A stretch of 51,343 bases of DNA, from contig JAJYEX010000004.1 of NCBI GenBank assembly GCA_021785515.1, positions 230,134 through 281,476 on the forward strand, given 5' to 3'. Each line of letters starts with the position of its first letter. Within the stretch, counting starts at the first letter, position 1. This DNA is from Pseudomonadota bacterium (GTDB lineage Bacteria > Pseudomonadota > Gammaproteobacteria > Acidiferrobacterales > UBA6901). The position numbers were made by a program, and so were the translations under genes. Positions 1-51,343 of the stretch are shown piece after piece. The notes below the pieces were generated by a model that was given only the letters and a program-made list of their open reading frames with translations, was not told where the DNA came from and made no database searches.

Positions 1-717
1 TACCGTCCGCACAGGTGTAGCAGGAATTGACCTGATAGATAATTTCATCCGAAAACCACTGGTTGAGCGGGCCTTCAGTGACAGAGGGGTCGGTCAGTGT
101 GCCGGTCGAGGCGCCATTGACATAGGTGGCGGCATAGGCAACGGACTCTCCATTTAACCCGGTCGGCAGGTTTTCCACTATGATGCCGCCGTTGTAGGTT
201 GACCAGGCCCAGTCGAGACCAGAGCCCTGAACGCCCATACGGAAGTCCTTCCAGTTGATGGTGTTTGCTGTCGCGAAATTCTTCTTCATCTTCCGGTAGA
301 TGTAATATCTTCCGTTCAGGTCATTCCAGGTGAAGCCCCAGGTGCCCGTTGCGGCGTTATAGGGGGGGGGTCCACAAAGAATGTCCACACGACTCCTGAT
401 CCGGATTGCGGCGTGCCCGCTGCATATGGCCCATTGTCCGGGCCGCCGGTCGGGCTGTACACCATGTTCTGGATGTTCGCCCACGCGTGGTCCTGCCCGA
501 GGGGCGAGGGATTGATGTTGCCTTCCCCGAAGTCTGCCCAGAGATAGGGAGCGGCCGGTGACTTGGTGCCGAATCCAGAACCCGTGATGGTGAGGGTTGC
601 GCCGTTGACCAGTCCGCCGGAATCGCTGACACCGGTGATCACGGGTGTAGCAAGGGCCGCTGGCAGATCCAGAAGGCACAATGCGATGAATGCGGTCCGG
701 GCAAGCTTTCCGGGCAT
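1..717 (-). CDS. Secreted IPT/TIG-domain protein, frameshifted and partial at the window edge
   Basis: The reading frame starts at ATG 717 with a Sec-type signal peptide (MPGKLARTAFIALCLLDLPA, then LATPVITG) followed by a TIG/IPT-like beta domain (GATLTITGSGFG). An upstream in-frame ATG at 762 would put 15 charged residues before the signal, so 717 is preferred. In a run of nine C on the coding strand (362-370) the frame ends early at 316. Adding one C restores an open frame (PYNAATGTWGF and on) that stays open to base 1. The protein is therefore longer than the window shows. It is probably a periplasmic or surface beta-sandwich protein of unknown ligand. It lies just downstream of the lipoprotein gene ending at 728, probably in one transcript. 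The frameshift could be a sequencing error, phase variation or real decay. Confidence 0.6.
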
Positions 718-727
718 GGCATGACCC

Positions 728-1147
728 TCAAGGCAGATTGATGCCTGCAAGCGTCGAGCCACCGCTCTGCTGTCTGGCTGTATCCGCCACTTGCACGACG
801 AAACTCCAGGTACCGGAAGACAGGCTCGATATGGAGTAAGTGCAGCTTTGCGCCGGGCGGCAGGCGTTGCTGGTGCTGGTATTGGCGCAGGATACCGAAC
901 CGGCCGGCACGGTCGCGGTCTCGTTCAGGTTTGTCGGCGACGTGCCGTATGCAATTTGATAGGACGCGACGTTGATGCAGGCGTCGCTCATGATCTCATT
1001 CGGGGCATCCCAGGCCAACGTGGCCGCCGAGAAGGTGCCGGTGAGTGCTTGACCAGAGGGGTTTCCGCCCCCACACCCGGCCAGCAGCATGCCGATTCCG
1101 GCGAAGCCATCCGTTGGTCTGCGACGCGATCCGAAGAATCTAATCAT
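728..1147 (-). CDS. Fn3-like lipoprotein
   Basis: The likely start is ATG 1147. It gives a short basic N-terminus and a lipobox (GMLLAGCGGG), so the mature protein should be lipid-anchored. The track frame can be extended upstream to 1255, but that adds residues unlike a signal sequence. The mature part looks like one fibronectin type III-type domain (ATLAWDAPNE near the start, YQIAYGTSP, then TYSISSLSSGTWSFVVQVAD). It has two cysteine pairs (SCANTSTSNAC and PAQSC) that could form disulfides. The gene ends 11 bp before the start of the TIG-domain gene, so the two probably form an envelope-protein operon. Specific function is unknown. Confidence 0.6.
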   Translation of the reverse strand: MIRFFGSRRRPTDGFAGIGMLLAGCGGGNPSGQALTGTFSAATLAWDAPNEIMSDACINVASYQIAYGTSPTNLNETATVPAGSVSCANTSTSNACRPAQSCTYSISSLSSGTWSFVVQVADTARQQSGGSTLAGINLP

Positions 1148-1166
1148 TATTTCACTATAGGTTGTC

Positions 1167-1184
1167 GCTATTCTAAAGAATAGC
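1167..1184. promoter_or_regulatory. Perfect 8-bp-arm palindrome upstream of the Fn3 lipoprotein
   Basis: GCTATTCT-AA-AGAATAGC is a perfect inverted repeat with a 2-bp centre. It lies 20-37 bp upstream of the lipoprotein start at 1147. Size and symmetry fit an operator for a dimeric regulator. No cognate regulator is encoded beside it. Confidence 0.4.
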
Positions 1185-1387
1185 CATCGAACTGGACCCA
1201 AATGGAAAATCGGATAACGAATCCTCGCGTCCCGATGAACGGCATTTAACGGCAAGCAACCTGTTTACGCCCTTTAGTCCGGAAATGAGCTAGGGCTTGA
1301 ATGAGTTCATGGCCACTTTCCGTATGAACGCCGGCCTGCAATCAATTGCGCCCCGAACAGGCTTCCAATAGAACATAAAAATGTGGG

Positions 1388-1680
1388 CTCATCCGCTGCG
1401 CGCCATGGAAAGCGAAGCGAGGGCGCGTAGTCCGCGGGAGGCGTAGGGTCCGGGCGGGTGGCCAAAGGCCACCTGCAAGGACATTCGAAACGCCGTTGAG
1501 CCAGTGCGTATCGAGTGTCTGGCATGCATCGGAAATGCATGCCGCTCGATGAGCAGGGCGGCCGCGGCAGTGCCGTAGCGGATGCGAAGGCACAAAGAGT
1601 GTGCCGAGACCGAGTGCGCGGGGGAGACTTGGAAGTCCCGCCGCGTTTATCGAGGGCCGGCGCACATACGGCGTAGTCGT
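1388..1680 (-). repeat. Dispersed ~290-bp repeat, copy A
   Basis: Read on the minus strand, this segment matches 50585-50868 on the plus strand. Identity by eye is around 90% over the first ~115 bases, lower in the middle, and high again near the end (shared tracts include TCCTTGCAGGTGGCC and GCGGACTACGCGCCCTCGC). The copies are inverted relative to one another and about 49 kb apart. Short ORFs in both copies give similar peptides (MRRHKECAETEC...), but they overlap in several frames and look like by-products of the repeat. Copy A lies beside an ISL3 remnant, copy B beside an IS256-type transposase. It could be a non-autonomous element or a fragment of a larger one. Confidence 0.75.
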
Positions 1681-1889
1681 GTGGGTAAAAGCAGGGTCCA
1701 AATGGCAAGCGGACTCTGCAATTACTGCTACCAAACGCCTTTGAACCGCAGTGAAGATTTGGCATGATCTTCCGATGCCTGCCTGCGAACACAAACGCCG
1801 GCTGGAGGATGCCTGCATATTCCCAGGTTTCCGGCCGCCATGTACGGTGCGCGGTGTCTTCGGGGATCTGAAGGCAGGCATCGTTCCTT

Positions 1890-2201
1890 TTGTCGACGCT
1901 AAAAAAACACGCTGTGACACCCCCCAGTGGTCGGACGTATCCGGGTTGGTACGACCGCGAGGTTCGAAGGGTGAGCGATCTCTCCAGCGGCGAAACCCGC
2001 GTCTATTTGGACGTTGAGGTGCGGCGTGTCTTTTGCCGCTGTTACAGCAAGGTAAAGCGGGAGCGCCTGGCATTTGTCGCCGACAACCCGCACCACACGA
2101 AGCGTTTCATCTTCTGCTTCGGGAGACGTTGTGGTGACGTGCCTGTTGCCAACCCTGTAAAATGGTCGAAAACCACCCACACGGGTTCACGAAGACCTTA
2201 A
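1890..2201 (+). pseudogene. ISL3-type transposase N-terminal remnant
   Basis: The translation contains the characteristic N-terminal region of ISL3-family transposases, with blocks YPGWYDREVRRVSDLSSGET, VYLDVEVRRVFC, VKRERLAFVADNP and TKRFIFCFGRRC. Similarity stops abruptly after GRRC (about 2130) and the frame runs out at 2201. The catalytic DDE part is missing. The normal CxxC zinc-ribbon motif upstream of YPGWY is not readable in this frame, so a frameshift near 1915 is likely. I call it a fossil of an insertion sequence and found no terminal inverted repeats. Confidence 0.6.
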
Positions 2202-2293
2202 GATAGCTGTTCTGCAGGCTCATTATCCATGCCGCCTGTGTTGGCCTTAATTCGGCCTAGAACCGACCGGGCTTGAGTTGCATCGGAAAATCT

Positions 2294-3442
2294 ATGCGTG
2301 ACCTCTTCTTGCTGGATCAGGATGTGACATTTTTGAACCACGGCTCCTTCGGTGCGTGCCCCCGGGACGTTCTTGACGCACAGCACCGCTGGCAGCTTGA
2401 AATGGAACGCAATCCCGTTTCCTTTCTCGGACGCCGTTCCGCTGAATTGCTAAGCGATGCCCGTGCGAAACTGGGTCTGATGTCAGGAGCGTCAGGGGAC
2501 AATATCATTTTTGTACCTAATGCAACCACGGGTTGCAATATTGTCGCCCAGTCCTTTCCGCTTGATCCTGGCGACGAAGTGCTCACGACGGACCTTGAAT
2601 ACGGCGCCTGTGACGCCGCGTGGAGCCAGGTGTGTGCCAGGCGCGGCGCCTCTTATCGACGTCTTGAAATCCCGCTTCCCTATGAGCGTGAAACGTTTGT
2701 CGAGCACATGATGGCAGCGGTCGGTCCACGCACGCGGCTAATTTATGTTAGTCATCTGACGTCGAACACCGCCGTGATTCTGCCGGTGAGGGAACTTTGT
2801 GCTATGGCACGCGCTTGTGGCATCGCGACTGTCGTGGATGGTGCGCATGTGCCGGGGCACATTGAACTGAACCTTGAGGCCGTCGACGCTGATTTCTACA
2901 TCGGCAATTGCCACAAATGGCTATGCGCTCCGAAGGGCGCGGGCTTTTTGTATGCGCGGCCGGAACACCACGCCATGCTCGATGCCCCGGTCATCAGCTG
3001 GGGGTATGGGGCAAATACGGACGGCCGTCCGGAATTCGCTGCTTATCTCGGTAAAACGCCATTTGAACGGAAAATGCAGTGGCAGGGCACACGTGATATT
3101 TCGGCCTGGCTGAGCGTTCCGGCGGCCATCAAGTTCCAGGAGCGGCACGATTGGCCGGCTGTGCGCCGCCGTTCCCACGAACTGGCATTGGAGGCCTTGC
3201 AGGTTTTGACTGAACGCCATCGTCTCCGACCCATAGCGCGCGACAATGACTGGGCCCAGATGGTCGCCATTCCTGTGCCCGCGCAGGATCCAGACGAATT
3301 ACGCAGACGTCTTCTTGAGGAAAGCCGGATTGAGGTTCCGGTTACCACGCACGGTGATCGGGTCTTCGTTCGCGTGTCAGTGCAGGGGTACAACACCTCC
3401 GCAGATATTGACAAGCTTCTAAGTGCACCGGCCTTGCGGTGA
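2294..3442 (+). CDS. PLP-dependent class V aminotransferase (isopenicillin N epimerase-like)
   Basis: About 382 residues from ATG 2294. A TTG at 2273 is also in frame but less convincing, because MRDLFLLDQDVTFLNHGSFG is the usual N-terminus of this family. The NHGSFG motif, the PLP-contacting block VVDGAHVPGH and the Schiff-base lysine in GNCHKWLCAPKG (about K208) are all present. This identifies a fold-type I class V enzyme of the CefD/cysteine-desulfurase-like group. The subgroup includes epimerases, lyases and desulfurases, so the substrate cannot be named. The gene stands alone between the ISL3 remnant and a 390-bp non-coding stretch, which gives no pathway clue. It should be cytosolic. 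Confidence 0.85.
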   Translation: MRDLFLLDQDVTFLNHGSFGACPRDVLDAQHRWQLEMERNPVSFLGRRSAELLSDARAKLGLMSGASGDNIIFVPNATTGCNIVAQSFPLDPGDEVLTTDLEYGACDAAWSQVCARRGASYRRLEIPLPYERETFVEHMMAAVGPRTRLIYVSHLTSNTAVILPVRELCAMARACGIATVVDGAHVPGHIELNLEAVDADFYIGNCHKWLCAPKGAGFLYARPEHHAMLDAPVISWGYGANTDGRPEFAAYLGKTPFERKMQWQGTRDISAWLSVPAAIKFQERHDWPAVRRRSHELALEALQVLTERHRLRPIARDNDWAQMVAIPVPAQDPDELRRRLLEESRIEVPVTTHGDRVFVRVSVQGYNTSADIDKLLSAPALR

Positions 3443-3835
3443 TCCTGAAGTGTATCGGGGTCACGAGTGATTGCCGGCGCCTGAGAATATCGGGCTAGGC
3501 GGAATATCCCTTCAAAGATCTCCATGGCGCAGGGATAACAGGACAGATGCGCAGGGGCAGCGACGTGCCCACCGCAGTCGGTTTCTGCGTGTCGGCTCTG
3601 CGTTATCGGCATGGAGTATCCGGTGTGCACACTGCGTCCGCGGTACAACCGTCGTATCCTACAATCTAGCTATGAATGTGGAATTATTCTAATTACTTTA
3701 GTCTAATATACATCGGTTCCCGGAGGACGCCGCCGGGGCCGGCTGCCCGGGGTGCAACTGCCGGGCTTCGGATCAGCCTGATTGGTCCCTAGGGCGTGTC
3801 GTGCCAACCCTAATGTTGCTGAAAGAGTGATAACC
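3443..3835. other. Intergenic region, possible promoter for the P460-like gene
   Basis: No convincing gene. An AT-rich patch at about 3660-3715 (TGGAATTATTCTAATTACTT, then TCTAATATACATCGG) lies 120-170 bp before the cytochrome gene and stands out from the GC-rich surroundings. It could hold the promoter, but no clear -35/-10 pair with good spacing is seen. Confidence 0.3.
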
Positions 3836-4426
3836 ATGAAAAGATTTCTTATGTTCGGCGTCAGCAGTATTCTGGCTGTGATCCCGGTTTTGTCTCAGGC
3901 GGCAACCCAGCCCCCCAGCCCGTCGGAGCTGTGGAATGAGGTGCAGACGCTGCGCATGAACAACGCCCTGATGGTCGGTAGCAAAGCCTATCAGCCGGGG
4001 TCACGCACGATTGATGCGTACACCATCGATCTGGCCAACAAGGCGGAGAATGACGCCATCCGCAAGGCGGGCAGCATCCAAAAAGTAACGCGCTACCCCA
4101 ATGGCGCTCTTGTGGTCAAAGAGAATTTCAACGAACAGCGCAAGCTTACCGGTATTACGGCAATGCTCAAGCTGGACGGTTACGATCCGGCCGACCGTAA
4201 CTGGGTGATGGCGGCGTATACCCCAGCTGGCAAGGTGGTCGGGTATGGCAAGATTCCGGCCTGCATTGCCTGTCACACAATGGTCACAAAGCAGGATTTT
4301 GTTTTCGCTCCGCCCCCGGACCAGATGCTTCCGGTATCGGTCTGGAAGGGTTTCTTTCCCAAACAGGATATTGCGCCGGTGTATGCCGAACTGCTCCGGA
4401 CCCATGCGGACGCGATCGTGAAATAG
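3836..4426 (+). CDS. Cytochrome P460-like periplasmic haem protein
   Basis: Starting at ATG 3836 gives a clean Sec signal peptide (MKRFLMFGVSSILAVIPVLS, cleavage near QAA). The mature protein is about 175 residues. A single haem-binding motif CIACH lies towards the C-terminus, followed by QDFVFAPPPD. Preceding it is NWVMAAYTPAGKVVGYG. A single late CxxCH with a following D-x-V-F block is the arrangement seen in the cytochrome P460 family, whose characterised members oxidise hydroxylamine or bind NO. Whether the lysine cross-link that defines true P460 exists here cannot be seen, so catalytic activity is not claimed. The gene is monocistronic, with a candidate terminator just downstream. Confidence 0.7.
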   Translation: MKRFLMFGVSSILAVIPVLSQAATQPPSPSELWNEVQTLRMNNALMVGSKAYQPGSRTIDAYTIDLANKAENDAIRKAGSIQKVTRYPNGALVVKENFNEQRKLTGITAMLKLDGYDPADRNWVMAAYTPAGKVVGYGKIPACIACHTMVTKQDFVFAPPPDQMLPVSVWKGFFPKQDIAPVYAELLRTHADAIVK

Positions 4427-4438
4427 GCAAAAAAGGTG

Positions 4439-4474
4439 AGCCCGGGCCCAGGGTGATCACGCCCGGGGCTGTTT
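4439..4474 (+). terminator. Candidate terminator after the P460-like gene
   Basis: AGCCCGGGC (4439-4447) pairs with GCCCGGGGCT (4461-4470) with one bulge, followed by GTTT. The stem is very GC-rich and the T-tract short. It starts 12 bp after the stop codon. Confidence 0.45.
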
Positions 4475-4659
4475 GGGCAGGCCCCCGCCCGGGGTGCCGT
4501 AACTCAGGGCCCGGGCGGGGCGCACACCATCTTCACAATTGACCCACCAGTGAACCATGGACTCTGTGTGCCGCGGGCGCTAGACTGCGGACGTTTCCGA
4601 AAGCAGCGACAAACACTACAACGGCCTCCGGCCCCCACGATTCTTCTGATACGATCCCG

Positions 4660-5517
4660 ATGACCTTATTCAAAGTTTTGATCCTTGCGCTCATTCAGGG
4701 AGCCTGTGAGCTGCTCCCGGTTTCGAGTTCCGCCCATGTGATCCTGGCGGAGAAGCTGATGGGTATCAATCCCACCGCTCCGGAGATGACCTTTCTCCTC
4801 GTCATGCTCCATACCGGCACGATGTTCGCGGTGCTGACGTATTTCTGGAAAACCTGGCGGGAGCGCTACTTCTCGTCGGCGGCCGCATTCTGGCCGTTTG
4901 CGTGGCGCGTGTTCGTGGCCACCGGCCTGACGGGCGGTGTCGGACTGCTGCTGCTGGTGATCATCGAGCATTTCTTCATGCGGGGCATAGCGCATCCGCA
5001 GATCGAGATGCTGTTCGGGAATTCCTACATCATCGCAGCCGGCCTGGCGGTGGTGGGCGTCATGATCATCCTGTCCGGAAAGCGCAAATCGAAGAGCGGT
5101 CTGGAGAAGGTGCCCGGCATGCGGGACTCGGTGTGGATCGGCATCGTCCAGGGTTTCTGTCTTCCGTTCCGGGGATTCTCGCGTTCCGGCGCAACGATTT
5201 CGACCGGGCTGTTTCGTGATTTGAACAAGGAACGGGTCGAGGAGTTCAGTTTTGCGCTGGCGGTCGCACTCACTCCGCCGGTTATCGCAAAGGAGGGGTA
5301 CCGGCTGTACAAGTCAGCGGCAGTTGCCGGGCAGGCCAGCCATTATTTCGCGCTGTTGTGGCCCAGCTTCTTCGGCATGGCCGCCAGCTTCATCGCCGGC
5401 CTGGCGGCGCTGCGCCTGCTGTCGCGCTGGCTGGAGCACAACCGCTGGCACTGGTTTGGCTACTACTGTCTGTTTGTGTCTGTGGTGGTGCTGGCGGCCG
5501 AATGGCTCTGGCACTGA
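4660..5517 (+). CDS. uppP: Undecaprenyl-diphosphatase (UppP/BacA)
   Basis: A 285-residue polytopic membrane protein that dephosphorylates undecaprenyl diphosphate to recycle the lipid carrier for peptidoglycan and surface polysaccharides. The first family signature is QGACELLPVSSSAH near residue 14, containing the glutamate of the (E/Q)xxxE motif. The second is PFRGFSRSGATIS near residue 170, where the usual PGxSRSG reads RGFSRSG. Seven to eight hydrophobic segments are visible and length is normal (about 265-285). The N-terminal MTLFKVLILALIQG fits the start, although the ribosome site is weak. It appears monocistronic. Members confer some bacitracin tolerance when abundant. Confidence 0.92.
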   Translation: MTLFKVLILALIQGACELLPVSSSAHVILAEKLMGINPTAPEMTFLLVMLHTGTMFAVLTYFWKTWRERYFSSAAAFWPFAWRVFVATGLTGGVGLLLLVIIEHFFMRGIAHPQIEMLFGNSYIIAAGLAVVGVMIILSGKRKSKSGLEKVPGMRDSVWIGIVQGFCLPFRGFSRSGATISTGLFRDLNKERVEEFSFALAVALTPPVIAKEGYRLYKSAAVAGQASHYFALLWPSFFGMAASFIAGLAALRLLSRWLEHNRWHWFGYYCLFVSVVVLAAEWLWH

Positions 5518-6100
5518 CAGATGGTGCGTGCTGCCACGCCCGGCATGTTGTGCTTGACAATGCGTGGAAGCCTAATTAAATTCGCCTCCGTCTCAGTTGA
5601 TAGAGAAACCCATGGATTGCAGCCCTAGTAGTAGAACAGAAACGCAGTAAGGCCGGTCTGCAGGTCCTTTGGCCCCCCCTGCCGCTGCCTTGCTCATGAA
5701 ACGAGGCAGCGCGCCCAGTGGCAGTTTTTAGCTCGATTTCCGGCCGGTCTATCGCACGATTGCCGATGCCGTTTGTCTCCGGCACCGGCTGTTGCCCGGA
5801 CCATCCCGACGCGGTGGCCAGCGGCCGCCGCCCGGCGTCCTTCGCAGCTGTGTCGCGGCCACCCGCCGTCACGGCCGTCTGCGCGTGTCCTCATGGCGCA
5901 CACCCCCTTGTCTCGACCATCCCGGCCGCGTGCCTTTGGGGCCAGGCCGCGTGGCCTCGGGCGGAGTCCGCCACGGGGCTGATGAACGGGGGAGGGCGCG
6001 TCCCGGCCCCGGCGGCTAGGACCGGTCGTACGGAACAGGACTGGCGCTCCGGCGCCGTCCGCGGCCGCGACATCAAACAGGTTCGGAGAACTTCGCGACC
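5518..6100. other. Long GC-rich leader region before the NRAMP-like gene
   Basis: About 580 bp without a supported gene. Overlapping ORFs on both strands are low-complexity products of high GC. A strong hairpin sits 40 bp before the NRAMP start: GGAC-t-GGCGC (6038-6047), loop TCCG, then GCGCC-GTCC (6052-6060). The stretch from about 5880 is rich in short GC palindromes. A metal-sensing leader would make sense here, but I could not match the conserved cores of the M-box or the yybP-ykoY manganese riboswitch. Confidence 0.35.
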
Positions 6101-7369
6101 ATGAAATGGTTTTCGCAGATATATTACCGCTACAGCAAGTCCTGGAAGATCATCAAGCTGTACTTCCTCATTGCTGGCCCAGGCCTGGTCGTGATGATCG
6201 CCGACAATGATGCAGGCGGGATCACCACCTATGCTGCCACCAGCGCGAAGTACGGCTACGGCCTGATCTGGTTTCTGTTGCTGCTGGTTCCGGTCGCCTA
6301 CTTTGTGCAGGAGATGACGGTACGCCTCGGGGCGGTCACCAAGCGCGGGCACGCTGAGGCCATTTTTGACGGGTTCGGTGCCTTCTGGGGCTGGTTCTCC
6401 CTGATCGATCTCATGCTGGTCGACTGGCTCACGCTGGTCACGGAATTCATCGGCATGACCGCGGCGCTGCGCATTTTCGGGGTTCCGCCGTACCTCACGG
6501 TCGCTGCCGTGTGTCTGCTGCTCGGCGTCATCGTGCTGAACGGGCGTTACTGGACCTGGGAGAAGATCGCGCTGGTGTTCTGCGCCTTCAACCTGATTTA
6601 CATCCCGGGCGCCTTTATCGTGCATCCCTCGGTCTCTTCGCTTGTGCACAACGGGCTTATTCCAAATTTCCCCGGGGGCTTCAACGGGGAGATGTTCTTC
6701 TATTTGATGGCAAACATTGGCACGACGATCGCGCCTTGGATGCTGTTTTTCCAGCAGAGCGCTGTCGTCGACAAAGGCATGACCGAGAAGGACATCCCCT
6801 GGGGGAAGTTCGACACGATGCTGGGTTCCCTGGTAACGGGGATTGTCGGGATATTCATATTCATTGTCGGCGGCACGGTGCTGAGGGGGGTGGACATCGA
6901 GAGTGCCGGCCAGGCTTCGCGCCTGCTGATGGGTGTCAACCGGTATCTCGGTACCTTCATGGCCATCGGGCTGTTCGATGCGGGCCTGTTAGGAGCCATC
7001 TGCATTTCCCTGGCGAGCTCCTGGGCTTTCGGTGAAATATTCGGATGGGCGCATTCGCTCAACAACAACATCAAGGAAGCGCCGTGGTTCTACGCCAACT
7101 ACTTTCTGACTCTGCTGACGGCCGGCGCGGTGGTCCTGATCCCGGGCGCACCTCTGGTACTGATCACGCTGTTCGTGCAGGTGGTGGCAGTCACACTCCT
7201 GCCGGCCGCCCTGGTATTTCTGATCCTGCTGCTCAATGACGAAAAGACCATGGGCGAGTACAGGAACACCAGGATTCAGAACATCCTTAACAGTGTGATC
7301 GTGCTGACCATTGTTGTGCTATCGTCCTTGTATGGGGTCAGCGTGCTGTTCCCGAAACTCTTTCAGTAG
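6101..7369 (+). CDS. NRAMP-related divalent metal transporter, probably magnesium type
   Basis: A 422-residue protein with about 11 hydrophobic segments of the NRAMP/SLC11 fold. The residues that select transition metals in MntH-type transporters are changed. The TM1 motif DPGN reads DAGG (D37-G40, within GPGLVVMIADNDAGG), and the TM6 methionine of MPH is alanine (IAPW, 210-213). From memory of the NRAMP-related magnesium transporters, loss of that asparagine and methionine accompanies Mg2+ rather than Mn2+/Fe2+ use. The downstream partner carries an MgtE regulatory domain, which supports the same ion. The gene is followed after 11 bp by a 57-residue membrane peptide and then the PRC-MgtE-CBS gene, likely one operon. 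Start ATG 6101 has a GGAG 11 bp upstream. Confidence 0.85.
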   Translation: MKWFSQIYYRYSKSWKIIKLYFLIAGPGLVVMIADNDAGGITTYAATSAKYGYGLIWFLLLLVPVAYFVQEMTVRLGAVTKRGHAEAIFDGFGAFWGWFSLIDLMLVDWLTLVTEFIGMTAALRIFGVPPYLTVAAVCLLLGVIVLNGRYWTWEKIALVFCAFNLIYIPGAFIVHPSVSSLVHNGLIPNFPGGFNGEMFFYLMANIGTTIAPWMLFFQQSAVVDKGMTEKDIPWGKFDTMLGSLVTGIVGIFIFIVGGTVLRGVDIESAGQASRLLMGVNRYLGTFMAIGLFDAGLLGAICISLASSWAFGEIFGWAHSLNNNIKEAPWFYANYFLTLLTAGAVVLIPGAPLVLITLFVQVVAVTLLPAALVFLILLLNDEKTMGEYRNTRIQNILNSVIVLTIVVLSSLYGVSVLFPKLFQ

Positions 7370-7380
7370 GCGAGAGCGTC

Positions 7381-7554
7381 ATGTGGAAGATTGTGCGGCG
7401 GCAGTTCGAGAAGATCGGCGAGATCAACAGGAAATATTCCAAGCCGCGGATTGAGATGTCCGCGCCAGTGCGATGGTCGCTGCTGCTGCTGCGCTGCTAC
7501 CTGCTTTTTCTGGTAGGCCTGATGATTTTCCGGTTCATCACCCTGTTGCATTGA
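7381..7554 (+). CDS. 57-residue single-pass membrane peptide between transporter and MgtE-like gene
   Basis: ATG 7381 to TGA 7552-7554 encodes 57 residues: a basic, soluble N-terminal half (WKIVRRQFEKIGEINRKYSK) then one hydrophobic helix (WSLLLLRCYLLFLVGLMIF) and a short tail. It starts 11 bp after the NRAMP-related stop and ends 34 bp before the next gene, filling the gap in the same direction. The positive-inside rule places the N-terminus in the cytoplasm. No family is recognised. Its position suggests a small accessory subunit or regulator of the transporter. Confidence 0.6.
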   Translation: MWKIVRRQFEKIGEINRKYSKPRIEMSAPVRWSLLLLRCYLLFLVGLMIFRFITLLH

Positions 7555-7588
7555 CGGCGGTACCGGCTGCCGGTACGGGAAGGCAAGA

Positions 7589-8836
7589 ATGACAACGATC
7601 ATGACAACCGCCTTTTATCTCAGCGAGATAATCGGCAGGAAAGTGTTTCTGGGCGCGCGCAAGCTTGGCAAGCTCCATGACCTGGTCATCGCCGAGACCG
7701 GGAAGCTGCCGGAGGTGACCCATTTCCTGGTGGCCCGTCCGTTCGGGCACCATGCGCTGCTCGTACCCTGGGACAAGGTCGAGGTCATTACCGAGACGGA
7801 GGTTGCGGTCCGCCTGGAGGGGGTCGAGCAATACGAGAAGGATCCGGCGCGCTCGAGCATTCTGCTTAAGGACTACATCCTGGACAAGAAGGTGCTGGAC
7901 CTGGATGACAACGAAGTCGACATCGTCTACGACGTGAGACTGGTAGCCCGCAATGGCAAGATCTACGTCACGGACGTGGATTTCAGCCGTTCGCGGCTTC
8001 TGCGCAGAATGGGCTTGAGCCGGCTGGCGAACCTGTTCTCCGGAAACGGCAAGGCGGAAATGCTGTCCTGGGCCTATGTCCAGCCGTTGCCGGAGCATAT
8101 CGGCCCGTTTTCCGGCGAGGTGAAGCTGCGGGTTCTCAAGGAAAAGCTCTCGGAAATTCATCCGGTAGATCTGGCGGACATCCTGGAAGAGCTCGATCCC
8201 GCACAGCGACTTGCGGTGTTCAGCCAGCTGGAGACCGAACGTGCTGCTTCTACGCTGGAAGAAGTGGAGCCGCGGGTGCAGCGCGACCTGATCTCCTCCG
8301 TTCAGAAGGAGCGGACGGCGGAACTGATCAACAGCATGACCCCGGCGCAGGCGGCGGACGTCCTGGCGATATTGCCGGCATCCGATGCCGACGACATCCT
8401 GAAGCTCGTAGACCAGGAAACCGCACCCAAGGTCCAGTTTCTCATGGACAAGCATGATGAGCGCATTCTCAATTTCGTGACATCGCGTTTCATCAAGTAC
8501 GGACCCGGTACGCGCGTCAGCGAGGTGCTGGGCCAGTACCGGGAGGTCTCGCGGGAAAAAGATGTCATCATCTACCTGTATGTGGTTGACGAGCAGGACA
8601 AGCTGCTGGGAGTGGTCGATCTGGCCAGGTTGCTGCTGTCCGACGCCGACGCCAGGCTGGATGCGATCATGGTCACCAGCGTCATCCATCTCGATTCGCA
8701 AAGTACCGTGCTCGAAGCGTCCGAAACCTTTGTACGCTACGGTTTCCGGGCGCTGCCAGTCGTGAATGAGACAGATACCATTCTGGGGGTGATTCCCTAC
8801 CGCGATATCATGAATCTCAAGCACCGCTACGTGTGA
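7589..8836 (+). CDS. Soluble PRC-barrel / MgtE-N / CBS-pair protein
   Basis: A 415-residue protein without membrane segments. An N-terminal PRC-barrel-like region (about residues 8-75) and a second similar segment (about 92-145) precede an MgtE_N superhelix (about 165-290; HPVDLADILEELDPAQRLAV, MTPAQAADVLAILPASDADD). A CBS pair follows (about 295-412). In MgtE the N and CBS domains sense cytosolic Mg2+ and gate the pore, but here the MgtE transmembrane domain is absent. Sitting just after an NRAMP-related transporter, it most likely senses Mg2+ and regulates that carrier, with the PRC barrel as a docking surface. That is inference. Start ATG 7589 has GGGAAGG upstream. Confidence 0.85.
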   Translation: MTTIMTTAFYLSEIIGRKVFLGARKLGKLHDLVIAETGKLPEVTHFLVARPFGHHALLVPWDKVEVITETEVAVRLEGVEQYEKDPARSSILLKDYILDKKVLDLDDNEVDIVYDVRLVARNGKIYVTDVDFSRSRLLRRMGLSRLANLFSGNGKAEMLSWAYVQPLPEHIGPFSGEVKLRVLKEKLSEIHPVDLADILEELDPAQRLAVFSQLETERAASTLEEVEPRVQRDLISSVQKERTAELINSMTPAQAADVLAILPASDADDILKLVDQETAPKVQFLMDKHDERILNFVTSRFIKYGPGTRVSEVLGQYREVSREKDVIIYLYVVDEQDKLLGVVDLARLLLSDADARLDAIMVTSVIHLDSQSTVLEASETFVRYGFRALPVVNETDTILGVIPYRDIMNLKHRYV

Positions 8837-8871
8837 TCCGGAGTGCAATACTAGTATAGAATTGGAATTAA

Positions 8872-8900
8872 TAAAGTTTTCTAAGACGCTGTTTTATAAT
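8872..8900 (+). promoter_or_regulatory. Candidate promoter for the coupling-protein operon
   Basis: A consensus -10 box TATAAT at 8895-8900 lies in an AT-rich patch that contrasts with the GC-rich flanks, about 130 bp before the first gene of the operon. The -35 region is weak. Confidence 0.3.
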
Positions 8901-9027
8901 GTGAAAAGTCAGTAACACCGTGCTCGAGGACAGGACGTCACGCCTGGGTGTCGGGCACGCCAGGGATGGATACCCGCACCGCGGGAGGTTATAGTCTCGG
9001 CCAGTGGACTGTCAGGGAGCGACGGCC

Positions 9028-9642
9028 ATGACCCATATATCTGTTCTGTCCGCAGCCCGGACCGCGGCGCGGCCGCCGGCCTGCGACCGGGCCCTGTTTC
9101 ACGATCTTGCGGTTGTCCGGTTCATTGCGCGGGATCTCATCGAGCGTTGGCACTACGACTGTTCCGGTACCGCCGGGCGGCGGCTGGCACGTCTGGAGCA
9201 GGCCGGAGTCCTGTGCAGCAGACCGCTTTTTGCGGCCGGGCAGCAGCCGGTACGCATCTATCGCTTCACGGCCCGCGCGTATGCCGTCCACTGGGGTGAT
9301 CCGGTGCCACCGGCCTGGGCCGCGCGCAGGCTCCATCATGAGATCCTGACGGCGCGGGCTTACTTCGCGCTGAACCGTCCCCTGGGCTTTCGGGTCGCAG
9401 TGCATCTGGACGCTGCGCAGCGCGCCCGCTTCGAGTTGCACTCTCCCGATGCGATTTATCCGCAGGGTGATGAGCTTGTACTGGTCGAGGCCGACAGCGG
9501 GCGGTACACCGCGCGCCAGATCCGCGACAAGATGGGCTACTGGCGGGCTGCCGGGTTCCCGCACCAGGTCTGGGTGCAGCCGGCGCAGACGGCTGCTGCA
9601 CGGGTTCCGGAAGGACCCGGTATCCGAATCCTCAGGCTGTGA
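9028..9642 (+). CDS. Replication-relaxation-like winged-helix / PD-(D/E)xK-like protein
   Basis: About 204 residues from ATG 9028, which has a GGGAG site and a better N-terminus than the in-frame ATG at 9004. The N-terminal half is a winged helix (VVRFIARDLIERWHYDCSG, AGRRLARLEQAGVL). The C-terminal half carries PDAIY, ELVLVEADSG and QIRDK, a PD...ExD...K pattern typical of the replication-relaxation family related to nuclease-like folds found with mobilisation modules. It should bind DNA in the cytoplasm. Its stop overlaps the next start by 4 bp (GTGA), indicating translational coupling with the second wHTH gene and the ATPase. Whether it still cleaves DNA cannot be judged from sequence alone. 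Confidence 0.65.
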   Translation: MTHISVLSAARTAARPPACDRALFHDLAVVRFIARDLIERWHYDCSGTAGRRLARLEQAGVLCSRPLFAAGQQPVRIYRFTARAYAVHWGDPVPPAWAARRLHHEILTARAYFALNRPLGFRVAVHLDAAQRARFELHSPDAIYPQGDELVLVEADSGRYTARQIRDKMGYWRAAGFPHQVWVQPAQTAAARVPEGPGIRILRL

Positions 9643-10322
9643 AGCGTGCCGCGCGGCCGCCAGGATTTACCGTCCGGAGCAGCTCACGAACGGCACGGGT
9701 CGCGGCCGCGCACGATCCATTCGGCCCCGCAAGTCTGAAATGCCGTATCCTGCTTGAGCTCGCGCGGCTTGAGTTTGCCACCACGACACAGCTCGCCTAC
9801 TGGTGCCGGGCATCGATCCCAGGCGTATCCCGTGCCGCTCTGACGCTGGCGAAGCTCGGGCACATTGAGTTGTGCAGTCTGCCGAGACCGTTTATCTGGT
9901 ACGCGGCCGGACCCGCCTGTTGGGCGGTCATGGCGCACGCCTGTCATCGCAACACCCTGGAGATCGTGCTCGATCGACAGCAGGGCGGTTTCCGTTTCCT
10001 GCAGCGGGTCGACCTGCTGCGTAAGGGTTTCAATCCGGCGCGAGGCGAACATGCCGGAGTCGATGCCCACGGAAGCATGTGGCTCGTGCTGCTCGACGAT
10101 TCCTCGATGAAGTGCGAACGCATCGGGCGGACATGGTGGCGGCGCCATACGCCGAGTCCACGACACTGGCCGGACCCGACCGGCCGCTGCTGGGGCGACG
10201 TGGTTCAACACTACGTTGTCGCCTGTACGGACACGTGCCGGGCCAGGCGGCACCGTGCCTGGATCACCACCCGGGATGTGCCGGCGTGCGTGACCGAGAT
10301 CCAGGATCCTTGGCTGGCATGA
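9639..10322 (+). CDS. Second winged-helix protein with degenerate nuclease-like C-terminus
   Basis: GTG start at 9639, overlapping the preceding stop by 4 bp; 227 residues. The central region is a winged helix (ILLELARLEFATTTQLAYWC, ALTLAKLGHIEL). The C-terminal part (AGVDAHGSMWLVLLDDSSMK, then GRTWWRRH) loosely mirrors the D...LLD...K pattern of the upstream gene, so the two may be divergent paralogues acting together. It is rich in Cys, His and Trp near the end. No catalytic motif is complete. The stop overlaps the ATPase start by 4 bp (ATGA). The function is probably DNA recognition for the VirD4-like ATPase, by inference from context. Confidence 0.55.
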   Translation: MKRAARPPGFTVRSSSRTARVAAAHDPFGPASLKCRILLELARLEFATTTQLAYWCRASIPGVSRAALTLAKLGHIELCSLPRPFIWYAAGPACWAVMAHACHRNTLEIVLDRQQGGFRFLQRVDLLRKGFNPARGEHAGVDAHGSMWLVLLDDSSMKCERIGRTWWRRHTPSPRHWPDPTGRCWGDVVQHYVVACTDTCRARRHRAWITTRDVPACVTEIQDPWLA

Positions 10323-11977
10323 GCGTCATTGCCGGCATCCTGCTGTTCGTTCTTGGAATCGACGCGGTCGCGGCCTCGATTTTTTATCGGGCCTGGCAAC
10401 CGGTCGTGCTGACTGTCGCGTTCGCCGTAACCGTGGCCGTTCTGGTGCGTTGTGTCCGCCAGGCGCAGCGCAGTGTGAACTGCGACGGCTGGCTGCTGGG
10501 CGCGGCCATCGAGGTGAGCGATCCCGACCGGCCGCGGCGGGTTGCGGCGGCGCGTCTTTCCTGGGATGTGCTGGATCTCGGCCTGATTGCGATCGGCGCG
10601 CCCGGCTCCGGCAAGACGGATTCGGTCATGCTGGGCTACATAGGCGCTCACGGCGAATATCGGCCGCGCTGCGGCTGGACGTTCTTCGACGGGAAAGGGG
10701 ACGTCGATACCTACCGGAAATGTGTCGGGCTGGGCTGTGCCCCCGATCACTTTTTTTCCAGCGAGCTGCCAGGCTCAGAGTCGGTCAATCTTTTCGAAGG
10801 AGCGGCTGCGGACGTGGTCGACCGGCTGTCGAAGGTGCTTATCGCCACCACCGAGAGCACCTCGTTTTACATGGACGAGCAGCGCGCCGTACTGGCGCGC
10901 ATGGTGCCGCTGCTGCTCGGTCTGCCGGTTGCGACCTGCCTGCGCGACCTGTACGTGACACTCAGTGTTAAGGATGCCGGAAACGAGCTTCTGCGCCGGG
11001 CTCGCAGCGCCGGCGCCGATCCGGCAGAGATTACTCTGGCGCGCCAGTGGCTTGATCAGCCCTTTGCCACGCGCACCCGCAACGTGTCAGGGCTGCTCAA
11101 CCGCCTGTTCGTGTTCGTGGCGGGACCCTGGTCGGACCGGCTGAACGCCTACGCGCCGGATATCCGGATCGATCGGCTCGTCAGTGGTGGCGAATCGCTG
11201 TTTGCCCATCTGCCACTTACGGCTTTTGCCCGCGACGTGGCCATCGCTCTTATTGAAATGTTCGGAGTGGAAGCGCGGCGGCGGCAGATCGAGCACGTCG
11301 GGGTGCCGGATAGCTATCCGTTGCTGTTTGACGACTGGGGGGCGTTTTTCCACGACGGTTTCGGGCCGTTCAGTGCACGCTGCCGCTCTGCCCGGATGCC
11401 GCTTTCATTCGGCTTCCAGTCGCACGCGCAGCTGCGCGCTGTCGGACCGGGCTATGCCGATGAGCTGGACGATACGGTGGCCACCAAGATGATCCTGCGG
11501 GTACAGGGAGAGGGGACGGCACGCTATGCAGTGCGTCTTCTCGGACAGTACGAGGCGGTGGAACTGGCCACCCGGAGATGGACTGGGGGTGCGGGCATAA
11601 GCCTTCAGTTCGCTTCGTGCGACCGGGTGACGGAGCGCATGCTGCGCGAAATGCAGGCGGGTGAAGCCTACATCTCGACGCTTGCGCACAGCGCCGGCGG
11701 TGTGCGCAATCCGCTGTGGCGTCTGCGTTTGAAGCTGCCGGAATTCGGAGCATGGAGAACTGTGGTGCTGCCGGCCACGCCGGCGCCGGTGGTGGCGGAA
11801 GGTCTGGATTTCTGGGGCCGGTATATGAATCCGGCGCGGCTGGCGGAAATCCATCGGCAGGCTGCATACGCGCAGTCAGAGCCGGACCGGGCGGGACACG
11901 ACAGGCGTGACCGGCACTCCGGACCGCTGCCGGAGGGCCATGCGGATCCGCGGTCCGGCCCCAGGGGGCGCACATGA
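10319..11977 (+). CDS. VirD4/TraD-like coupling ATPase
   Basis: About 552 residues from ATG 10319. The frame can be extended to 10079, but the ATGA overlap and immediate membrane segment favour 10319. Two hydrophobic N-terminal segments (about 2-20 and 27-46) anchor it. Walker A is GAPGSGKT (93-100), followed by WTFFDGKGD, which resembles the DPKGE-type block of coupling proteins. Walker B is probably YPLLFDDWG (333-341). The fold matches type IV secretion coupling proteins that pump DNA or nucleoprotein through the membrane. No relaxase or T4SS channel gene is visible in this window. It is flanked by two winged-helix genes and a small membrane protein, all with 4-bp overlaps. Confidence 0.8.
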   Translation: MSVIAGILLFVLGIDAVAASIFYRAWQPVVLTVAFAVTVAVLVRCVRQAQRSVNCDGWLLGAAIEVSDPDRPRRVAAARLSWDVLDLGLIAIGAPGSGKTDSVMLGYIGAHGEYRPRCGWTFFDGKGDVDTYRKCVGLGCAPDHFFSSELPGSESVNLFEGAAADVVDRLSKVLIATTESTSFYMDEQRAVLARMVPLLLGLPVATCLRDLYVTLSVKDAGNELLRRARSAGADPAEITLARQWLDQPFATRTRNVSGLLNRLFVFVAGPWSDRLNAYAPDIRIDRLVSGGESLFAHLPLTAFARDVAIALIEMFGVEARRRQIEHVGVPDSYPLLFDDWGAFFHDGFGPFSARCRSARMPLSFGFQSHAQLRAVGPGYADELDDTVATKMILRVQGEGTARYAVRLLGQYEAVELATRRWTGGAGISLQFASCDRVTERMLREMQAGEAYISTLAHSAGGVRNPLWRLRLKLPEFGAWRTVVLPATPAPVVAEGLDFWGRYMNPARLAEIHRQAAYAQSEPDRAGHDRRDRHSGPLPEGHADPRSGPRGRT

Positions 11978-12339
11978 ACAGCTGGCTGGTCCGGTGGCCG
12001 CTGTTGCTCATGCCAAGCGTGCTGATGATCGCGCTGGAAGCGGTTCCCGGGCTGCCTGTGGGGGCGCGGGTCTTGGGTGGTGCGGCAGTGCAGAACTGGT
12101 GTGTGACCCATCTCCTGCTGGTCTGGCTGCCGGATGTTGCCCGCACCCGGCTCGCGGCCTGGTTTGGTCTGGCAGGCCGCGTGCAGCGCTGGGAGCTGTA
12201 CGGACTGATCGTGATCAACGTCAATGCTGTGCTGCTGCCACTGATTTATGCCAGCGTGGAATCGGTCATCCGGTTCCAGGCCTGGGCGCTGCGTCGCGAA
12301 CTCGAGATCGAGCGTCGCACGGCGCGGAGCGGCCGCTGA
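11974..12339 (+). CDS. Small membrane protein ending the coupling-protein operon
   Basis: 121 residues, starting at ATG 11974 with a 4-bp overlap on the ATPase stop. Three hydrophobic stretches are visible (LLLMPSVLMIALEAVPGL, WCVTHLLLVWLPDV and LIVINVNAVLLPLIYASV), and the C-terminal tail is basic and charged (RRELEIERRTARSGR). I recognise no family. Coupling to the VirD4-like gene suggests a membrane partner, such as a docking or pore-lining subunit. A terminator follows 8 bp after the stop. Confidence 0.6.
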   Translation: MNSWLVRWPLLLMPSVLMIALEAVPGLPVGARVLGGAAVQNWCVTHLLLVWLPDVARTRLAAWFGLAGRVQRWELYGLIVINVNAVLLPLIYASVESVIRFQAWALRRELEIERRTARSGR

Positions 12340-12346
12340 TTCCTGC

Positions 12347-12384
12347 CGCCGGCATCGCGAAAGAGCAGGGGTGCCGGCGTTTTT
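12347..12384 (+). terminator. Rho-independent terminator of the coupling-protein operon
   Basis: A perfect 8-bp stem CGCCGGCA (12347-12354) / TGCCGGCG (12372-12379) with a 17-nt loop is followed directly by five T (12380-12384). It is 8 bp after the last stop of the operon, which marks 9.0-12.4 kb as a self-contained transcription unit. Confidence 0.8.
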
Positions 12385-12485
12385 GACGGCAATCAAGGTA
12401 TCCGCCGCATGATGTCCTATATTGGCTGCCCAGGGACACAGAACGTCGCCGTCAGGAATGACAGTGAACGAAAGGAGAAAGGACC

Positions 12486-12986
12486 ATGGCAAATGAAATC
12501 AGACAGGAAACCAAGACACCGCAGATCCTCAAAAGCGAACCGGTACGCGCACTCAACCCGTTTGAGGAAATGAATCGCATGTTTGACCAGTTTTTCGGCA
12601 ACGGATGGATGCGCCCGTGGCGCTATTCCTGGCCGTCACTTCCGGAGCTTGCGTTGCCGGAGATGAATGCGCCGAAGGTGGACGTCATCGACCGTGAGGC
12701 GGAGGTTCTGATCAAGGCCGAGCTGCCGGGTGTGGACAAGAAAGACCTCGACATCAGCATGGGTGAGAATACGGTCACGATCAAGGGATCGACCATGCAT
12801 GAGGAAAAGGCTGAGCAGGGTGACTTCTTCCGGCACGAAATCTCAAACGGCACGTTCAGCCGCACCGTCGTCCTGCCGGCGCCCGTGGACGGTGCCCGGG
12901 CCAAGGCCGTGTTCAAGGATGGAGTGCTGGAGCTCACCGTCCCGAAAGTGGAGGCCGCAAAGCGCCATACGGTCAAGATCAGCTGA
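12486..12986 (+). CDS. Hsp20/alpha-crystallin small heat-shock protein
   Basis: 166 residues, ATG 12486 behind a strong AAAGGAGAAAGG site. The N-terminal arm (PFEEMNRMFDQFFGNGW) and the alpha-crystallin domain (about residues 60-160; PKVDVIDREAEVLIKAELPG, then GVLELTVPK) are typical, and length is normal. It is an ATP-independent cytosolic holdase that forms oligomers and binds unfolding proteins. The usual C-terminal I-x-I motif is not evident; the end reads HTVKIS. Just upstream the TTGACG at about 12383 overlaps the previous operon's T-tract and might serve as a promoter element. Confidence 0.92.
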   Translation: MANEIRQETKTPQILKSEPVRALNPFEEMNRMFDQFFGNGWMRPWRYSWPSLPELALPEMNAPKVDVIDREAEVLIKAELPGVDKKDLDISMGENTVTIKGSTMHEEKAEQGDFFRHEISNGTFSRTVVLPAPVDGARAKAVFKDGVLELTVPKVEAAKRHTVKIS

Positions 12987-13006
12987 GGCGGAAGTCCGAA
13001 AAGCGC

Positions 13007-13024
13007 CGCCCCCCACGGGGGGCG
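13007..13024 (+). terminator. GC hairpin between convergent hsp20 and BI-1 genes
   Basis: CGCCCCCC-AC-GGGGGGCG forms a perfect 8-bp stem 20 bp after the Hsp20 stop. There is no T-tract on either side, so it may act as a weak or bidirectional terminator or RNA-stability hairpin. Confidence 0.4.
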
Positions 13025-13174
13025 CGTGCCGTCGGCAGATTGGCATCGTCTCCGAAGGCCGCTAGCCGATGGCGGACAGACGCCTTGCGTGGCTGCAGAC
13101 ACGGCGCATCCGGCGACCGTCGCAGCGGGGTCGGTTTTAGAAGGCGCCAGCGGCGCTTTAGGCTGACCGCCGGA

Positions 13175-13858
13175 TCAGTTGCGTTCGCCCTGCAAAGCGG
13201 AAAGCAGCTGCAGCAAGGCCACGAAGACGTTAAGGATATCGAGGTACAGGCTTACCGTGATCAGCACCGGATTGCTTTCCCCGCCGCGTATCATGCGGCT
13301 GGTGTCCACCAGGATGTAGCCGGAGAATACGAGCAGTGCCGCGGCCGCGATGGTGAGTTGCAGTGCCGGCATGTGCAGAAAGAAATTGGCGATGCCGGCC
13401 AGGATCACCACCACCAGCCCCACCATGAGAAATCCGCCCAAAAAACTGAAATCCCGTCGGCTGCGCCAAGCGTAGAGAGAGAGCGCGCCGAAAATGACGG
13501 CCGTGCCGAGAATCGACTCGGTCACGATCTGCGGGCCGTTTGCGAGTCTCAGGGTGATGGCGATCAGCGGGCCGAGAGACAGGCCCATCAGCCCTGTGAA
13601 GACAAAGACCAGCGGCACCGCCGCCGGACTGCCCTTAGTGCCCGTGATGAGTACGGCGAACAGGGCGCCGAAGGCAACCAGCATCAGTATGATGGGGTGC
13701 TGGTAGGGAAACGCCATCCCCATGCCGACCCAGGCGGCAAAACCGCTGAAGATCAGAGTCAAGGCAAGTAGGCTGTAAGCTCTGCGTATGACCACGCTGC
13801 TCGACAGAGTGGGGGTCAAATTCGGTGAAAAGGACGAGAAGGGTGCAGGATTATTCAT
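13175..13858 (-). CDS. Bax inhibitor-1 / YccA-family membrane protein
   Basis: About 227 residues from ATG 13858 (MNNPAPFSSF), preceded by GGAG; the longer frame to 13960 lacks support. Seven hydrophobic helices are visible, with the conserved central region (VFTGLMGLSLGPLI) and the C-terminal signature with its acidic residues (SGYILVDTSRMIRGG, VSLYLDILNVF). This places it in the BI-1/TMBIM family with YccA and YbhL. YccA interacts with the membrane protease FtsH, and some bacterial members leak Ca2+. It is convergent with Hsp20, and a Cpx-like system (linked to YccA in E. coli) lies 4 kb away. I see no CpxR box at this gene. Confidence 0.9.
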   Translation of the reverse strand: MNNPAPFSSFSPNLTPTLSSSVVIRRAYSLLALTLIFSGFAAWVGMGMAFPYQHPIILMLVAFGALFAVLITGTKGSPAAVPLVFVFTGLMGLSLGPLIAITLRLANGPQIVTESILGTAVIFGALSLYAWRSRRDFSFLGGFLMVGLVVVILAGIANFFLHMPALQLTIAAAALLVFSGYILVDTSRMIRGGESNPVLITVSLYLDILNVFVALLQLLSALQGERN

Positions 13859-13975
13859 AGAAGATTGCTCCGGTTGAGGTGCCAGTCTGCACCTGCAGGC
13901 TCCCTCATGCAACCGGGGTGGCGTCGAGGCACGGGCAGCGCGGTACGTCCGGGCTGCCACGCTGCGAGGTTTGGC

Positions 13976-15091
13976 TCAGCGCTCCACGCGGTTGCGCCTG
14001 CGCGTGATGGCAATCAGGCCGAGGAGGCCGGAACCGAACAACCAGCCTGCCGGCGGAATCGGAACGGGCGTCAGCATGAATGCGTAATGCTGTCCATCGT
14101 AATAGCCATCCCCGACGATGTCACCCTGGCTGTTGATACCATAGGCGTCGGCCAGACCCCAGCCCGGGGCGCTCACGAGGTTATTGAGGTTGATCATCTG
14201 TCCATTGCTGTACAGGAAAGCGACATGTGCTCCGGAGGAGGTGAGTGAATAGCCGACGATCTGACCGTACTGGTTGATCCCGTAAGCTGTGCTGGTGCCA
14301 CCACCGAGAGTGCCGAGGTCGATCATGCCGCCGCCGTTGTAGAGAAAGGCATGCTGGTTACCGCCCGTGGTATAGGCGCCGCCGATCACTTCGCCGTTGC
14401 CATTGATGCCCCAGGCCGTGCTGCTGCCGCCGCCGAGGGTCCCAAGATCGGTCATGGTGCCGTTGTTATAGAGGAACGCGTGTTGATCGCCACTGCTTCC
14501 CCCGATCGCCGAGCTGCCGACCACCTGTCCGATGTTGTTGATGCCCGTGGCCCAGCTGTAGGTGCCGCCGAGGGTCCCAAGATTGGTCATGCTTCCGTTG
14601 CTGTAGAGAAATGCATAGCCAGTGTTATTGGTCAGCGTGGCCGAGTTGCCGACTACCTCGCCAGAGTCGTTGATGCCATAGGCTACGCTCGTGTTGCCGC
14701 TGTCGAGGGTCCCAAGATCGGTCATGGTGCCGTTGCTGTACAGGAACGCATTTTCATTGCCGCTGGCGGTCTGGGCATACCCCACGACCTGACCCAGCCC
14801 ATTGAGACCGAGCGCCGCGCTATTCGCGCCCCCGAGGGTACCGAGATCTGTTTTGACGCCGCCGCTGTACAGGTAGGCGTTGGTGGCCGAGCCGCCGGAG
14901 GTGTATGCATAGCCCGATGTCTGGCCGTAATCGTTGATGCCCAGGGTGCCGACAGCTGCACCCGAACTGCTTCCCAGCGGGCCCAGATCGGTCAGGGTAT
15001 AGCCAGCGGCGAGCGCCACGTTGGGTACTGCCCAGACCCCTGCTGCCATGGCGAGCAGTGTCGATACCGCAAGATTCTTATTAACTTTCAT
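13976..15091 (-). CDS. HAF-repeat secreted protein with VPLPA-type C-terminal sorting signal
   Basis: 371 residues. A signal peptide (VSTLLAMAAGVWAVPNVALA) is followed by seven to eight HAF-type repeats of about 45 residues, each containing versions of LGTLGG...AYGINxxGQVVG...HAFLYxNGxMxD. The C-terminus is VPIPPAGWLFGSGLLGLIAI followed by TRRR, which fits the VPLPA variant of PEP-CTERM sorting tails: short motif, one helix, basic end. It is probably processed by an exosortase and displayed or exported with exopolysaccharide. No exosortase gene is in the window. Long near-identical DNA repeats occur inside the gene (for example around 14440 and 14705). Start ATG 15091 has GAGGAGAG upstream. 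Confidence 0.85.
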   Translation of the reverse strand: MKVNKNLAVSTLLAMAAGVWAVPNVALAAGYTLTDLGPLGSSSGAAVGTLGINDYGQTSGYAYTSGGSATNAYLYSGGVKTDLGTLGGANSAALGLNGLGQVVGYAQTASGNENAFLYSNGTMTDLGTLDSGNTSVAYGINDSGEVVGNSATLTNNTGYAFLYSNGSMTNLGTLGGTYSWATGINNIGQVVGSSAIGGSSGDQHAFLYNNGTMTDLGTLGGGSSTAWGINGNGEVIGGAYTTGGNQHAFLYNGGGMIDLGTLGGGTSTAYGINQYGQIVGYSLTSSGAHVAFLYSNGQMINLNNLVSAPGWGLADAYGINSQGDIVGDGYYDGQHYAFMLTPVPIPPAGWLFGSGLLGLIAITRRRNRVER

Positions 15092-15714
15092 TACACTCTC
15101 TCCTCGGAAACTTTAATTTTTTTTTTATAAACGTTCTTGATTGTGTTTTCCGGGTAGTCGCAACTGCCACACGCTGCAGCCCCGTTCGCGACAACCGTTT
15201 TGGTCGTTTCCGGCGGTGTTGATACCCCACCTGGCCCCGACAAGCACTTCACCCTTTTGATGGGTACTTGCACAGACGCCAGTGGCTTTGAGCCCGGTGC
15301 AGCCCCACCCCTTTAATTTGTGGTCCCAGTGTATCGGGATCCTTGACAAATTGCATCCCGTGGACAGGTAGGGGTGCCATCCAGCAAGATCGATCTTAGC
15401 GAAAAACTTTATGTGGGTTAGAACATATAATTCACACGCTATTGAATTAGATAGATTATCTATCTATAGGACCGTATCATAAATCCAATGATTTAATGAC
15501 GGCGTGATTTTCAGGGCACATGCGAAGCGGGACGAGCATGGTCTGTCCTCCTGGCCACGAACTGGACAGAAGACCGGCGAAGGTATGCAGCCGTGACTTC
15601 TGGCTGCCCTCATCGGGTGCCAGGGTCGAGTCAGGGAACCATGGTGCCGGTGGTTAAGTGCCATGGTGGTGATCCGCATTCCTGTCGGGGTGCGGCTCTG
15701 CCGGCGTCGACTTC
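15092..15714. other. Intergenic region between HAF-repeat gene and IS1380 element
   Basis: No supported gene. It should contain the promoter of the HAF-repeat gene, whose leader includes a T-rich stretch at 15110-15130. A perfect AT-rich palindrome lies at 15448-15466. The region around 15240-15310 has some GC-rich pairing potential but does not match a riboswitch I can name. Confidence 0.35.
15448..15466. promoter_or_regulatory. Perfect 9-bp-arm AT-rich palindrome
   Basis: TAGATAGAT-T-ATCTATCTA is a perfect inverted repeat with a one-base centre in an AT-rich island about 357 bp upstream of the HAF-repeat gene. It could be an operator or an old element end. No regulator is adjacent. Confidence 0.4.
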
Positions 15715-17225
15715 TTTAAACCCGAATTTTCCGATAGCGTAGCGGCTGTTTCCTGCGCCTAATGGAAGCCATTAGCGCAACTCTTTGATGTAATTTATGA
15801 TTGGCGTATCGCAGGAGAGATGGGCCGCGCTCGGCGCGAGGCACTTTTTTCTTCCGGAAGCGCAATGGACGTGGAGCTTCGGTTTACCGACAGGGAGATC
15901 ACGCCCTGGGGCGGGATGAGCTTGATGAAATGCATGCTCGATCGCATGGGGTTCGATGCCGCACTTGCCGGCTGCGGACTGCCCCTGCCGCAGTCCAATC
16001 GCGGCTACTCGCCCCTGCAACTGATCAAGCAATTCATGCTCGGTGTCTGGTGCGGGGCGAATCGCTTCGAGCACGGGGAGGTCACACGCCACGATTGCGT
16101 GCTTCAACGCCTCTTTGGCTGGAAGAAGATGGCGAACTTCAAGGCTATCATGCGGCTGCTTCGCAAGTTCGACCAACCGATGAACGATGTGGTCTTCGGA
16201 CGTCTGTATCGCCTGGCTTTTCTCGAACTTGAAGATTGATTGCCTCACCCTCGATCTCGATTCCACCGTCATGACGCGCTATGGACGCCAGGAGGGTGTG
16301 GCGCGCGGCTACAATCCGGCCAAATGGGGTCGGCCCTCGCGCCACCCCTTGATGGCCTTCCTCGCCGATGTGCAGAGGGTGGCGAACCTGTGGTTGCGGC
16401 CTGAGCAACACCCGAAGCGCCAACAACGCGAGCGCTTTCTTAAGCGCGACACTCGCGCGTCTCGGCGGGAAGCGCATCGGGTTGCTGCGCGCTGACAGCG
16501 GCTTTAGCGATAGCCCATTGCTCGAGGAAATCGAGGCCAAACACCGCCTCAACTACATCATCGCGCTGCGTCTCCATCAGCCGCTGTAGCGTGCCTTGGT
16601 GCGCACCACAAACTGGTGGGTGGTGGCCGCCGGCATCGAACTTGCCAGCTTCGATTACCAGGCCTCCTCCTGGGGCGCACCCCGGCGCGCGGTGGCAATC
16701 CGCCAGCACATCGAGGAGCGGGAAAACGCCCCGGGCAAGACGCTCTCGCTATTCGCCAACGACCCGCGGCTTGGGAAATACCGCTACGCAGCGCTCGTGA
16801 CGAATCTTTCACTGCCACCGCTTGAGATCTGGCGCACCTGCCGGGGGCGGGCCGATGCCGAAAACCGCATCAAGGAATTAAAGTACGACTTCGCCGCCGA
16901 CAGCTTCTGCCTCAATGATTTCTTTGCTACCGAGGCCTGTCTCAATGTCGTGATGATGGCGTTTAACCTGGTGAGCCTCTTTCGTCAGACGCTCTTGAGA
17001 ACCACCTCGCCCAAAACCTTAAAGACGCTTCGCTATCAGCTCTTCGGTGTGGCGGGTTACCTTACCCAGGAAGGCCGGAAACAGATCCTGAAACTCGCCC
17101 TGGCCATGAGCGGCGCGCCTGGTTCACGGGGCTGTGGGAGCAGTCGGCGAGCTTCACACTGCCTGCCGAGTTCTCCTCCATTTTTGGGCCCGTTCCATCG
17201 GGCTAACGGAAAATCCGGGTTAAAT
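15715..17225 (+). mobile_element. Decayed IS1380-family insertion sequence
   Basis: Imperfect terminal inverted repeats border the element: CCCGAATTTTCCGATAGC from 15721 on the left, and on the right (17202-17219, read in reverse) CCCGGATTTTCCGTTAGC. The 5-bp TTAAA on both outer sides (15716-15720 and about 17220-17224) looks like the target duplication. The right copy of this duplication contributes the stop codon of the neighbouring histidine kinase, so the insertion did not change that gene's end. The transposase inside is broken in several places, so the copy should be immobile unless mobilised in trans. Confidence 0.75.
15820..17190 (+). pseudogene. IS1380-family DDE transposase, multiply disrupted
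   Basis: Fragments of one transposase are spread over all three frames. The N-terminal part (15820-16239) ends in a stop. The block LTLDLDSTVMTRYGRQEG with the first catalytic aspartate continues in a second frame (about 16230-16420). LLRADSGFSDSP with the second aspartate follows in a third frame, which has a TAG at 16587-16589. The C-terminal part (to about 17105) contains the catalytic glutamate in GRADAENRIKEL. Another frame change near 17110 is needed to read the usual end (WEQSASFTLPAEF). That makes at least three frameshifts and one nonsense codon. Confidence 0.8.
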
Positions 17226-18638
17226 TTTTTTAAGGTGTGGAGCCGGTGGCGACTCGGTCCGGGTGTCTGGCATTCCGGGGCCCGAAGCACGTGGCTCCGG
17301 CGCAGCCCCCGTATGGCCGGACGGCAGACGGATGGCGACGCGCAGACCGCCGCCATCGGCATTGGTGGCAGTGACGGTCCCGCGGTGCACGCCAATCGCC
17401 CGGCTCGCAATGGCCAGACCCAGACCGTGACCGCCGCTCGCACGGTCCCGGGCGTTGTCTGCCCGCACGAAAGGTTCGAACAGATGGGGCAGGAATTTGT
17501 CCGGTACCCCGGGGCCATGATCGCGAATGCTGAGTACCAGCCACCCGCCCGGACCGGGTTCCCGCGCAAGTGACAGTTCGACGGTGGTGCCTTCCGCAGT
17601 GTGGCGCAGGGCGTTGCGCACGATGTTCTCGATGGCGCTGCGCAGAAGGGCAGTGTGACCTGTGACCATTGCGGGTACTGTCCCAACGACCGTGACCGAG
17701 CGATTGCGGGAGCGCGCCTCGAAATCGGCGTCTGCGGCCACGGCGGCGAGAAGCTCGGGCAGGTCTACGGTCTCGCCGGCAGCAGGAACCACGCCGGCCT
17801 CGAGGCGGGCGAGAGACAGAAGCTGTCCGATCAGATCGTTGAGGCGCTCGGCTTCCAGTTCTATCCGATTCAGCTCAGGACCGGCCCGTCCCTCGGCCCG
17901 TTGCCGAGCCAGGCCAAGCGCTACCTGAAGGCGTGCCAGCGGGGAACGCAACTCGTGGGAGACATCGCTCAGGAGCTGGCGCTGCGACGCCATGAGCTCC
18001 TGCAGGTGCTGGGCCATGCGGTCAAACGCCCGGGCGAAGTCGGCGATTTCATCCTTGCGGCCGCCGAGCGAGGGCGCGACGCGCTCGTTAAGCCGTCCCG
18101 AGGAGTACGCTTCGGTCGCCCGCCGCAGGCGCCCGATGGGGGCCGTGAGGTAGCGCGCCAGCACCAGACAGACCAGACCGCTCACGATTGCCGCCAGCAC
18201 CAGCGGAGGAAGGATAATACGGGGCCGGCCGAGCAGGCGCGCGAGGGTGACGCCCCGGAAATCCGGGATCAAATAGTACGGTCCGCGGTGCGGTGGCACG
18301 ATGCGCGGAAGCCGGGCGCGGTGCGCAAGCCGTTGCAGCACGGCCGGGGAGAGCGGCCGGCCGAGCAGATCGGTGCCGCGCTGATTGACCAGAAGCAGAG
18401 GCACCAGTTCGCGCCGGTTGAGGCGTTGCAGCCAGAGCTTCAGTCCGCTCATGCCGGAGCGGTCGGCCACGCGCTGCCCCTCGGCCACATACGCCAGCAT
18501 GCGCTGGTGAAAGGGCATGGCTTCCTGGTGTTGGCGCAGCCGGTCGACGAAGTGCGATGCGGCGAACATGGTTGCGGCCGAGAACAGGACCAACGCGATC
18601 CAGAACGACAGGAAAATCTTCCAGAACAGGCGGTGCAT
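17220..18638 (-). CDS. CpxA-like sensor histidine kinase
   Basis: 472 residues: TM1 (about 7-27), a periplasmic sensor region of about 110 residues, TM2 (about 142-162), a HAMP linker, a HisKA domain with the phosphoacceptor His228 (SDVSHELRSPLARLQ), and a HATPase domain with N (ENIVRNALRHT), G1 (DHGPGVP) and G2 (GHGLGLAI) boxes. The layout and the H-box sequence resemble CpxA, which senses envelope stress and phosphorylates CpxR. It follows the regulator gene after an 11-bp gap. The last codons and stop lie at the IS1380 target duplication. A proline-rich tail of about 30 residues follows the kinase core. Confidence 0.85.
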   Translation of the reverse strand: MHRLFWKIFLSFWIALVLFSAATMFAASHFVDRLRQHQEAMPFHQRMLAYVAEGQRVADRSGMSGLKLWLQRLNRRELVPLLLVNQRGTDLLGRPLSPAVLQRLAHRARLPRIVPPHRGPYYLIPDFRGVTLARLLGRPRIILPPLVLAAIVSGLVCLVLARYLTAPIGRLRRATEAYSSGRLNERVAPSLGGRKDEIADFARAFDRMAQHLQELMASQRQLLSDVSHELRSPLARLQVALGLARQRAEGRAGPELNRIELEAERLNDLIGQLLSLARLEAGVVPAAGETVDLPELLAAVAADADFEARSRNRSVTVVGTVPAMVTGHTALLRSAIENIVRNALRHTAEGTTVELSLAREPGPGGWLVLSIRDHGPGVPDKFLPHLFEPFVRADNARDRASGGHGLGLAIASRAIGVHRGTVTATNADGGGLRVAIRLPSGHTGAAPEPRASGPGMPDTRTESPPAPHLKKI

Positions 18639-18649
18639 GCCGGCGCGGA

Positions 18650-19342
18650 TCAGGGTAGCGCGTACTGGTAGCCTACGCCGCGGATGGTCTTGATGCGCTC
18701 GTCGCGGTCCGGCAGCGGGCCGAGTTTGCGGCGCAGGCTGCTGACGTGCATGTCGAGGCTGCGGTCGTAGGGTGTGAGTCCCCGTCCCAGGGCGTGTTCG
18801 GACAGCTGTGCTTTGGATACCACATGTCCGGCCGATCTCAGCAACACCTCCAGTACGCTGTATTCGGTGCTGGTCAGCGGTATCTGCTCGCCGCGGCAGC
18901 GCACCCGGCGGGTTCCGGTGTGCATCTCGACATCACCGAGTGTCAGGACCTCAGGTGCTGTGGTCGGGGCGCCGCCGGCGGCGCGCCGCAGTATGGCGCG
19001 CACGCGCGCGACCAGTACGCGCGGATTGCAGGGCTTGGCGAGATAGTCATCCGCACCCAGTTCCAGGCCAACGATGCTGTCGACGTCTTCGCCTCTGGCC
19101 GTAAGCATCAGCACCGGGACCAATGAGCGCTGGCGCAGTTCACGCAGCACGTCAAGGCCGCTGAGTCGCGGCATCATGACGTCAAGAATGACCAGTTCGT
19201 AGCGGCCGGTGCGTGCCATTGCGAGCGCGGTCTCGCCGTCATGGGCGGTGTCCGCGACAAAGCCTTCTGTACCGAGATACTGGGTGAGCATCTCGCCCAG
19301 TTCCGTGTCATCGTCAGCGAGGAGAATATGGTCCATGACCAC
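18650..19342 (-). CDS. cpxR: CpxR-like OmpR-family response regulator
   Basis: 230 residues. The receiver domain has the acidic pocket (LADDD), phosphoacceptor D54 (ILDVMMP), the conserved Thr (LTARG) and Lys (YLAKPCNPR). The C-terminal winged helix (LTSTEYSVLEVLL, RSLDMHVSSLRRKLG, IKTIRGVGYQYA) is close to CpxR. The first codon is GTG 19342, or the ATG two codons later at 19336. Three perfect CpxR half-sites lie about 80-100 bp upstream, which strongly supports identity and autoregulation of the operon with the kinase gene. The expected role is activation of envelope protein quality-control genes. Confidence 0.88.
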   Translation of the reverse strand: MVMDHILLADDDTELGEMLTQYLGTEGFVADTAHDGETALAMARTGRYELVILDVMMPRLSGLDVLRELRQRSLVPVLMLTARGEDVDSIVGLELGADDYLAKPCNPRVLVARVRAILRRAAGGAPTTAPEVLTLGDVEMHTGTRRVRCRGEQIPLTSTEYSVLEVLLRSAGHVVSKAQLSEHALGRGLTPYDRSLDMHVSSLRRKLGPLPDRDERIKTIRGVGYQYALP

Positions 19343-19418
19343 TCAGCCCGGGGTTCGCCCCTGTCGTGTAGCGGATCATGCCACATTGGGACGGGTAGCA
19401 TACAGGGATCAGGCTGCG

Positions 19419-19443
19419 TTTACCGGGATTTACACGGATTTAC
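19419..19443 (-). promoter_or_regulatory. Triple CpxR box upstream of the cpxR-like gene
   Basis: On the minus strand GTAAA occurs three times at exact 10-bp intervals (GTAAA-N5-GTAAA-N5-GTAAA), covering 19419-19443. The established CpxR consensus is GTAAA-N5-GTAAA. A -10-like TATGCT lies downstream towards the gene, so phosphorylated CpxR bound here could activate its own promoter. Confidence 0.85.
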
Positions 19444-19449
19444 GGTATG

Positions 19450-19793
19450 GGTGGCAAACCCACACATCCGCGGCATGATAGGGAGCTCGGCAGCTGCGGT
19501 GTAAAGCGGACCGAAGTCCCGCAAAGAAATGACGAATTGGCGGGTCGCACTCCCGGGGCAAAAGCGTGCCCTCGCACAGCCTGCCATCTGGCTGCTGCGA
19601 TCCGTGCCGACCGTGTTCGTGGTTGCCCAGGAAGGGTTTACGCAAAATGTTTCCGGCGGCGATGGCGCCGGCCCTGCCGCGCGGCTAACATAACAGCTAT
19701 GCTCCACGGGTGGACGGACGGAACTATATGGCACAGGTGGGGTCTGTGTATCGCGGTGGCCTGCCGCGTGTCAGGAGATTCCGGACGTAAGCT
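19450..19793. other. Intergenic region between cpxR-like and copper genes
   Basis: About 340 bp between divergently transcribed genes, with no supported ORF. It must hold the promoter of the 19794 gene. I see no clear CopR/CueR-type palindrome. Confidence 0.3.
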
Positions 19794-20150
19794 ATGAGCA
19801 TCTGCCTCGTGTGCGCTGATCCTACCGCGGACGCTGCTGCCAGGCGCGGGTTCCTGGGCCGTCTGCGGGAAGCGCGGGTCTTGCGGTGGATGGCAGTGTT
19901 GGCCCTGATGTGCACCCTGGGCCTGTACGTCGTAAAGTTTTCACACGAACACAAGACGGAAGTGGGTAAGCTTCACTGTCCGGTGTGTCAGGCGGTGGCC
20001 AACGGCTTGCTCAATGTGTTCGTTTCCGGTATCGGTTCACCGTCGTTCTGCCGTACGCCGTATTTCGTCGTACTCTCTGAAATCCGGCCGTTCTTTCCGG
20101 AACGGCCCATCTCTCCCCATCCCCCGTCCCGGGCGCCTCCTCGCGCCTAA
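19794..20150 (+). CDS. Membrane-anchored protein with His/Cys motifs, upstream of copper genes
   Basis: 118 residues with one hydrophobic helix (about 33-48; MAVLALMCTLGLYVVKF). It is followed by HEH and then LHCPVCQAVAN, a possible metal-binding cluster on the periplasmic side. The C-terminus is proline-rich and likely disordered. The pattern recalls DUF2946-type small proteins next to copper genes, where a CxxC follows a membrane helix. It is the first gene before the outer-membrane protein and copC/copD-like genes, all in the same direction, so a copper role is likely but unproven. Start ATG 19794; an internal ATG at the helix (19890) is also possible. Confidence 0.5.
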   Translation: MSICLVCADPTADAAARRGFLGRLREARVLRWMAVLALMCTLGLYVVKFSHEHKTEVGKLHCPVCQAVANGLLNVFVSGIGSPSFCRTPYFVVLSEIRPFFPERPISPHPPSRAPPRA

Positions 20151-20409
20151 GCCTGTGAACGTTTCTGGAGACTGACCCACCCGCCTAGGGTTTCCGGCGT
20201 CCGTGCCTGCGCGCATGAGCGGCAGCCCGCGAAGAAGCCATTTGCAACGGAGGTGCGCCGACCTGACGGCTTTGCCGTGGTTTGGGGCGCGCCGTCCCGG
20301 GTGATGCAGGTGCAGTCCGAAATCGTCGATTTGGAGGATTCATTGCACAGCGCGGTGATGCGCGCCGTTGCGAGCGGCCTTGAATCCTGAAAGGACTAAA
20401 TCAAAAACC

Positions 20410-21597
20410 ATGAAACACGGTGGGAAAGATATTGTGGCTGACGGCTTGGCGCCAGCAGTGTTGGGTCGAATGGTACCGCAGGCCGGCATGGCGGTGAGGT
20501 GCGCCCTGTCCGCCGGCCGCGGCTGCGGTGAGGTCGATCTCGGCGCGACAGCGCTTGAGACAGCACACAGGCGGTCCGGGACCCGGGTGTTCCAGGTTGT
20601 GTGGCCGCCCCTCCGTGTCGGTGCGCCCGGCGGGCCGCGAAGTCCCAAAGGGAATCCCTGCCGGGGCGCCGGGCCGCATCCGTCTCAGTGTTGCCCGGGA
20701 GACCGTCGCCGGCAGCGGCTATCCACCTTTGGTGCTGCGTTGGTCGCTTCGTTGCTGCTGGTGTCCAGGATGCCGCTGGCACAAGCCCACGCCATCGCCG
20801 GCATGCGGGTGTTTCCGGCGACCATGAGCTTTGATGATCCGGGCGTTGCCGATGAAGGGTCGTTCGTGTTCAGCCACATCGACAACGGACCGGCGAGTCA
20901 GGATGTGCTGAATCTGGCTATGGCAAAACGGGTGACCCGTCGCTTTGGTCTGATGGCCAGCACCGACTATCAGCGACTTCTGGATGGCAATGGCGCCGGC
21001 GCGCTGGACGGTTGGGACAACACGACCATTGCTGCCGGATACCAGCTGTTTATACATCCCAACTCCGAATCCATAGGTATGGTACAGCTTGCCGATACCG
21101 TCGGACACAGCGGCAGCCTGGGTATCGGTGCGCCGTACTCGGTCTACAGTCCGGAGTTCGCCTTCGGCAAGGGGCTCGGCGGACTGCCGCATCGCTGGCG
21201 CATGTTGCGGCCGGTCGCGGTCACGGGCGCGGTGTCCGAGAGTTTTCCGACGGATCCGGCGGCGCCGAACATGCTGAACTGGAGCTTTTCATTCCAGTAC
21301 AGCATTCCCTATCTGCAGGACTTCGTGCGGGATATCGGCATAAACGGCCCGTTCCGGAATATGGTGCCGATCATTGAGGTACCCATGCAGACCTGCCTGG
21401 ACCGGGGGTGCGCAAACCAGACCACGGGTTACGTCGACCCCGGAGTGATCTGGATCGGACACTATTTCCAGTGGGGAGTAGAGGCGCAGGTTCCCGTGAA
21501 CAGCCGGACCGGCAACTCCGTGGGAATTCTGGTCGGCATGGATTTCTATTTCGACGATATTGCGCCGCACACCCTGGGTGCGCCGTTGATCAACTGA
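20410..21597 (+). CDS. Probable outer-membrane beta-barrel protein of the copper cluster
   Basis: The mature portion (from HAIAGMRVFPATMS) has alternating beta-strand patterns and ends in a strand-like sequence (GILVGMDFYFDDIAP). It looks like an outer-membrane barrel or transporter-like protein often seen beside CopC and CopD. The export signal is clear (TFGAALVASLLLVSRMPLAQA), but about 100 residues precede it if ATG 20410 is used, and no start codon lies close to the signal. The true start is therefore uncertain; the 5' part may contain an error or a long leader. Two cysteines (QTCLDRGCANQ) may form a disulfide. It sits 21 bp before copC. The role is probably copper passage or storage at the outer membrane, by context. 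Confidence 0.55.
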   Translation: MKHGGKDIVADGLAPAVLGRMVPQAGMAVRCALSAGRGCGEVDLGATALETAHRRSGTRVFQVVWPPLRVGAPGGPRSPKGNPCRGAGPHPSQCCPGDRRRQRLSTFGAALVASLLLVSRMPLAQAHAIAGMRVFPATMSFDDPGVADEGSFVFSHIDNGPASQDVLNLAMAKRVTRRFGLMASTDYQRLLDGNGAGALDGWDNTTIAAGYQLFIHPNSESIGMVQLADTVGHSGSLGIGAPYSVYSPEFAFGKGLGGLPHRWRMLRPVAVTGAVSESFPTDPAAPNMLNWSFSFQYSIPYLQDFVRDIGINGPFRNMVPIIEVPMQTCLDRGCANQTTGYVDPGVIWIGHYFQWGVEAQVPVNSRTGNSVGILVGMDFYFDDIAPHTLGAPLIN

Positions 21598-21618
21598 GTA
21601 ACGGAGGAGACTGGACAT

Positions 21619-21993
21619 ATGATGACTGGTTCAAAGGGTGCGCGGGTCGCGATCGCCGTGCTGGCGCTGTTGTTGCTGTCCCGGACCGCCCTGGCCCATG
21701 CCTTTCCGGACCACTCCCTTCCCAGGGTGGGCTCGCAACTCACTACTGCTCCGACGTCGGTCCGGATCTGGTTTGACGGCGACATAGAACCGGTTTTTTC
21801 TACGTTGATTGTCAAGACCGCGGCCGGCGCGAAGGTCAGTGCGGGCAAGGGCAGGGTGTCTTCGTCCAATAGCACGCTTCTGGAGACGCCGCTGCCGCAC
21901 AAGCTCGCGCCCGGGAAGTACTACGTCTACTGGAGCGTCATCGCGCGCGATGGACATCACACTGAAGGACGCTTTCCCTTCCGGGTAAAGTAA
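21619..21993 (+). CDS. copC: CopC-like periplasmic copper-binding protein
   Basis: 124 residues with a strong ribosome site (GGAGGAG). A signal peptide is cut after LSRTALA, so the mature protein starts with HAFPDHSLP. The N-terminal histidine is the first Cu(II) ligand in CopC proteins. The second site is the DGHHTEG block near the C-terminus. The rest is the compact beta-barrel (VRIWFDGDIEPVFSTLIV). It binds Cu(II) in the periplasm and is thought to hand it to CopD. The copD-like gene follows after 11 bp. Confidence 0.9.
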   Translation: MMTGSKGARVAIAVLALLLLSRTALAHAFPDHSLPRVGSQLTTAPTSVRIWFDGDIEPVFSTLIVKTAAGAKVSAGKGRVSSSNSTLLETPLPHKLAPGKYYVYWSVIARDGHHTEGRFPFRVK

Positions 21994-22004
21994 GGAGAAC
22001 GGAC

Positions 22005-23618
22005 ATGCATCAACACCCCCTGTATATCGGGCTGACCGCCTTAGATGTCCTGGCAGTTGTTGCCACGCTTGGGCTGGTGGCATGCTGGTTGGCAGTGCTG
22101 CCGCGCCGTCCGCTTGCGCCGGTCGATGTGGCCATGCGGCGCCTGCTCGGCGGCGCAATCGGGCTGCTCACGCTCAGCAGTGTCGGCATTCTGGTTGCCC
22201 GGACCCTCGAAATGGACGGCGGCAAATGGGGGGCATTGCTGCCGGCTATTCCGCTGGTGCTGAAGGTCACGCATTACGGCCGTGTCTGGCTCTTTCGCCT
22301 GCCGGCGCTCGTTCTGCTGTGGCTGGGATGGCTGCGGATGGGACAGCGCGAACGGCGAGCCTGGTCCGCCTGGCTCATGCTGGCGGCGGTGGCAGGCATT
22401 GCGCTGACGCGCAGCGAGACCGGGCACCCTGCCGACCATGGGGACTTTACCCTGGCAGTGTGGATCGACTGGATACATCTGCTGGCTGGGTCGCTCTGGG
22501 TGGGCAGCCTGTTCGGTATATCGCTTGCCGTCTTTCCCAGGCTGATCTCGGAGGATTCAGACCCGGCGTCGCCTGCCGCCGAGATCTTTGCCCGGCTGTC
22601 ATGTCTTGCCGGATTTGCCCTTGCAGTCATCCTGCTCAGCGGCGGGTATACGGCATGGCAGGAACTCGGATCCTGGAGCGCTTTATCGACTTCCGAATAC
22701 GGGCGAACGCTGTCGGTAAAGCTGCTGCTGGTAGCCGGCATGATCGCGTTCGGTGCCCGCAACCGCTATGTCCATCTGCCGCGCTTGACGGCGCTTTCGG
22801 GAAAGGTGCCGCCGCGCTCGTGGCTGCCGTTTTTTGGGTTGCGGGATGGTGGTGGTGGGGCCGCTGGCCCGTCAGCGGCCGTGACCGCCATCCGGGACTG
22901 TTCGCGGACTGTCAGCATCGAGGCATTTCTGGGTTTGGGGGTGATCGTAGCGGCGTCGGCGCTGCTGCATGGGATGCCGCCGGCCGACATGCCCAAGACG
23001 GCTGTTGCCGCGTCCGGCATGTCGACCATGTTCCTGCCCAGGACGGCTGCCGCGTCCGGCATGTCCGGCATGTCCGGCATGTCCATGACTCCTGCAGTTG
23101 GCCCCGTTCCCACGATGGGCGTCCACCGCTGGGTCAGCTGGTTGGCAGTGCAGGCCTACATGCGGCGCTCGGAGCACGGCGGCCGCGTGGACGGTGCAGG
23201 CCGCGTGCATTTTCGTGGACGGGCGGTGACCATCGACCTGATTGCGGTCCAGCCACACTTTCCCGACATGAGCTTCGAACTCGCCGATCGAGTGAACCCC
23301 ACGATCGTGGTGCCGGCCGGGGCCCGGGTGACGCTCAAGCTGCTCAACATGGACTATGGTCCGGGCATGGCCCACGGAGTGGTCGTGATTGCGGCGGGTC
23401 CTCCCTACCCGGTGCTCGGCATGCAGAGTCTCGGTCCGCGCCTGGCCGTGCTTGGCCCCATTCCCGCACGCAGCGGCGCGGCGTTTGCCACCTCCCGCTA
23501 CGCGGAAGCGAGCGTGCGGTTTAAGGCCCCGGTCACCCCGGGTACCTATTATTATGCCTGTCAGTGGCCCGGTCATGCCGAGGGTGACCACATGTATGGA
23601 AAATTCGAGGTCCGGTGA
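22005..23618 (+). CDS. copD: CopD-like copper transporter fused to a C-terminal cupredoxin
   Basis: 537 residues. Residues about 8-325 form eight to nine membrane helices with CopD features (HLLAGSLWVGSLFG, YGRTLSVKLLLV). A methionine-rich linker (about 325-361, with GMSGMSGMSMTP) follows. Residues about 370-537 form a cupredoxin domain with type 1 copper ligands in the expected order: H457 (MAHG), C519, H524 (CQWPGH) and M530. The C-x4-H spacing with PGH resembles sulfocyanin. Typical CopD proteins are about 300 residues and lack this domain. The fusion suggests that copper imported or exported by CopD is received by, or redox-coupled to, a blue-copper module on the periplasmic side. The gene follows copC after 11 bp with its own TAAGGAG site. 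Confidence 0.85.
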   Translation: MHQHPLYIGLTALDVLAVVATLGLVACWLAVLPRRPLAPVDVAMRRLLGGAIGLLTLSSVGILVARTLEMDGGKWGALLPAIPLVLKVTHYGRVWLFRLPALVLLWLGWLRMGQRERRAWSAWLMLAAVAGIALTRSETGHPADHGDFTLAVWIDWIHLLAGSLWVGSLFGISLAVFPRLISEDSDPASPAAEIFARLSCLAGFALAVILLSGGYTAWQELGSWSALSTSEYGRTLSVKLLLVAGMIAFGARNRYVHLPRLTALSGKVPPRSWLPFFGLRDGGGGAAGPSAAVTAIRDCSRTVSIEAFLGLGVIVAASALLHGMPPADMPKTAVAASGMSTMFLPRTAAASGMSGMSGMSMTPAVGPVPTMGVHRWVSWLAVQAYMRRSEHGGRVDGAGRVHFRGRAVTIDLIAVQPHFPDMSFELADRVNPTIVVPAGARVTLKLLNMDYGPGMAHGVVVIAAGPPYPVLGMQSLGPRLAVLGPIPARSGAAFATSRYAEASVRFKAPVTPGTYYYACQWPGHAEGDHMYGKFEVR

Positions 23619-23731
23619 GGGAAATGAACCGGTTCGGGTGAAACGCAGAGGGTAGGGCGGGTCTCGAGGCGGTGGCAGTCTGTTGTCCCGGGCCGCCCGC
23701 GCTGCCGGGTAGGATGCTGTCCGCCGTATGA

Positions 23732-24400
23732 TCAGGCGGCGGCTTTCTGACGCACCTGGGCGTTCTTGATCAGGATCGCAGTCTGCGTGAAGCCCCCTTT
23801 GTTGGCCGCGGTCAGGGCGGTGTTGCCCGCGCCATCGGTGGCGTCGACTGCCGCGCCGTTGTCGAGCAGCAGCTTGACGACCAGGGCATGGCCGCGGGAG
23901 GCCGCCAGCACCAGAGGCAGGTGACCATTTTCGTCACGGAAGTTGGGATTGATGCCGGCGCTGACCAGCGAATAGACCATCGATGCGTGACCTTTCTGCG
24001 CCGCGTGGCATAGCGCTCGGGCGCCATGGGAGCTATTGATTTGTGCGATGGGCCGCACGCCTTTAGGTAGTTTCAGGAGGAAATTCATGAAGGACGTGAC
24101 CACCATGGCAACCAGGGCAAAGAGCATGATGTGAGGATCGACGCCAAGCCGCTGTGCAATGTCGGCCGGAAGATTGGCCCCTATGGCGAGGATTGCAATG
24201 ACCAGAATGAGCGCGAACTTGAGATAGCGAACCAGCGATACGCCGATAATGGCGATCAGACCGATGAGCAGATAGTCCTTGTTCAGGCCGATGCCCCGGG
24301 TCACCCGATCCGGGAGATTGGCGCCGATGCTCATCAGGGTGACCAGCACGACGATTGTTATGTCCTGGGCCCAGGACGAGAATTTCGCGAGCTTCATCAT
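23732..24400 (-). CDS. Membrane protein with C-terminal ankyrin repeats
   Basis: 222 residues. Four hydrophobic helices occupy the N-terminal 110 residues, with a repeated pattern (LMSIGANLPDRVTRGIGLNK and AILAIGANLPADIAQRLGVD) suggesting an internal duplication. Residues about 125-215 hold three ankyrin repeats (GARALCHAAQKGHASMV, GHLPLVLAASRGHALVV, GNTALTAANKGGFTQTA). The ankyrin part should face the cytoplasm and bind a protein partner. The family is not recognised. It is convergent with the copD-like gene. Start ATG 24400 with AAGGGG upstream. Confidence 0.75.
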   Translation of the reverse strand: MMKLAKFSSWAQDITIVVLVTLMSIGANLPDRVTRGIGLNKDYLLIGLIAIIGVSLVRYLKFALILVIAILAIGANLPADIAQRLGVDPHIMLFALVAMVVTSFMNFLLKLPKGVRPIAQINSSHGARALCHAAQKGHASMVYSLVSAGINPNFRDENGHLPLVLAASRGHALVVKLLLDNGAAVDATDGAGNTALTAANKGGFTQTAILIKNAQVRQKAAA

Positions 24401-24609
24401 GTACCCCTTTGCGGATTTCCTGTGGCTTCGTACATGCCATTAACCGCAAGAATCATACCAACTATAGATTTATAATTAATCATAATCCCGCATGGCATTG
24501 CGGGTCAGGTGCACATTAATTTGTTCTTGTCTCGGTACACTAGCGGGTCCGGATATAAAAATCCATCGGCAAGCCAGGGTTTGCGAGCCTTGTGTTTCGA
24601 CTGATTTGC

Positions 24610-25038
24610 TCATTTTTCCGATGTCATGGATTCAACCCACTCTAGAACAGGTTGCAGACGCGGCGGGAGCAGTTCGCGTGCTTCCGGGTATCCGACCCAT
24701 CGAAACTCATCGTGCTCTGGCCGCCCGAGCTCGGCGCTGACCGGCAGCAGAACGGTCTCGGTATCCGTTTTTCCGATGTAGTAGCGGGCAATCTTGCCGG
24801 GCCCGTACGGGCCTGTTTCCAGGTAGGCCATCCCCCAGGGAAAGCTGAGATCCGAAATGCCGGTCTCTTCCCGGGTTTCCCGGATGGCTGCCTCGAGTTC
24901 CTGTTCGCCGGCCTCGATCTGACCCTTAGGAAAATCCCAGTTGGCATAAGCACGCAGCACCAGGAGGCGCCGTCCTGGCCCGCTTCCGCGGATGACGACC
25001 ACGCCAGCCGAGCGGATCGTGACGCGCGGACCGTTCAC
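24610..25038 (-). CDS. Nudix hydrolase, diadenosine-tetraphosphatase-like
   Basis: 142 residues from GTG 25038 (coding VNGPRVTIRSAGVVV), preceded by AGGGG; the longer frame to 25239 adds a low-complexity, unlikely N-terminus. The full Nudix box is present (GQIEAGEQELEAAI then RETREETGI), giving the Mg2+-binding catalytic helix. The start SAGVVVIRG and the WDFPKG block match the asymmetrical bis(5'-nucleosyl)-tetraphosphatase group, which hydrolyses Ap4A-type alarmones. Other Nudix substrates cannot be excluded. It is a cytosolic, stand-alone gene. Confidence 0.85.
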   Translation of the reverse strand: MNGPRVTIRSAGVVVIRGSGPGRRLLVLRAYANWDFPKGQIEAGEQELEAAIRETREETGISDLSFPWGMAYLETGPYGPGKIARYYIGKTDTETVLLPVSAELGRPEHDEFRWVGYPEARELLPPRLQPVLEWVESMTSEK

Positions 25039-25676
25039 CCTGCAACCCCTGCGGCCACAATCCGCTGAAGGCAGCTGGCAGGGATGCGAACGTCGAGGCG
25101 TTTGCGCGGGGCAGGCGGTGGTACGGATGCCGCCCGATGCCCGTGCGGGCGCTCGCCGGGGCGGACCCGGACGACCAGGGCCTGCAGGGGTCGGGTCACG
25201 GTAACAGTAACAGCGATCAAGGATGACGTGTGCGCACACATGCCAGACGATTGTGGATCCGGCAGCTTAAGCTGTCCACGATTATGGAGCCGGAAAGCCG
25301 TGGCCATCATGCGATCAGGCGGCCTGCAGGATTTGTCGGGGCGGGAAGACGGTGCCCGTCTCTTTTCATTACCACCGCAATCCTGAATGCGAGGGAGTGT
25401 GCACGGGAACTCCTGTCCGGCCCGTCGGGGCCGTTGCGCAGAGGGTTACCTAGCAGTCTCCAGCTGGGCGTCGGCGCACCGGTCCGGCAGGCATCCTGAT
25501 TGTATGGTTTTCGGAAAACGTGTCTGATTTCGGTTTTGGTCTGTTTAGAGTGAGTTTAGATTAATATGGCGCGAGATATTCCCCATGGTTGCGGTTCCGG
25601 CGTATCACGGCACGGCACGACGGGTGCTGCAAGTCCCGGGATCCGGGCCGCAGAGACGCAGCAAGGAGGGAGGCGC
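25039..25676. other. Intergenic region with a 12-bp palindrome and a direct repeat
   Basis: No supported gene in about 640 bp. GTGTGCGCACAC at 25228-25239 is a perfect palindrome. GTTTAGA occurs at 25543-25549 and 25554-25560, 11 bp apart in an AT-rich patch before the sialidase-like gene, possibly its control region. Confidence 0.3.
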
Positions 25677-26843
25677 ATGAGCAGGATACGGGTCTTGGTC
25701 GGCACCAGGAAGGGTGCGTTTGTACTCAATTCAGACGGCAAGCGCCAGAACTGGTCGATCACGGGTCCGCTGTTTGCGGGCTGGGAGGTCTACCATATCA
25801 AGGGATCGCCGGCTGACCCCGATCGGCTGTATGCCTCCCAGACCAGCAGCTGGTTCGGTCAGATCATCCAGCGTTCCGACGACGGGGGTTGAGCTGGAAG
25901 GTGTCCGGCAGCGATTCGTCGGACCCGGTTGGGACCGGCCGGTTCCCGAAGGGCGAGAGCAATCGCTTCGTCTAGGCCGGAACGACAGGCATGCACAAGT
26001 GGTATGACGGGACCCCGCGCGCATGGCAGTTCAAGCGGGTATGGCACCTGGAACCGGCCTGGAGCGACCCGGATAATGTCTATGCCGGTGTGGAGGATGC
26101 GGGGCTCTTTCGCACCTCCGACGGTGGTGTGACCTGGGAGGAATATCCCGGGTTGCGTGGCGTCAAGGGTGATCTATGGCAGCCAGGTGCCGGCGGCATG
26201 GCGCTTCACACGATTCTTCTCGACCCCGTGGATACCGGCCGGATCTTCGTCGCGATCTCTGCAGCCGGGGTATTCCGTACGGACGACGGGGGGGCGGACC
26301 TGGTTGCCGAAGAACCGCGGCCTGGTATCCAAATACGAGCTTCCGGACCCTGACGCCGAGGTGGGTCACTGTGTCCACCGCATCGCGATGCATCCTTCCC
26401 GGACCAACGTCCTGTTCATGCAGAAGCGCTGGGATGTGATGCGCACTGACGATGCTGGCGACACATGGCGTGAGGTGAGCGGCAATCTTCCGTCGGATTT
26501 CGGATTTCCCATAGAGGTGCACGCACACGAACCGGACACGGTTTTTGTCGTGCCGATCAAGAGCGATTCGGAGCACTATCCGGTGGATGGCCGCCTGCGT
26601 GTATATCGCAGCCGCTGCGGGGGAAACGAGTGGGAGGCGCTCATGCAGGGCCTGCCGCAGCATGACTGCTACGTAAATGTGCTGCGGGACGCCATGTCGG
26701 TAGATTCGCTCGATCCCTGCGGCGTCTACTTCGGTACTACCGGCGGGCAGGTCTATGCATCAGCCGATGGCGGCGATACCTGGACCGCAATCGTCCGCGA
26801 CCTGCCGGCGGTGCTGTCGGTCGAGGCGCAGGTACTGGCATGA
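25677..26843 (+). pseudogene. Sialidase/BNR-repeat-like protein, disrupted
   Basis: Translated across three segments it reads as one beta-propeller protein with Asp-box (BNR) motifs: [13 protein letters not shown] and IIQRSDDGG, then MHKWYDGTP and [13 protein letters not shown], then [29 protein letters not shown] and [10 protein letters not shown]. Three lesions break it. One G is missing in a five-G run (25884-25888), one G is extra in a seven-G run (26288-26294), and an in-frame TAG sits at 25973-25975. Restoring both runs to six G rejoins the frame, leaving only the nonsense codon. Intact relatives are cytosolic-looking proteins encoded beside a MoaD/ThiS gene, as here (4-bp overlap). Their substrate is not firmly known. 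Confidence 0.75.
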
Positions 26844-27136
26844 TCCGGGTGATTCTGCCGCAGCCGCTGCGAACGCTTGCGGGGATCAATGGGGAGCTGT
26901 CCCTGGATGTGGCGGGCTCGGCGACGCTGGCGTCGGTGCTGGATGTGCTGGAGGCACGGTACCCGGCGTTGCGCGGTACCATCCGCGATCACGTCACGCA
27001 CGAACGCCGGCCACTCATCCGCTTCTTTGCCTGCGGTGAGGATCTGTCATTTGGTCAGGCGGCCGCACCGTTGCCGGAAGCGGTCGCCCGCGGAGCCGAG
27101 CCGCTTCTGGTCGTCGGTGCCATCGCCGGCGGCTGA
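26840..27136 (+). CDS. MoaD/ThiS-like sulfur-carrier protein
   Basis: 98 residues, ATG 26840 overlapping the preceding stop as ATGA. The beta-grasp pattern and the C-terminal Gly-Gly (VVGAIAGG) match MoaD/ThiS proteins, whose terminal glycine is adenylated and thiocarboxylated by an E1-like enzyme. No MoeB/ThiF or MoaE gene is nearby, so it is probably not the main molybdopterin MoaD. It pairs with the broken sialidase-like gene and may have lost its partner. Confidence 0.8.
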
Positions 27137-27146
27137 CGCCTGCGGG

Positions 27147-27911
27147 TCAGGCCAGCATGCTTCCGGATGCGGTCCGGGACGGTGCGGCGGAGGCCAGTCC
27201 GGCCAGCAACCCCAGACGCTTGATGTCGTGCAGCTGGATGTTGCGGGCCCGGGTGTACGCCAAGCCCTCCTCATCGAAACGGCGCAGGATCCGGCTTACC
27301 GTTTCAAGAGCGAGCCCGAGATAGCAGCCGATTTCGTAGCGCGACATGCTCAGGCGCAGGGAATGGGCGATGCGCTGTGCTGGAGGCAGGCGGGCATCCA
27401 GGCCCAGCAGAAAGCCAGCCAGACGTTCGTCGGCGTGCTTCTTGCTCAGGACCATCATGTGTTCGTACATTTCCGAGATGCGCTGGGCCAGCAGCAGGTG
27501 AATGCGGTGCTGCACGGCGGGGGTGCGCTGGTAGATCGCATTGATTTCCGACACGGGTAGCGCACGCACCGTCGTTGGTTCCAGGATTGCGGCGGAGGAA
27601 CCGTATTCGGGGGCGCCCAGGGCATCCAGTCCGAAAAAGTCCCCAGGCAGACAGAATGCAAAGATCTGCTCGGCACCGTTGCCGGTGGTTCCGTAGAGTT
27701 TGACCGATCCCGATTCGATCACGTAGATGTTCAAGCCGCGATCACCCGCGTGGAACAGGTGCTGGCCGCGGGCGTACCGGCGCGGCGGGCGCGCAACCGA
27801 CAGGAGCGGGTCGTGCATGCCGCTGTCGGGGATGCTGGCACTGGCGGATGTCGCACGGCTGGTAGCGAATGGCGTGGTAGCGCCAGCGCTGGTTGCTGCG
27901 GCGGGGTTCAT
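27147..27911 (-). CDS. FNR/CRP-family regulator without FNR cluster cysteines
   Basis: 254 residues, start ATG 27911 with AAGGAGG. It has a cNMP-type beta-roll (LFHAGDRGLNIYVIESGSVK, FCLPGDFFGLDALG), a dimer helix and an FNR-type helix-turn-helix. The recognition helix contains ETVSRILRRF; the E-xx-SR pattern in FNR reads TTGAT half-sites. FNR's N-terminal CxxxCxxC and its distal cysteine are absent; only two unrelated cysteines remain. It therefore should not carry an FNR-type [4Fe-4S] cluster and may answer to another signal, as FixK- or Dnr-like factors do. It is translationally coupled (ATGA) to the upstream PAS-GGDEF gene. Confidence 0.85.
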   Translation of the reverse strand: MNPAAATSAGATTPFATSRATSASASIPDSGMHDPLLSVARPPRRYARGQHLFHAGDRGLNIYVIESGSVKLYGTTGNGAEQIFAFCLPGDFFGLDALGAPEYGSSAAILEPTTVRALPVSEINAIYQRTPAVQHRIHLLLAQRISEMYEHMMVLSKKHADERLAGFLLGLDARLPPAQRIAHSLRLSMSRYEIGCYLGLALETVSRILRRFDEEGLAYTRARNIQLHDIKRLGLLAGLASAAPSRTASGSMLA

Positions 27912-28894
27912 GAATGCCTCCTTGTTGTGGGGATAGGCTGGGCTTCCTGCTGATGGGCAGGAAAGAGACGAAAACGTGCAAACCGGCTCGTCCGACCGGT
28001 TCCGGCACGCCGCTTCACGGCGTAACAGGCGCGGTCGGCGGCGGCCAGCACGGATGACGTGGTCTGGGTGCGGGAAACGATCGCCACCGCGCCGACGCTC
28101 ACGGCCAGCCGGATTGAAACACCGGACCAGGAAAACTCCTTACCGGAAATGGCCCGCGAAATCGCTTCGGCGTGCTCGTTGGCCAGGGCGATCGGGCAGT
28201 GCTCGAGCAGCAACACGAATTCATCGCCGCCGAGGCGGGCGAGCGTGTCACGCTCACGAATCCGGCTGACGAACAGCTCCGCCACCTGACACAGGATGAA
28301 GTCCCCTGCGGCGTGCCCGTAGGTATCGTTGATTTCCTTGAAGTGATCGAGATCCATGTACAGCAGGGCGTGCGCGTCTCCCGGACGCAGTGTCTCCAGC
28401 AGGCGTCCAAGACGCAGCTCGAACTGATGGCGGTTCGTGAGGCGGGTGAGGGAGTCGTGTGTCGCCTCCTGTGCCAGCTCGCGCAGTGTCGTGGCATCCC
28501 GCAGGAGCAAAACGATTCCGTCGCTGTTCTGGTTGAGGCCGCGCAGGATGGCGCAGCTGTATTCCACCGGTATCTCGACGCCCCGGGCGAGCTGCAGCAC
28601 ATCGAATTCCCCGGATCGCGGACGTTCACTGCGGGAAATAAACCGCGTGAGCGGATCGCCGACTGCCTGACGGCTTGTGCCGTCGAGCAGCGTGATTGCG
28701 TCCGACAACTGGTGGCCCCGAACGCTGTCACGGTTCATACCGATCAGGCGCAGGGCAGCGGGGTTAAGGTAGAGGATGTGGCCGCTGAAATCGGTGACAA
28801 TAACCGCGACCGGCAGAGCATCAAGCACCGCCAGGTAGAACGGGGGCATGAGGCCGGAATTTACAGCCGGAACCTCGGATGGCGCAGTATACAC
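27908..28894 (-). CDS. PAS-GGDEF diguanylate cyclase
   Basis: 328 residues from GTG 28894 (TGGAGA upstream). An N-terminal PAS domain (about 15-135; VIVTDFSGHILYLNPAALRL) precedes a GGDEF domain (about 143-300) with intact active site GGDEF (222-226), the start motif DSLTRLTNR, and the inhibitory I-site RERD (213-216). It should make cyclic di-GMP from GTP in response to a PAS-sensed signal and be product-inhibited. There is no transmembrane segment, so it is cytosolic. Its stop overlaps the start of the FNR-type gene by 4 bp. Two PilZ-like genes lie 5 kb away. Confidence 0.92.
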   Translation of the reverse strand: MYTAPSEVPAVNSGLMPPFYLAVLDALPVAVIVTDFSGHILYLNPAALRLIGMNRDSVRGHQLSDAITLLDGTSRQAVGDPLTRFISRSERPRSGEFDVLQLARGVEIPVEYSCAILRGLNQNSDGIVLLLRDATTLRELAQEATHDSLTRLTNRHQFELRLGRLLETLRPGDAHALLYMDLDHFKEINDTYGHAAGDFILCQVAELFVSRIRERDTLARLGGDEFVLLLEHCPIALANEHAEAISRAISGKEFSWSGVSIRLAVSVGAVAIVSRTQTTSSVLAAADRACYAVKRRAGTGRTSRFARFRLFPAHQQEAQPIPTTRRHS

Positions 28895-29059
28895 GGATGT
28901 TTCTCCAGGCGATCTTTCGATCGCGCAGTCTCCATTTAGACATCCGCAATTATTACGGGCCCGATATGACGGGAATATTGGTGCAACTGCGTACGCAGTT
29001 CTACGTAGAATGCGCGGGACGATCCGGCAAAATCCCGGACCGGAGAACCCGCCCCAGGA

Positions 29060-29683
29060 TCAGCGCTGTGCGCCCGAGATTGCGCTGGTGCAGAGCTGGG
29101 CGATGCGGATGAGGTCAGCGAGGCTGCCGGCGTCGAGCTTCTCCATGATGTGGCTGCGGTGGACTTCGACGGTGCGCGGGCTGATGCCCAGTGCGCGTGC
29201 AATCTCCTTGCTGGTCCGGCCGTCGGCGACCAGCGAAAGAATTTCGCGTTCGCGTTCGGTGAGCCGCTCATAGCGGGTGCTCATTTGTGTCTGCTGGGTG
29301 CGGGTGTCGCGCCGTTCTGTATCCAGGGCCAGCGCTTCACGCACGCGCTCGAGCAGCATGTCGGGGTCCGCCGGCTTCTCAAAGAAATCAACGGCTCCGG
29401 CCTTGAGAGCCCGTACCGACATGGGAATGTCTCCGTGCCCCGTGAGAAAAATGATCGGCAGGGTGATATGGTGGTCAGTGAGTTCCTGCTGCAGCTGGAT
29501 GCCGCTTAGGCCGGGCATCCGCAGGTCTAGGACGAGACAGCCGCAGGCCTCCGGGGACAGGTCGGCCAGAAAGGACTCGGCACTGTCGTGTTCAGACACG
29601 GCAAGGCCCTCGGCCCGGAACAGGGTGCTAAGGGCATCGCGCACGGCGGCATCGTCGTCCACCAGAAAGACGGTCGGGGTCAT
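29060..29683 (-). CDS. FixJ/NarL-type response regulator
   Basis: 207 residues from ATG 29683, which overlaps the kinase stop by 4 bp; the longer frame to 29740 is unlikely. The receiver has phosphoacceptor D53 (VLDLRMPG), LTGHGD and FFEKP, typical of FixJ. The LuxR-type helix-turn-helix (LTEREREILSLVADGRTSKE, LGISPRTVEVHRSHIMEKL) ends it. It is the output of the hybrid kinase immediately upstream. Candidate targets are not visible in the window. Confidence 0.9.
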   Translation of the reverse strand: MTPTVFLVDDDAAVRDALSTLFRAEGLAVSEHDSAESFLADLSPEACGCLVLDLRMPGLSGIQLQQELTDHHITLPIIFLTGHGDIPMSVRALKAGAVDFFEKPADPDMLLERVREALALDTERRDTRTQQTQMSTRYERLTEREREILSLVADGRTSKEIARALGISPRTVEVHRSHIMEKLDAGSLADLIRIAQLCTSAISGAQR

Positions 29684-31194
29684 GAATCCACCGGGAATGT
29701 CAGATGGAAGTGCGCCCCGCCCACCGCAGGTTCGGCCCACAGTCGGCCGCCGTGAGCTTCAACGATCGTGCGGCTGATGGCAAGTCCCATGCCCAGTCCG
29801 TCGGCCTTGGTGGTGAAGAAAGGCTGAAACAGACGTGCGGCATCCTCGGCGTCGATGCCTGGCCCGGTGTCCGTCACGCTGACCCGCACGAAGCCATCGC
29901 CGTCCGGCTGTGTGCGCACCGTCACCGTACCGCTCGGCACACCACTGTCGCGGACCGCCTCTAGGGCGTTATGCAGCAGATTCAGGAGCACCTTTTCGAC
30001 CGCGATGCCGCCGATCCGCACAGGTGGCACCGCACCAGGCACGATCTCGAGGCGAATATGGTGAAGCTCGGCCTCCGGCGCGAACTGTGCGGCAACCCGT
30101 GCGACCACATCGTTGAGATCTTCCGCGGCAGTTTCCGGTGCGCCCCGCCGCAGGAAATTGCGTATGTCACGGATGATGTGTGCGGCACGTTGCGCCTGCA
30201 GCGCCGTCTGTTCAATGTTATGCGTGAGCTGCCCGTCGTCCTGCCCGCTGCGAAGCAGCCGGCGGCTCGCCTCACTGTAGCTGACGATTGCCGCCAGCGG
30301 CTGGTTGAGTTCGTGTGCGAACACGGACGCGAATGCGCCCAGGGCGTATTGCTGGTAAATGCGCTCGATTTCGGCCTGATAGCGGCGCGCTTCGTCTTCG
30401 GCATTGCGGCGGTCGGTAATGTCCAGTCCGGTCGCGATCACGTATTCCACTTGGCCGCTGGTACCGGTCAGGGCGGTATTGGACCATGCGATGTAGCGGC
30501 AGGAGCCATCCTTGCGGCGCCAGGAATTCTCGAACCGGCTCGGAAACAGACCATTTTGCAGGTCGGCGAAGACCTGTTTGACCGGCTCGATTTCCTCGGG
30601 CAGAAGCAGAAGATCCCAGACAAACCGGTCGCGCAGTTCCTCAAACCGGTACCCGGATATCGCCTCGCAGGCATTGTTTACCCGTACGATGCGTCCGTTG
30701 CAATCGAGTACGATCACTGCGGCGCCCACGGTGGTGAGCACCGCGGAGTTGAAGTCGCGCTCGAGTCTCAGGGCGTCTTCGGCGCGACGCTGGTCGCGGC
30801 GCGCCTGCTGTTCCCGCAATACCCGCTCGATAACCGTGGGCAGGAGCACAAGATACTGGCCGGTGCCATCCTTGATCAGATAGTCGCGCGCCCCCGCGCG
30901 CATGGCCTCAATCGCAGTCGTTACGTCGCCGACACCGGTCAGCATGACGACCGGCGGAGCCTCCTCGTCCTTGGCAAGCTCGGCCAGAACTTCCATGCCC
31001 GTCATATCGGGCAGGCGGAAATCAAGAAGAATCAGGTCGGGCGGGTTGTGGCGCGCGTACTCAAGGCCGGCAAGGGCCGATTCAACCTCAAAAATCTCGA
31101 ACGTACGTATCGTCTGCCGGTCAAGCGTGCGTCGACAGGCGAGGCGGTCAACCTGGTCGTCTTCGATGAGCAGCAGGCGGGTCGGGGCGGACAT
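29680..31194 (-). CDS. REC-PAS-histidine kinase with N-terminal receiver
   Basis: 504 residues, cytosolic. The domain order is a receiver (1-125; D58 in LLDFRLPD, K108 in YLIKDG), PAS (about 148-265), HisKA with H294 (FAHELNQPLAAI, FixL/DctB type) and HATPase (DTGPGID, GLGMGLAI). The receiver at the front means this kinase can itself be controlled by another kinase. The gene order suggests a relay: the CHASE3 kinase, then single-domain regulator or this receiver, then this kinase, then the FixJ-type regulator coupled by a 4-bp overlap. Confidence 0.9.
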   Translation of the reverse strand: MSAPTRLLLIEDDQVDRLACRRTLDRQTIRTFEIFEVESALAGLEYARHNPPDLILLDFRLPDMTGMEVLAELAKDEEAPPVVMLTGVGDVTTAIEAMRAGARDYLIKDGTGQYLVLLPTVIERVLREQQARRDQRRAEDALRLERDFNSAVLTTVGAAVIVLDCNGRIVRVNNACEAISGYRFEELRDRFVWDLLLLPEEIEPVKQVFADLQNGLFPSRFENSWRRKDGSCRYIAWSNTALTGTSGQVEYVIATGLDITDRRNAEDEARRYQAEIERIYQQYALGAFASVFAHELNQPLAAIVSYSEASRRLLRSGQDDGQLTHNIEQTALQAQRAAHIIRDIRNFLRRGAPETAAEDLNDVVARVAAQFAPEAELHHIRLEIVPGAVPPVRIGGIAVEKVLLNLLHNALEAVRDSGVPSGTVTVRTQPDGDGFVRVSVTDTGPGIDAEDAARLFQPFFTTKADGLGMGLAISRTIVEAHGGRLWAEPAVGGAHFHLTFPVDS

Positions 31195-31203
31195 CGCTCG
31201 GTA

Positions 31204-31623
31204 TCACTCCGGCATCTCGCTCACCGTCCAGTAGCGGTCTATGGTGCGCACAGTTTCCACAAATTGCTGGTAGTCGACCGGCTTTTTCATGTAGCCCGCG
31301 ACCCCGAGGTTGAAGCTTTCCATCTTGTCCTGCTGCTCCGTGGATGTAGTAAGTACGACCACCGGAATATGCCGCAGACCGCAGGAGTTGTCCTTGATCG
31401 TCCGCAAAAGTTCAATGCCGCCCATGCCGGGCATATTGATGTCCAGCAGCACCAGACAGGGGGGGTCCAGCGTGTGCCCATGAAGGTAGGTCAGCGCATG
31501 TTCGCCGTTTTCCGCCCGGTCGAGGCGGTTCGTGATGCGCAGTACCCGGAACGCCCGGTGCACGGCCATGGCATCGACGTCGTCGTCCTCGACCAGCAGA
31601 ATGGGCCTGCTCTCGATCTTCAT
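31204..31623 (-). CDS. Single-domain response regulator, Rcp1-like
   Basis: 139 residues, receiver domain only: acidic pair in LLVEDDDVDA, phosphoacceptor D61 (LLDINMPG), LTTS and YMKKPVD. The long, acidic alpha1 and the missing output domain match Rcp1-type partners of phytochrome-like kinases, whose H-box (HDLKAPLR) is found in the upstream CHASE3 kinase. The next gene starts 9 bp downstream of its stop. It is likely a phosphate shuttle between the two kinases. Confidence 0.88.
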   Translation of the reverse strand: MKIESRPILLVEDDDVDAMAVHRAFRVLRITNRLDRAENGEHALTYLHGHTLDPPCLVLLDINMPGMGGIELLRTIKDNSCGLRHIPVVVLTTSTEQQDKMESFNLGVAGYMKKPVDYQQFVETVRTIDRYWTVSEMPE

Positions 31624-31667
31624 AGCTCCTCCGCAAGTTGATCAGCGATGCTTGTCGCGGACTCTGA

Positions 31668-33461
31668 TTACCGGATGCCCAAAGTCTGCGACCGTGTCGC
31701 CGATGTCGTCCGCGGGAAAGTGAAGCAGAACGTACTGCCCCCGCCTGGCGTGGATTCAATCCAGATCTGACCGCCGTGCAGCTCAACGATTTTCTTTACC
31801 AGCGCCAGCCCGACGCCCGTGCCCTCGATCCGGTCGCGGGGCGCCAGGGTCTGGAACAAATGAAAAACCCGTTCGTAATGCTTCGGATCGATGCCCGGTC
31901 CGTTGTCGGCGACCCTGATCTGCCAGAGACCGTCAACGGCCTGTGCCGAAATACGGATCAGTCCGTCGGGTTTGTCCATGAACTTTATAGCATTCGACAA
32001 CAGGTTCTGAAAGAGCTGGCGCATACGCGTCGGTTCGGCCACCAGAACCGGAAGCGGTCCGTCTATCTCGATGCGAATGCCGGGTAACGGCGACAGCAGA
32101 TCCACGACCTCGTGAACAATTGCCTCGAGCTGCATCTCCAGGCGCGTTTCCTTTACCCGGCCTACGCGCGAGTACTCGAGAATCCCCTCGATGAGCTGGT
32201 CCATGCGGTGCACACGCCCGCCGAGCAGGCGCAGGTATTCCGTGCCTTCCGCGCCCAGCCGGTCGGCGTAGTCAGTATGCAGCCAGTTGGCGAGGGAGGC
32301 TATGGCGCGCAGCGGCGCTTTAAGGTCGTGGGACACCACATAGGCGAAGTTCTTCAGTTCCTCGTTGGAGCTCTGCAGTTCGTGCACCATTGCGGCGAGG
32401 TCCGTGTCCCGCTGCCTGCGTTCGCTGATGTCACGCAATACACCGGTAAACAGCACCTTTTTCCCGATCCGGGTTTCGCTCACCGAAAGCTCCATGGGAA
32501 ATAGTTCGCCGTCCTTGCGTCTGCCATTGATCTCCCGGCTGACGCCCACGACGTGCGATGTGCCTGTCTTCCGGAATTTCCGGATGTAGTCCGCATGCTC
32601 CGCCGCATGCTCCGCCGGCATCAGCAGTGACACGCTGCCACCAATGACTTCCTCGGGCCGGTATCCGAACATGCGTTCGGCCGCGGTGTTGAACTGGTCA
32701 ACGACCCCGTTCTCGTCGATCACGATGATGGCCTCGGCCGCGGTATCGAGAATGGCGTGCATGCGCTGTTCGCTCTCACGCAGCCGCTCCGCCTGCATCA
32801 TGAGGGCGGTTTCGGCATCGCGGCGGTCGCGGATTTCACGCCGGATTCCGCCGTAGAGCATGGTGAGAAACACGGCGGCCAGCAGCAGCAGCATGGCGAG
32901 CGCCGCAAGGCTCTCCCGCAGCCTCTGGTCGGTGATTGCGCGCCGCAGGTTGAGCATTTGCGTCTCCGACTGCCGCATTTGGTCAACCAGGCGGTGGATG
33001 TCGCCCATCAGGACACCGCTGGCGGAGCCGGCGAGCAGCGGATGAACATCTGGAAAGATTCCCCGGCGTCTGGCGGCCGCGAGTGCGTGGTCGAGGAAGT
33101 GCAGGCGGGCGGTGACGTCGCGACTCAGGTCACGCAGACGCGGCTGTTGCAGCGTATCCCCCGCCAGGAGGCGATCGAGATCGGACAGGCTGGCGCTGAC
33201 CTGGTTCATGGCGGCCTGGCGCCGAACAAGGTCCATGGCGTCGCCGAGAATGAAATAGCTGCGCTCGTGGGCATCTACCTCATTCAGCGAGGCGTAGATC
33301 TCATCCAGCGAGGCGAGTGCCTCCCGGGAAGCGGTGGCGGCACGGCTGGTGGCGATGAACCGGTTGACCGCGTGGTAAACCAGGGCCCCGCTGATTGCGA
33401 GAATCGCGAGCGCAAACACGAAGCCCGCCAGAACCTGTGTTTCAACACGCCACTTATTCAT
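31668..33461 (-). CDS. CHASE3-PAS sensor histidine kinase
   Basis: 597 residues. TM1 (about 9-30), a periplasmic CHASE3 domain (about 35-180; NEVDAHERSYFILGD is its typical core), TM2 (about 188-208), PAS (about 232-350; AIIVIDENGVVDQFN), a short coiled linker, HisKA (VVSHDLKAPLRAI) and HATPase (DNGPGID, GTGVGLALVKKIVELHGG). It senses an unknown periplasmic signal and heads the four-gene phosphorelay operon read leftwards. Length and order are normal for the group. The ribosome site is weak. Confidence 0.9.
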   Translation of the reverse strand: MNKWRVETQVLAGFVFALAILAISGALVYHAVNRFIATSRAATASREALASLDEIYASLNEVDAHERSYFILGDAMDLVRRQAAMNQVSASLSDLDRLLAGDTLQQPRLRDLSRDVTARLHFLDHALAAARRRGIFPDVHPLLAGSASGVLMGDIHRLVDQMRQSETQMLNLRRAITDQRLRESLAALAMLLLLAAVFLTMLYGGIRREIRDRRDAETALMMQAERLRESEQRMHAILDTAAEAIIVIDENGVVDQFNTAAERMFGYRPEEVIGGSVSLLMPAEHAAEHADYIRKFRKTGTSHVVGVSREINGRRKDGELFPMELSVSETRIGKKVLFTGVLRDISERRQRDTDLAAMVHELQSSNEELKNFAYVVSHDLKAPLRAIASLANWLHTDYADRLGAEGTEYLRLLGGRVHRMDQLIEGILEYSRVGRVKETRLEMQLEAIVHEVVDLLSPLPGIRIEIDGPLPVLVAEPTRMRQLFQNLLSNAIKFMDKPDGLIRISAQAVDGLWQIRVADNGPGIDPKHYERVFHLFQTLAPRDRIEGTGVGLALVKKIVELHGGQIWIESTPGGGSTFCFTFPRTTSATRSQTLGIR

Positions 33462-33986
33462 AGTTACGGCCCGGATGGGCGGTTAAGAAGCACAATCCCG
33501 GCAGTTCATTGCCGTTTGTCGGAAGTTCCCGTCCTGGGCCCGGGAGCGGAACGCCGCCGTCATTGCGCAGACACATTCCCATATTATCTTTGCAGCTTAT
33601 CACGGCCGCTTGCGGCGCGGAATGTCGGGCCCGGTGGTGCGATTGCCTGGGTTTTTTTTAGCCCGGACAGGATGTCCGGACACCGCTGTGGCCATAAGGG
33701 TAAGTAGCTTCACGAATTACCATTGGCTGCTGTCGGTGATCTAATTGCTAACGGTTGGACGAGGGACGTTCTGATGACGCGGGCATGCCGGGGAATTGCA
33801 CCGCAGACCCGATGGGCGGTGAGGCTGGTGTGACTGGTGGGGCCGTAGCGCAGTGAGCATATTTGCGGACCCGAGGTCATAACCGGATAGGGGTGGGGCG
33901 TCGGCAGTCCGCGCTCCGCAGAAAGGCAGACAACGTCAGGGCGCAGCCGGCCCGCCAGGCGCGGCAGGCCCGAGAGGGATAGCTCG
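33462..33986. other. Divergent intergenic region between phosphorelay and PilZ genes
   Basis: About 520 bp with no supported gene. It should carry promoters for both directions. An AT-rich stretch with GGTTTTTTTTAGCC lies near 33650. No clear FNR, FixJ or sigma-54 site was found. Confidence 0.3.
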
Positions 33987-34487
33987 ATGAAAATGAATCA
34001 CCGCTGGGGACTGCGCGAACCGCTCGCGCGCCATGTTCAGGTGTGGCAGAGCAGCGCCAAGGCAATCGAAGGTTGCACGCGCGATCTGAGTTTTGACGGG
34101 GTTTTCGTCGAAGCTTGCGGGCTAATGCTTTATCCCGGAACCCTGCTGGATCTCATTACCATGCGCCGCGTGCGGGGCGTGACGTGGATCCGGCGTATGT
34201 CCGCGGTGGTGGCGCGCCTGACCGAGGCGGGCATCGGTCTGATGTTCACAACGCGCGATGCCGTTGAAATCACCCGGTTCACGGAAATGCTGCGCGGCGA
34301 CAATGCGCTGCTCAGCATCCTGCGATCAGGGTCGTATCAGACGTTCAAGCAGAAGCCCGGGGGCAGTGCAGCGATTCTGGCTCTCGCCCGCATGCGAATG
34401 AACGGGGCGCCAGTCGAGGATTGTGTTCCGGATGGCGGCTACAAACTGGCAAGTGATGAGGATCATGATCATGGCAAAACGGGTTGA
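33987..34487 (+). CDS. PilZ-like domain protein with extra C-terminal segment
   Basis: 166 residues, ATG 33987 after GAGAGGG. The N-terminal part has REPLARHVQV and TRDLSFDGVFVEA, matching the R-rich and DxSxxG motifs of PilZ c-di-GMP receptors. A C-terminal extension of about 60 residues (FKQKPGGSAAILALARMRMN and on) has no recognised fold. Its 3' end overlaps the next PilZ gene by 17 bp. It is likely a cytosolic c-di-GMP effector, possibly responding to the GGDEF enzyme encoded at 27.9-28.9 kb. Confidence 0.65.
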   Translation: MKMNHRWGLREPLARHVQVWQSSAKAIEGCTRDLSFDGVFVEACGLMLYPGTLLDLITMRRVRGVTWIRRMSAVVARLTEAGIGLMFTTRDAVEITRFTEMLRGDNALLSILRSGSYQTFKQKPGGSAAILALARMRMNGAPVEDCVPDGGYKLASDEDHDHGKTG

Positions 34488-34809
34488 GCAGCGCTGGAAC
34501 GAGAGACGGCCGGTTCAGCTTGAGGTGGAGCTGACGGCGGACGGGCGGACTCCGCAGCGGGCGATCTGTCGGGACCTCGGATTTGGCGGAATGTACGTGG
34601 AAGGCAATTCCGCGATGCTCTCGGTCAACGATGGGCTCGACATCGGTTTGCGCCAGGGAGTCGGCGAGACCCAGTCCCGCCATCACCTTGCTGCCCGTGT
34701 GGTACGGGTAAACGCGCGCGGTGCCGCGCTCATGTTCAGCAGCTTCAAACCTGAGAATGTGAAAGCGCTGCGCGCCGTTATCTACGGAGAAGGCGACCGG
34801 GTGCGCTAG
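34471..34809 (+). CDS. PilZ-like domain protein
   Basis: About 112 residues from ATG 34471; other in-frame ATGs lie 6 and 15 bp upstream. RWNERRPVQLEVEL supplies the arginine motif. CRDLGFGGMYVEG occupies the DxSxxG position, with glycine in place of serine, so cyclic di-GMP affinity is uncertain. The domain fills the whole protein. It overlaps the previous PilZ gene by 17 bp, and the pair looks like a duplication that diverged in length. Confidence 0.7.
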   Translation: MAKRVEQRWNERRPVQLEVELTADGRTPQRAICRDLGFGGMYVEGNSAMLSVNDGLDIGLRQGVGETQSRHHLAARVVRVNARGAALMFSSFKPENVKALRAVIYGEGDRVR

Positions 34810-35283
34810 GTGATTGCGGGCGGACAGGTAATTCCCGTGCAGCCCTGGGGAATCCTGGTCATGTCCTGAAAGAAGCAGGCGCTTGGCGGCCGTTGAGGAT
34901 GCCTGTCCTTAAGGAAGGTGGGCGGTCGAGCGTTGGTGGCGGACCCCGGAATCTGCCCCGGGTGCGCCGTGTTGCCGGGGGCAGGGCGATGCCCCAGGCG
35001 GGCTGCGGGTGGGGGCGAAAACCCGCTAAACCGTTATGGAAGGCCAGGCCGGCGCCCCGCCGGCTATCCAGGTCGGGTTTTCGCGGTTTTGGGTGGGCTT
35101 TACAGAAAATTGCGCTTCTTTACATCCTGCCTGTCAGCCAATCAACTCTTCATGCGTTCTTCAAGGTGACAGGAACCGGCAATGCCGGAGGAGGGGCAAA
35201 ACGCCCCGGGGTGTGGGAAAATCAGTACTTGAGGTTCCGGACGAAGGTTTGGGAACCGGTCCGTTTTCAGAGAGGACAGGCAG
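34810..35283. other. Non-coding region before the small envelope genes
   Basis: About 470 bp, GC-rich with many short self-complementary tracts around 34940-35090 and an AT-richer part at 35100-35160 that may hold the promoter. No gene or known RNA is recognised. Confidence 0.3.
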
Positions 35284-35769
35284 ATGAAGATGATCAAGAC
35301 GATGAGCTGGGTGCTCGCCGGGCTTATGCTGATTTCCTCGTTTTCGGCATTTGCCGATCATGATGATTGGCGTGGCCGGGGAAGGTTTGAACGGTGGCCC
35401 GCCTGGCGGGGAAGATTCGACGACGGAGGTCCCGTCTGGCGTGGCGACATCCGGTACTGGCATGGTTGGGATATGGACCGCTGGCGCGGCGGTTACTGGG
35501 TGCATGGGCGCCATGATGGCCGGTGGGGCTGGTGGTGGGTTGTGGCCGGCCTGTGGTACTTCTATCCGCAAGCGGTCTATCCCTATCCCGATCCCTATGC
35601 GCCTCCCTATGCACCGACAACGCCGGCGCTGCCAGTACCGAGCACGCCGCCGGAGGTCCAGTACTGGTATTACTGCGATGGCGCGAAAGGCTATTACCCC
35701 TACGTGCAGACATGTCCTGGCGGCTGGCGCAAGGTGCCGGCCACGCCCTCGGCTCCATCGGGCCAGTAG
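35284..35769 (+). CDS. Secreted Trp/Tyr/Pro-rich small protein
   Basis: 161 residues, ATG 35284 after GAGAGGACAGG. A signal peptide (VLAGLMLISSFSAFA) is followed by a basic, aromatic region (DDWRGRGRFERWPAWRGRF, GGYWVHGRHDGRWGWWWVV), a Pro/Tyr linker and a conserved-looking end (YWYYCDGAKGYYPYVQTCPG) with two cysteines. Proteins with this YYC...G-YYPYV-CP-GW tail are common beside glycine-zipper lipoproteins in proteobacteria. The function is unknown; it is probably periplasmic or cell-surface. The glycine-zipper gene follows after 21 bp. Confidence 0.7.
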   Translation: MKMIKTMSWVLAGLMLISSFSAFADHDDWRGRGRFERWPAWRGRFDDGGPVWRGDIRYWHGWDMDRWRGGYWVHGRHDGRWGWWWVVAGLWYFYPQAVYPYPDPYAPPYAPTTPALPVPSTPPEVQYWYYCDGAKGYYPYVQTCPGGWRKVPATPSAPSGQ

Positions 35770-35790
35770 CGCCAGGACGGGAGTACGACC

Positions 35791-36273
35791 ATGAAAACCT
35801 ATCGGGTGATTTCGGGCGTCGCGATCGCGGCGATTCTGTCTGGATGCGTGTCGCTCCCGACGGCGCCCACTGTTGCGGTCATGCCCGGCCCGGGCAAACC
35901 CTTTTCGCAGTTCCGGGACGATGATGCGATCTGCCGGGATTTTGCGCGCCAGCAGCTCGGTGTCGAGCCGAGCCAGGTCGCTCACGAACAGGTTCTAAGC
36001 GGTGCGGTGGCTGGTGCCGCGATCGGGGCGGCGTCGGGCGCACTGCTAGGGCACGGCCAGGGGGCTGTGGGAACCGGAGCCGGCGCGGGCCTGCTCCTGG
36101 GTTCGGCGGAGGGTGCGGGTGCCGCCGGACAAAGTACAGCCGATCTGCAGTACCGCTACAACATTTCCTATGAACAGTGCATGTACGCCAAGGGCAACCT
36201 GATCCCCGGCTATCCGGCGCCGCGCTACACGCCACCACCCCCGCCGTCCAGCGCACCGCCTCCGCCACCCTGA
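35791..36273 (+). CDS. Glycine-zipper lipoprotein
   Basis: 160 residues. A lipobox (AAILSGCVS) gives an N-terminal lipid anchor. The middle (AVAGAAIGAASGALLGHGQG, VGTGAGAGLLLGS) is a glycine-zipper helix pair as in YMGG/OmpA-associated lipoproteins. A conserved C-terminal QYRYNISYEQCMYAKGN precedes a proline tail. It is probably in the outer membrane, with a structural or stress role. It is likely co-transcribed with the aromatic secreted protein just upstream. Confidence 0.75.
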   Translation: MKTYRVISGVAIAAILSGCVSLPTAPTVAVMPGPGKPFSQFRDDDAICRDFARQQLGVEPSQVAHEQVLSGAVAGAAIGAASGALLGHGQGAVGTGAGAGLLLGSAEGAGAAGQSTADLQYRYNISYEQCMYAKGNLIPGYPAPRYTPPPPPSSAPPPPP

Positions 36274-36331
36274 GTTACCGCGGCGCTGCCAGGCGCCAGT
36301 TGGTCCGGACGTGACGCGCCGGGGTGGTCGT

Positions 36332-37132
36332 TCATCCGCCGTGACGGAATGAAGGGTAGAGCACCATGCCTCCGTCAACGAGGAGGCTTGGGCCCGTGAC
36401 ATAGGAAGCCATGTCGCTGGCGAGCAGGGCCACCATACGGCCAATCTCTGAAGGTTCCCCCATCCGGTTCGAGGGAATCTTGCGCAGCAGATCTTTGAGC
36501 GTGTCTGGGTTGTTCCAGACCGATTCATTGATAGGGGTCTTGATCGCGCCTGGCGCCACGCCAAGTACCCGTATGCCGAGGTCAGCCGTCTCCTGTGCCA
36601 GTGTCTGGGTGAGCATGGCCAGCGCTGCCTTCGAACACGTATAGGCGCTATAGCCGCTCCAGGGAATGCTCTCGTGCACCGAGCTGATGTTGACGATGAC
36701 ACCGTGACGAGCGACTGTCATGCGCTTGAGCGCTTCGCGCGCGCAGTGGTAGGCGCCGAACAGGTTGATCTGGATTACGCGGTACCAGTTATGCGGATCC
36801 GATTCCCAGCAGCGGGCGGCGACGCCGTCGATGCCGGCATTATTGACGAGAATATCGATTCCGCCGAACTCCTGATCGATGGTGGCAAACATCTTTTCTA
36901 CCTGGCCCGCATCGGATATGTCGGCGGCCACGCAGATTGCCCGCACGCCCAGCGCACGCGCGGCCTCGGCAACCTTCGCGGCGGCGGCCGCATCCTGTCC
37001 GGTTGGGTCCGAGAGATAGTTTACCGCGACGTCGGCGCCAGCCTCGGCCAGAGCATGGGTGATCGCTGCGCCGATGCCGGAACTGGCACCGGTAACCAGC
37101 GCGCGTCGGCCCTTTAGATCAATGGTAATCAT
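36332..37132 (-). CDS. Short-chain dehydrogenase, glucose 1-dehydrogenase-like
   Basis: 266 residues, classical SDR: TGASSGIG (NAD(P)-binding), NNAG (97-100), catalytic Ser near 150, and YTCSK (Y164, K168), ending VDGGMVLYPS. The closest family by pattern is bacterial glucose 1-dehydrogenase and related 3-oxoacyl reductases. It is last in the operon with glucoamylase, GMC oxidoreductase and MFS transporter. That supports oxidation of glucose or a derived aldose to its lactone in the cytoplasm, although the substrate is inferred. Confidence 0.85.
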   Translation of the reverse strand: MITIDLKGRRALVTGASSGIGAAITHALAEAGADVAVNYLSDPTGQDAAAAAKVAEAARALGVRAICVAADISDAGQVEKMFATIDQEFGGIDILVNNAGIDGVAARCWESDPHNWYRVIQINLFGAYHCAREALKRMTVARHGVIVNISSVHESIPWSGYSAYTCSKAALAMLTQTLAQETADLGIRVLGVAPGAIKTPINESVWNNPDTLKDLLRKIPSNRMGEPSEIGRMVALLASDMASYVTGPSLLVDGGMVLYPSFRHGG

Positions 37133-37151
37133 GATTGGGTTCCTTGTTGCG

Positions 37152-38360
37152 TTATACGGTTGATCGGCCTGGGCCGGACGACTGTGCCCCGGGGCCAGGA
37201 TTGGGACGGCTCAGCCAGTAGGCGAAACCGAACAGGGGCAGGCTCCAGAACGCGGAGAATCCATAGATCTTCGCCAGACTGAGGCTCCCCTGCAGCGGGC
37301 CGAGCGCGTAAGAGCCAATACCTTCGCCCGCCATCAGGGCTGCCACCAGCAGACCCGCCACACGGGTCTGGCTCAGGGTATAGGTTTCCAGGGCGAACGA
37401 CATGCTGTACGGGTAATAGATGCTGCAGGCAGCCCCGGCACCGGCGAACGTGGCGATCAGCGCTGCGGGACTGGAAACCAGAGGCAATGCCAGAAAGCAC
37501 AGGGCGATCGCTACCGGCGAAACACGATAGACGAGCCACGGAGGCGCCAGGCGTGGCGGCACCAGGCTGAACCCCAGACGAAATGCGGTCATGGCGCCCC
37601 AGAATGCGGACAGAGCCCATGCCCCGTCGCGCGCCGACAGCCCGTGGCTGCCGCTCACATAGAGGTCAGCCCAGCTGCCGAACGTCCCTTCGACCACGGC
37701 GTACAGCAGCACCGCAGCCACAAACATCCACAATGGCTGGCCCGGTACCGGATCTTCTCTGGCTGAGGCGGTGAGGGTACGGGATCCGGGCAGGGTCAAG
37801 GACAGCAGCAGAATGGTCACAAATCCGGCGGCCAGCAGCGCCGGCCACAGCCACCAGTGGCGGATCACTTCGAACCGGTCGAGGATCAGCGGAGAGAGCG
37901 CGGTGCTGCCGCCGATGACGGCGTTAAGCAACGTGATCGCCGCAGTCTCGTGTTCCGGAAAATGCTCGGCGGCCAGATGATTGATGGCCGCCAGATTGAA
38001 TCCGAATCCCAGTCCGAGCAGCGCGGTTTCAGCCAGCAGCAGGGCATAGGCGGCCGGCTGTCCGGCATAGGCGGCGCTGGTTATGAGCAACAGCAGCGCC
38101 AATGCATTGGCCCCCAGTCCAATGCGTAGCACGCCCTGGGTACCGACGTGCCGGTCGACACCGCCGGCGCTCAGGGCGCTGGCGATCGCGCCGGCCGTCA
38201 TGGGCAGAAAGAGGCTGCCGTATTGGCTGGCCGACAGGTGGTAGGGGCTGCCCTTGAGGTAGGTGCCGAGCGCCGGGATAAGCACGAACGCAAAGCCCTG
38301 CAACAGGCCGGCCCCGTAGAGAATCGGGACTGCGAGCCCCGGTCTAGCCATGCCAGTCAC
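37152..38360 (-). CDS. MFS transporter
   Basis: 402 residues with 12 hydrophobic helices and the MFS loop signature in altered form (GGVDRHVGTQGVLRIG). It starts at ATG 38360, overlapping the GMC gene by 17 bp; an ATG three codons later is also usable. It is placed between the sugar-oxidising genes and followed by the SDR after 19 bp, so it may move glucose, a lactone or another sugar product. The exact substrate and direction cannot be told. Confidence 0.82.
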   Translation of the reverse strand: MTGMARPGLAVPILYGAGLLQGFAFVLIPALGTYLKGSPYHLSASQYGSLFLPMTAGAIASALSAGGVDRHVGTQGVLRIGLGANALALLLLITSAAYAGQPAAYALLLAETALLGLGFGFNLAAINHLAAEHFPEHETAAITLLNAVIGGSTALSPLILDRFEVIRHWWLWPALLAAGFVTILLLSLTLPGSRTLTASAREDPVPGQPLWMFVAAVLLYAVVEGTFGSWADLYVSGSHGLSARDGAWALSAFWGAMTAFRLGFSLVPPRLAPPWLVYRVSPVAIALCFLALPLVSSPAALIATFAGAGAACSIYYPYSMSFALETYTLSQTRVAGLLVAALMAGEGIGSYALGPLQGSLSLAKIYGFSAFWSLPLFGFAYWLSRPNPGPGAQSSGPGRSTV

Positions 38361-39882
38361 CTGCCGCCAGTCGTGCTTTCAGATGGTCGGCCACGCGCAG
38401 CGCCTGGGCCATGATGGTAAGCGATGGATTGACGGCGGCAATGGAAGGCATGAAGCTGCCGTCCACCACGAACAGGTTGTCTACCTCGTGGGCGCGGCAG
38501 TAGGGGTCAAGAACGCTCTGGGACGGATCCGTTCCGAAACGGGCCGTACCTACCTGATGAGCAACGCCTTCGATGCCGATCCGCTGGGAGAAGATGAAGC
38601 GAAAGCCGATGCGGCGCAGCACCGCCCGCCATGCGGCCAGCAGCCGGGCATGGGCTTCGACGTTGTTGGGCGTGTAACTCAGCCGGATCTGCCCGGCAGC
38701 GGTGAGGGTGACGCGATTGTCTGCGCGGGCCAGGTCCTCGGTCGTCAGCCACCAGTCGACGGAATGTCGTCCGAACCAGCGCGCCAGGAACGAGGGCAGG
38801 GCAGGCCGTTCGGCTTTCAGCACGGCACCAGTCACCTTGCCGAGCAGTTGCACGTGTCCCAGGGGGTAGGGAAACTGCGGGTCACCCGATTCGTGGTAGT
38901 AGTCGTTCACGCCGATGGTTTTCTGGAACACGATGGAGCGGCTGTGCCAGGGGGAGAGCGCCAGCATGACCGAATTCAGGTGACACATGTAATTGCGGCC
39001 CACCTGATCGGAGCTGTTGGCGAGGCCCCTGGGATGCGCGAGGTTCCCCGACGCGAGTAGCAGCGCCGCCGAATTGACCGCGCCGGCCGCGAGCACCACG
39101 ACACGCGCACTGAAGGATTCCGGCCCGCGTTCCCCTTCACCCTCGACCGCCACGATCCGGCGGCCATCGTCGGAGCTGCGCAGACGCGTAATGCGGATGC
39201 CGGTTTTCAGCACCACATCGGGGTCAGCCAGGGCCGGTCGGATCGCGCAGTTTTCGGCGTCACCCTTGGCCAGCACCAGGCAGGGAAATCCGTCGCAGGT
39301 GTCGCAGCGGATGCAGGGGCTTGTGGCGGAATGCATCTCGTCGAGATGAATCGCGAGCGGCAGGTGAAACGGGCGCAGCCCGCAGTCCTGAAGGCGGCGG
39401 AATACCGCCTCGATCGCTGGTTCATGACTCACCGGCGGATACGGAAAAGGTCCCGACGCCGGCGGTTCCGTGGGATCCTCGCCGCGCTGTCCGTGCGCGA
39501 AATACCAGCTTTCAGCCCGATCGTAAAAGGACGCGAGATCCGGGTAGCGGATCGGCCAGGAGACCGTTTCTCCATCGCGATGGTGCAGCGCCCCAAAGTC
39601 ACACTCGCGCCGACGCAATACGGCTGCCCCGAACAGCTTGGTGTTGCCGCCGACGTGATAGCCGGTGACCGGATGGAAGGGCGCGCCGTTGCGGTCAAGC
39701 CAGGGCTCGCGGGTGTGGTAGAGGTGCCGGCGAAACACCGCATCCGGTTCCCAATTGCTTTTGGTGCGGCGCAGAAAGTTGCCGCGTTCGAGCAGCAGAA
39801 GCTTGAGCCCGCTGCCGCTCAGCGCCCGCGCCAGGGTGCCGCCGCCGGCACCGGTACCGATGATGATGACGTCAGCGTCCAT
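38344..39882 (-). CDS. GMC-type FAD oxidoreductase
   Basis: 512 residues from ATG 39882 (MDADVIIIGTGAGGG); the longer frame upstream overlaps the glucoamylase gene and adds no motif. The dinucleotide motif GTGAGGG (9-15), a cysteine cluster (CIRCDTCDGFPC), and the C-terminal GMC signature with HQVGTARFG and VNPSLTIMA supply the FAD fold and the His-Asn pair. GMC enzymes oxidise alcohols or aldoses such as glucose. No Tat or Sec signal is present. It sits in the glucoamylase-MFS-SDR operon with 11-bp and 17-bp overlaps on its two sides. Confidence 0.88.
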   Translation of the reverse strand: MDADVIIIGTGAGGGTLARALSGSGLKLLLLERGNFLRRTKSNWEPDAVFRRHLYHTREPWLDRNGAPFHPVTGYHVGGNTKLFGAAVLRRRECDFGALHHRDGETVSWPIRYPDLASFYDRAESWYFAHGQRGEDPTEPPASGPFPYPPVSHEPAIEAVFRRLQDCGLRPFHLPLAIHLDEMHSATSPCIRCDTCDGFPCLVLAKGDAENCAIRPALADPDVVLKTGIRITRLRSSDDGRRIVAVEGEGERGPESFSARVVVLAAGAVNSAALLLASGNLAHPRGLANSSDQVGRNYMCHLNSVMLALSPWHSRSIVFQKTIGVNDYYHESGDPQFPYPLGHVQLLGKVTGAVLKAERPALPSFLARWFGRHSVDWWLTTEDLARADNRVTLTAAGQIRLSYTPNNVEAHARLLAAWRAVLRRIGFRFIFSQRIGIEGVAHQVGTARFGTDPSQSVLDPYCRAHEVDNLFVVDGSFMPSIAAVNPSLTIMAQALRVADHLKARLAAGDWHG

Positions 39883-42241
39883 TCTGACCGGCGGCGTTGT
39901 GCGGCCGGACTTCCACGCTGTAGTTCTGGCCATGCCAGCTTCCGTCGACCAGCCAGCGGAATGTGAAATCCACGCGCTGTCCAGACCGCAGTCTGTCGGT
40001 CGCGAGCTCCGCAATGTGCAGGCCAAGGCCGGTTTCGCGCGTTTTCACGTCGGCCGTATCCTGCCAGCCATCGCGGCCCCAGTGGATCATTGCCGGCTGC
40101 GTAAGGTAGATGCGCAGACCCTTGCCCTGAGGCAGGCGCTGGAGGCGTACATGAAGGCTCCAGTATGCCCAGGGCGTTTCGGGCCGCTGCCCCTGGTAGC
40201 GTTTCCATACCGCTTCGGGGCGATCAAAGGGTCGGCCGAGAACAATACTCGAGGCAAGCTTGATAAACTCGGCGTGCGCCCATACCAATGGCATGGCCGA
40301 TCCCGAGGGACGCCCGGGGTAGAGGTTGTGTTCGGGGATGGGCGCGCTGTCCCAGACCTGTTCAGGAATCAGTCCGCATTTGCCGCTCATCGCCGCCATG
40401 GCCTTGAGGTAGGGCAGCGCATCCTCTCCGGCGGCCAGCGCGTAATGTCCGCGCTCTCCCGTCAACAGCGGCCAGGCCCGGCCGCGACCGGTGCCGTTGA
40501 ATCCGATGCCGTCGGCGTGCTCGCCATAGCCATCGCCGTTATAGCGGTGCCAGGCGGGACCATTGGGCGTGTCAACCCTGAGCAGCGCATCGGTTATCTG
40601 CACGCTGGCCCGAACCATGGGGTCATCGGCACGCCGCAATCCAAAACGCACCAGCTGCAGAAAGTCCCCGCCGACCTGTTGTTCGGCGGCAAGATCGAGG
40701 TCGCGGGTACGGTTCTTGATGGGCAGAACCTGGCTGAGTGCGGCCCGCCCTTCCAGAACCTGAACCGGCGCCATGCGCACGTAATAGCCATCCACGCCAT
40801 GGTCCTTGGCAAGCTGGGTGCCGTGTACACAGGTCCAGTGCTCGATGCGCGAGTTCCAGTAGTCGGCGAGCTCCAGAACAAAGCTGCGCGCAGGTTCCTG
40901 CAGAAATTCTGCACCGCACACCAGTGCTGCAATGCATACCGCGAGCGTGAACGGATTGACGCCGGCGTCCTCCTCCCAGCGGTCCTGCTGGGTCGTGGGG
41001 CCGGAACGAACCATGAACCCGAGCGCGCGTTCCACCATGTCGCCCACCTCGATTCCGTCGAGCGCATCACGTTCGACCAGCGCGGCCGCCAACAGTACGG
41101 CGAATCCGGCCTCATCGAGCTGTACCCCGGTCCAGTAGGGTTTGCCGCCGAGCCACTGGTTCTGGTACCAGTGCCCGTCAGCTTGCTGTGTCGCGATCAG
41201 GTAGCGCAGGATGTTGCGCGCCTCCTCCAGCGCGCCCAGGGCGAGCAGTCCGCCGGCGCTCTCCACCAGGTCACGCGGCCATACCAGGTGATAGCCGCCG
41301 AGGTCATCCTTGGTGCTCCCCCAGGGGACGCTCAGGCTGGCGACCATGGCGCCGGGGTAGGTCTTGTCCTGGTGCGTGCGCAATACCATGGCCGAGGTCT
41401 GGAAGATGCCAATGTGATCCGGTTCGAGGCCTTGCGGCAGGGTGCAGTGATGGGTGCGTGTGGCGTGCCAGGACTGCCAGGACTCCAGCTGGTGCTGCCA
41501 GGACGCTTCGAACGGCTGTGCCAGAGACGCAATGGCGAGTGTGGCGGCCGAGTCCTTGCTGCTGCCGAAGCCGAGCGCCAGCACCGCCTGTGCCGGCAGT
41601 TCGCCTATGAGCGCGACATTGCCGGGCCCGGCCTCATCATAGGTCCAGGACATGGCGCCATGGCTGGCGAAGTCCTGCCAGCCGTCGCTCGTTCCGACAT
41701 ATCCGGCGCTGGTTCGCCCTAGCGCATCGCGTTGCTGTGCATCGGTGGCCACCAGCGCCAGGCCGAATGGCCCCTGTTCTGCCCAGAGTACCCCGCGCCC
41801 GTTGTGCATTCCGGTGTAGGCAGTGTTGCCATGGCCGGTGCCGCCCAGATGGGGTGCGAGCAGCACGTAGGGTTTCAGGCCGGCGCCCGTCAGATGTACC
41901 TCGATGAGGACCACGTCTCGCAGCAGGTCCGGTGTGAAGCGTAGCCGCAATTCAAAACGGGGGTGCGTATGCACCACCTCCACAGCCGGGATGCCTGGAC
42001 CCGGCAGGCACGCCCGGTAGGAGTTGAGCCGTTTGACCTCAACCCAGAAGCCCTTGCCGTCGGCGACAATGAATCCGAGATCCCGCGTCTGGGGAATGTC
42101 GACGCGCGGATAGTAGATTTCGTTCAGTATGCCATAGCTGGTGGTGAACCATACGCGGGGTGATCCGAGCGCGGTTCCGACCATGTCTTTTGCGCTGGTG
42201 GTCCAGGTGGGCGACATTCCGGGCTGGCCGGGAGCATGCAT
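39872..42241 (-). CDS. GH15 glucoamylase-like glucan glucohydrolase
   Basis: 789 residues. An N-terminal beta-sandwich (about 10-270) precedes the GH15 (alpha/alpha)6 barrel, which carries GYHLVWPRDLVESAGG (317-331), the catalytic acid region RWEEDAG (E423/E424) and the catalytic base in LIPEQVWD (E627). The C-terminal ~100 residues form a further beta domain. It releases glucose from the non-reducing ends of alpha-glucans. No signal peptide is seen, so it probably acts on internal glycogen or imported maltodextrins. It heads the operon. Start ATG 42241 has AGGAG upstream. Confidence 0.9.
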   Translation of the reverse strand: MHAPGQPGMSPTWTTSAKDMVGTALGSPRVWFTTSYGILNEIYYPRVDIPQTRDLGFIVADGKGFWVEVKRLNSYRACLPGPGIPAVEVVHTHPRFELRLRFTPDLLRDVVLIEVHLTGAGLKPYVLLAPHLGGTGHGNTAYTGMHNGRGVLWAEQGPFGLALVATDAQQRDALGRTSAGYVGTSDGWQDFASHGAMSWTYDEAGPGNVALIGELPAQAVLALGFGSSKDSAATLAIASLAQPFEASWQHQLESWQSWHATRTHHCTLPQGLEPDHIGIFQTSAMVLRTHQDKTYPGAMVASLSVPWGSTKDDLGGYHLVWPRDLVESAGGLLALGALEEARNILRYLIATQQADGHWYQNQWLGGKPYWTGVQLDEAGFAVLLAAALVERDALDGIEVGDMVERALGFMVRSGPTTQQDRWEEDAGVNPFTLAVCIAALVCGAEFLQEPARSFVLELADYWNSRIEHWTCVHGTQLAKDHGVDGYYVRMAPVQVLEGRAALSQVLPIKNRTRDLDLAAEQQVGGDFLQLVRFGLRRADDPMVRASVQITDALLRVDTPNGPAWHRYNGDGYGEHADGIGFNGTGRGRAWPLLTGERGHYALAAGEDALPYLKAMAAMSGKCGLIPEQVWDSAPIPEHNLYPGRPSGSAMPLVWAHAEFIKLASSIVLGRPFDRPEAVWKRYQGQRPETPWAYWSLHVRLQRLPQGKGLRIYLTQPAMIHWGRDGWQDTADVKTRETGLGLHIAELATDRLRSGQRVDFTFRWLVDGSWHGQNYSVEVRPHNAAGQNGR

Positions 42242-42603
42242 AGCTGAGTCTCCTGAAAGAAAAGGCAGTTCGCCGTGGCGGATGGCGGGAAAATGGTAGG
42301 CTGGCGCTCAGCCGGGCAGGTTCGCCTCGGGGGGGATCCGGTCCATGAACCCATCCACGATGCCTCCACCGGAACGGACGCCGGACGGGTCGCGTCTGTC
42401 GCGGTGTGGTGTGGGCAGGCCCCGAATGGGGCGCCCGTCCATCGCTGCAGAGATTCGTGGAAGTCTACCATGTGATCTTCACGATTATGTGACCGACGGC
42501 ACGGCATCCATCTCCGGCCCCTGTGTTGCCGTTCGATCGCTCTGGACGGCTGGGGCTGTCCCTCGAAGGGTGCGGTTTCCGACGTGGGCCTGTTTATTCC
42601 TAA

Positions 42604-42626
42604 TTAAGTATTTAAGTATTTAAGTA
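42604..42626. repeat. Three TTAAGTA units at 8-bp spacing
   Basis: TTAAGTA at 42604, 42612 and 42620, in a short AT island within GC-rich DNA. It may be a promoter or a nucleoid-protein site. Confidence 0.5.
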
Positions 42627-42668
42627 GTTAGGGCAGCCGGTGCAGACCCGGGACTGTGCGTGTGCGCC

Positions 42669-42700
42669 GGCCGGTCACCGGTCCGTTTGGCCGGTCACCG
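42669..42700. promoter_or_regulatory. Direct repeat of GGCCGGTCACCG
   Basis: The 12-mer occurs at 42669-42680 and 42689-42700, 20 bp apart (about two helical turns). The first copy is embedded in CCGGT-C-ACCGG, a perfect palindrome. It is a candidate operator for the nickel/cobalt permease or the divergent operon. Confidence 0.4.
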
Positions 42701-42912
42701 CTTGGTTCGACCAGCGATTATCGTCTCTGTTCCGGAATAATTACGGTGAATTTGGGGGCACCGGACCCTGGAAGGCCGGGTCATGGCCCGACCGATACGC
42801 CCGAAGGGGCAGGGGGGATCAAAAGGGGAGCCAACCAGGACCCCCCGGAATCCCTGCACACTGTCGGCAATCTGGGTGTGGGTGCCGGACAATCTGACGC
42901 CCGTCAAAGTAG

Positions 42913-42965
42913 GGCGCCCGATGAGGGCACATGATGCCGAGAGCGTCATGTGGGGAGAGGGCGCC
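42913..42965 (+). ncRNA. Candidate structured RNA leader of the Ni/Co permease
   Basis: Outer stem GGCGCCC (42913-42919) / GGGCGCC (42959-42965). Inner 10-bp stem CACATGATGC (42928-42937) / GCGTCATGTG (42943-42952, one G-T pair) with loop CGAGA. Between them is a purine-rich internal loop, GATGAGGG facing GGGAGA. It lies 89 bp before the start of the permease gene. I cannot match it to the nickel/cobalt (czcD) or cobalamin riboswitch. Confidence 0.4.
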
Positions 42966-43053
42966 GGATCGGGAGCATTCGTCGAAAACAGGCTGCGGCG
43001 GACCCTCGGAGACGGAGGCGGCTGCATTTCTAAAGGATTGGGAGGGGGTGGGC

Positions 43054-44094
43054 ATGTTAGCGGCACTCGGAAGATTGCTGGCCGGTGACCGGGGCGCGAG
43101 ATACCGGGCTCTTGGGATACTCCTGCTTCTCGTCGCATTCAATATTGCGGCCTGGGCCTGGGCCTTAGTTGTCTTTCACAGCCATCCGGTGCTGCTCGGC
43201 GTGGCCGTGCTCGCCTATTCGTTCGGCATGCGTCACGCTTTCGATGCCGACCACATCGCAGCCATAGACAATGTCACACGCAAACTGATGCACGAGAACA
43301 AGCGGCCCGTGACCGCCGGCTTGTATTTTTCTCTCGGGCATTCCCTGGTGCTGATGATCGCGACAATCGCGATCTGCGTCACCTTGAGTTCCATTGACGG
43401 CCGGTTTTCCTATCTCAACAGCAAAGCCGCGGTCTTCGGGACGGTCATCTCGGCAGTGTTTCTGTTCATCATGGCGGCCATCAACATGTCCGTTGCCAAG
43501 TCCGCGGTCGACACGTTCAGGCGTGTCCGCAGCGGCGGGGCCTGCGACCAGGACGAAATGGAACTGCTGCTCAACAAACGCGGGCTTCTCTCGCGCCTGT
43601 TCAGGCCGCTGTTTCGGCTGGTGACGGAAAGCTGGCACCTGTTTTTCGTCGGATTTCTTTTCGGGTTTGGCTTCGATACGGCCACCGAAGTCAGTCTGCT
43701 GGGGATCGCGGCGGCAGAGGCGGCCAAGGGCATGCCAATATGGGTGATCATGGTATTCCCTGTGCTCTTTGCCGCCGGCATGTCGCTCATGGACACTACC
43801 GACAGCATTCTGATGCTGGGCGCCTATGGCTGGGCCTTTGTGAAGCCAGTCCGCAAGCTTTACTACAACATCACGGTCACAAGCGTTTCGATCATTGTGG
43901 CGCTTCTCATCGGAGGCATCGAAACGGCCGGCCTGGTGTCGCAGGAGTTCCGACTCAAGGGAGCGATGTGGGCACGGCTCAATTTTCTGAACGGGCACCA
44001 GGAAACCGTCGGCGTCTTAATTGTCGCAATTTTCATCATGAGCTGGATCGTATCCATGGCCATCTATCGCCTGAAGGGCTACGATAGCTACTGA
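43054..44094 (+). CDS. NiCoT-family nickel/cobalt permease
   Basis: 346 residues from ATG 43054, which has GGAGGGGG upstream; the longer frame back to 42931 reads through the leader hairpin. The family signature H-x4-D-H is present as RHAFDADHIAAIDN in the second helix, with further NiCoT blocks LGHSLVL, GFDTATEV and GMSLMDTTD. About eight membrane helices. It imports Ni2+ and/or Co2+ at low concentration. No nickel enzyme gene is nearby, so metal preference is open. The structured leader suggests control at the RNA level. Confidence 0.92.
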   Translation: MLAALGRLLAGDRGARYRALGILLLLVAFNIAAWAWALVVFHSHPVLLGVAVLAYSFGMRHAFDADHIAAIDNVTRKLMHENKRPVTAGLYFSLGHSLVLMIATIAICVTLSSIDGRFSYLNSKAAVFGTVISAVFLFIMAAINMSVAKSAVDTFRRVRSGGACDQDEMELLLNKRGLLSRLFRPLFRLVTESWHLFFVGFLFGFGFDTATEVSLLGIAAAEAAKGMPIWVIMVFPVLFAAGMSLMDTTDSILMLGAYGWAFVKPVRKLYYNITVTSVSIIVALLIGGIETAGLVSQEFRLKGAMWARLNFLNGHQETVGVLIVAIFIMSWIVSMAIYRLKGYDSY

Positions 44095-44235
44095 CAATCT
44101 CCACGCCGACGCGCCCGTGTGCTAATGCAGCCGCGGGCCCGTTGCCGGCAGTGAACCCGCGCGCCATTCGTCTGCCCCCGGGCGCAGGCGCTGATCAGCA
44201 GCGGGGCGCAGGAATCGTATCGTATATTCACGGTC

Positions 44236-44742
44236 ATGGAACCAGTTCTCGTCAGCGCCTGTCTGCTGGGTCAGCGCGTCCGTTACGACGGGGCCGACCG
44301 GTTCTGTGATCATCCTGTGTTGCAACGCTGGTCGCAGGAAGGGCGCATCGTGACGGTATGTCCCGAAGTATCCGGCGGACTTCCGGTGCCACGCCCACGT
44401 TCCGAGATCGTCGCGGGCCATGACGGCATGACAGTGCTTGCCGGAACCGCCAGGGTGGTTAGCATAGAGGGGTGTGATGTGTCGGCGCATTTCGTGCGTG
44501 GCGCGCAGCATGCGCGCGAGCTGGCACTGGGGCGGCGTATCCGCATTGCCGTCCTCAAGGAGGGCAGCCCTTCCTGCGGGACCGCAGAGATCGGGGATGG
44601 CACATTCAGCGGAACCCGGGTGCCGGGTTCGGGGGTGACGGCTGCCCTGTTGCGCCAGTCGGGCATTCATGTTTTCAGCGAGACGCAGTTCGAGGAAGCG
44701 GATGCCTTGCTCAAGGCGCTTGAAGCCGCGGGTGCGGATTGA
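44236..44742 (+). CDS. TudS/DUF523 thiouracil desulfidase-like protein
   Basis: 168 residues of the DUF523 family. SACLLGQRVRYDG, CPEVSGGLPVPRPRSE and GSPSCG carry the three cysteines (C9, C42, C114) expected to hold a [4Fe-4S] cluster. Characterised members (TudS) remove sulfur from thiouracil and thiouridine monophosphate, which salvages thiolated nucleosides. The protein is the short, single-domain form. It stands alone between the permease and a convergent FAD oxidoreductase. Start ATG 44236. Confidence 0.85.
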   Translation: MEPVLVSACLLGQRVRYDGADRFCDHPVLQRWSQEGRIVTVCPEVSGGLPVPRPRSEIVAGHDGMTVLAGTARVVSIEGCDVSAHFVRGAQHARELALGRRIRIAVLKEGSPSCGTAEIGDGTFSGTRVPGSGVTAALLRQSGIHVFSETQFEEADALLKALEAAGAD

Positions 44743-44824
44743 TGTTCCGTCCCCGGTAGCCGCGCGCTTTTTTCCGCAGAGTCCGCTGGTAGGCCGGCCA
44801 TCGCGGCGGTTCCGGCTTGGCACC

Positions 44825-46438
44825 TTAGCCCCGTCCGTGCTGCGTGATCTTCAGCGCTATCGCTTCGGCAACCCGCATCCCGTCTACAGCGGCGGAAATG
44901 ATGCCGCCGGCATAACCGGCGCCTTCACCTGCAGGAAACAGCCCCTTGGTGTTTACGCTCTCCAAGAGTTCGTTGCGGGTGATTCGTACCGGAGAGGAAG
45001 TGCGGGTCTCGACTGCGGTGAGCACTGCATCGTCCATGGCAAATCCGGTAATGATCCGGCCGAATGCCGGAAGGGCCTCGCGAATGGCGCTGATCGCGTA
45101 GCCGGGCAGGGAGCCGGAGAGGTCGGCGGGCGTGACGCCCGGGGTATAGGAGGGTGTCACGGACCCCAGGGCAGTCGATGGCCTGCCGGCAAGAAAATCG
45201 CCCACAAGCTGAACCGGAGCACTGTAGTCGGCGCCACCCAGCTCGAAAGCTTTGGCCTCCAGGTCCCGTTGGAACGCAACGCCGGCGAGCGCATGCGTGT
45301 CTGCGAAATCCGCAGGCGTAATGCCGACCACGATGCCGGAATTGGCATTGCGTTCGTTACGTGAGTAATGGCTCATGCCATTGGTCACAACACCGCCCGT
45401 TTCCGAAGCGGCTGCCACCACCTGGCCACCCGGGCACATGCAGAAACTGTATACGGAGCGGTCATTGCTGCAGTGATGCACGAGCTTGTAGTCGGCCGCA
45501 CCGAGAGCAGGCGTACCTCCGTGCTGTCCGAAGCGGACGGCATTGATCATGTGTTGCGGATGCTCGATGCGGAAGCCTATGGAGAACGGTTTGGGCTCGA
45601 TGTGCACGTTGCGGCGGTACAGCATCCGGAACGTATCGCGGGCACTGTGGCCGATGGCGAGAACTACGTGATCGGCACCGATAGTCGCGCCATCTGCAAG
45701 CATCAGGCCGCGCACTGCACCGTCTTCGATCAGGATATCAGTGACGTGGCTCTCGAACCGGACTTCACCGCCTAGCGCGACAATCCTGTGACGGAGATTT
45801 TCCACCACCTTTACCAGGCGCAGGGTGCCGATGTGCGGTTTGCTGATGTAGGTAATTTCTTCCGGCGCCCCGCAGCCGGCGAGTTCCTGCAGTATGTACC
45901 GCACGCGATGGTTGCGGTCCTTGATGCCAGTATGCAGCTTGCCGTCGGAAAACGTGCCCGCACCGCCTTCACCAAACTGCACATTGGATTCGGGGTGTAA
46001 ATGCCGCCGCCGCCAGAAGTCCCATACGTCGCGGCTGCGTTGGCGCACACTGTGTCCGCGTTCCAGGACGAGCGGGCGGAAGCCCATGTGCGCAAGCGCC
46101 AGCGCGGCAAACAGGCCGCAGGGACCGGTACCGATGACTACCGGACGCGACCCGTTTTTTGCCGGTGCCTGCGCCGGAAAGGAATAGCTTTCATCCGGCG
46201 CCCGCGCGACATGGTGGTTGTGCTGCAGTCGCCGGAGCAACCTGGGTTCGTCGCGCACCTCGGCATCGATCGTGTAGACATACATGATCTGTCCGTTGTG
46301 ACGCGCGTCGTGGCCACGACGGCGCACACGGAAACCCGTGAGTTCCCCTTCGGTTATCCCGAGCGCGCGCAGCACTGCAACCTTGATGTCGCCCTCGCGG
46401 TGGTCGAGGTCAAGCCGCACTTCGGTCAATCGCAACAT
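44825..46438 (-). CDS. FAD-dependent oxidoreductase (NAD(FAD)-utilising dehydrogenase family)
   Basis: 537 residues. An N-terminal region of about 95 residues precedes the FAD-binding Rossmann motif (VVIGTGPCGLFAALAL). Conserved blocks ESNVQFGEGGAGTFSDGKL, CMCPGGQVVAAASE and GLFPAGEGAGYAGGI mark the widespread family annotated as FAD-dependent dehydrogenases of unknown substrate. No signal peptide. It is convergent with the TudS-like gene (82 bp apart). The true substrate is not known. Confidence 0.88.
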   Translation of the reverse strand: MLRLTEVRLDLDHREGDIKVAVLRALGITEGELTGFRVRRRGHDARHNGQIMYVYTIDAEVRDEPRLLRRLQHNHHVARAPDESYSFPAQAPAKNGSRPVVIGTGPCGLFAALALAHMGFRPLVLERGHSVRQRSRDVWDFWRRRHLHPESNVQFGEGGAGTFSDGKLHTGIKDRNHRVRYILQELAGCGAPEEITYISKPHIGTLRLVKVVENLRHRIVALGGEVRFESHVTDILIEDGAVRGLMLADGATIGADHVVLAIGHSARDTFRMLYRRNVHIEPKPFSIGFRIEHPQHMINAVRFGQHGGTPALGAADYKLVHHCSNDRSVYSFCMCPGGQVVAAASETGGVVTNGMSHYSRNERNANSGIVVGITPADFADTHALAGVAFQRDLEAKAFELGGADYSAPVQLVGDFLAGRPSTALGSVTPSYTPGVTPADLSGSLPGYAISAIREALPAFGRIITGFAMDDAVLTAVETRTSSPVRITRNELLESVNTKGLFPAGEGAGYAGGIISAAVDGMRVAEAIALKITQHGRG

Positions 46439-46537
46439 GAACGTTCAGGGCAGAATTAAAAATAGAATATTACAAAATTGATGTTGGCTAGAGCAAAGCC
46501 AATGATGCAGACTCAAGGGTAACGGCACTTACTTTAG

Positions 46538-46800
46538 TCATCTAGCAGGACAAAAATAGATCTCGACAGTGCTTTGCCAAAAATATTCCCGCTGTACCAT
46601 CAGTAAAAACCACGAAGCCGTGACTGCATCCGGAAACCAGGGGATTTCTTTTAATTCCTGGAGCGCACAGGAACCGCACATACCGTCCGCGCAGGCGTCA
46701 GAAGGTCCGTTTGAAACGGCCGCTAAATCCATCTCGTTTCCGTTAAGTCACCCTGTCACGGTAAAGCGCAAACCGAGATTCGCCGAAACCGAAAACAAGT
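46538..46800 (-). pseudogene. Possible [2Fe-2S] ferredoxin-domain remnant
   Basis: Reading leftwards the frame gives LGLRFTVTG, a stop, then LNGNEMDLAAVSNGPSDACA DGMCGSCALQELKE. The C-x4-C-x2-C spacing in ACADGMCGSCA and the preceding beta-strand pattern resemble plant-type [2Fe-2S] ferredoxin domains. An in-frame stop, the missing fourth cysteine and the unusual tail argue for a decayed fragment. Chance similarity is possible. Confidence 0.3.
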
Positions 46801-46995
46801 GAAATCCTGCAATGAAAAAACGTCGGTGGCCTGTTTTCCAGTCAAGGCACAACTATACGTCTATATATTGGGGAGAGCCTTGGAGTTTTCGCACTGGCAG
46901 AAAACGGGGGGTTCAACATGCAAAAAATTCAAGCGGGCATTCAGTATCTGGCGTCCTCGTTCGGCGACTGCGGCGCCTTGTCTTTCCTGCGAATC

Positions 46996-47205
46996 ATGAG
47001 ACGTAAAGGGTTTGGCGTTCTGGCCACGAGCGGTCTTTTGCTGCTCGCGGGTTGTGCCACTGATCTTGGCCCGTGCTCAGCGTGAACACGGACACCAGAC
47101 GGATATTGGGGGAGGACCTGTATGAACCAGGATACCGGCCAGCCGGTCTGCATGCGAATCGGTCCCGGTACCGGAAAATATGCCTATCAGGTTCCATGTC
47201 GGTGA
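46996..47205 (+). pseudogene. Small Cys-rich lipoprotein interrupted by TGA
   Basis: ATG 46996 opens a lipoprotein signal (MRRKGFGVLATSGLLLLAGC, then ATDLGPCSA) that meets TGA at 47083-47085. The same frame continues for 39 codons to the next stop at 47203 with a coherent Cys-rich segment (TPDGYWGRTCMNQDTGQPVC, then GTGKYAYQVPC). A single nonsense change therefore seems to have cut a 69-residue lipoprotein. An in-frame ATG at 46918 exists upstream. It resembles in style the secreted Cys protein at 48.0-48.2 kb. Confidence 0.45.
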
Positions 47206-47504
47206 CCCAGTATACTGGATGCTCATGTGGCCCACAGCGCGCCGGTTTGGCGATGCAATTCCGTTTTAGAGAAGCGCTGATTAATCCTGCCTTTAATTGA
47301 TGCAAAACGCGATGATGCTGTGCCCGGGGCAGTACGGGCAAAAACCTGCCTGGCCTCAGTACGTGACGCGGCATTTACCCAGACTTTTTCCCCGCGCAGT
47401 CCGGACAACTGTGGCAGCGGTAGCGATGGTGTTGCATCCGTGGTGCCTGTGCCAACTAGCAAATGGCACATTAGGACTGCGGCAACTAACTGTCTTCGTC
47501 CGCG

Positions 47505-47640
47505 GTGGCGCTAAAAGTTTCGTGTGAGCGTAAGCCGACCCGACACCTTTGCGGTCTGGCGGCAGCGGACATGGTAGGCGGCTGCTACGGAGCGCCCATT
47601 GTTTCACAAGCGCACCAAAGACTGGGCGGCAGGGCGATAT
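47505..47640 (+). pseudogene. Fragment of a second C39-like peptidase gene
   Basis: SCERKPTRHLCGLAAADMVG matches the catalytic-cysteine region of the intact peptidase at 48292 (PFERQPSETLCGLAAADMVS), in protein and in DNA. Similarity fades after about 50 codons and neither the His nor the Asp part is present. It is a decayed paralogue about 950 bp upstream of the intact gene. Confidence 0.6.
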
Positions 47641-47974
47641 CCCCCCGGCATTACCGGGGCCGTGTTCGTGCAGTGGATAACCTGCCTGAAAGGTTCGGTG
47701 GTCGCCATAGCAGCTCTCGTAGGAAAAAATAAAGCGGTGTGCCGGAAACCCATACAATATGCCCGGTATATCTGGCTCGGAACGGCGTGGGAAATTGTGC
47801 TAAATCACCAAATTTGTGCTAGATAACCAATATAAGAACAAAAGCGGTAAAGCTTTATTTTAGGGGAACGCCCATGTGTTCAAAACCCATCCGCTTGCGG
47901 GTGTCTTTGAGCTGTGCGCCCGTGGGAATCCGGGCCTTATTCACGCGGCGCCGAACGCTTTCCCCGGCGAGAAG

Positions 47975-48243
47975 AGACCCCCAAGGACCGACCGGCCCGG
48001 ACAGTAGCTTGGCCGCTGCTCGCTGTTTCGGTCGCGCTCCTCGCCCTGCCACTTATCGCCCGCGCCGACTGCTGGACACAGTGCGGCGCGGGCCAGGGAG
48101 CAGGGCAAAAAGCATGGGTATTCTGGTATGGGACAGACGCCCAAGGGCATCCATCGTTTTCATACAAGATGGCATGCATACCCGATCCACAATCGCCAGA
48201 CCAGGATGATTTTTGCGAGCGAGTACAGCACAAACTGCAATGA
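47975..48243 (+). CDS. Small secreted Cys-containing protein
   Basis: A signal peptide (TVAWPLLAVSVALLALPLIA) is followed by a mature part of about 57 residues with four cysteines (ADCWTQCG, KMACIP and DDFCERV) that may form disulfides. The frame is open from GTG 47914, but the sequence before the hydrophobic core is low-complexity and the exact start is unclear; I mark the region from about 20 codons further in. No family is recognised. It lies 48 bp before the C39-like lipoprotein in the same direction. Confidence 0.5.
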
Positions 48244-48291
48244 ACACATTCTGGTTTCCTGTGTTCTTTCTAAAAGAGGAGACAAAATTTC

Positions 48292-48906
48292 ATGCGGTGC
48301 CGACGGTTCCAGCGAGGGACATCGTGGTGGTGGCGTGTTCGGGTAATCTCCCGTGTTGGTTTGGCTGCCCTTGTCCAGGCGTCATTCGCCGGGTGCGCCA
48401 CCTACAACAACGCCCTCGATGCCGTGGGCTATCTTTCTCCTTCCGCGGTGGTCATCAAGGTTCCGTTCGAGCGGCAGCCGAGCGAGACGCTCTGCGGCCT
48501 GGCTGCAGCGGACATGGTGAGCCGCTATTACCACCGGGCGCTCGCCCCGGGCGTGCGCTCGAATCTTCAACGCGAAGCGGCGACCCTGGGCGGGATCAGC
48601 GGCGGCAACCTGCGCGATGCCTTTGCGCAATCCGGCTATCGTGCGTTCGTTTTTTCTGCGGACCTGCACAACGATGCCACGGGGATCCTGTGGAACCTCG
48701 ACCGCGGCCGGCCGCTCATCGTCATGTACATCTTCAAACACACTCGCATCGGGCACTATGTGGTCCTTGCGGGCTACGATCCGAAGCGGCACAGCATGGT
48801 GGTGTTCGATCCGCGTTTTGGCCAGCGTGTTGTGAGTCGCCGGGAGTTCCTGCGGGCATGGGAGGCAAGCGGCCGCTTTACGCTGCTTGCCCAGCCGCGG
48901 GAGTAA
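48292..48906 (+). CDS. C39-like cysteine peptidase, lipoprotein
   Basis: 204 residues, ATG 48292 behind AGAGGAG. A lipobox-like site (ASFAGC, C35) suggests membrane anchoring. The papain-like core has C68 (ETLCGLAAADMV), H155 (RIGHYVVLAGYD) and D173 (VVFDPRFG), matching C39-type peptidases but without an ABC-transporter part. Such stand-alone extracytoplasmic members may process exported peptides or pilus-like subunits. The following gene encodes a secreted hydrophobic Gly-rich protein that could be a substrate (inference). A broken paralogue lies upstream. Confidence 0.75.
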   Translation: MRCRRFQRGTSWWWRVRVISRVGLAALVQASFAGCATYNNALDAVGYLSPSAVVIKVPFERQPSETLCGLAAADMVSRYYHRALAPGVRSNLQREAATLGGISGGNLRDAFAQSGYRAFVFSADLHNDATGILWNLDRGRPLIVMYIFKHTRIGHYVVLAGYDPKRHSMVVFDPRFGQRVVSRREFLRAWEASGRFTLLAQPRE

Positions 48907-48946
48907 TCTGAGAAGCATGTTCTTTTATGAAAAATAAGGGGTCCAT

Positions 48947-49348
48947 ATGAAACGCCTGTCTCTTGTGGTTGCCGTGATTTCAGGGGTTTTGTCCATGCAG
49001 TCGGCCTACGCCGCATCCGTCACCGCGAATTCCGCCGTTCCCCTCAGCGGTTCGGAAATCCGCCTCCTCGCGCAGAGCGAGACCTCAAATCCGGGACTGC
49101 TTGATCGCCGCGGTGCCGGATGCATTACCGTACGCGAACGTCATGGCCGCATCGCGCAAGATTGCGCAACCCCGCTCGGATCGTTCGTTGCGGGCTGCCC
49201 GGTTGGTCTTGTGCTCGGCGCGCTCGCTGGCAGCTTTTGGGGGGTCTACTGGGCGGCGGTCGACGCGGGCGCAGGCTGCACGATCACGGGCGCACTGAAT
49301 TACTTCGATGAGTCCAGCGTCCACAGCAACGACCCGGATTGGCAGTAG
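48947..49348 (+). CDS. Secreted Gly/Ala-rich hydrophobic protein, possible partner of the C39-like peptidase
   Basis: 133 residues, ATG 48947 with AAGGGG. A Sec signal (LVVAVISGVLSMQSAYA) gives a mature protein of about 110 residues. The C-terminal half (FVAGCPVGLVLGALAGSFWG and AAVDAGAGCTITGALNYF) has GxxxG-type patterns and cysteines (GAGC, DCATP, AGCP, AGC). It resembles small membrane-active or pilin-like peptides more than an enzyme. It starts 41 bp after the peptidase. Unknown family. Confidence 0.55.
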   Translation: MKRLSLVVAVISGVLSMQSAYAASVTANSAVPLSGSEIRLLAQSETSNPGLLDRRGAGCITVRERHGRIAQDCATPLGSFVAGCPVGLVLGALAGSFWGVYWAAVDAGAGCTITGALNYFDESSVHSNDPDWQ

Positions 49349-49499
49349 TCGCCCAGCCTGAGGACGTTACGCCGGAAAGGGCGCGGTCCCGGTTCATAGG
49401 GGCCGCGCCAGGCAGTTCATACCTGGGCGGCTTGCTGGCGGCACGGTCACCACGCGGTGATAACCGAAGGCCTGTGAAAGCAGGTTCGAAGGAGGTCTG

Positions 49500-49886
49500 A
49501 TGAAGAAGTACCCGTATCTGCCTATCACGCTCGCCTATGTCGTAGTCTGGACGCTTACGTTCAGCCTTCTTGAGCGGAACGTCTTCCTTTTAATGGGACT
49601 TATGGTTGCCGTTGCCTATGGCGCCGGGCAGATCTACGAATTGTACTTCCGTGATCATATGACGATGAGCGCCGATTCGACGGCATTTCCCGCGGCAGGC
49701 GTCATGGCTGTCATTGCGACCGTAGTGCTCGTGAAACTCGGGATGCTGCCGCCCGGGGGTCGGACCTATCTTGCCGTCGTTATCCGCTTCTTTATGGCCT
49801 TTGCAGCCGGACATACTGTCGTAGTCGGCTGTGGATTGATCTTGGGCTGGTTGTGGGAACGGCTGCGGCCCACCAAATCCGAATAG
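49500..49886 (+). CDS. Small polytopic membrane protein
   Basis: 128 residues, ATG 49500 after GAAGGAGG. Four hydrophobic helices (LPITLAYVVVWTLTFSLL, VFLLMGLMVAVAYGAG, AGVMAVIATVVLVKLGM, FMAFAAGHTVVVGCGLILGW). No recognised family. It is the last gene of the rightward group of small envelope proteins, 150 bp after the Gly-rich protein. Confidence 0.6.
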   Translation: MKKYPYLPITLAYVVVWTLTFSLLERNVFLLMGLMVAVAYGAGQIYELYFRDHMTMSADSTAFPAAGVMAVIATVVLVKLGMLPPGGRTYLAVVIRFFMAFAAGHTVVVGCGLILGWLWERLRPTKSE

Positions 49887-50584
49887 GCCTGTCACGTTCC
49901 AGACGCAGCGTCCGTGCACCCATGGATTGGTGCCGGAACAAAGCATCGGCGGATGCGGAGCGATGGCATGAACCCGGATTTCAGGTCGACCGAATAGGGC
50001 ATCTTTATTCTCCTGGGCGGATGACCCCATAACAGCGCTTTTCGCCATAACGCAACCGGTCGTCTCCCAAGGATATGCATCAAATCCAGGAAGACTTTGA
50101 AAGCATTCCGGTAATTCAAGCCATTGGCTTCTTCATATAGTTAGGACGGGTTTGTCAATTCGACCGTCAGCGTCGATATCCTCGAAGGCTCCATTGGATG
50201 GCGTTCGCATTCATCGCGTTCTGGCGGCAGCAAATTCCCGCAGGAATCCCCGAAAATCCGCTAGTTTCCGGGTTTGCGCGGGAATGGGTATGTCAAGTGA
50301 AACATCGCCCTGATACTTCGCATAATGTATATTATGTAAAATTATAGTTGGCGCAGGTGCTTGCACACTTATCAGGATTCCTCCCCGTCCTTCTGCAGTT
50401 TATGCTTTTCCATCGCCTCATGTCAGGCGTCGTCCTCGACGTGGAGATAAAGTTTAGTGGTCTCTAACCTAATCGCCCGCGGACAAGAGTTATGCTCGAA
50501 AGTTGTGTATGACCTGAAGTGAGAAGGCGGCGTATTCTGATGGTCGACCAAGATCATCACCTTTAAGCTAAGGAGTGAATACGC
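49887..50584. other. Non-coding region before repeat copy B
   Basis: No supported gene. It includes an AT-rich patch near 50320-50350 (ATAATGTATATTATG) and an 11-bp inverted repeat GCGGCGTATTC (50527-50537) / GAATACGCCGC (50577-50587), whose right arm overlaps the start of the dispersed repeat. Confidence 0.4.
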
Positions 50585-50868
50585 CGCGTATGTGCGCCGA
50601 CCCTCGATAAACGCGACGGGACGTCCAAGTCTCCCTCGCGCACTCGGTCTCGGCGCACTCTTTGTGCCTGCGCATGCGCTTCGGCACTGCCGCGGCCGCC
50701 CTGCTGCGGCGAGCGGCGTGCACTTCCGGTGCCCGCCAATCGCTCGCCTGCACAATGGCTGGACGGCATTTCGGTTGTCCTTGCAGGTGGCCTTACGAGC
50801 CACCCGCCCGGACCCTACGCCTACCGCGGACTACGCGCCCTCGCTTCGCTCTCCCTGGCGCGCAGCGA
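50585..50868 (+). repeat. Dispersed ~290-bp repeat, copy B
   Basis: Counterpart of 1388-1680 in opposite orientation. It begins after GAATACGCC with GCGTATGTGCGCCGACCC and ends near GGCGCGCAGCGAAGG. Differences from copy A cluster in the middle third. Small ORFs on both strands inside it are not supported as genes. Confidence 0.75.
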
Positions 50869-50942
50869 AGGAAGAACGATAAGGTAGTCGCACTCAAGAA
50901 TCCAGGGGTCCCGGGCGAAGTCCGGGATGCCTTGACCGAAGT

Positions 50943-51073
50943 GAACTGATGGGATGGACTCCTCCCTGCCGGGACGGCAACTAAAGTGTCAGACTGAGAG
51001 GAGCCGGCCGCATCGTCACGCGGCCCAGCGATCTCAACCATCAGCCGCAAGGAGGAGTCCATCCCATCAGTTC
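50943..51073. repeat. 27-bp inverted repeat around a 77-bp spacer
   Basis: The left arm 50943-50969 (starts GAACTGATGGGATGGACTCC) and right arm 51047-51073 are inverted copies matching at 26 of 27 positions. The right arm carries AAGGAGGAG just before the IS256-type coding frame and the left arm carries CTCCTCC. A transcript crossing both arms could fold and hide that purine-rich site. Confidence 0.75.
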
Positions 51074-51343
51074 AAAGTGCTTCGGGAAGGAGCCCAACAG
51101 TTGCTGGCCCAGGCCATTGAAATGGAAGTGGCGGAGTTTCTCGACCGGTATCGCGATGTGCGCGATGACACCGGCCGCAGAAGAATGGTGCGCAACGGCC
51201 ACCTGCCCAGCCGCACCATCCAGACCGGCATCGGTGAAGTGCCGGTCAAGGCACCCCGCGTGCGTGACCGCGAAGGAACCATCCGATTTACCTCCTCGAT
51301 CCTGCCGCCGTATCTGCGCCGCACGAAGACGATCGAGGAGCTG
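51071..51343 (+). CDS. IS256-family transposase, N-terminal part, cut by window end
   Basis: From FKVLREGAQQLLAQAIEMEV the frame matches the N-terminal region of IS256-type (mutator) transposases: AEFLDRYRDVRDDTGRRRM, VRNGHLPSRTIQTGIGEVPV, then VRDREG and SSILPPYLRRTKTIEEL. It runs off the end at 51343, before the catalytic DDE residues. The start is unresolved. The frame is open back to ATG 50954 inside the left repeat arm, and GTG 51077 is another option. A neighbouring frame upstream of 51071 reads ISRKEESIPSVQ, which looks like a plausible native N-terminus, so a small indel near 51070 may have broken the gene. Confidence 0.75.

Follow-up and report, generated by a model that had tools for sequence, protein, structure and literature searches.

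Canonical NRAMP/MntH carriers are proton-coupled manganese and iron transporters with a DPGN-AxxM metal site. The NRMTs are little-studied bacterial magnesium importers, whose binding-site motif is given in the accessible part of PMC8806188 as DxxG-TxxA/T. According to the available portions of Shin et al. (2014; PMC4072509), most NrmT genes adjoin a gene homologous to the cytoplasmic domain of MgtE, for which feedback regulation was put forward, and complementation with the clostridial members was done with the carrier minus this neighbour. The 'small ORF' of that study is the MgtE-like gene and not a peptide of the type reported here. Hence, both the pairing of an NRMT with an MgtE-like partner and the idea of feedback are already in print. 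In contrast, the detached carrier helix of our locus appears to be new. No description of an extra helix or peptide gene beside an NRMT was found in the text passages covered, all from open-licence literature.

The window analysed in this study, a stretch of 51,343 nt from a Pseudomonadota bacterium (GCA_021785515.1, contig JAJYEX010000004.1, positions 230,134-281,476, forward strand), contains the three genes listed in the table, here called T, P and M. Their coordinates, strands and lengths were correct in an earlier note on this DNA. The interesting part of the locus is P, most likely the carrier's last helix in detached form, an identity that the note missed.

Table. The three genes of the T-P-M locus, with positions counted from the first nucleotide of the window
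Gene	Description	Position	Strand	Basis
T	NRMT-type NRAMP-related carrier, 422 aa	6101..7369	+	Pfam Nramp, EleNRMT similarity
P	57-aa one-helix membrane peptide	7381..7554	+	alignment of loci, signature, dN/dS, hhalign to fused tails
M	415-aa soluble partner	7589..8836	+	Pfam domains, MgtE cytosolic fold match, sensor-site survey

The loci compared were the best 80 of 551 relatives and not a random sample. In 78 of these 80 the order T-P-M was found on one strand by tblastn with all three genes, and the remaining two are accounted for: P is present in L034 though missed by tblastn, and the sequence of L024 ends inside P. This order is conserved beyond chance and is not unique to this genome. 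Median gaps across the 80 loci are 14 nt between T and P and 13 nt between P and M. The record titles name Beta-, Gamma-, Alpha- and Deltaproteobacteria, Chlorobiaceae, Nitrospiraceae, Cyanobacteria, Marinamargulisbacteria, Akkermansiaceae and one archaeon, although individual titles may mislead because most records are metagenome bins. The commonest cluster of neighbouring genes occurs at no more than 9 of the 80 loci. An OprB-type porin as a fourth gene of the cassette was rejected, being located upstream in only 8 of 80 loci, as was a Mg-type ATPase, found within 5 kb of T in only 2 of 80 (L007, L051). In the ATPase neighbour cluster of five loci, the proteins of L074 and L080 were better matched by calcium-type models and stayed under the Mg cut-off, and L017 holds a C-terminal piece only.

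T matched the Pfam Nramp family (E 1.2e-72). Its best solved relative by sequence was EleNRMT (7qia, E 5.2e-62, versus E 4.5e-15 for canonical NRAMP), which was also the top fold match of the T model (E 1.0e-18, TM 0.83); with a mean pLDDT of only 66.5 this model served fold recognition only. Thus, in sequence as in fold T resembles EleNRMT more than canonical NRAMP. The earlier note had read DAGG in TM1 and alanine in place of the canonical TM6 methionine, as in magnesium-type relatives, and all of this holds: TM1 reads NDAGG (DxxG) and TM6 reads GTTIAPW (TxxA), which places T within the NRMT motif definition. GTTIAPW was present in 80 of 80 relatives and DNDAGG in 78 of 80, the other two having DNDACG and DNDAAG.

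P consists of a basic N-terminal segment with the pattern KI..IN..Y..P.I.MS followed by one transmembrane helix with LR.YL. This signature was present at 79 of 80 loci; P had no Pfam match near the cut-off and no NCBIfam match. It is under purifying selection, with dN/dS of 0.09-0.11 against its three nearest relatives. The comparison of L005 with L006 gave 0.36, from very few differences. In the gene-table rows shown for two enteric plasmid records, P had no entry, the table being incomplete.

The P profile resembles the P...[MW]S...LR.YL helix at the C-terminus of fused NRMTs, aligning with these tails at 95.5-95.8% in hhalign (E 7e-9 at 95.8%), whereas among 61 other windows, taken from T, fused T and M, the highest value was 5.8%, and among 100 column-shuffled tails it was 7.3%. 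With the P profile as the only criterion, roughly half the plasmid tails scored no higher than a chance ORF. The number of predicted hydrophobic segments fits this homology: at a threshold of 1.3, T has 11 (10 at 1.4-1.5), P has one, and each of seven fused carriers has 13.

The occurrence of the helix was further related to the type of metal site. In an evenly drawn sample of 398 genomes with 26 carrier relatives, all 16 TxxA/AxxT carriers had the helix, 7 in fused and 9 in separate form, versus none of the 10 AxxM/AxxN carriers (Fisher 1.9e-7, with kinship ignored although several genomes share genera, and with a search profile that included the tail and may favour tailed carriers). Since the tails are homologous and the helix is tied to the site type, the likeliest role of P, as judged from sequence comparison, is that of a transporter subunit with a gene of its own. 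At E 1e-3 the P profile matched 8 of the 398 genomes, 7 of them T-P-M genomes; the match in G330 (E 8e-4) was discarded as a chance hit in a genome without an NRMT-like place, based on the first 400 bases of the locus. Among the matches listed, those to M spanning the whole profile came from the same 7 T-P-M genomes. M was absent near 7 chromosomal fused carriers and 2 AxxT carriers, and therefore is not essential to the helix. In a phylogenetic tree, support was 0.91 for the P-bearing clade and 1.0 each for the fused subclade, the split subclade and the AxxM clade, and in the sister clade the helix was fused to the carrier in 16 of 16 rows; this tree covered a minority of the 80 close relatives and left out L093, L135, L170, L172, L174 and L184. 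EleNRMT and the P-bearing carriers form separate branches. EleNRMT has a TxxA site and, by chain length, no fused tail. As it transports Mg2+ according to the available text on this protein, not every NRMT would require the helix. Searches of viral contigs with two short patterns each yielded neither fused carriers nor M.

The pore-less composition of M described in the earlier note, MgtE-N plus CBS, was borne out by Pfam, with PRC at 8-66, MgtE_N at 190-286, two CBS stretches and no MgtE pore domain (PF01769). Of the PRC-barrel modules claimed in the plural, one stood. For the second, the M model offers a beta-rich domain at approximately 98-131, but hhalign detected no sequence similarity between it and the first (probability 0.8), so that a second PRC is not supported at the sequence level; at a pTM of 0.41 the domain arrangement of this model was not relied on. 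M matched the cytosolic domain of MgtE both by fold (2yvy, E 1.6e-19) and by sequence (E 1.2e-23).

The genome of the window (99.92% complete) contained no CorA (controls positive in 14 of 14) and no MgtE pore (9 of 14), and none of its ATPases exceeded the MgtA cut-off, which was exceeded in just 2 of 14 controls. This indirectly supports magnesium import by T. CorA and MgtE were both missing in 9 of 16 P-bearing genomes versus 59 of 382 others (p 3e-4, kinship ignored), where MgtE was called by PF01769 in the 16 and by a proxy, the M profile at E <=1e-20, in the 382. A 'CorA strong' variant (11 of 16) was rejected as biased, because weak hits were demoted in the P-bearing group only. The substrate is not settled by the site type alone, since EcoDMT carrying the grafted site residues of EleNRMT gained no Mg2+ transport according to the text available.

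Several explanations of M and T were weighed, M by residue counts in 52 clade proteins versus 26 MgtE-like controls. The earlier note took M for a magnesium sensor reused in trans to gate the carrier. On this proposal, M would shut T at high cytosolic Mg2+ via the site chemistry of MgtE. The MgtE fold and a probable regulatory role stand, and Asp247 (50 of 52), Asp95 (41 of 52) and an acid at position 59, which is Glu59 in MgtE (49 of 52), speak for this proposal, as does the feedback suggested in the accessible part of PMC4072509. However, the Asp91 position is acidic in 0 of 52 clade proteins versus all 26 controls and all 5 actinobacterial partners, Asp250 is found in 1 of 52 versus 19 of 26, and Asp226 in 3 of 52, though in only 10 of 26 controls. 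The window's M has Ser at position 59, where just 7 of 26 controls have an acid. Clade M proteins stop right after the CBS pair and do not combine the site acids with the plug helix of an MgtE-type Mg2+ sensor. Because of the loss of Asp91 and of nearly all Asp226 and Asp250, and the absence of the plug helix, M probably does not sense magnesium in the manner of MgtE, and would instead regulate T by another signal. Our best guess, a tentative one, is an adenine nucleotide, with the Mg2+ sites largely lost and the ATP site largely kept, so that uptake would track the energy or Mg-ATP state. The ATP-contact residues of MgtE were taken from the accessible part of PMC5529423. Tyr170 is present in 52 of 52 clade proteins (15 of 26 controls), Phe227 in 49 (0 of 26), Arg/Lys at 187 in 45 (25 of 26) and Asp/Glu at 188 in 47 (1 of 26). 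On the other hand, the base-contacting Asn203 occurs in 0 of 52 (10 of 26 controls), and the retained residues could be related to the fold. The window's M, in which residue 187 is Ala and residue 188 is Arg, may have lost the phosphate and ribose contacts.

T might also import transition metals (Mn, Fe, Co, Ni) or act as a detoxification partner, the cassette being part of metal-stress islands. An HTH regulator and a P-type ATPase adjoin T in three plasmid loci, the regulator being small in two plasmid copies and of the ArsR/SmtB type in the Citrobacter plasmid copy, which a CDF exporter adjoins too. In one of the three loci, a Cellulomonas T-M pair adjoins ArsR/SmtB and a heavy-metal ATPase. 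Annotated metal-sensing repressors, presumably of the CsoR/RcnR family, adjoin two NRMTs without M. In the available part of PMC4072509, A. capsulatum NrmT fully rescued manganese uptake, and magnesium uptake only at low millimolar concentrations; this NrmT adjoins an MgtE-like gene, and co-expressing the partner did not better the rescue. We nevertheless regard a transition-metal role as improbable, because in DraNramp the change of the TM6 Met to Ala alone permits some Mg2+ import (accessible part of PMC13060092), CorA and MgtE are more often missing where such carriers occur, and MgtA-type ATPases are encoded near T at two loci, a small number. Even less credible is a reading of P as a small regulator in its own right, comparable to MgtS or MgtU and present in the operon by chance. 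P is indeed small with a single helix, and MgtA and MgtB have associated small peptides (PMC13209247, as far as accessible), but the helix of P is fused to the carrier in every sister-clade row of the tree.

Hence, T-P-M probably is a divalent-metal importer of the NRMT branch, consisting of a carrier, a split helix subunit and an MgtE-derived cytosolic regulator. The three genes would form a self-contained, co-transcribed operon, which probably moved as a unit. T, predicted to have 11 helices and placed within the NRAMP superfamily on the NRMT branch, would most likely import Mg2+. P would supply separately the equivalent of the fused helix 13 of other NRMTs, inserting so that its basic N-terminus faces the cytosol, and packing on T. 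M, as a putative cytosolic regulator with an MgtE-type N domain, a CBS pair and PRC, would dock on the T-P complex and tune uptake. A more elaborate version, which we consider rather doubtful, is a two-subunit NRAMP carrier in which the free cytosolic segment of P is the lever by which an adenine-nucleotide-reading M gates T; the split helix would then be kept across several phyla because this segment transmits the signal of M. If this conserved helix is part of the carrier, members of this clade have to be assayed together with it, and sometimes it is encoded by an easily missed gene. Split and fused helices provide a natural experiment, and with three small genes the MgtE-derived partner makes the question of NRMT regulation testable.

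Compared with known systems, T shares the LeuT-type fold with canonical NRAMP/MntH carriers (DraNramp, ScaDMT), and both DxxG-TxxA and fold with NrmT/NRMT (Shin 2014; EleNRMT 7qia, Ramanadane 2022), which have an MgtE-N-like neighbour at most loci. The partner here differs by its PRC domain and the loss of key Mg2+ residues. An M-box riboswitch occurs at some NRMT members and is not required; in the window, no Rfam family, including magnesium riboswitches, reached the gathering threshold. As in the MgtE channel (T. thermophilus, 2yvy, 2yvx), an N domain is followed by a CBS pair in M. Unlike MgtE, M has PRC in front, no pore, no plug helix, and replacements at Asp91, Asp226 and Asp250, and PF01769 is absent from the entire genome as well. 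The EleNRMT chain lacks the extra C-terminal helix, which has its own gene in the T-P-M locus. Like P, MgtS with MgtA and MgtU with MgtB are tiny one-helix proteins linked to magnesium transporters, but P differs in that its homologue in sister carriers is an integral helix, and in that its gene lies in the same cluster.

The three genes in Table "Coordinates" encode an NRMT-type carrier (T), a one-helix membrane peptide of 57 aa (P) and a pore-less MgtE-derived partner of 415 aa (M), with 11 nt between T and P and 34 nt between P and M. By sequence, EleNRMT is the closest solved relative of T (5.2e-62; runner-up, a canonical NRAMP, 4.5e-15), and a fold search with the weak T model (pLDDT 66.5) matched EleNRMT as well (7qia, E 1.0e-18). 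T carries DxxG-TxxA, given as the NRMT signature in the accessible part of PMC8806188. Together with the EleNRMT match this supports the magnesium-type site that the earlier note had claimed, and the Pfam domains of M agree with its claim of MgtE-N and CBS domains lacking the pore. The predicted M model matched the cytosolic domains of MgtE in a fold search. For P, Pfam and NCBIfam searches found no family. The cassette may adjoin an integrated conjugative element, because the region directly downstream matches Replic_Relax below threshold as well as a TrwB-type coupling protein.

Coordinates of the cassette and of genes at related loci (L, individual loci; G000, this genome)
Feature	Sequence	Position	Strand	Remark
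T	window	6101-7369	+	Pfam Nramp, E 1.2e-72
P	window	7381-7554	+	no family match
M	window	7589-8836	+	PRC, MgtE_N, CBS; MgtE pore absent
Region downstream of M	window	9004-11977		
Second NRAMP-related carrier (L002/L180)	G000:C11	532026-533120		
P-type ATPase, HTH regulator	L092	5652-8614	divergent from NRMT	enteric plasmid
P-type ATPase, HTH regulator	L093	7087-8657	divergent from NRMT	enteric plasmid
P-type ATPase, HTH regulator	L133	1-2530	divergent from NRMT	Cellulomonas plasmid
Metal-sensing repressor (annotated)	L129	2062-2337		
Metal-sensing repressor (annotated)	L134	2021-2296		
MgtC/SapB family gene (annotated)	L095	5105-5815		actinobacterial plasmid
MgtC/SapB family gene (annotated)	L130	5842-6624		actinobacterial plasmid

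T relatives were encoded at 551 places in the genome collection scan. The 80 best of them were retained; with T identities of 73-91% these are close relatives and therefore no random sample. In 78 of these 80 loci tblastn found T, P and M in order on one strand, so that the gene order which the earlier note had wished to see checked is not restricted to this genome. Of the two remaining loci, L024 breaks off within P, and L034 does possess a P that tblastn overlooked. The P signature followed T within 400 nt in 79 of 80 loci; in L078 its start is present and assembly Ns leave the helix unread. Gaps were at most 50 nt between T and P in 77 of 78 loci and between P and M in 75 of 78. P is under evolutionary constraint, since its dN/dS against the three nearest relatives was 0.09-0.11 (T 0.05-0.07, M 0.07-0.08). 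Across 74 loci, the pairwise distances of T, P and M correlate with one another (r 0.82-0.90). Among the best 80 of 551 relatives, mostly from metagenome bins, T stays at least 73% identical while record titles cover many phyla and the flanking genes vary, as expected for a cassette mobile as a unit. T-P-M was also found on plasmids of Citrobacter freundii and Serratia marcescens, both typed as conjugative (T identity 78%). There P lies between T and M, although missing from the listed genes, and lacks the Pro22 invariant elsewhere. The P profile (E 1e-3), run against a sample of 398 genomes spread evenly over the phylum, matched seven T-P-M genomes and one more, put aside as chance; full-length M-profile matches, among the matches listed, fell in the same seven. 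In 8 of the 80 loci (L013, L015, L023, L024, L035, L052, L060, L072) a porin-like cluster lies upstream of T on the same strand, at 19-82 nt in seven and, in L023, at 368 nt. Pfam assigned both members that were scanned to the OprB family, and the porin may act as an outer-membrane partner to the importer.

P has a counterpart in carriers that bear such a helix as their own C-terminal tail (fused carriers). Among 14 plasmid NRMT loci, picked from 40 listed of 217 matching records, ten carriers have an extra terminal helix with the pattern W.MP....L......S.........LR.YL (seven annotated, 530-557 aa; L128 and L132 unannotated; reading of L135 broken), and the other four are directly followed by a small ORF. 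With the P profile only (2382 ORFs), the highest-scoring chance ORF reached 0.013. Both P sequences of the plasmids (1e-19) and five of the tails (3e-4 to 3e-3) outscored it; four other tails (0.014 to 0.4) fell below it, as did the small ORFs at L094 (0.018) and L129 (0.86), and the L128 tail was not found. For those that fell below or were not found, the probable assignment rests on position, pattern and profile comparison. At the sequence level, homology of P and 16 fused tails taken together is settled by profile-profile comparison (hhalign, 95.5-95.8%, E 7e-9 to 1.6e-8, no gaps across P22-55), as against at most 5.8% for 61 other windows and at most 7.3% for 100 column-shuffled tails. The tail window excised from the fused alignment itself gave 82.5%.

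To avoid hand-picking, the fused-carrier alignment was searched against the 398 genomes (E 1e-40), and all 26 places obtained, in 19 genomes, were examined. Seven combine a TxxA site in TM6 with a fused tail (four caught by the P profile, E 0.006-0.3, three by eye only), and seven combine TxxA with separate P and M. Ten lack both P and tail; nine of them have AxxM, with the canonical TM6 Met, and one has AxxN. The remaining two, L175 and L176 (G004, G059), show an intermediate AxxT site, GATVTPWM, with a separate P-like ORF (E 0.003, 5e-4) and no M. Hence the P-type helix accompanies 16 of 16 TxxA/AxxT carriers versus 0 of 10 AxxM/AxxN carriers; the query, itself tailed, may favour tailed carriers, and ten tailless ones passed nonetheless. 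One of these ten belongs to this genome itself: its second NRAMP-related carrier, with DTDAGS and GAVIMPWM (AxxM), serves as a natural control for T, and neither P nor M was found beside it. A 49-row FastTree tree groups the P-bearing carriers in a single clade (support 0.91, 38 rows) that divides into a fused (1.0, 16 rows) and a split subclade (1.0, 22 rows); an AxxM clade (1.0, 9 rows, including L186) lies beside it and EleNRMT outside.

At threshold 1.3, hydrophobic segments numbered 11 in T, one in P and 13 in 7 of 7 fused carriers (9-10 in T and 11-13 in fused carriers at 1.4-1.6). Since the N-terminus of NRAMP family carriers is inside, an 11-helix carrier would end outside. In fused carriers one additional helix precedes the P-like helix and so would return the tail to the inside, and P, being basic ahead of its helix, should insert with its N-terminus inside. 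Thus the conserved pre-helix segment would be cytosolic in both forms, and the connecting helix 12 would be required only in the fused one.

The accessible part of Shin et al. 2014 (PMC4072509) places most NrmT genes next to a gene for an MgtE cytoplasmic domain and proposes feedback regulation; co-expression of the MgtE-like partner of A. capsulatum is described there as without gain in rescue. Magnesium-site residues, taken from the accessible part of PMC5882242, were compared between 52 M proteins of this clade and 26 MgtE-like proteins from 23 sample loci, taken as channels. An acid at 91 occurs in 0 of 52 versus 26 of 26, Asp250 in 1 versus 19 and Asp226 in 3 versus 10. Asp247 (50 of 52; acidic in 23 of 26 controls), Asp95 (41; acidic in 23) and an acid at 59 (49 versus 7) are mostly kept. 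Of the Mg2+ sensor acting in trans proposed earlier, these three positions mostly stand, and 91 is lost, as are 226 and 250 in nearly all proteins. As M also terminates directly after the CBS pair, the Mg2+ closing mechanism of MgtE could hardly be transferred to this clade. In five actinobacterial partners, positions 91, 95 and 247 are retained, 59 is Asp, 250 is Glu and 226 is Asn. The ATP contacts, as listed in the accessible part of PMC5529423, fare better: Tyr170 is kept in 52 of 52, Phe227 occurs in 49 (0 of 26 controls), and residues 187 and 188 are basic in 45 and acidic in 47, respectively (Ala187 and Arg188 in the M of the window); Asn203 is lost in all 52. Our best guess, held loosely, is that M may read a nucleotide signal. 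M is untied from the helix, since within the 2-3 kb examined it is absent near seven chromosomal fused and two AxxT carriers and from seven of the 14 plasmid loci. At L129 and L134 annotated metal-sensing repressors lie beside NRMT genes without M, where transcriptional control may take its place. On two actinobacterial plasmids, MgtC/SapB family genes lie downstream of NRMT-M pairs.

The site type of T speaks for Mg2+ as the probable substrate. According to the accessible part of PMC13060092, loss of the TM6 Met alone brought some Mg2+ import in DraNramp, and EcoDMT with the grafted EleNRMT site showed no Mg2+ transport. The gene content of this genome (completeness 99.92%) also counts toward Mg2+ import by T: CorA, present in 14 of 14 control genomes, was not found, nor was an MgtE pore (present in 9 of 14), and none of its ATPases exceeds the MgtA cut-off (best 311 of 611 bits; exceeded in 2 of 14 controls). 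In the 398-genome sample, CorA and MgtE are both absent from 9 of 16 P-bearing genomes versus 59 of 382 others, and CorA alone from 10 of 16 versus 121 of 382. Among the seven T-P-M genomes, G089 and G145 possess CorA and MgtE, G177 has an MgtA, and G061 and G149 show a weak partial CorA match. Against Mg2+ count the Mn2+ rescue by the A. capsulatum relative, in the accessible part of PMC4072509, and three plasmids on which the carrier neighbours a small HTH regulator and a P-type ATPase; the ATPase of the Citrobacter plasmid bears a hemerythrin domain.

In the open-licence literature searched, we found no description of the detached helix and its natural fusion, of the link between helix and site type, or of the magnesium residues that the partner has lost. 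The pairing of an NRMT carrier with an MgtE-like partner is known. EleNRMT itself combines a TxxA site with the lack of a fused tail, and is thus an exception to any simple rule connecting helix and site.
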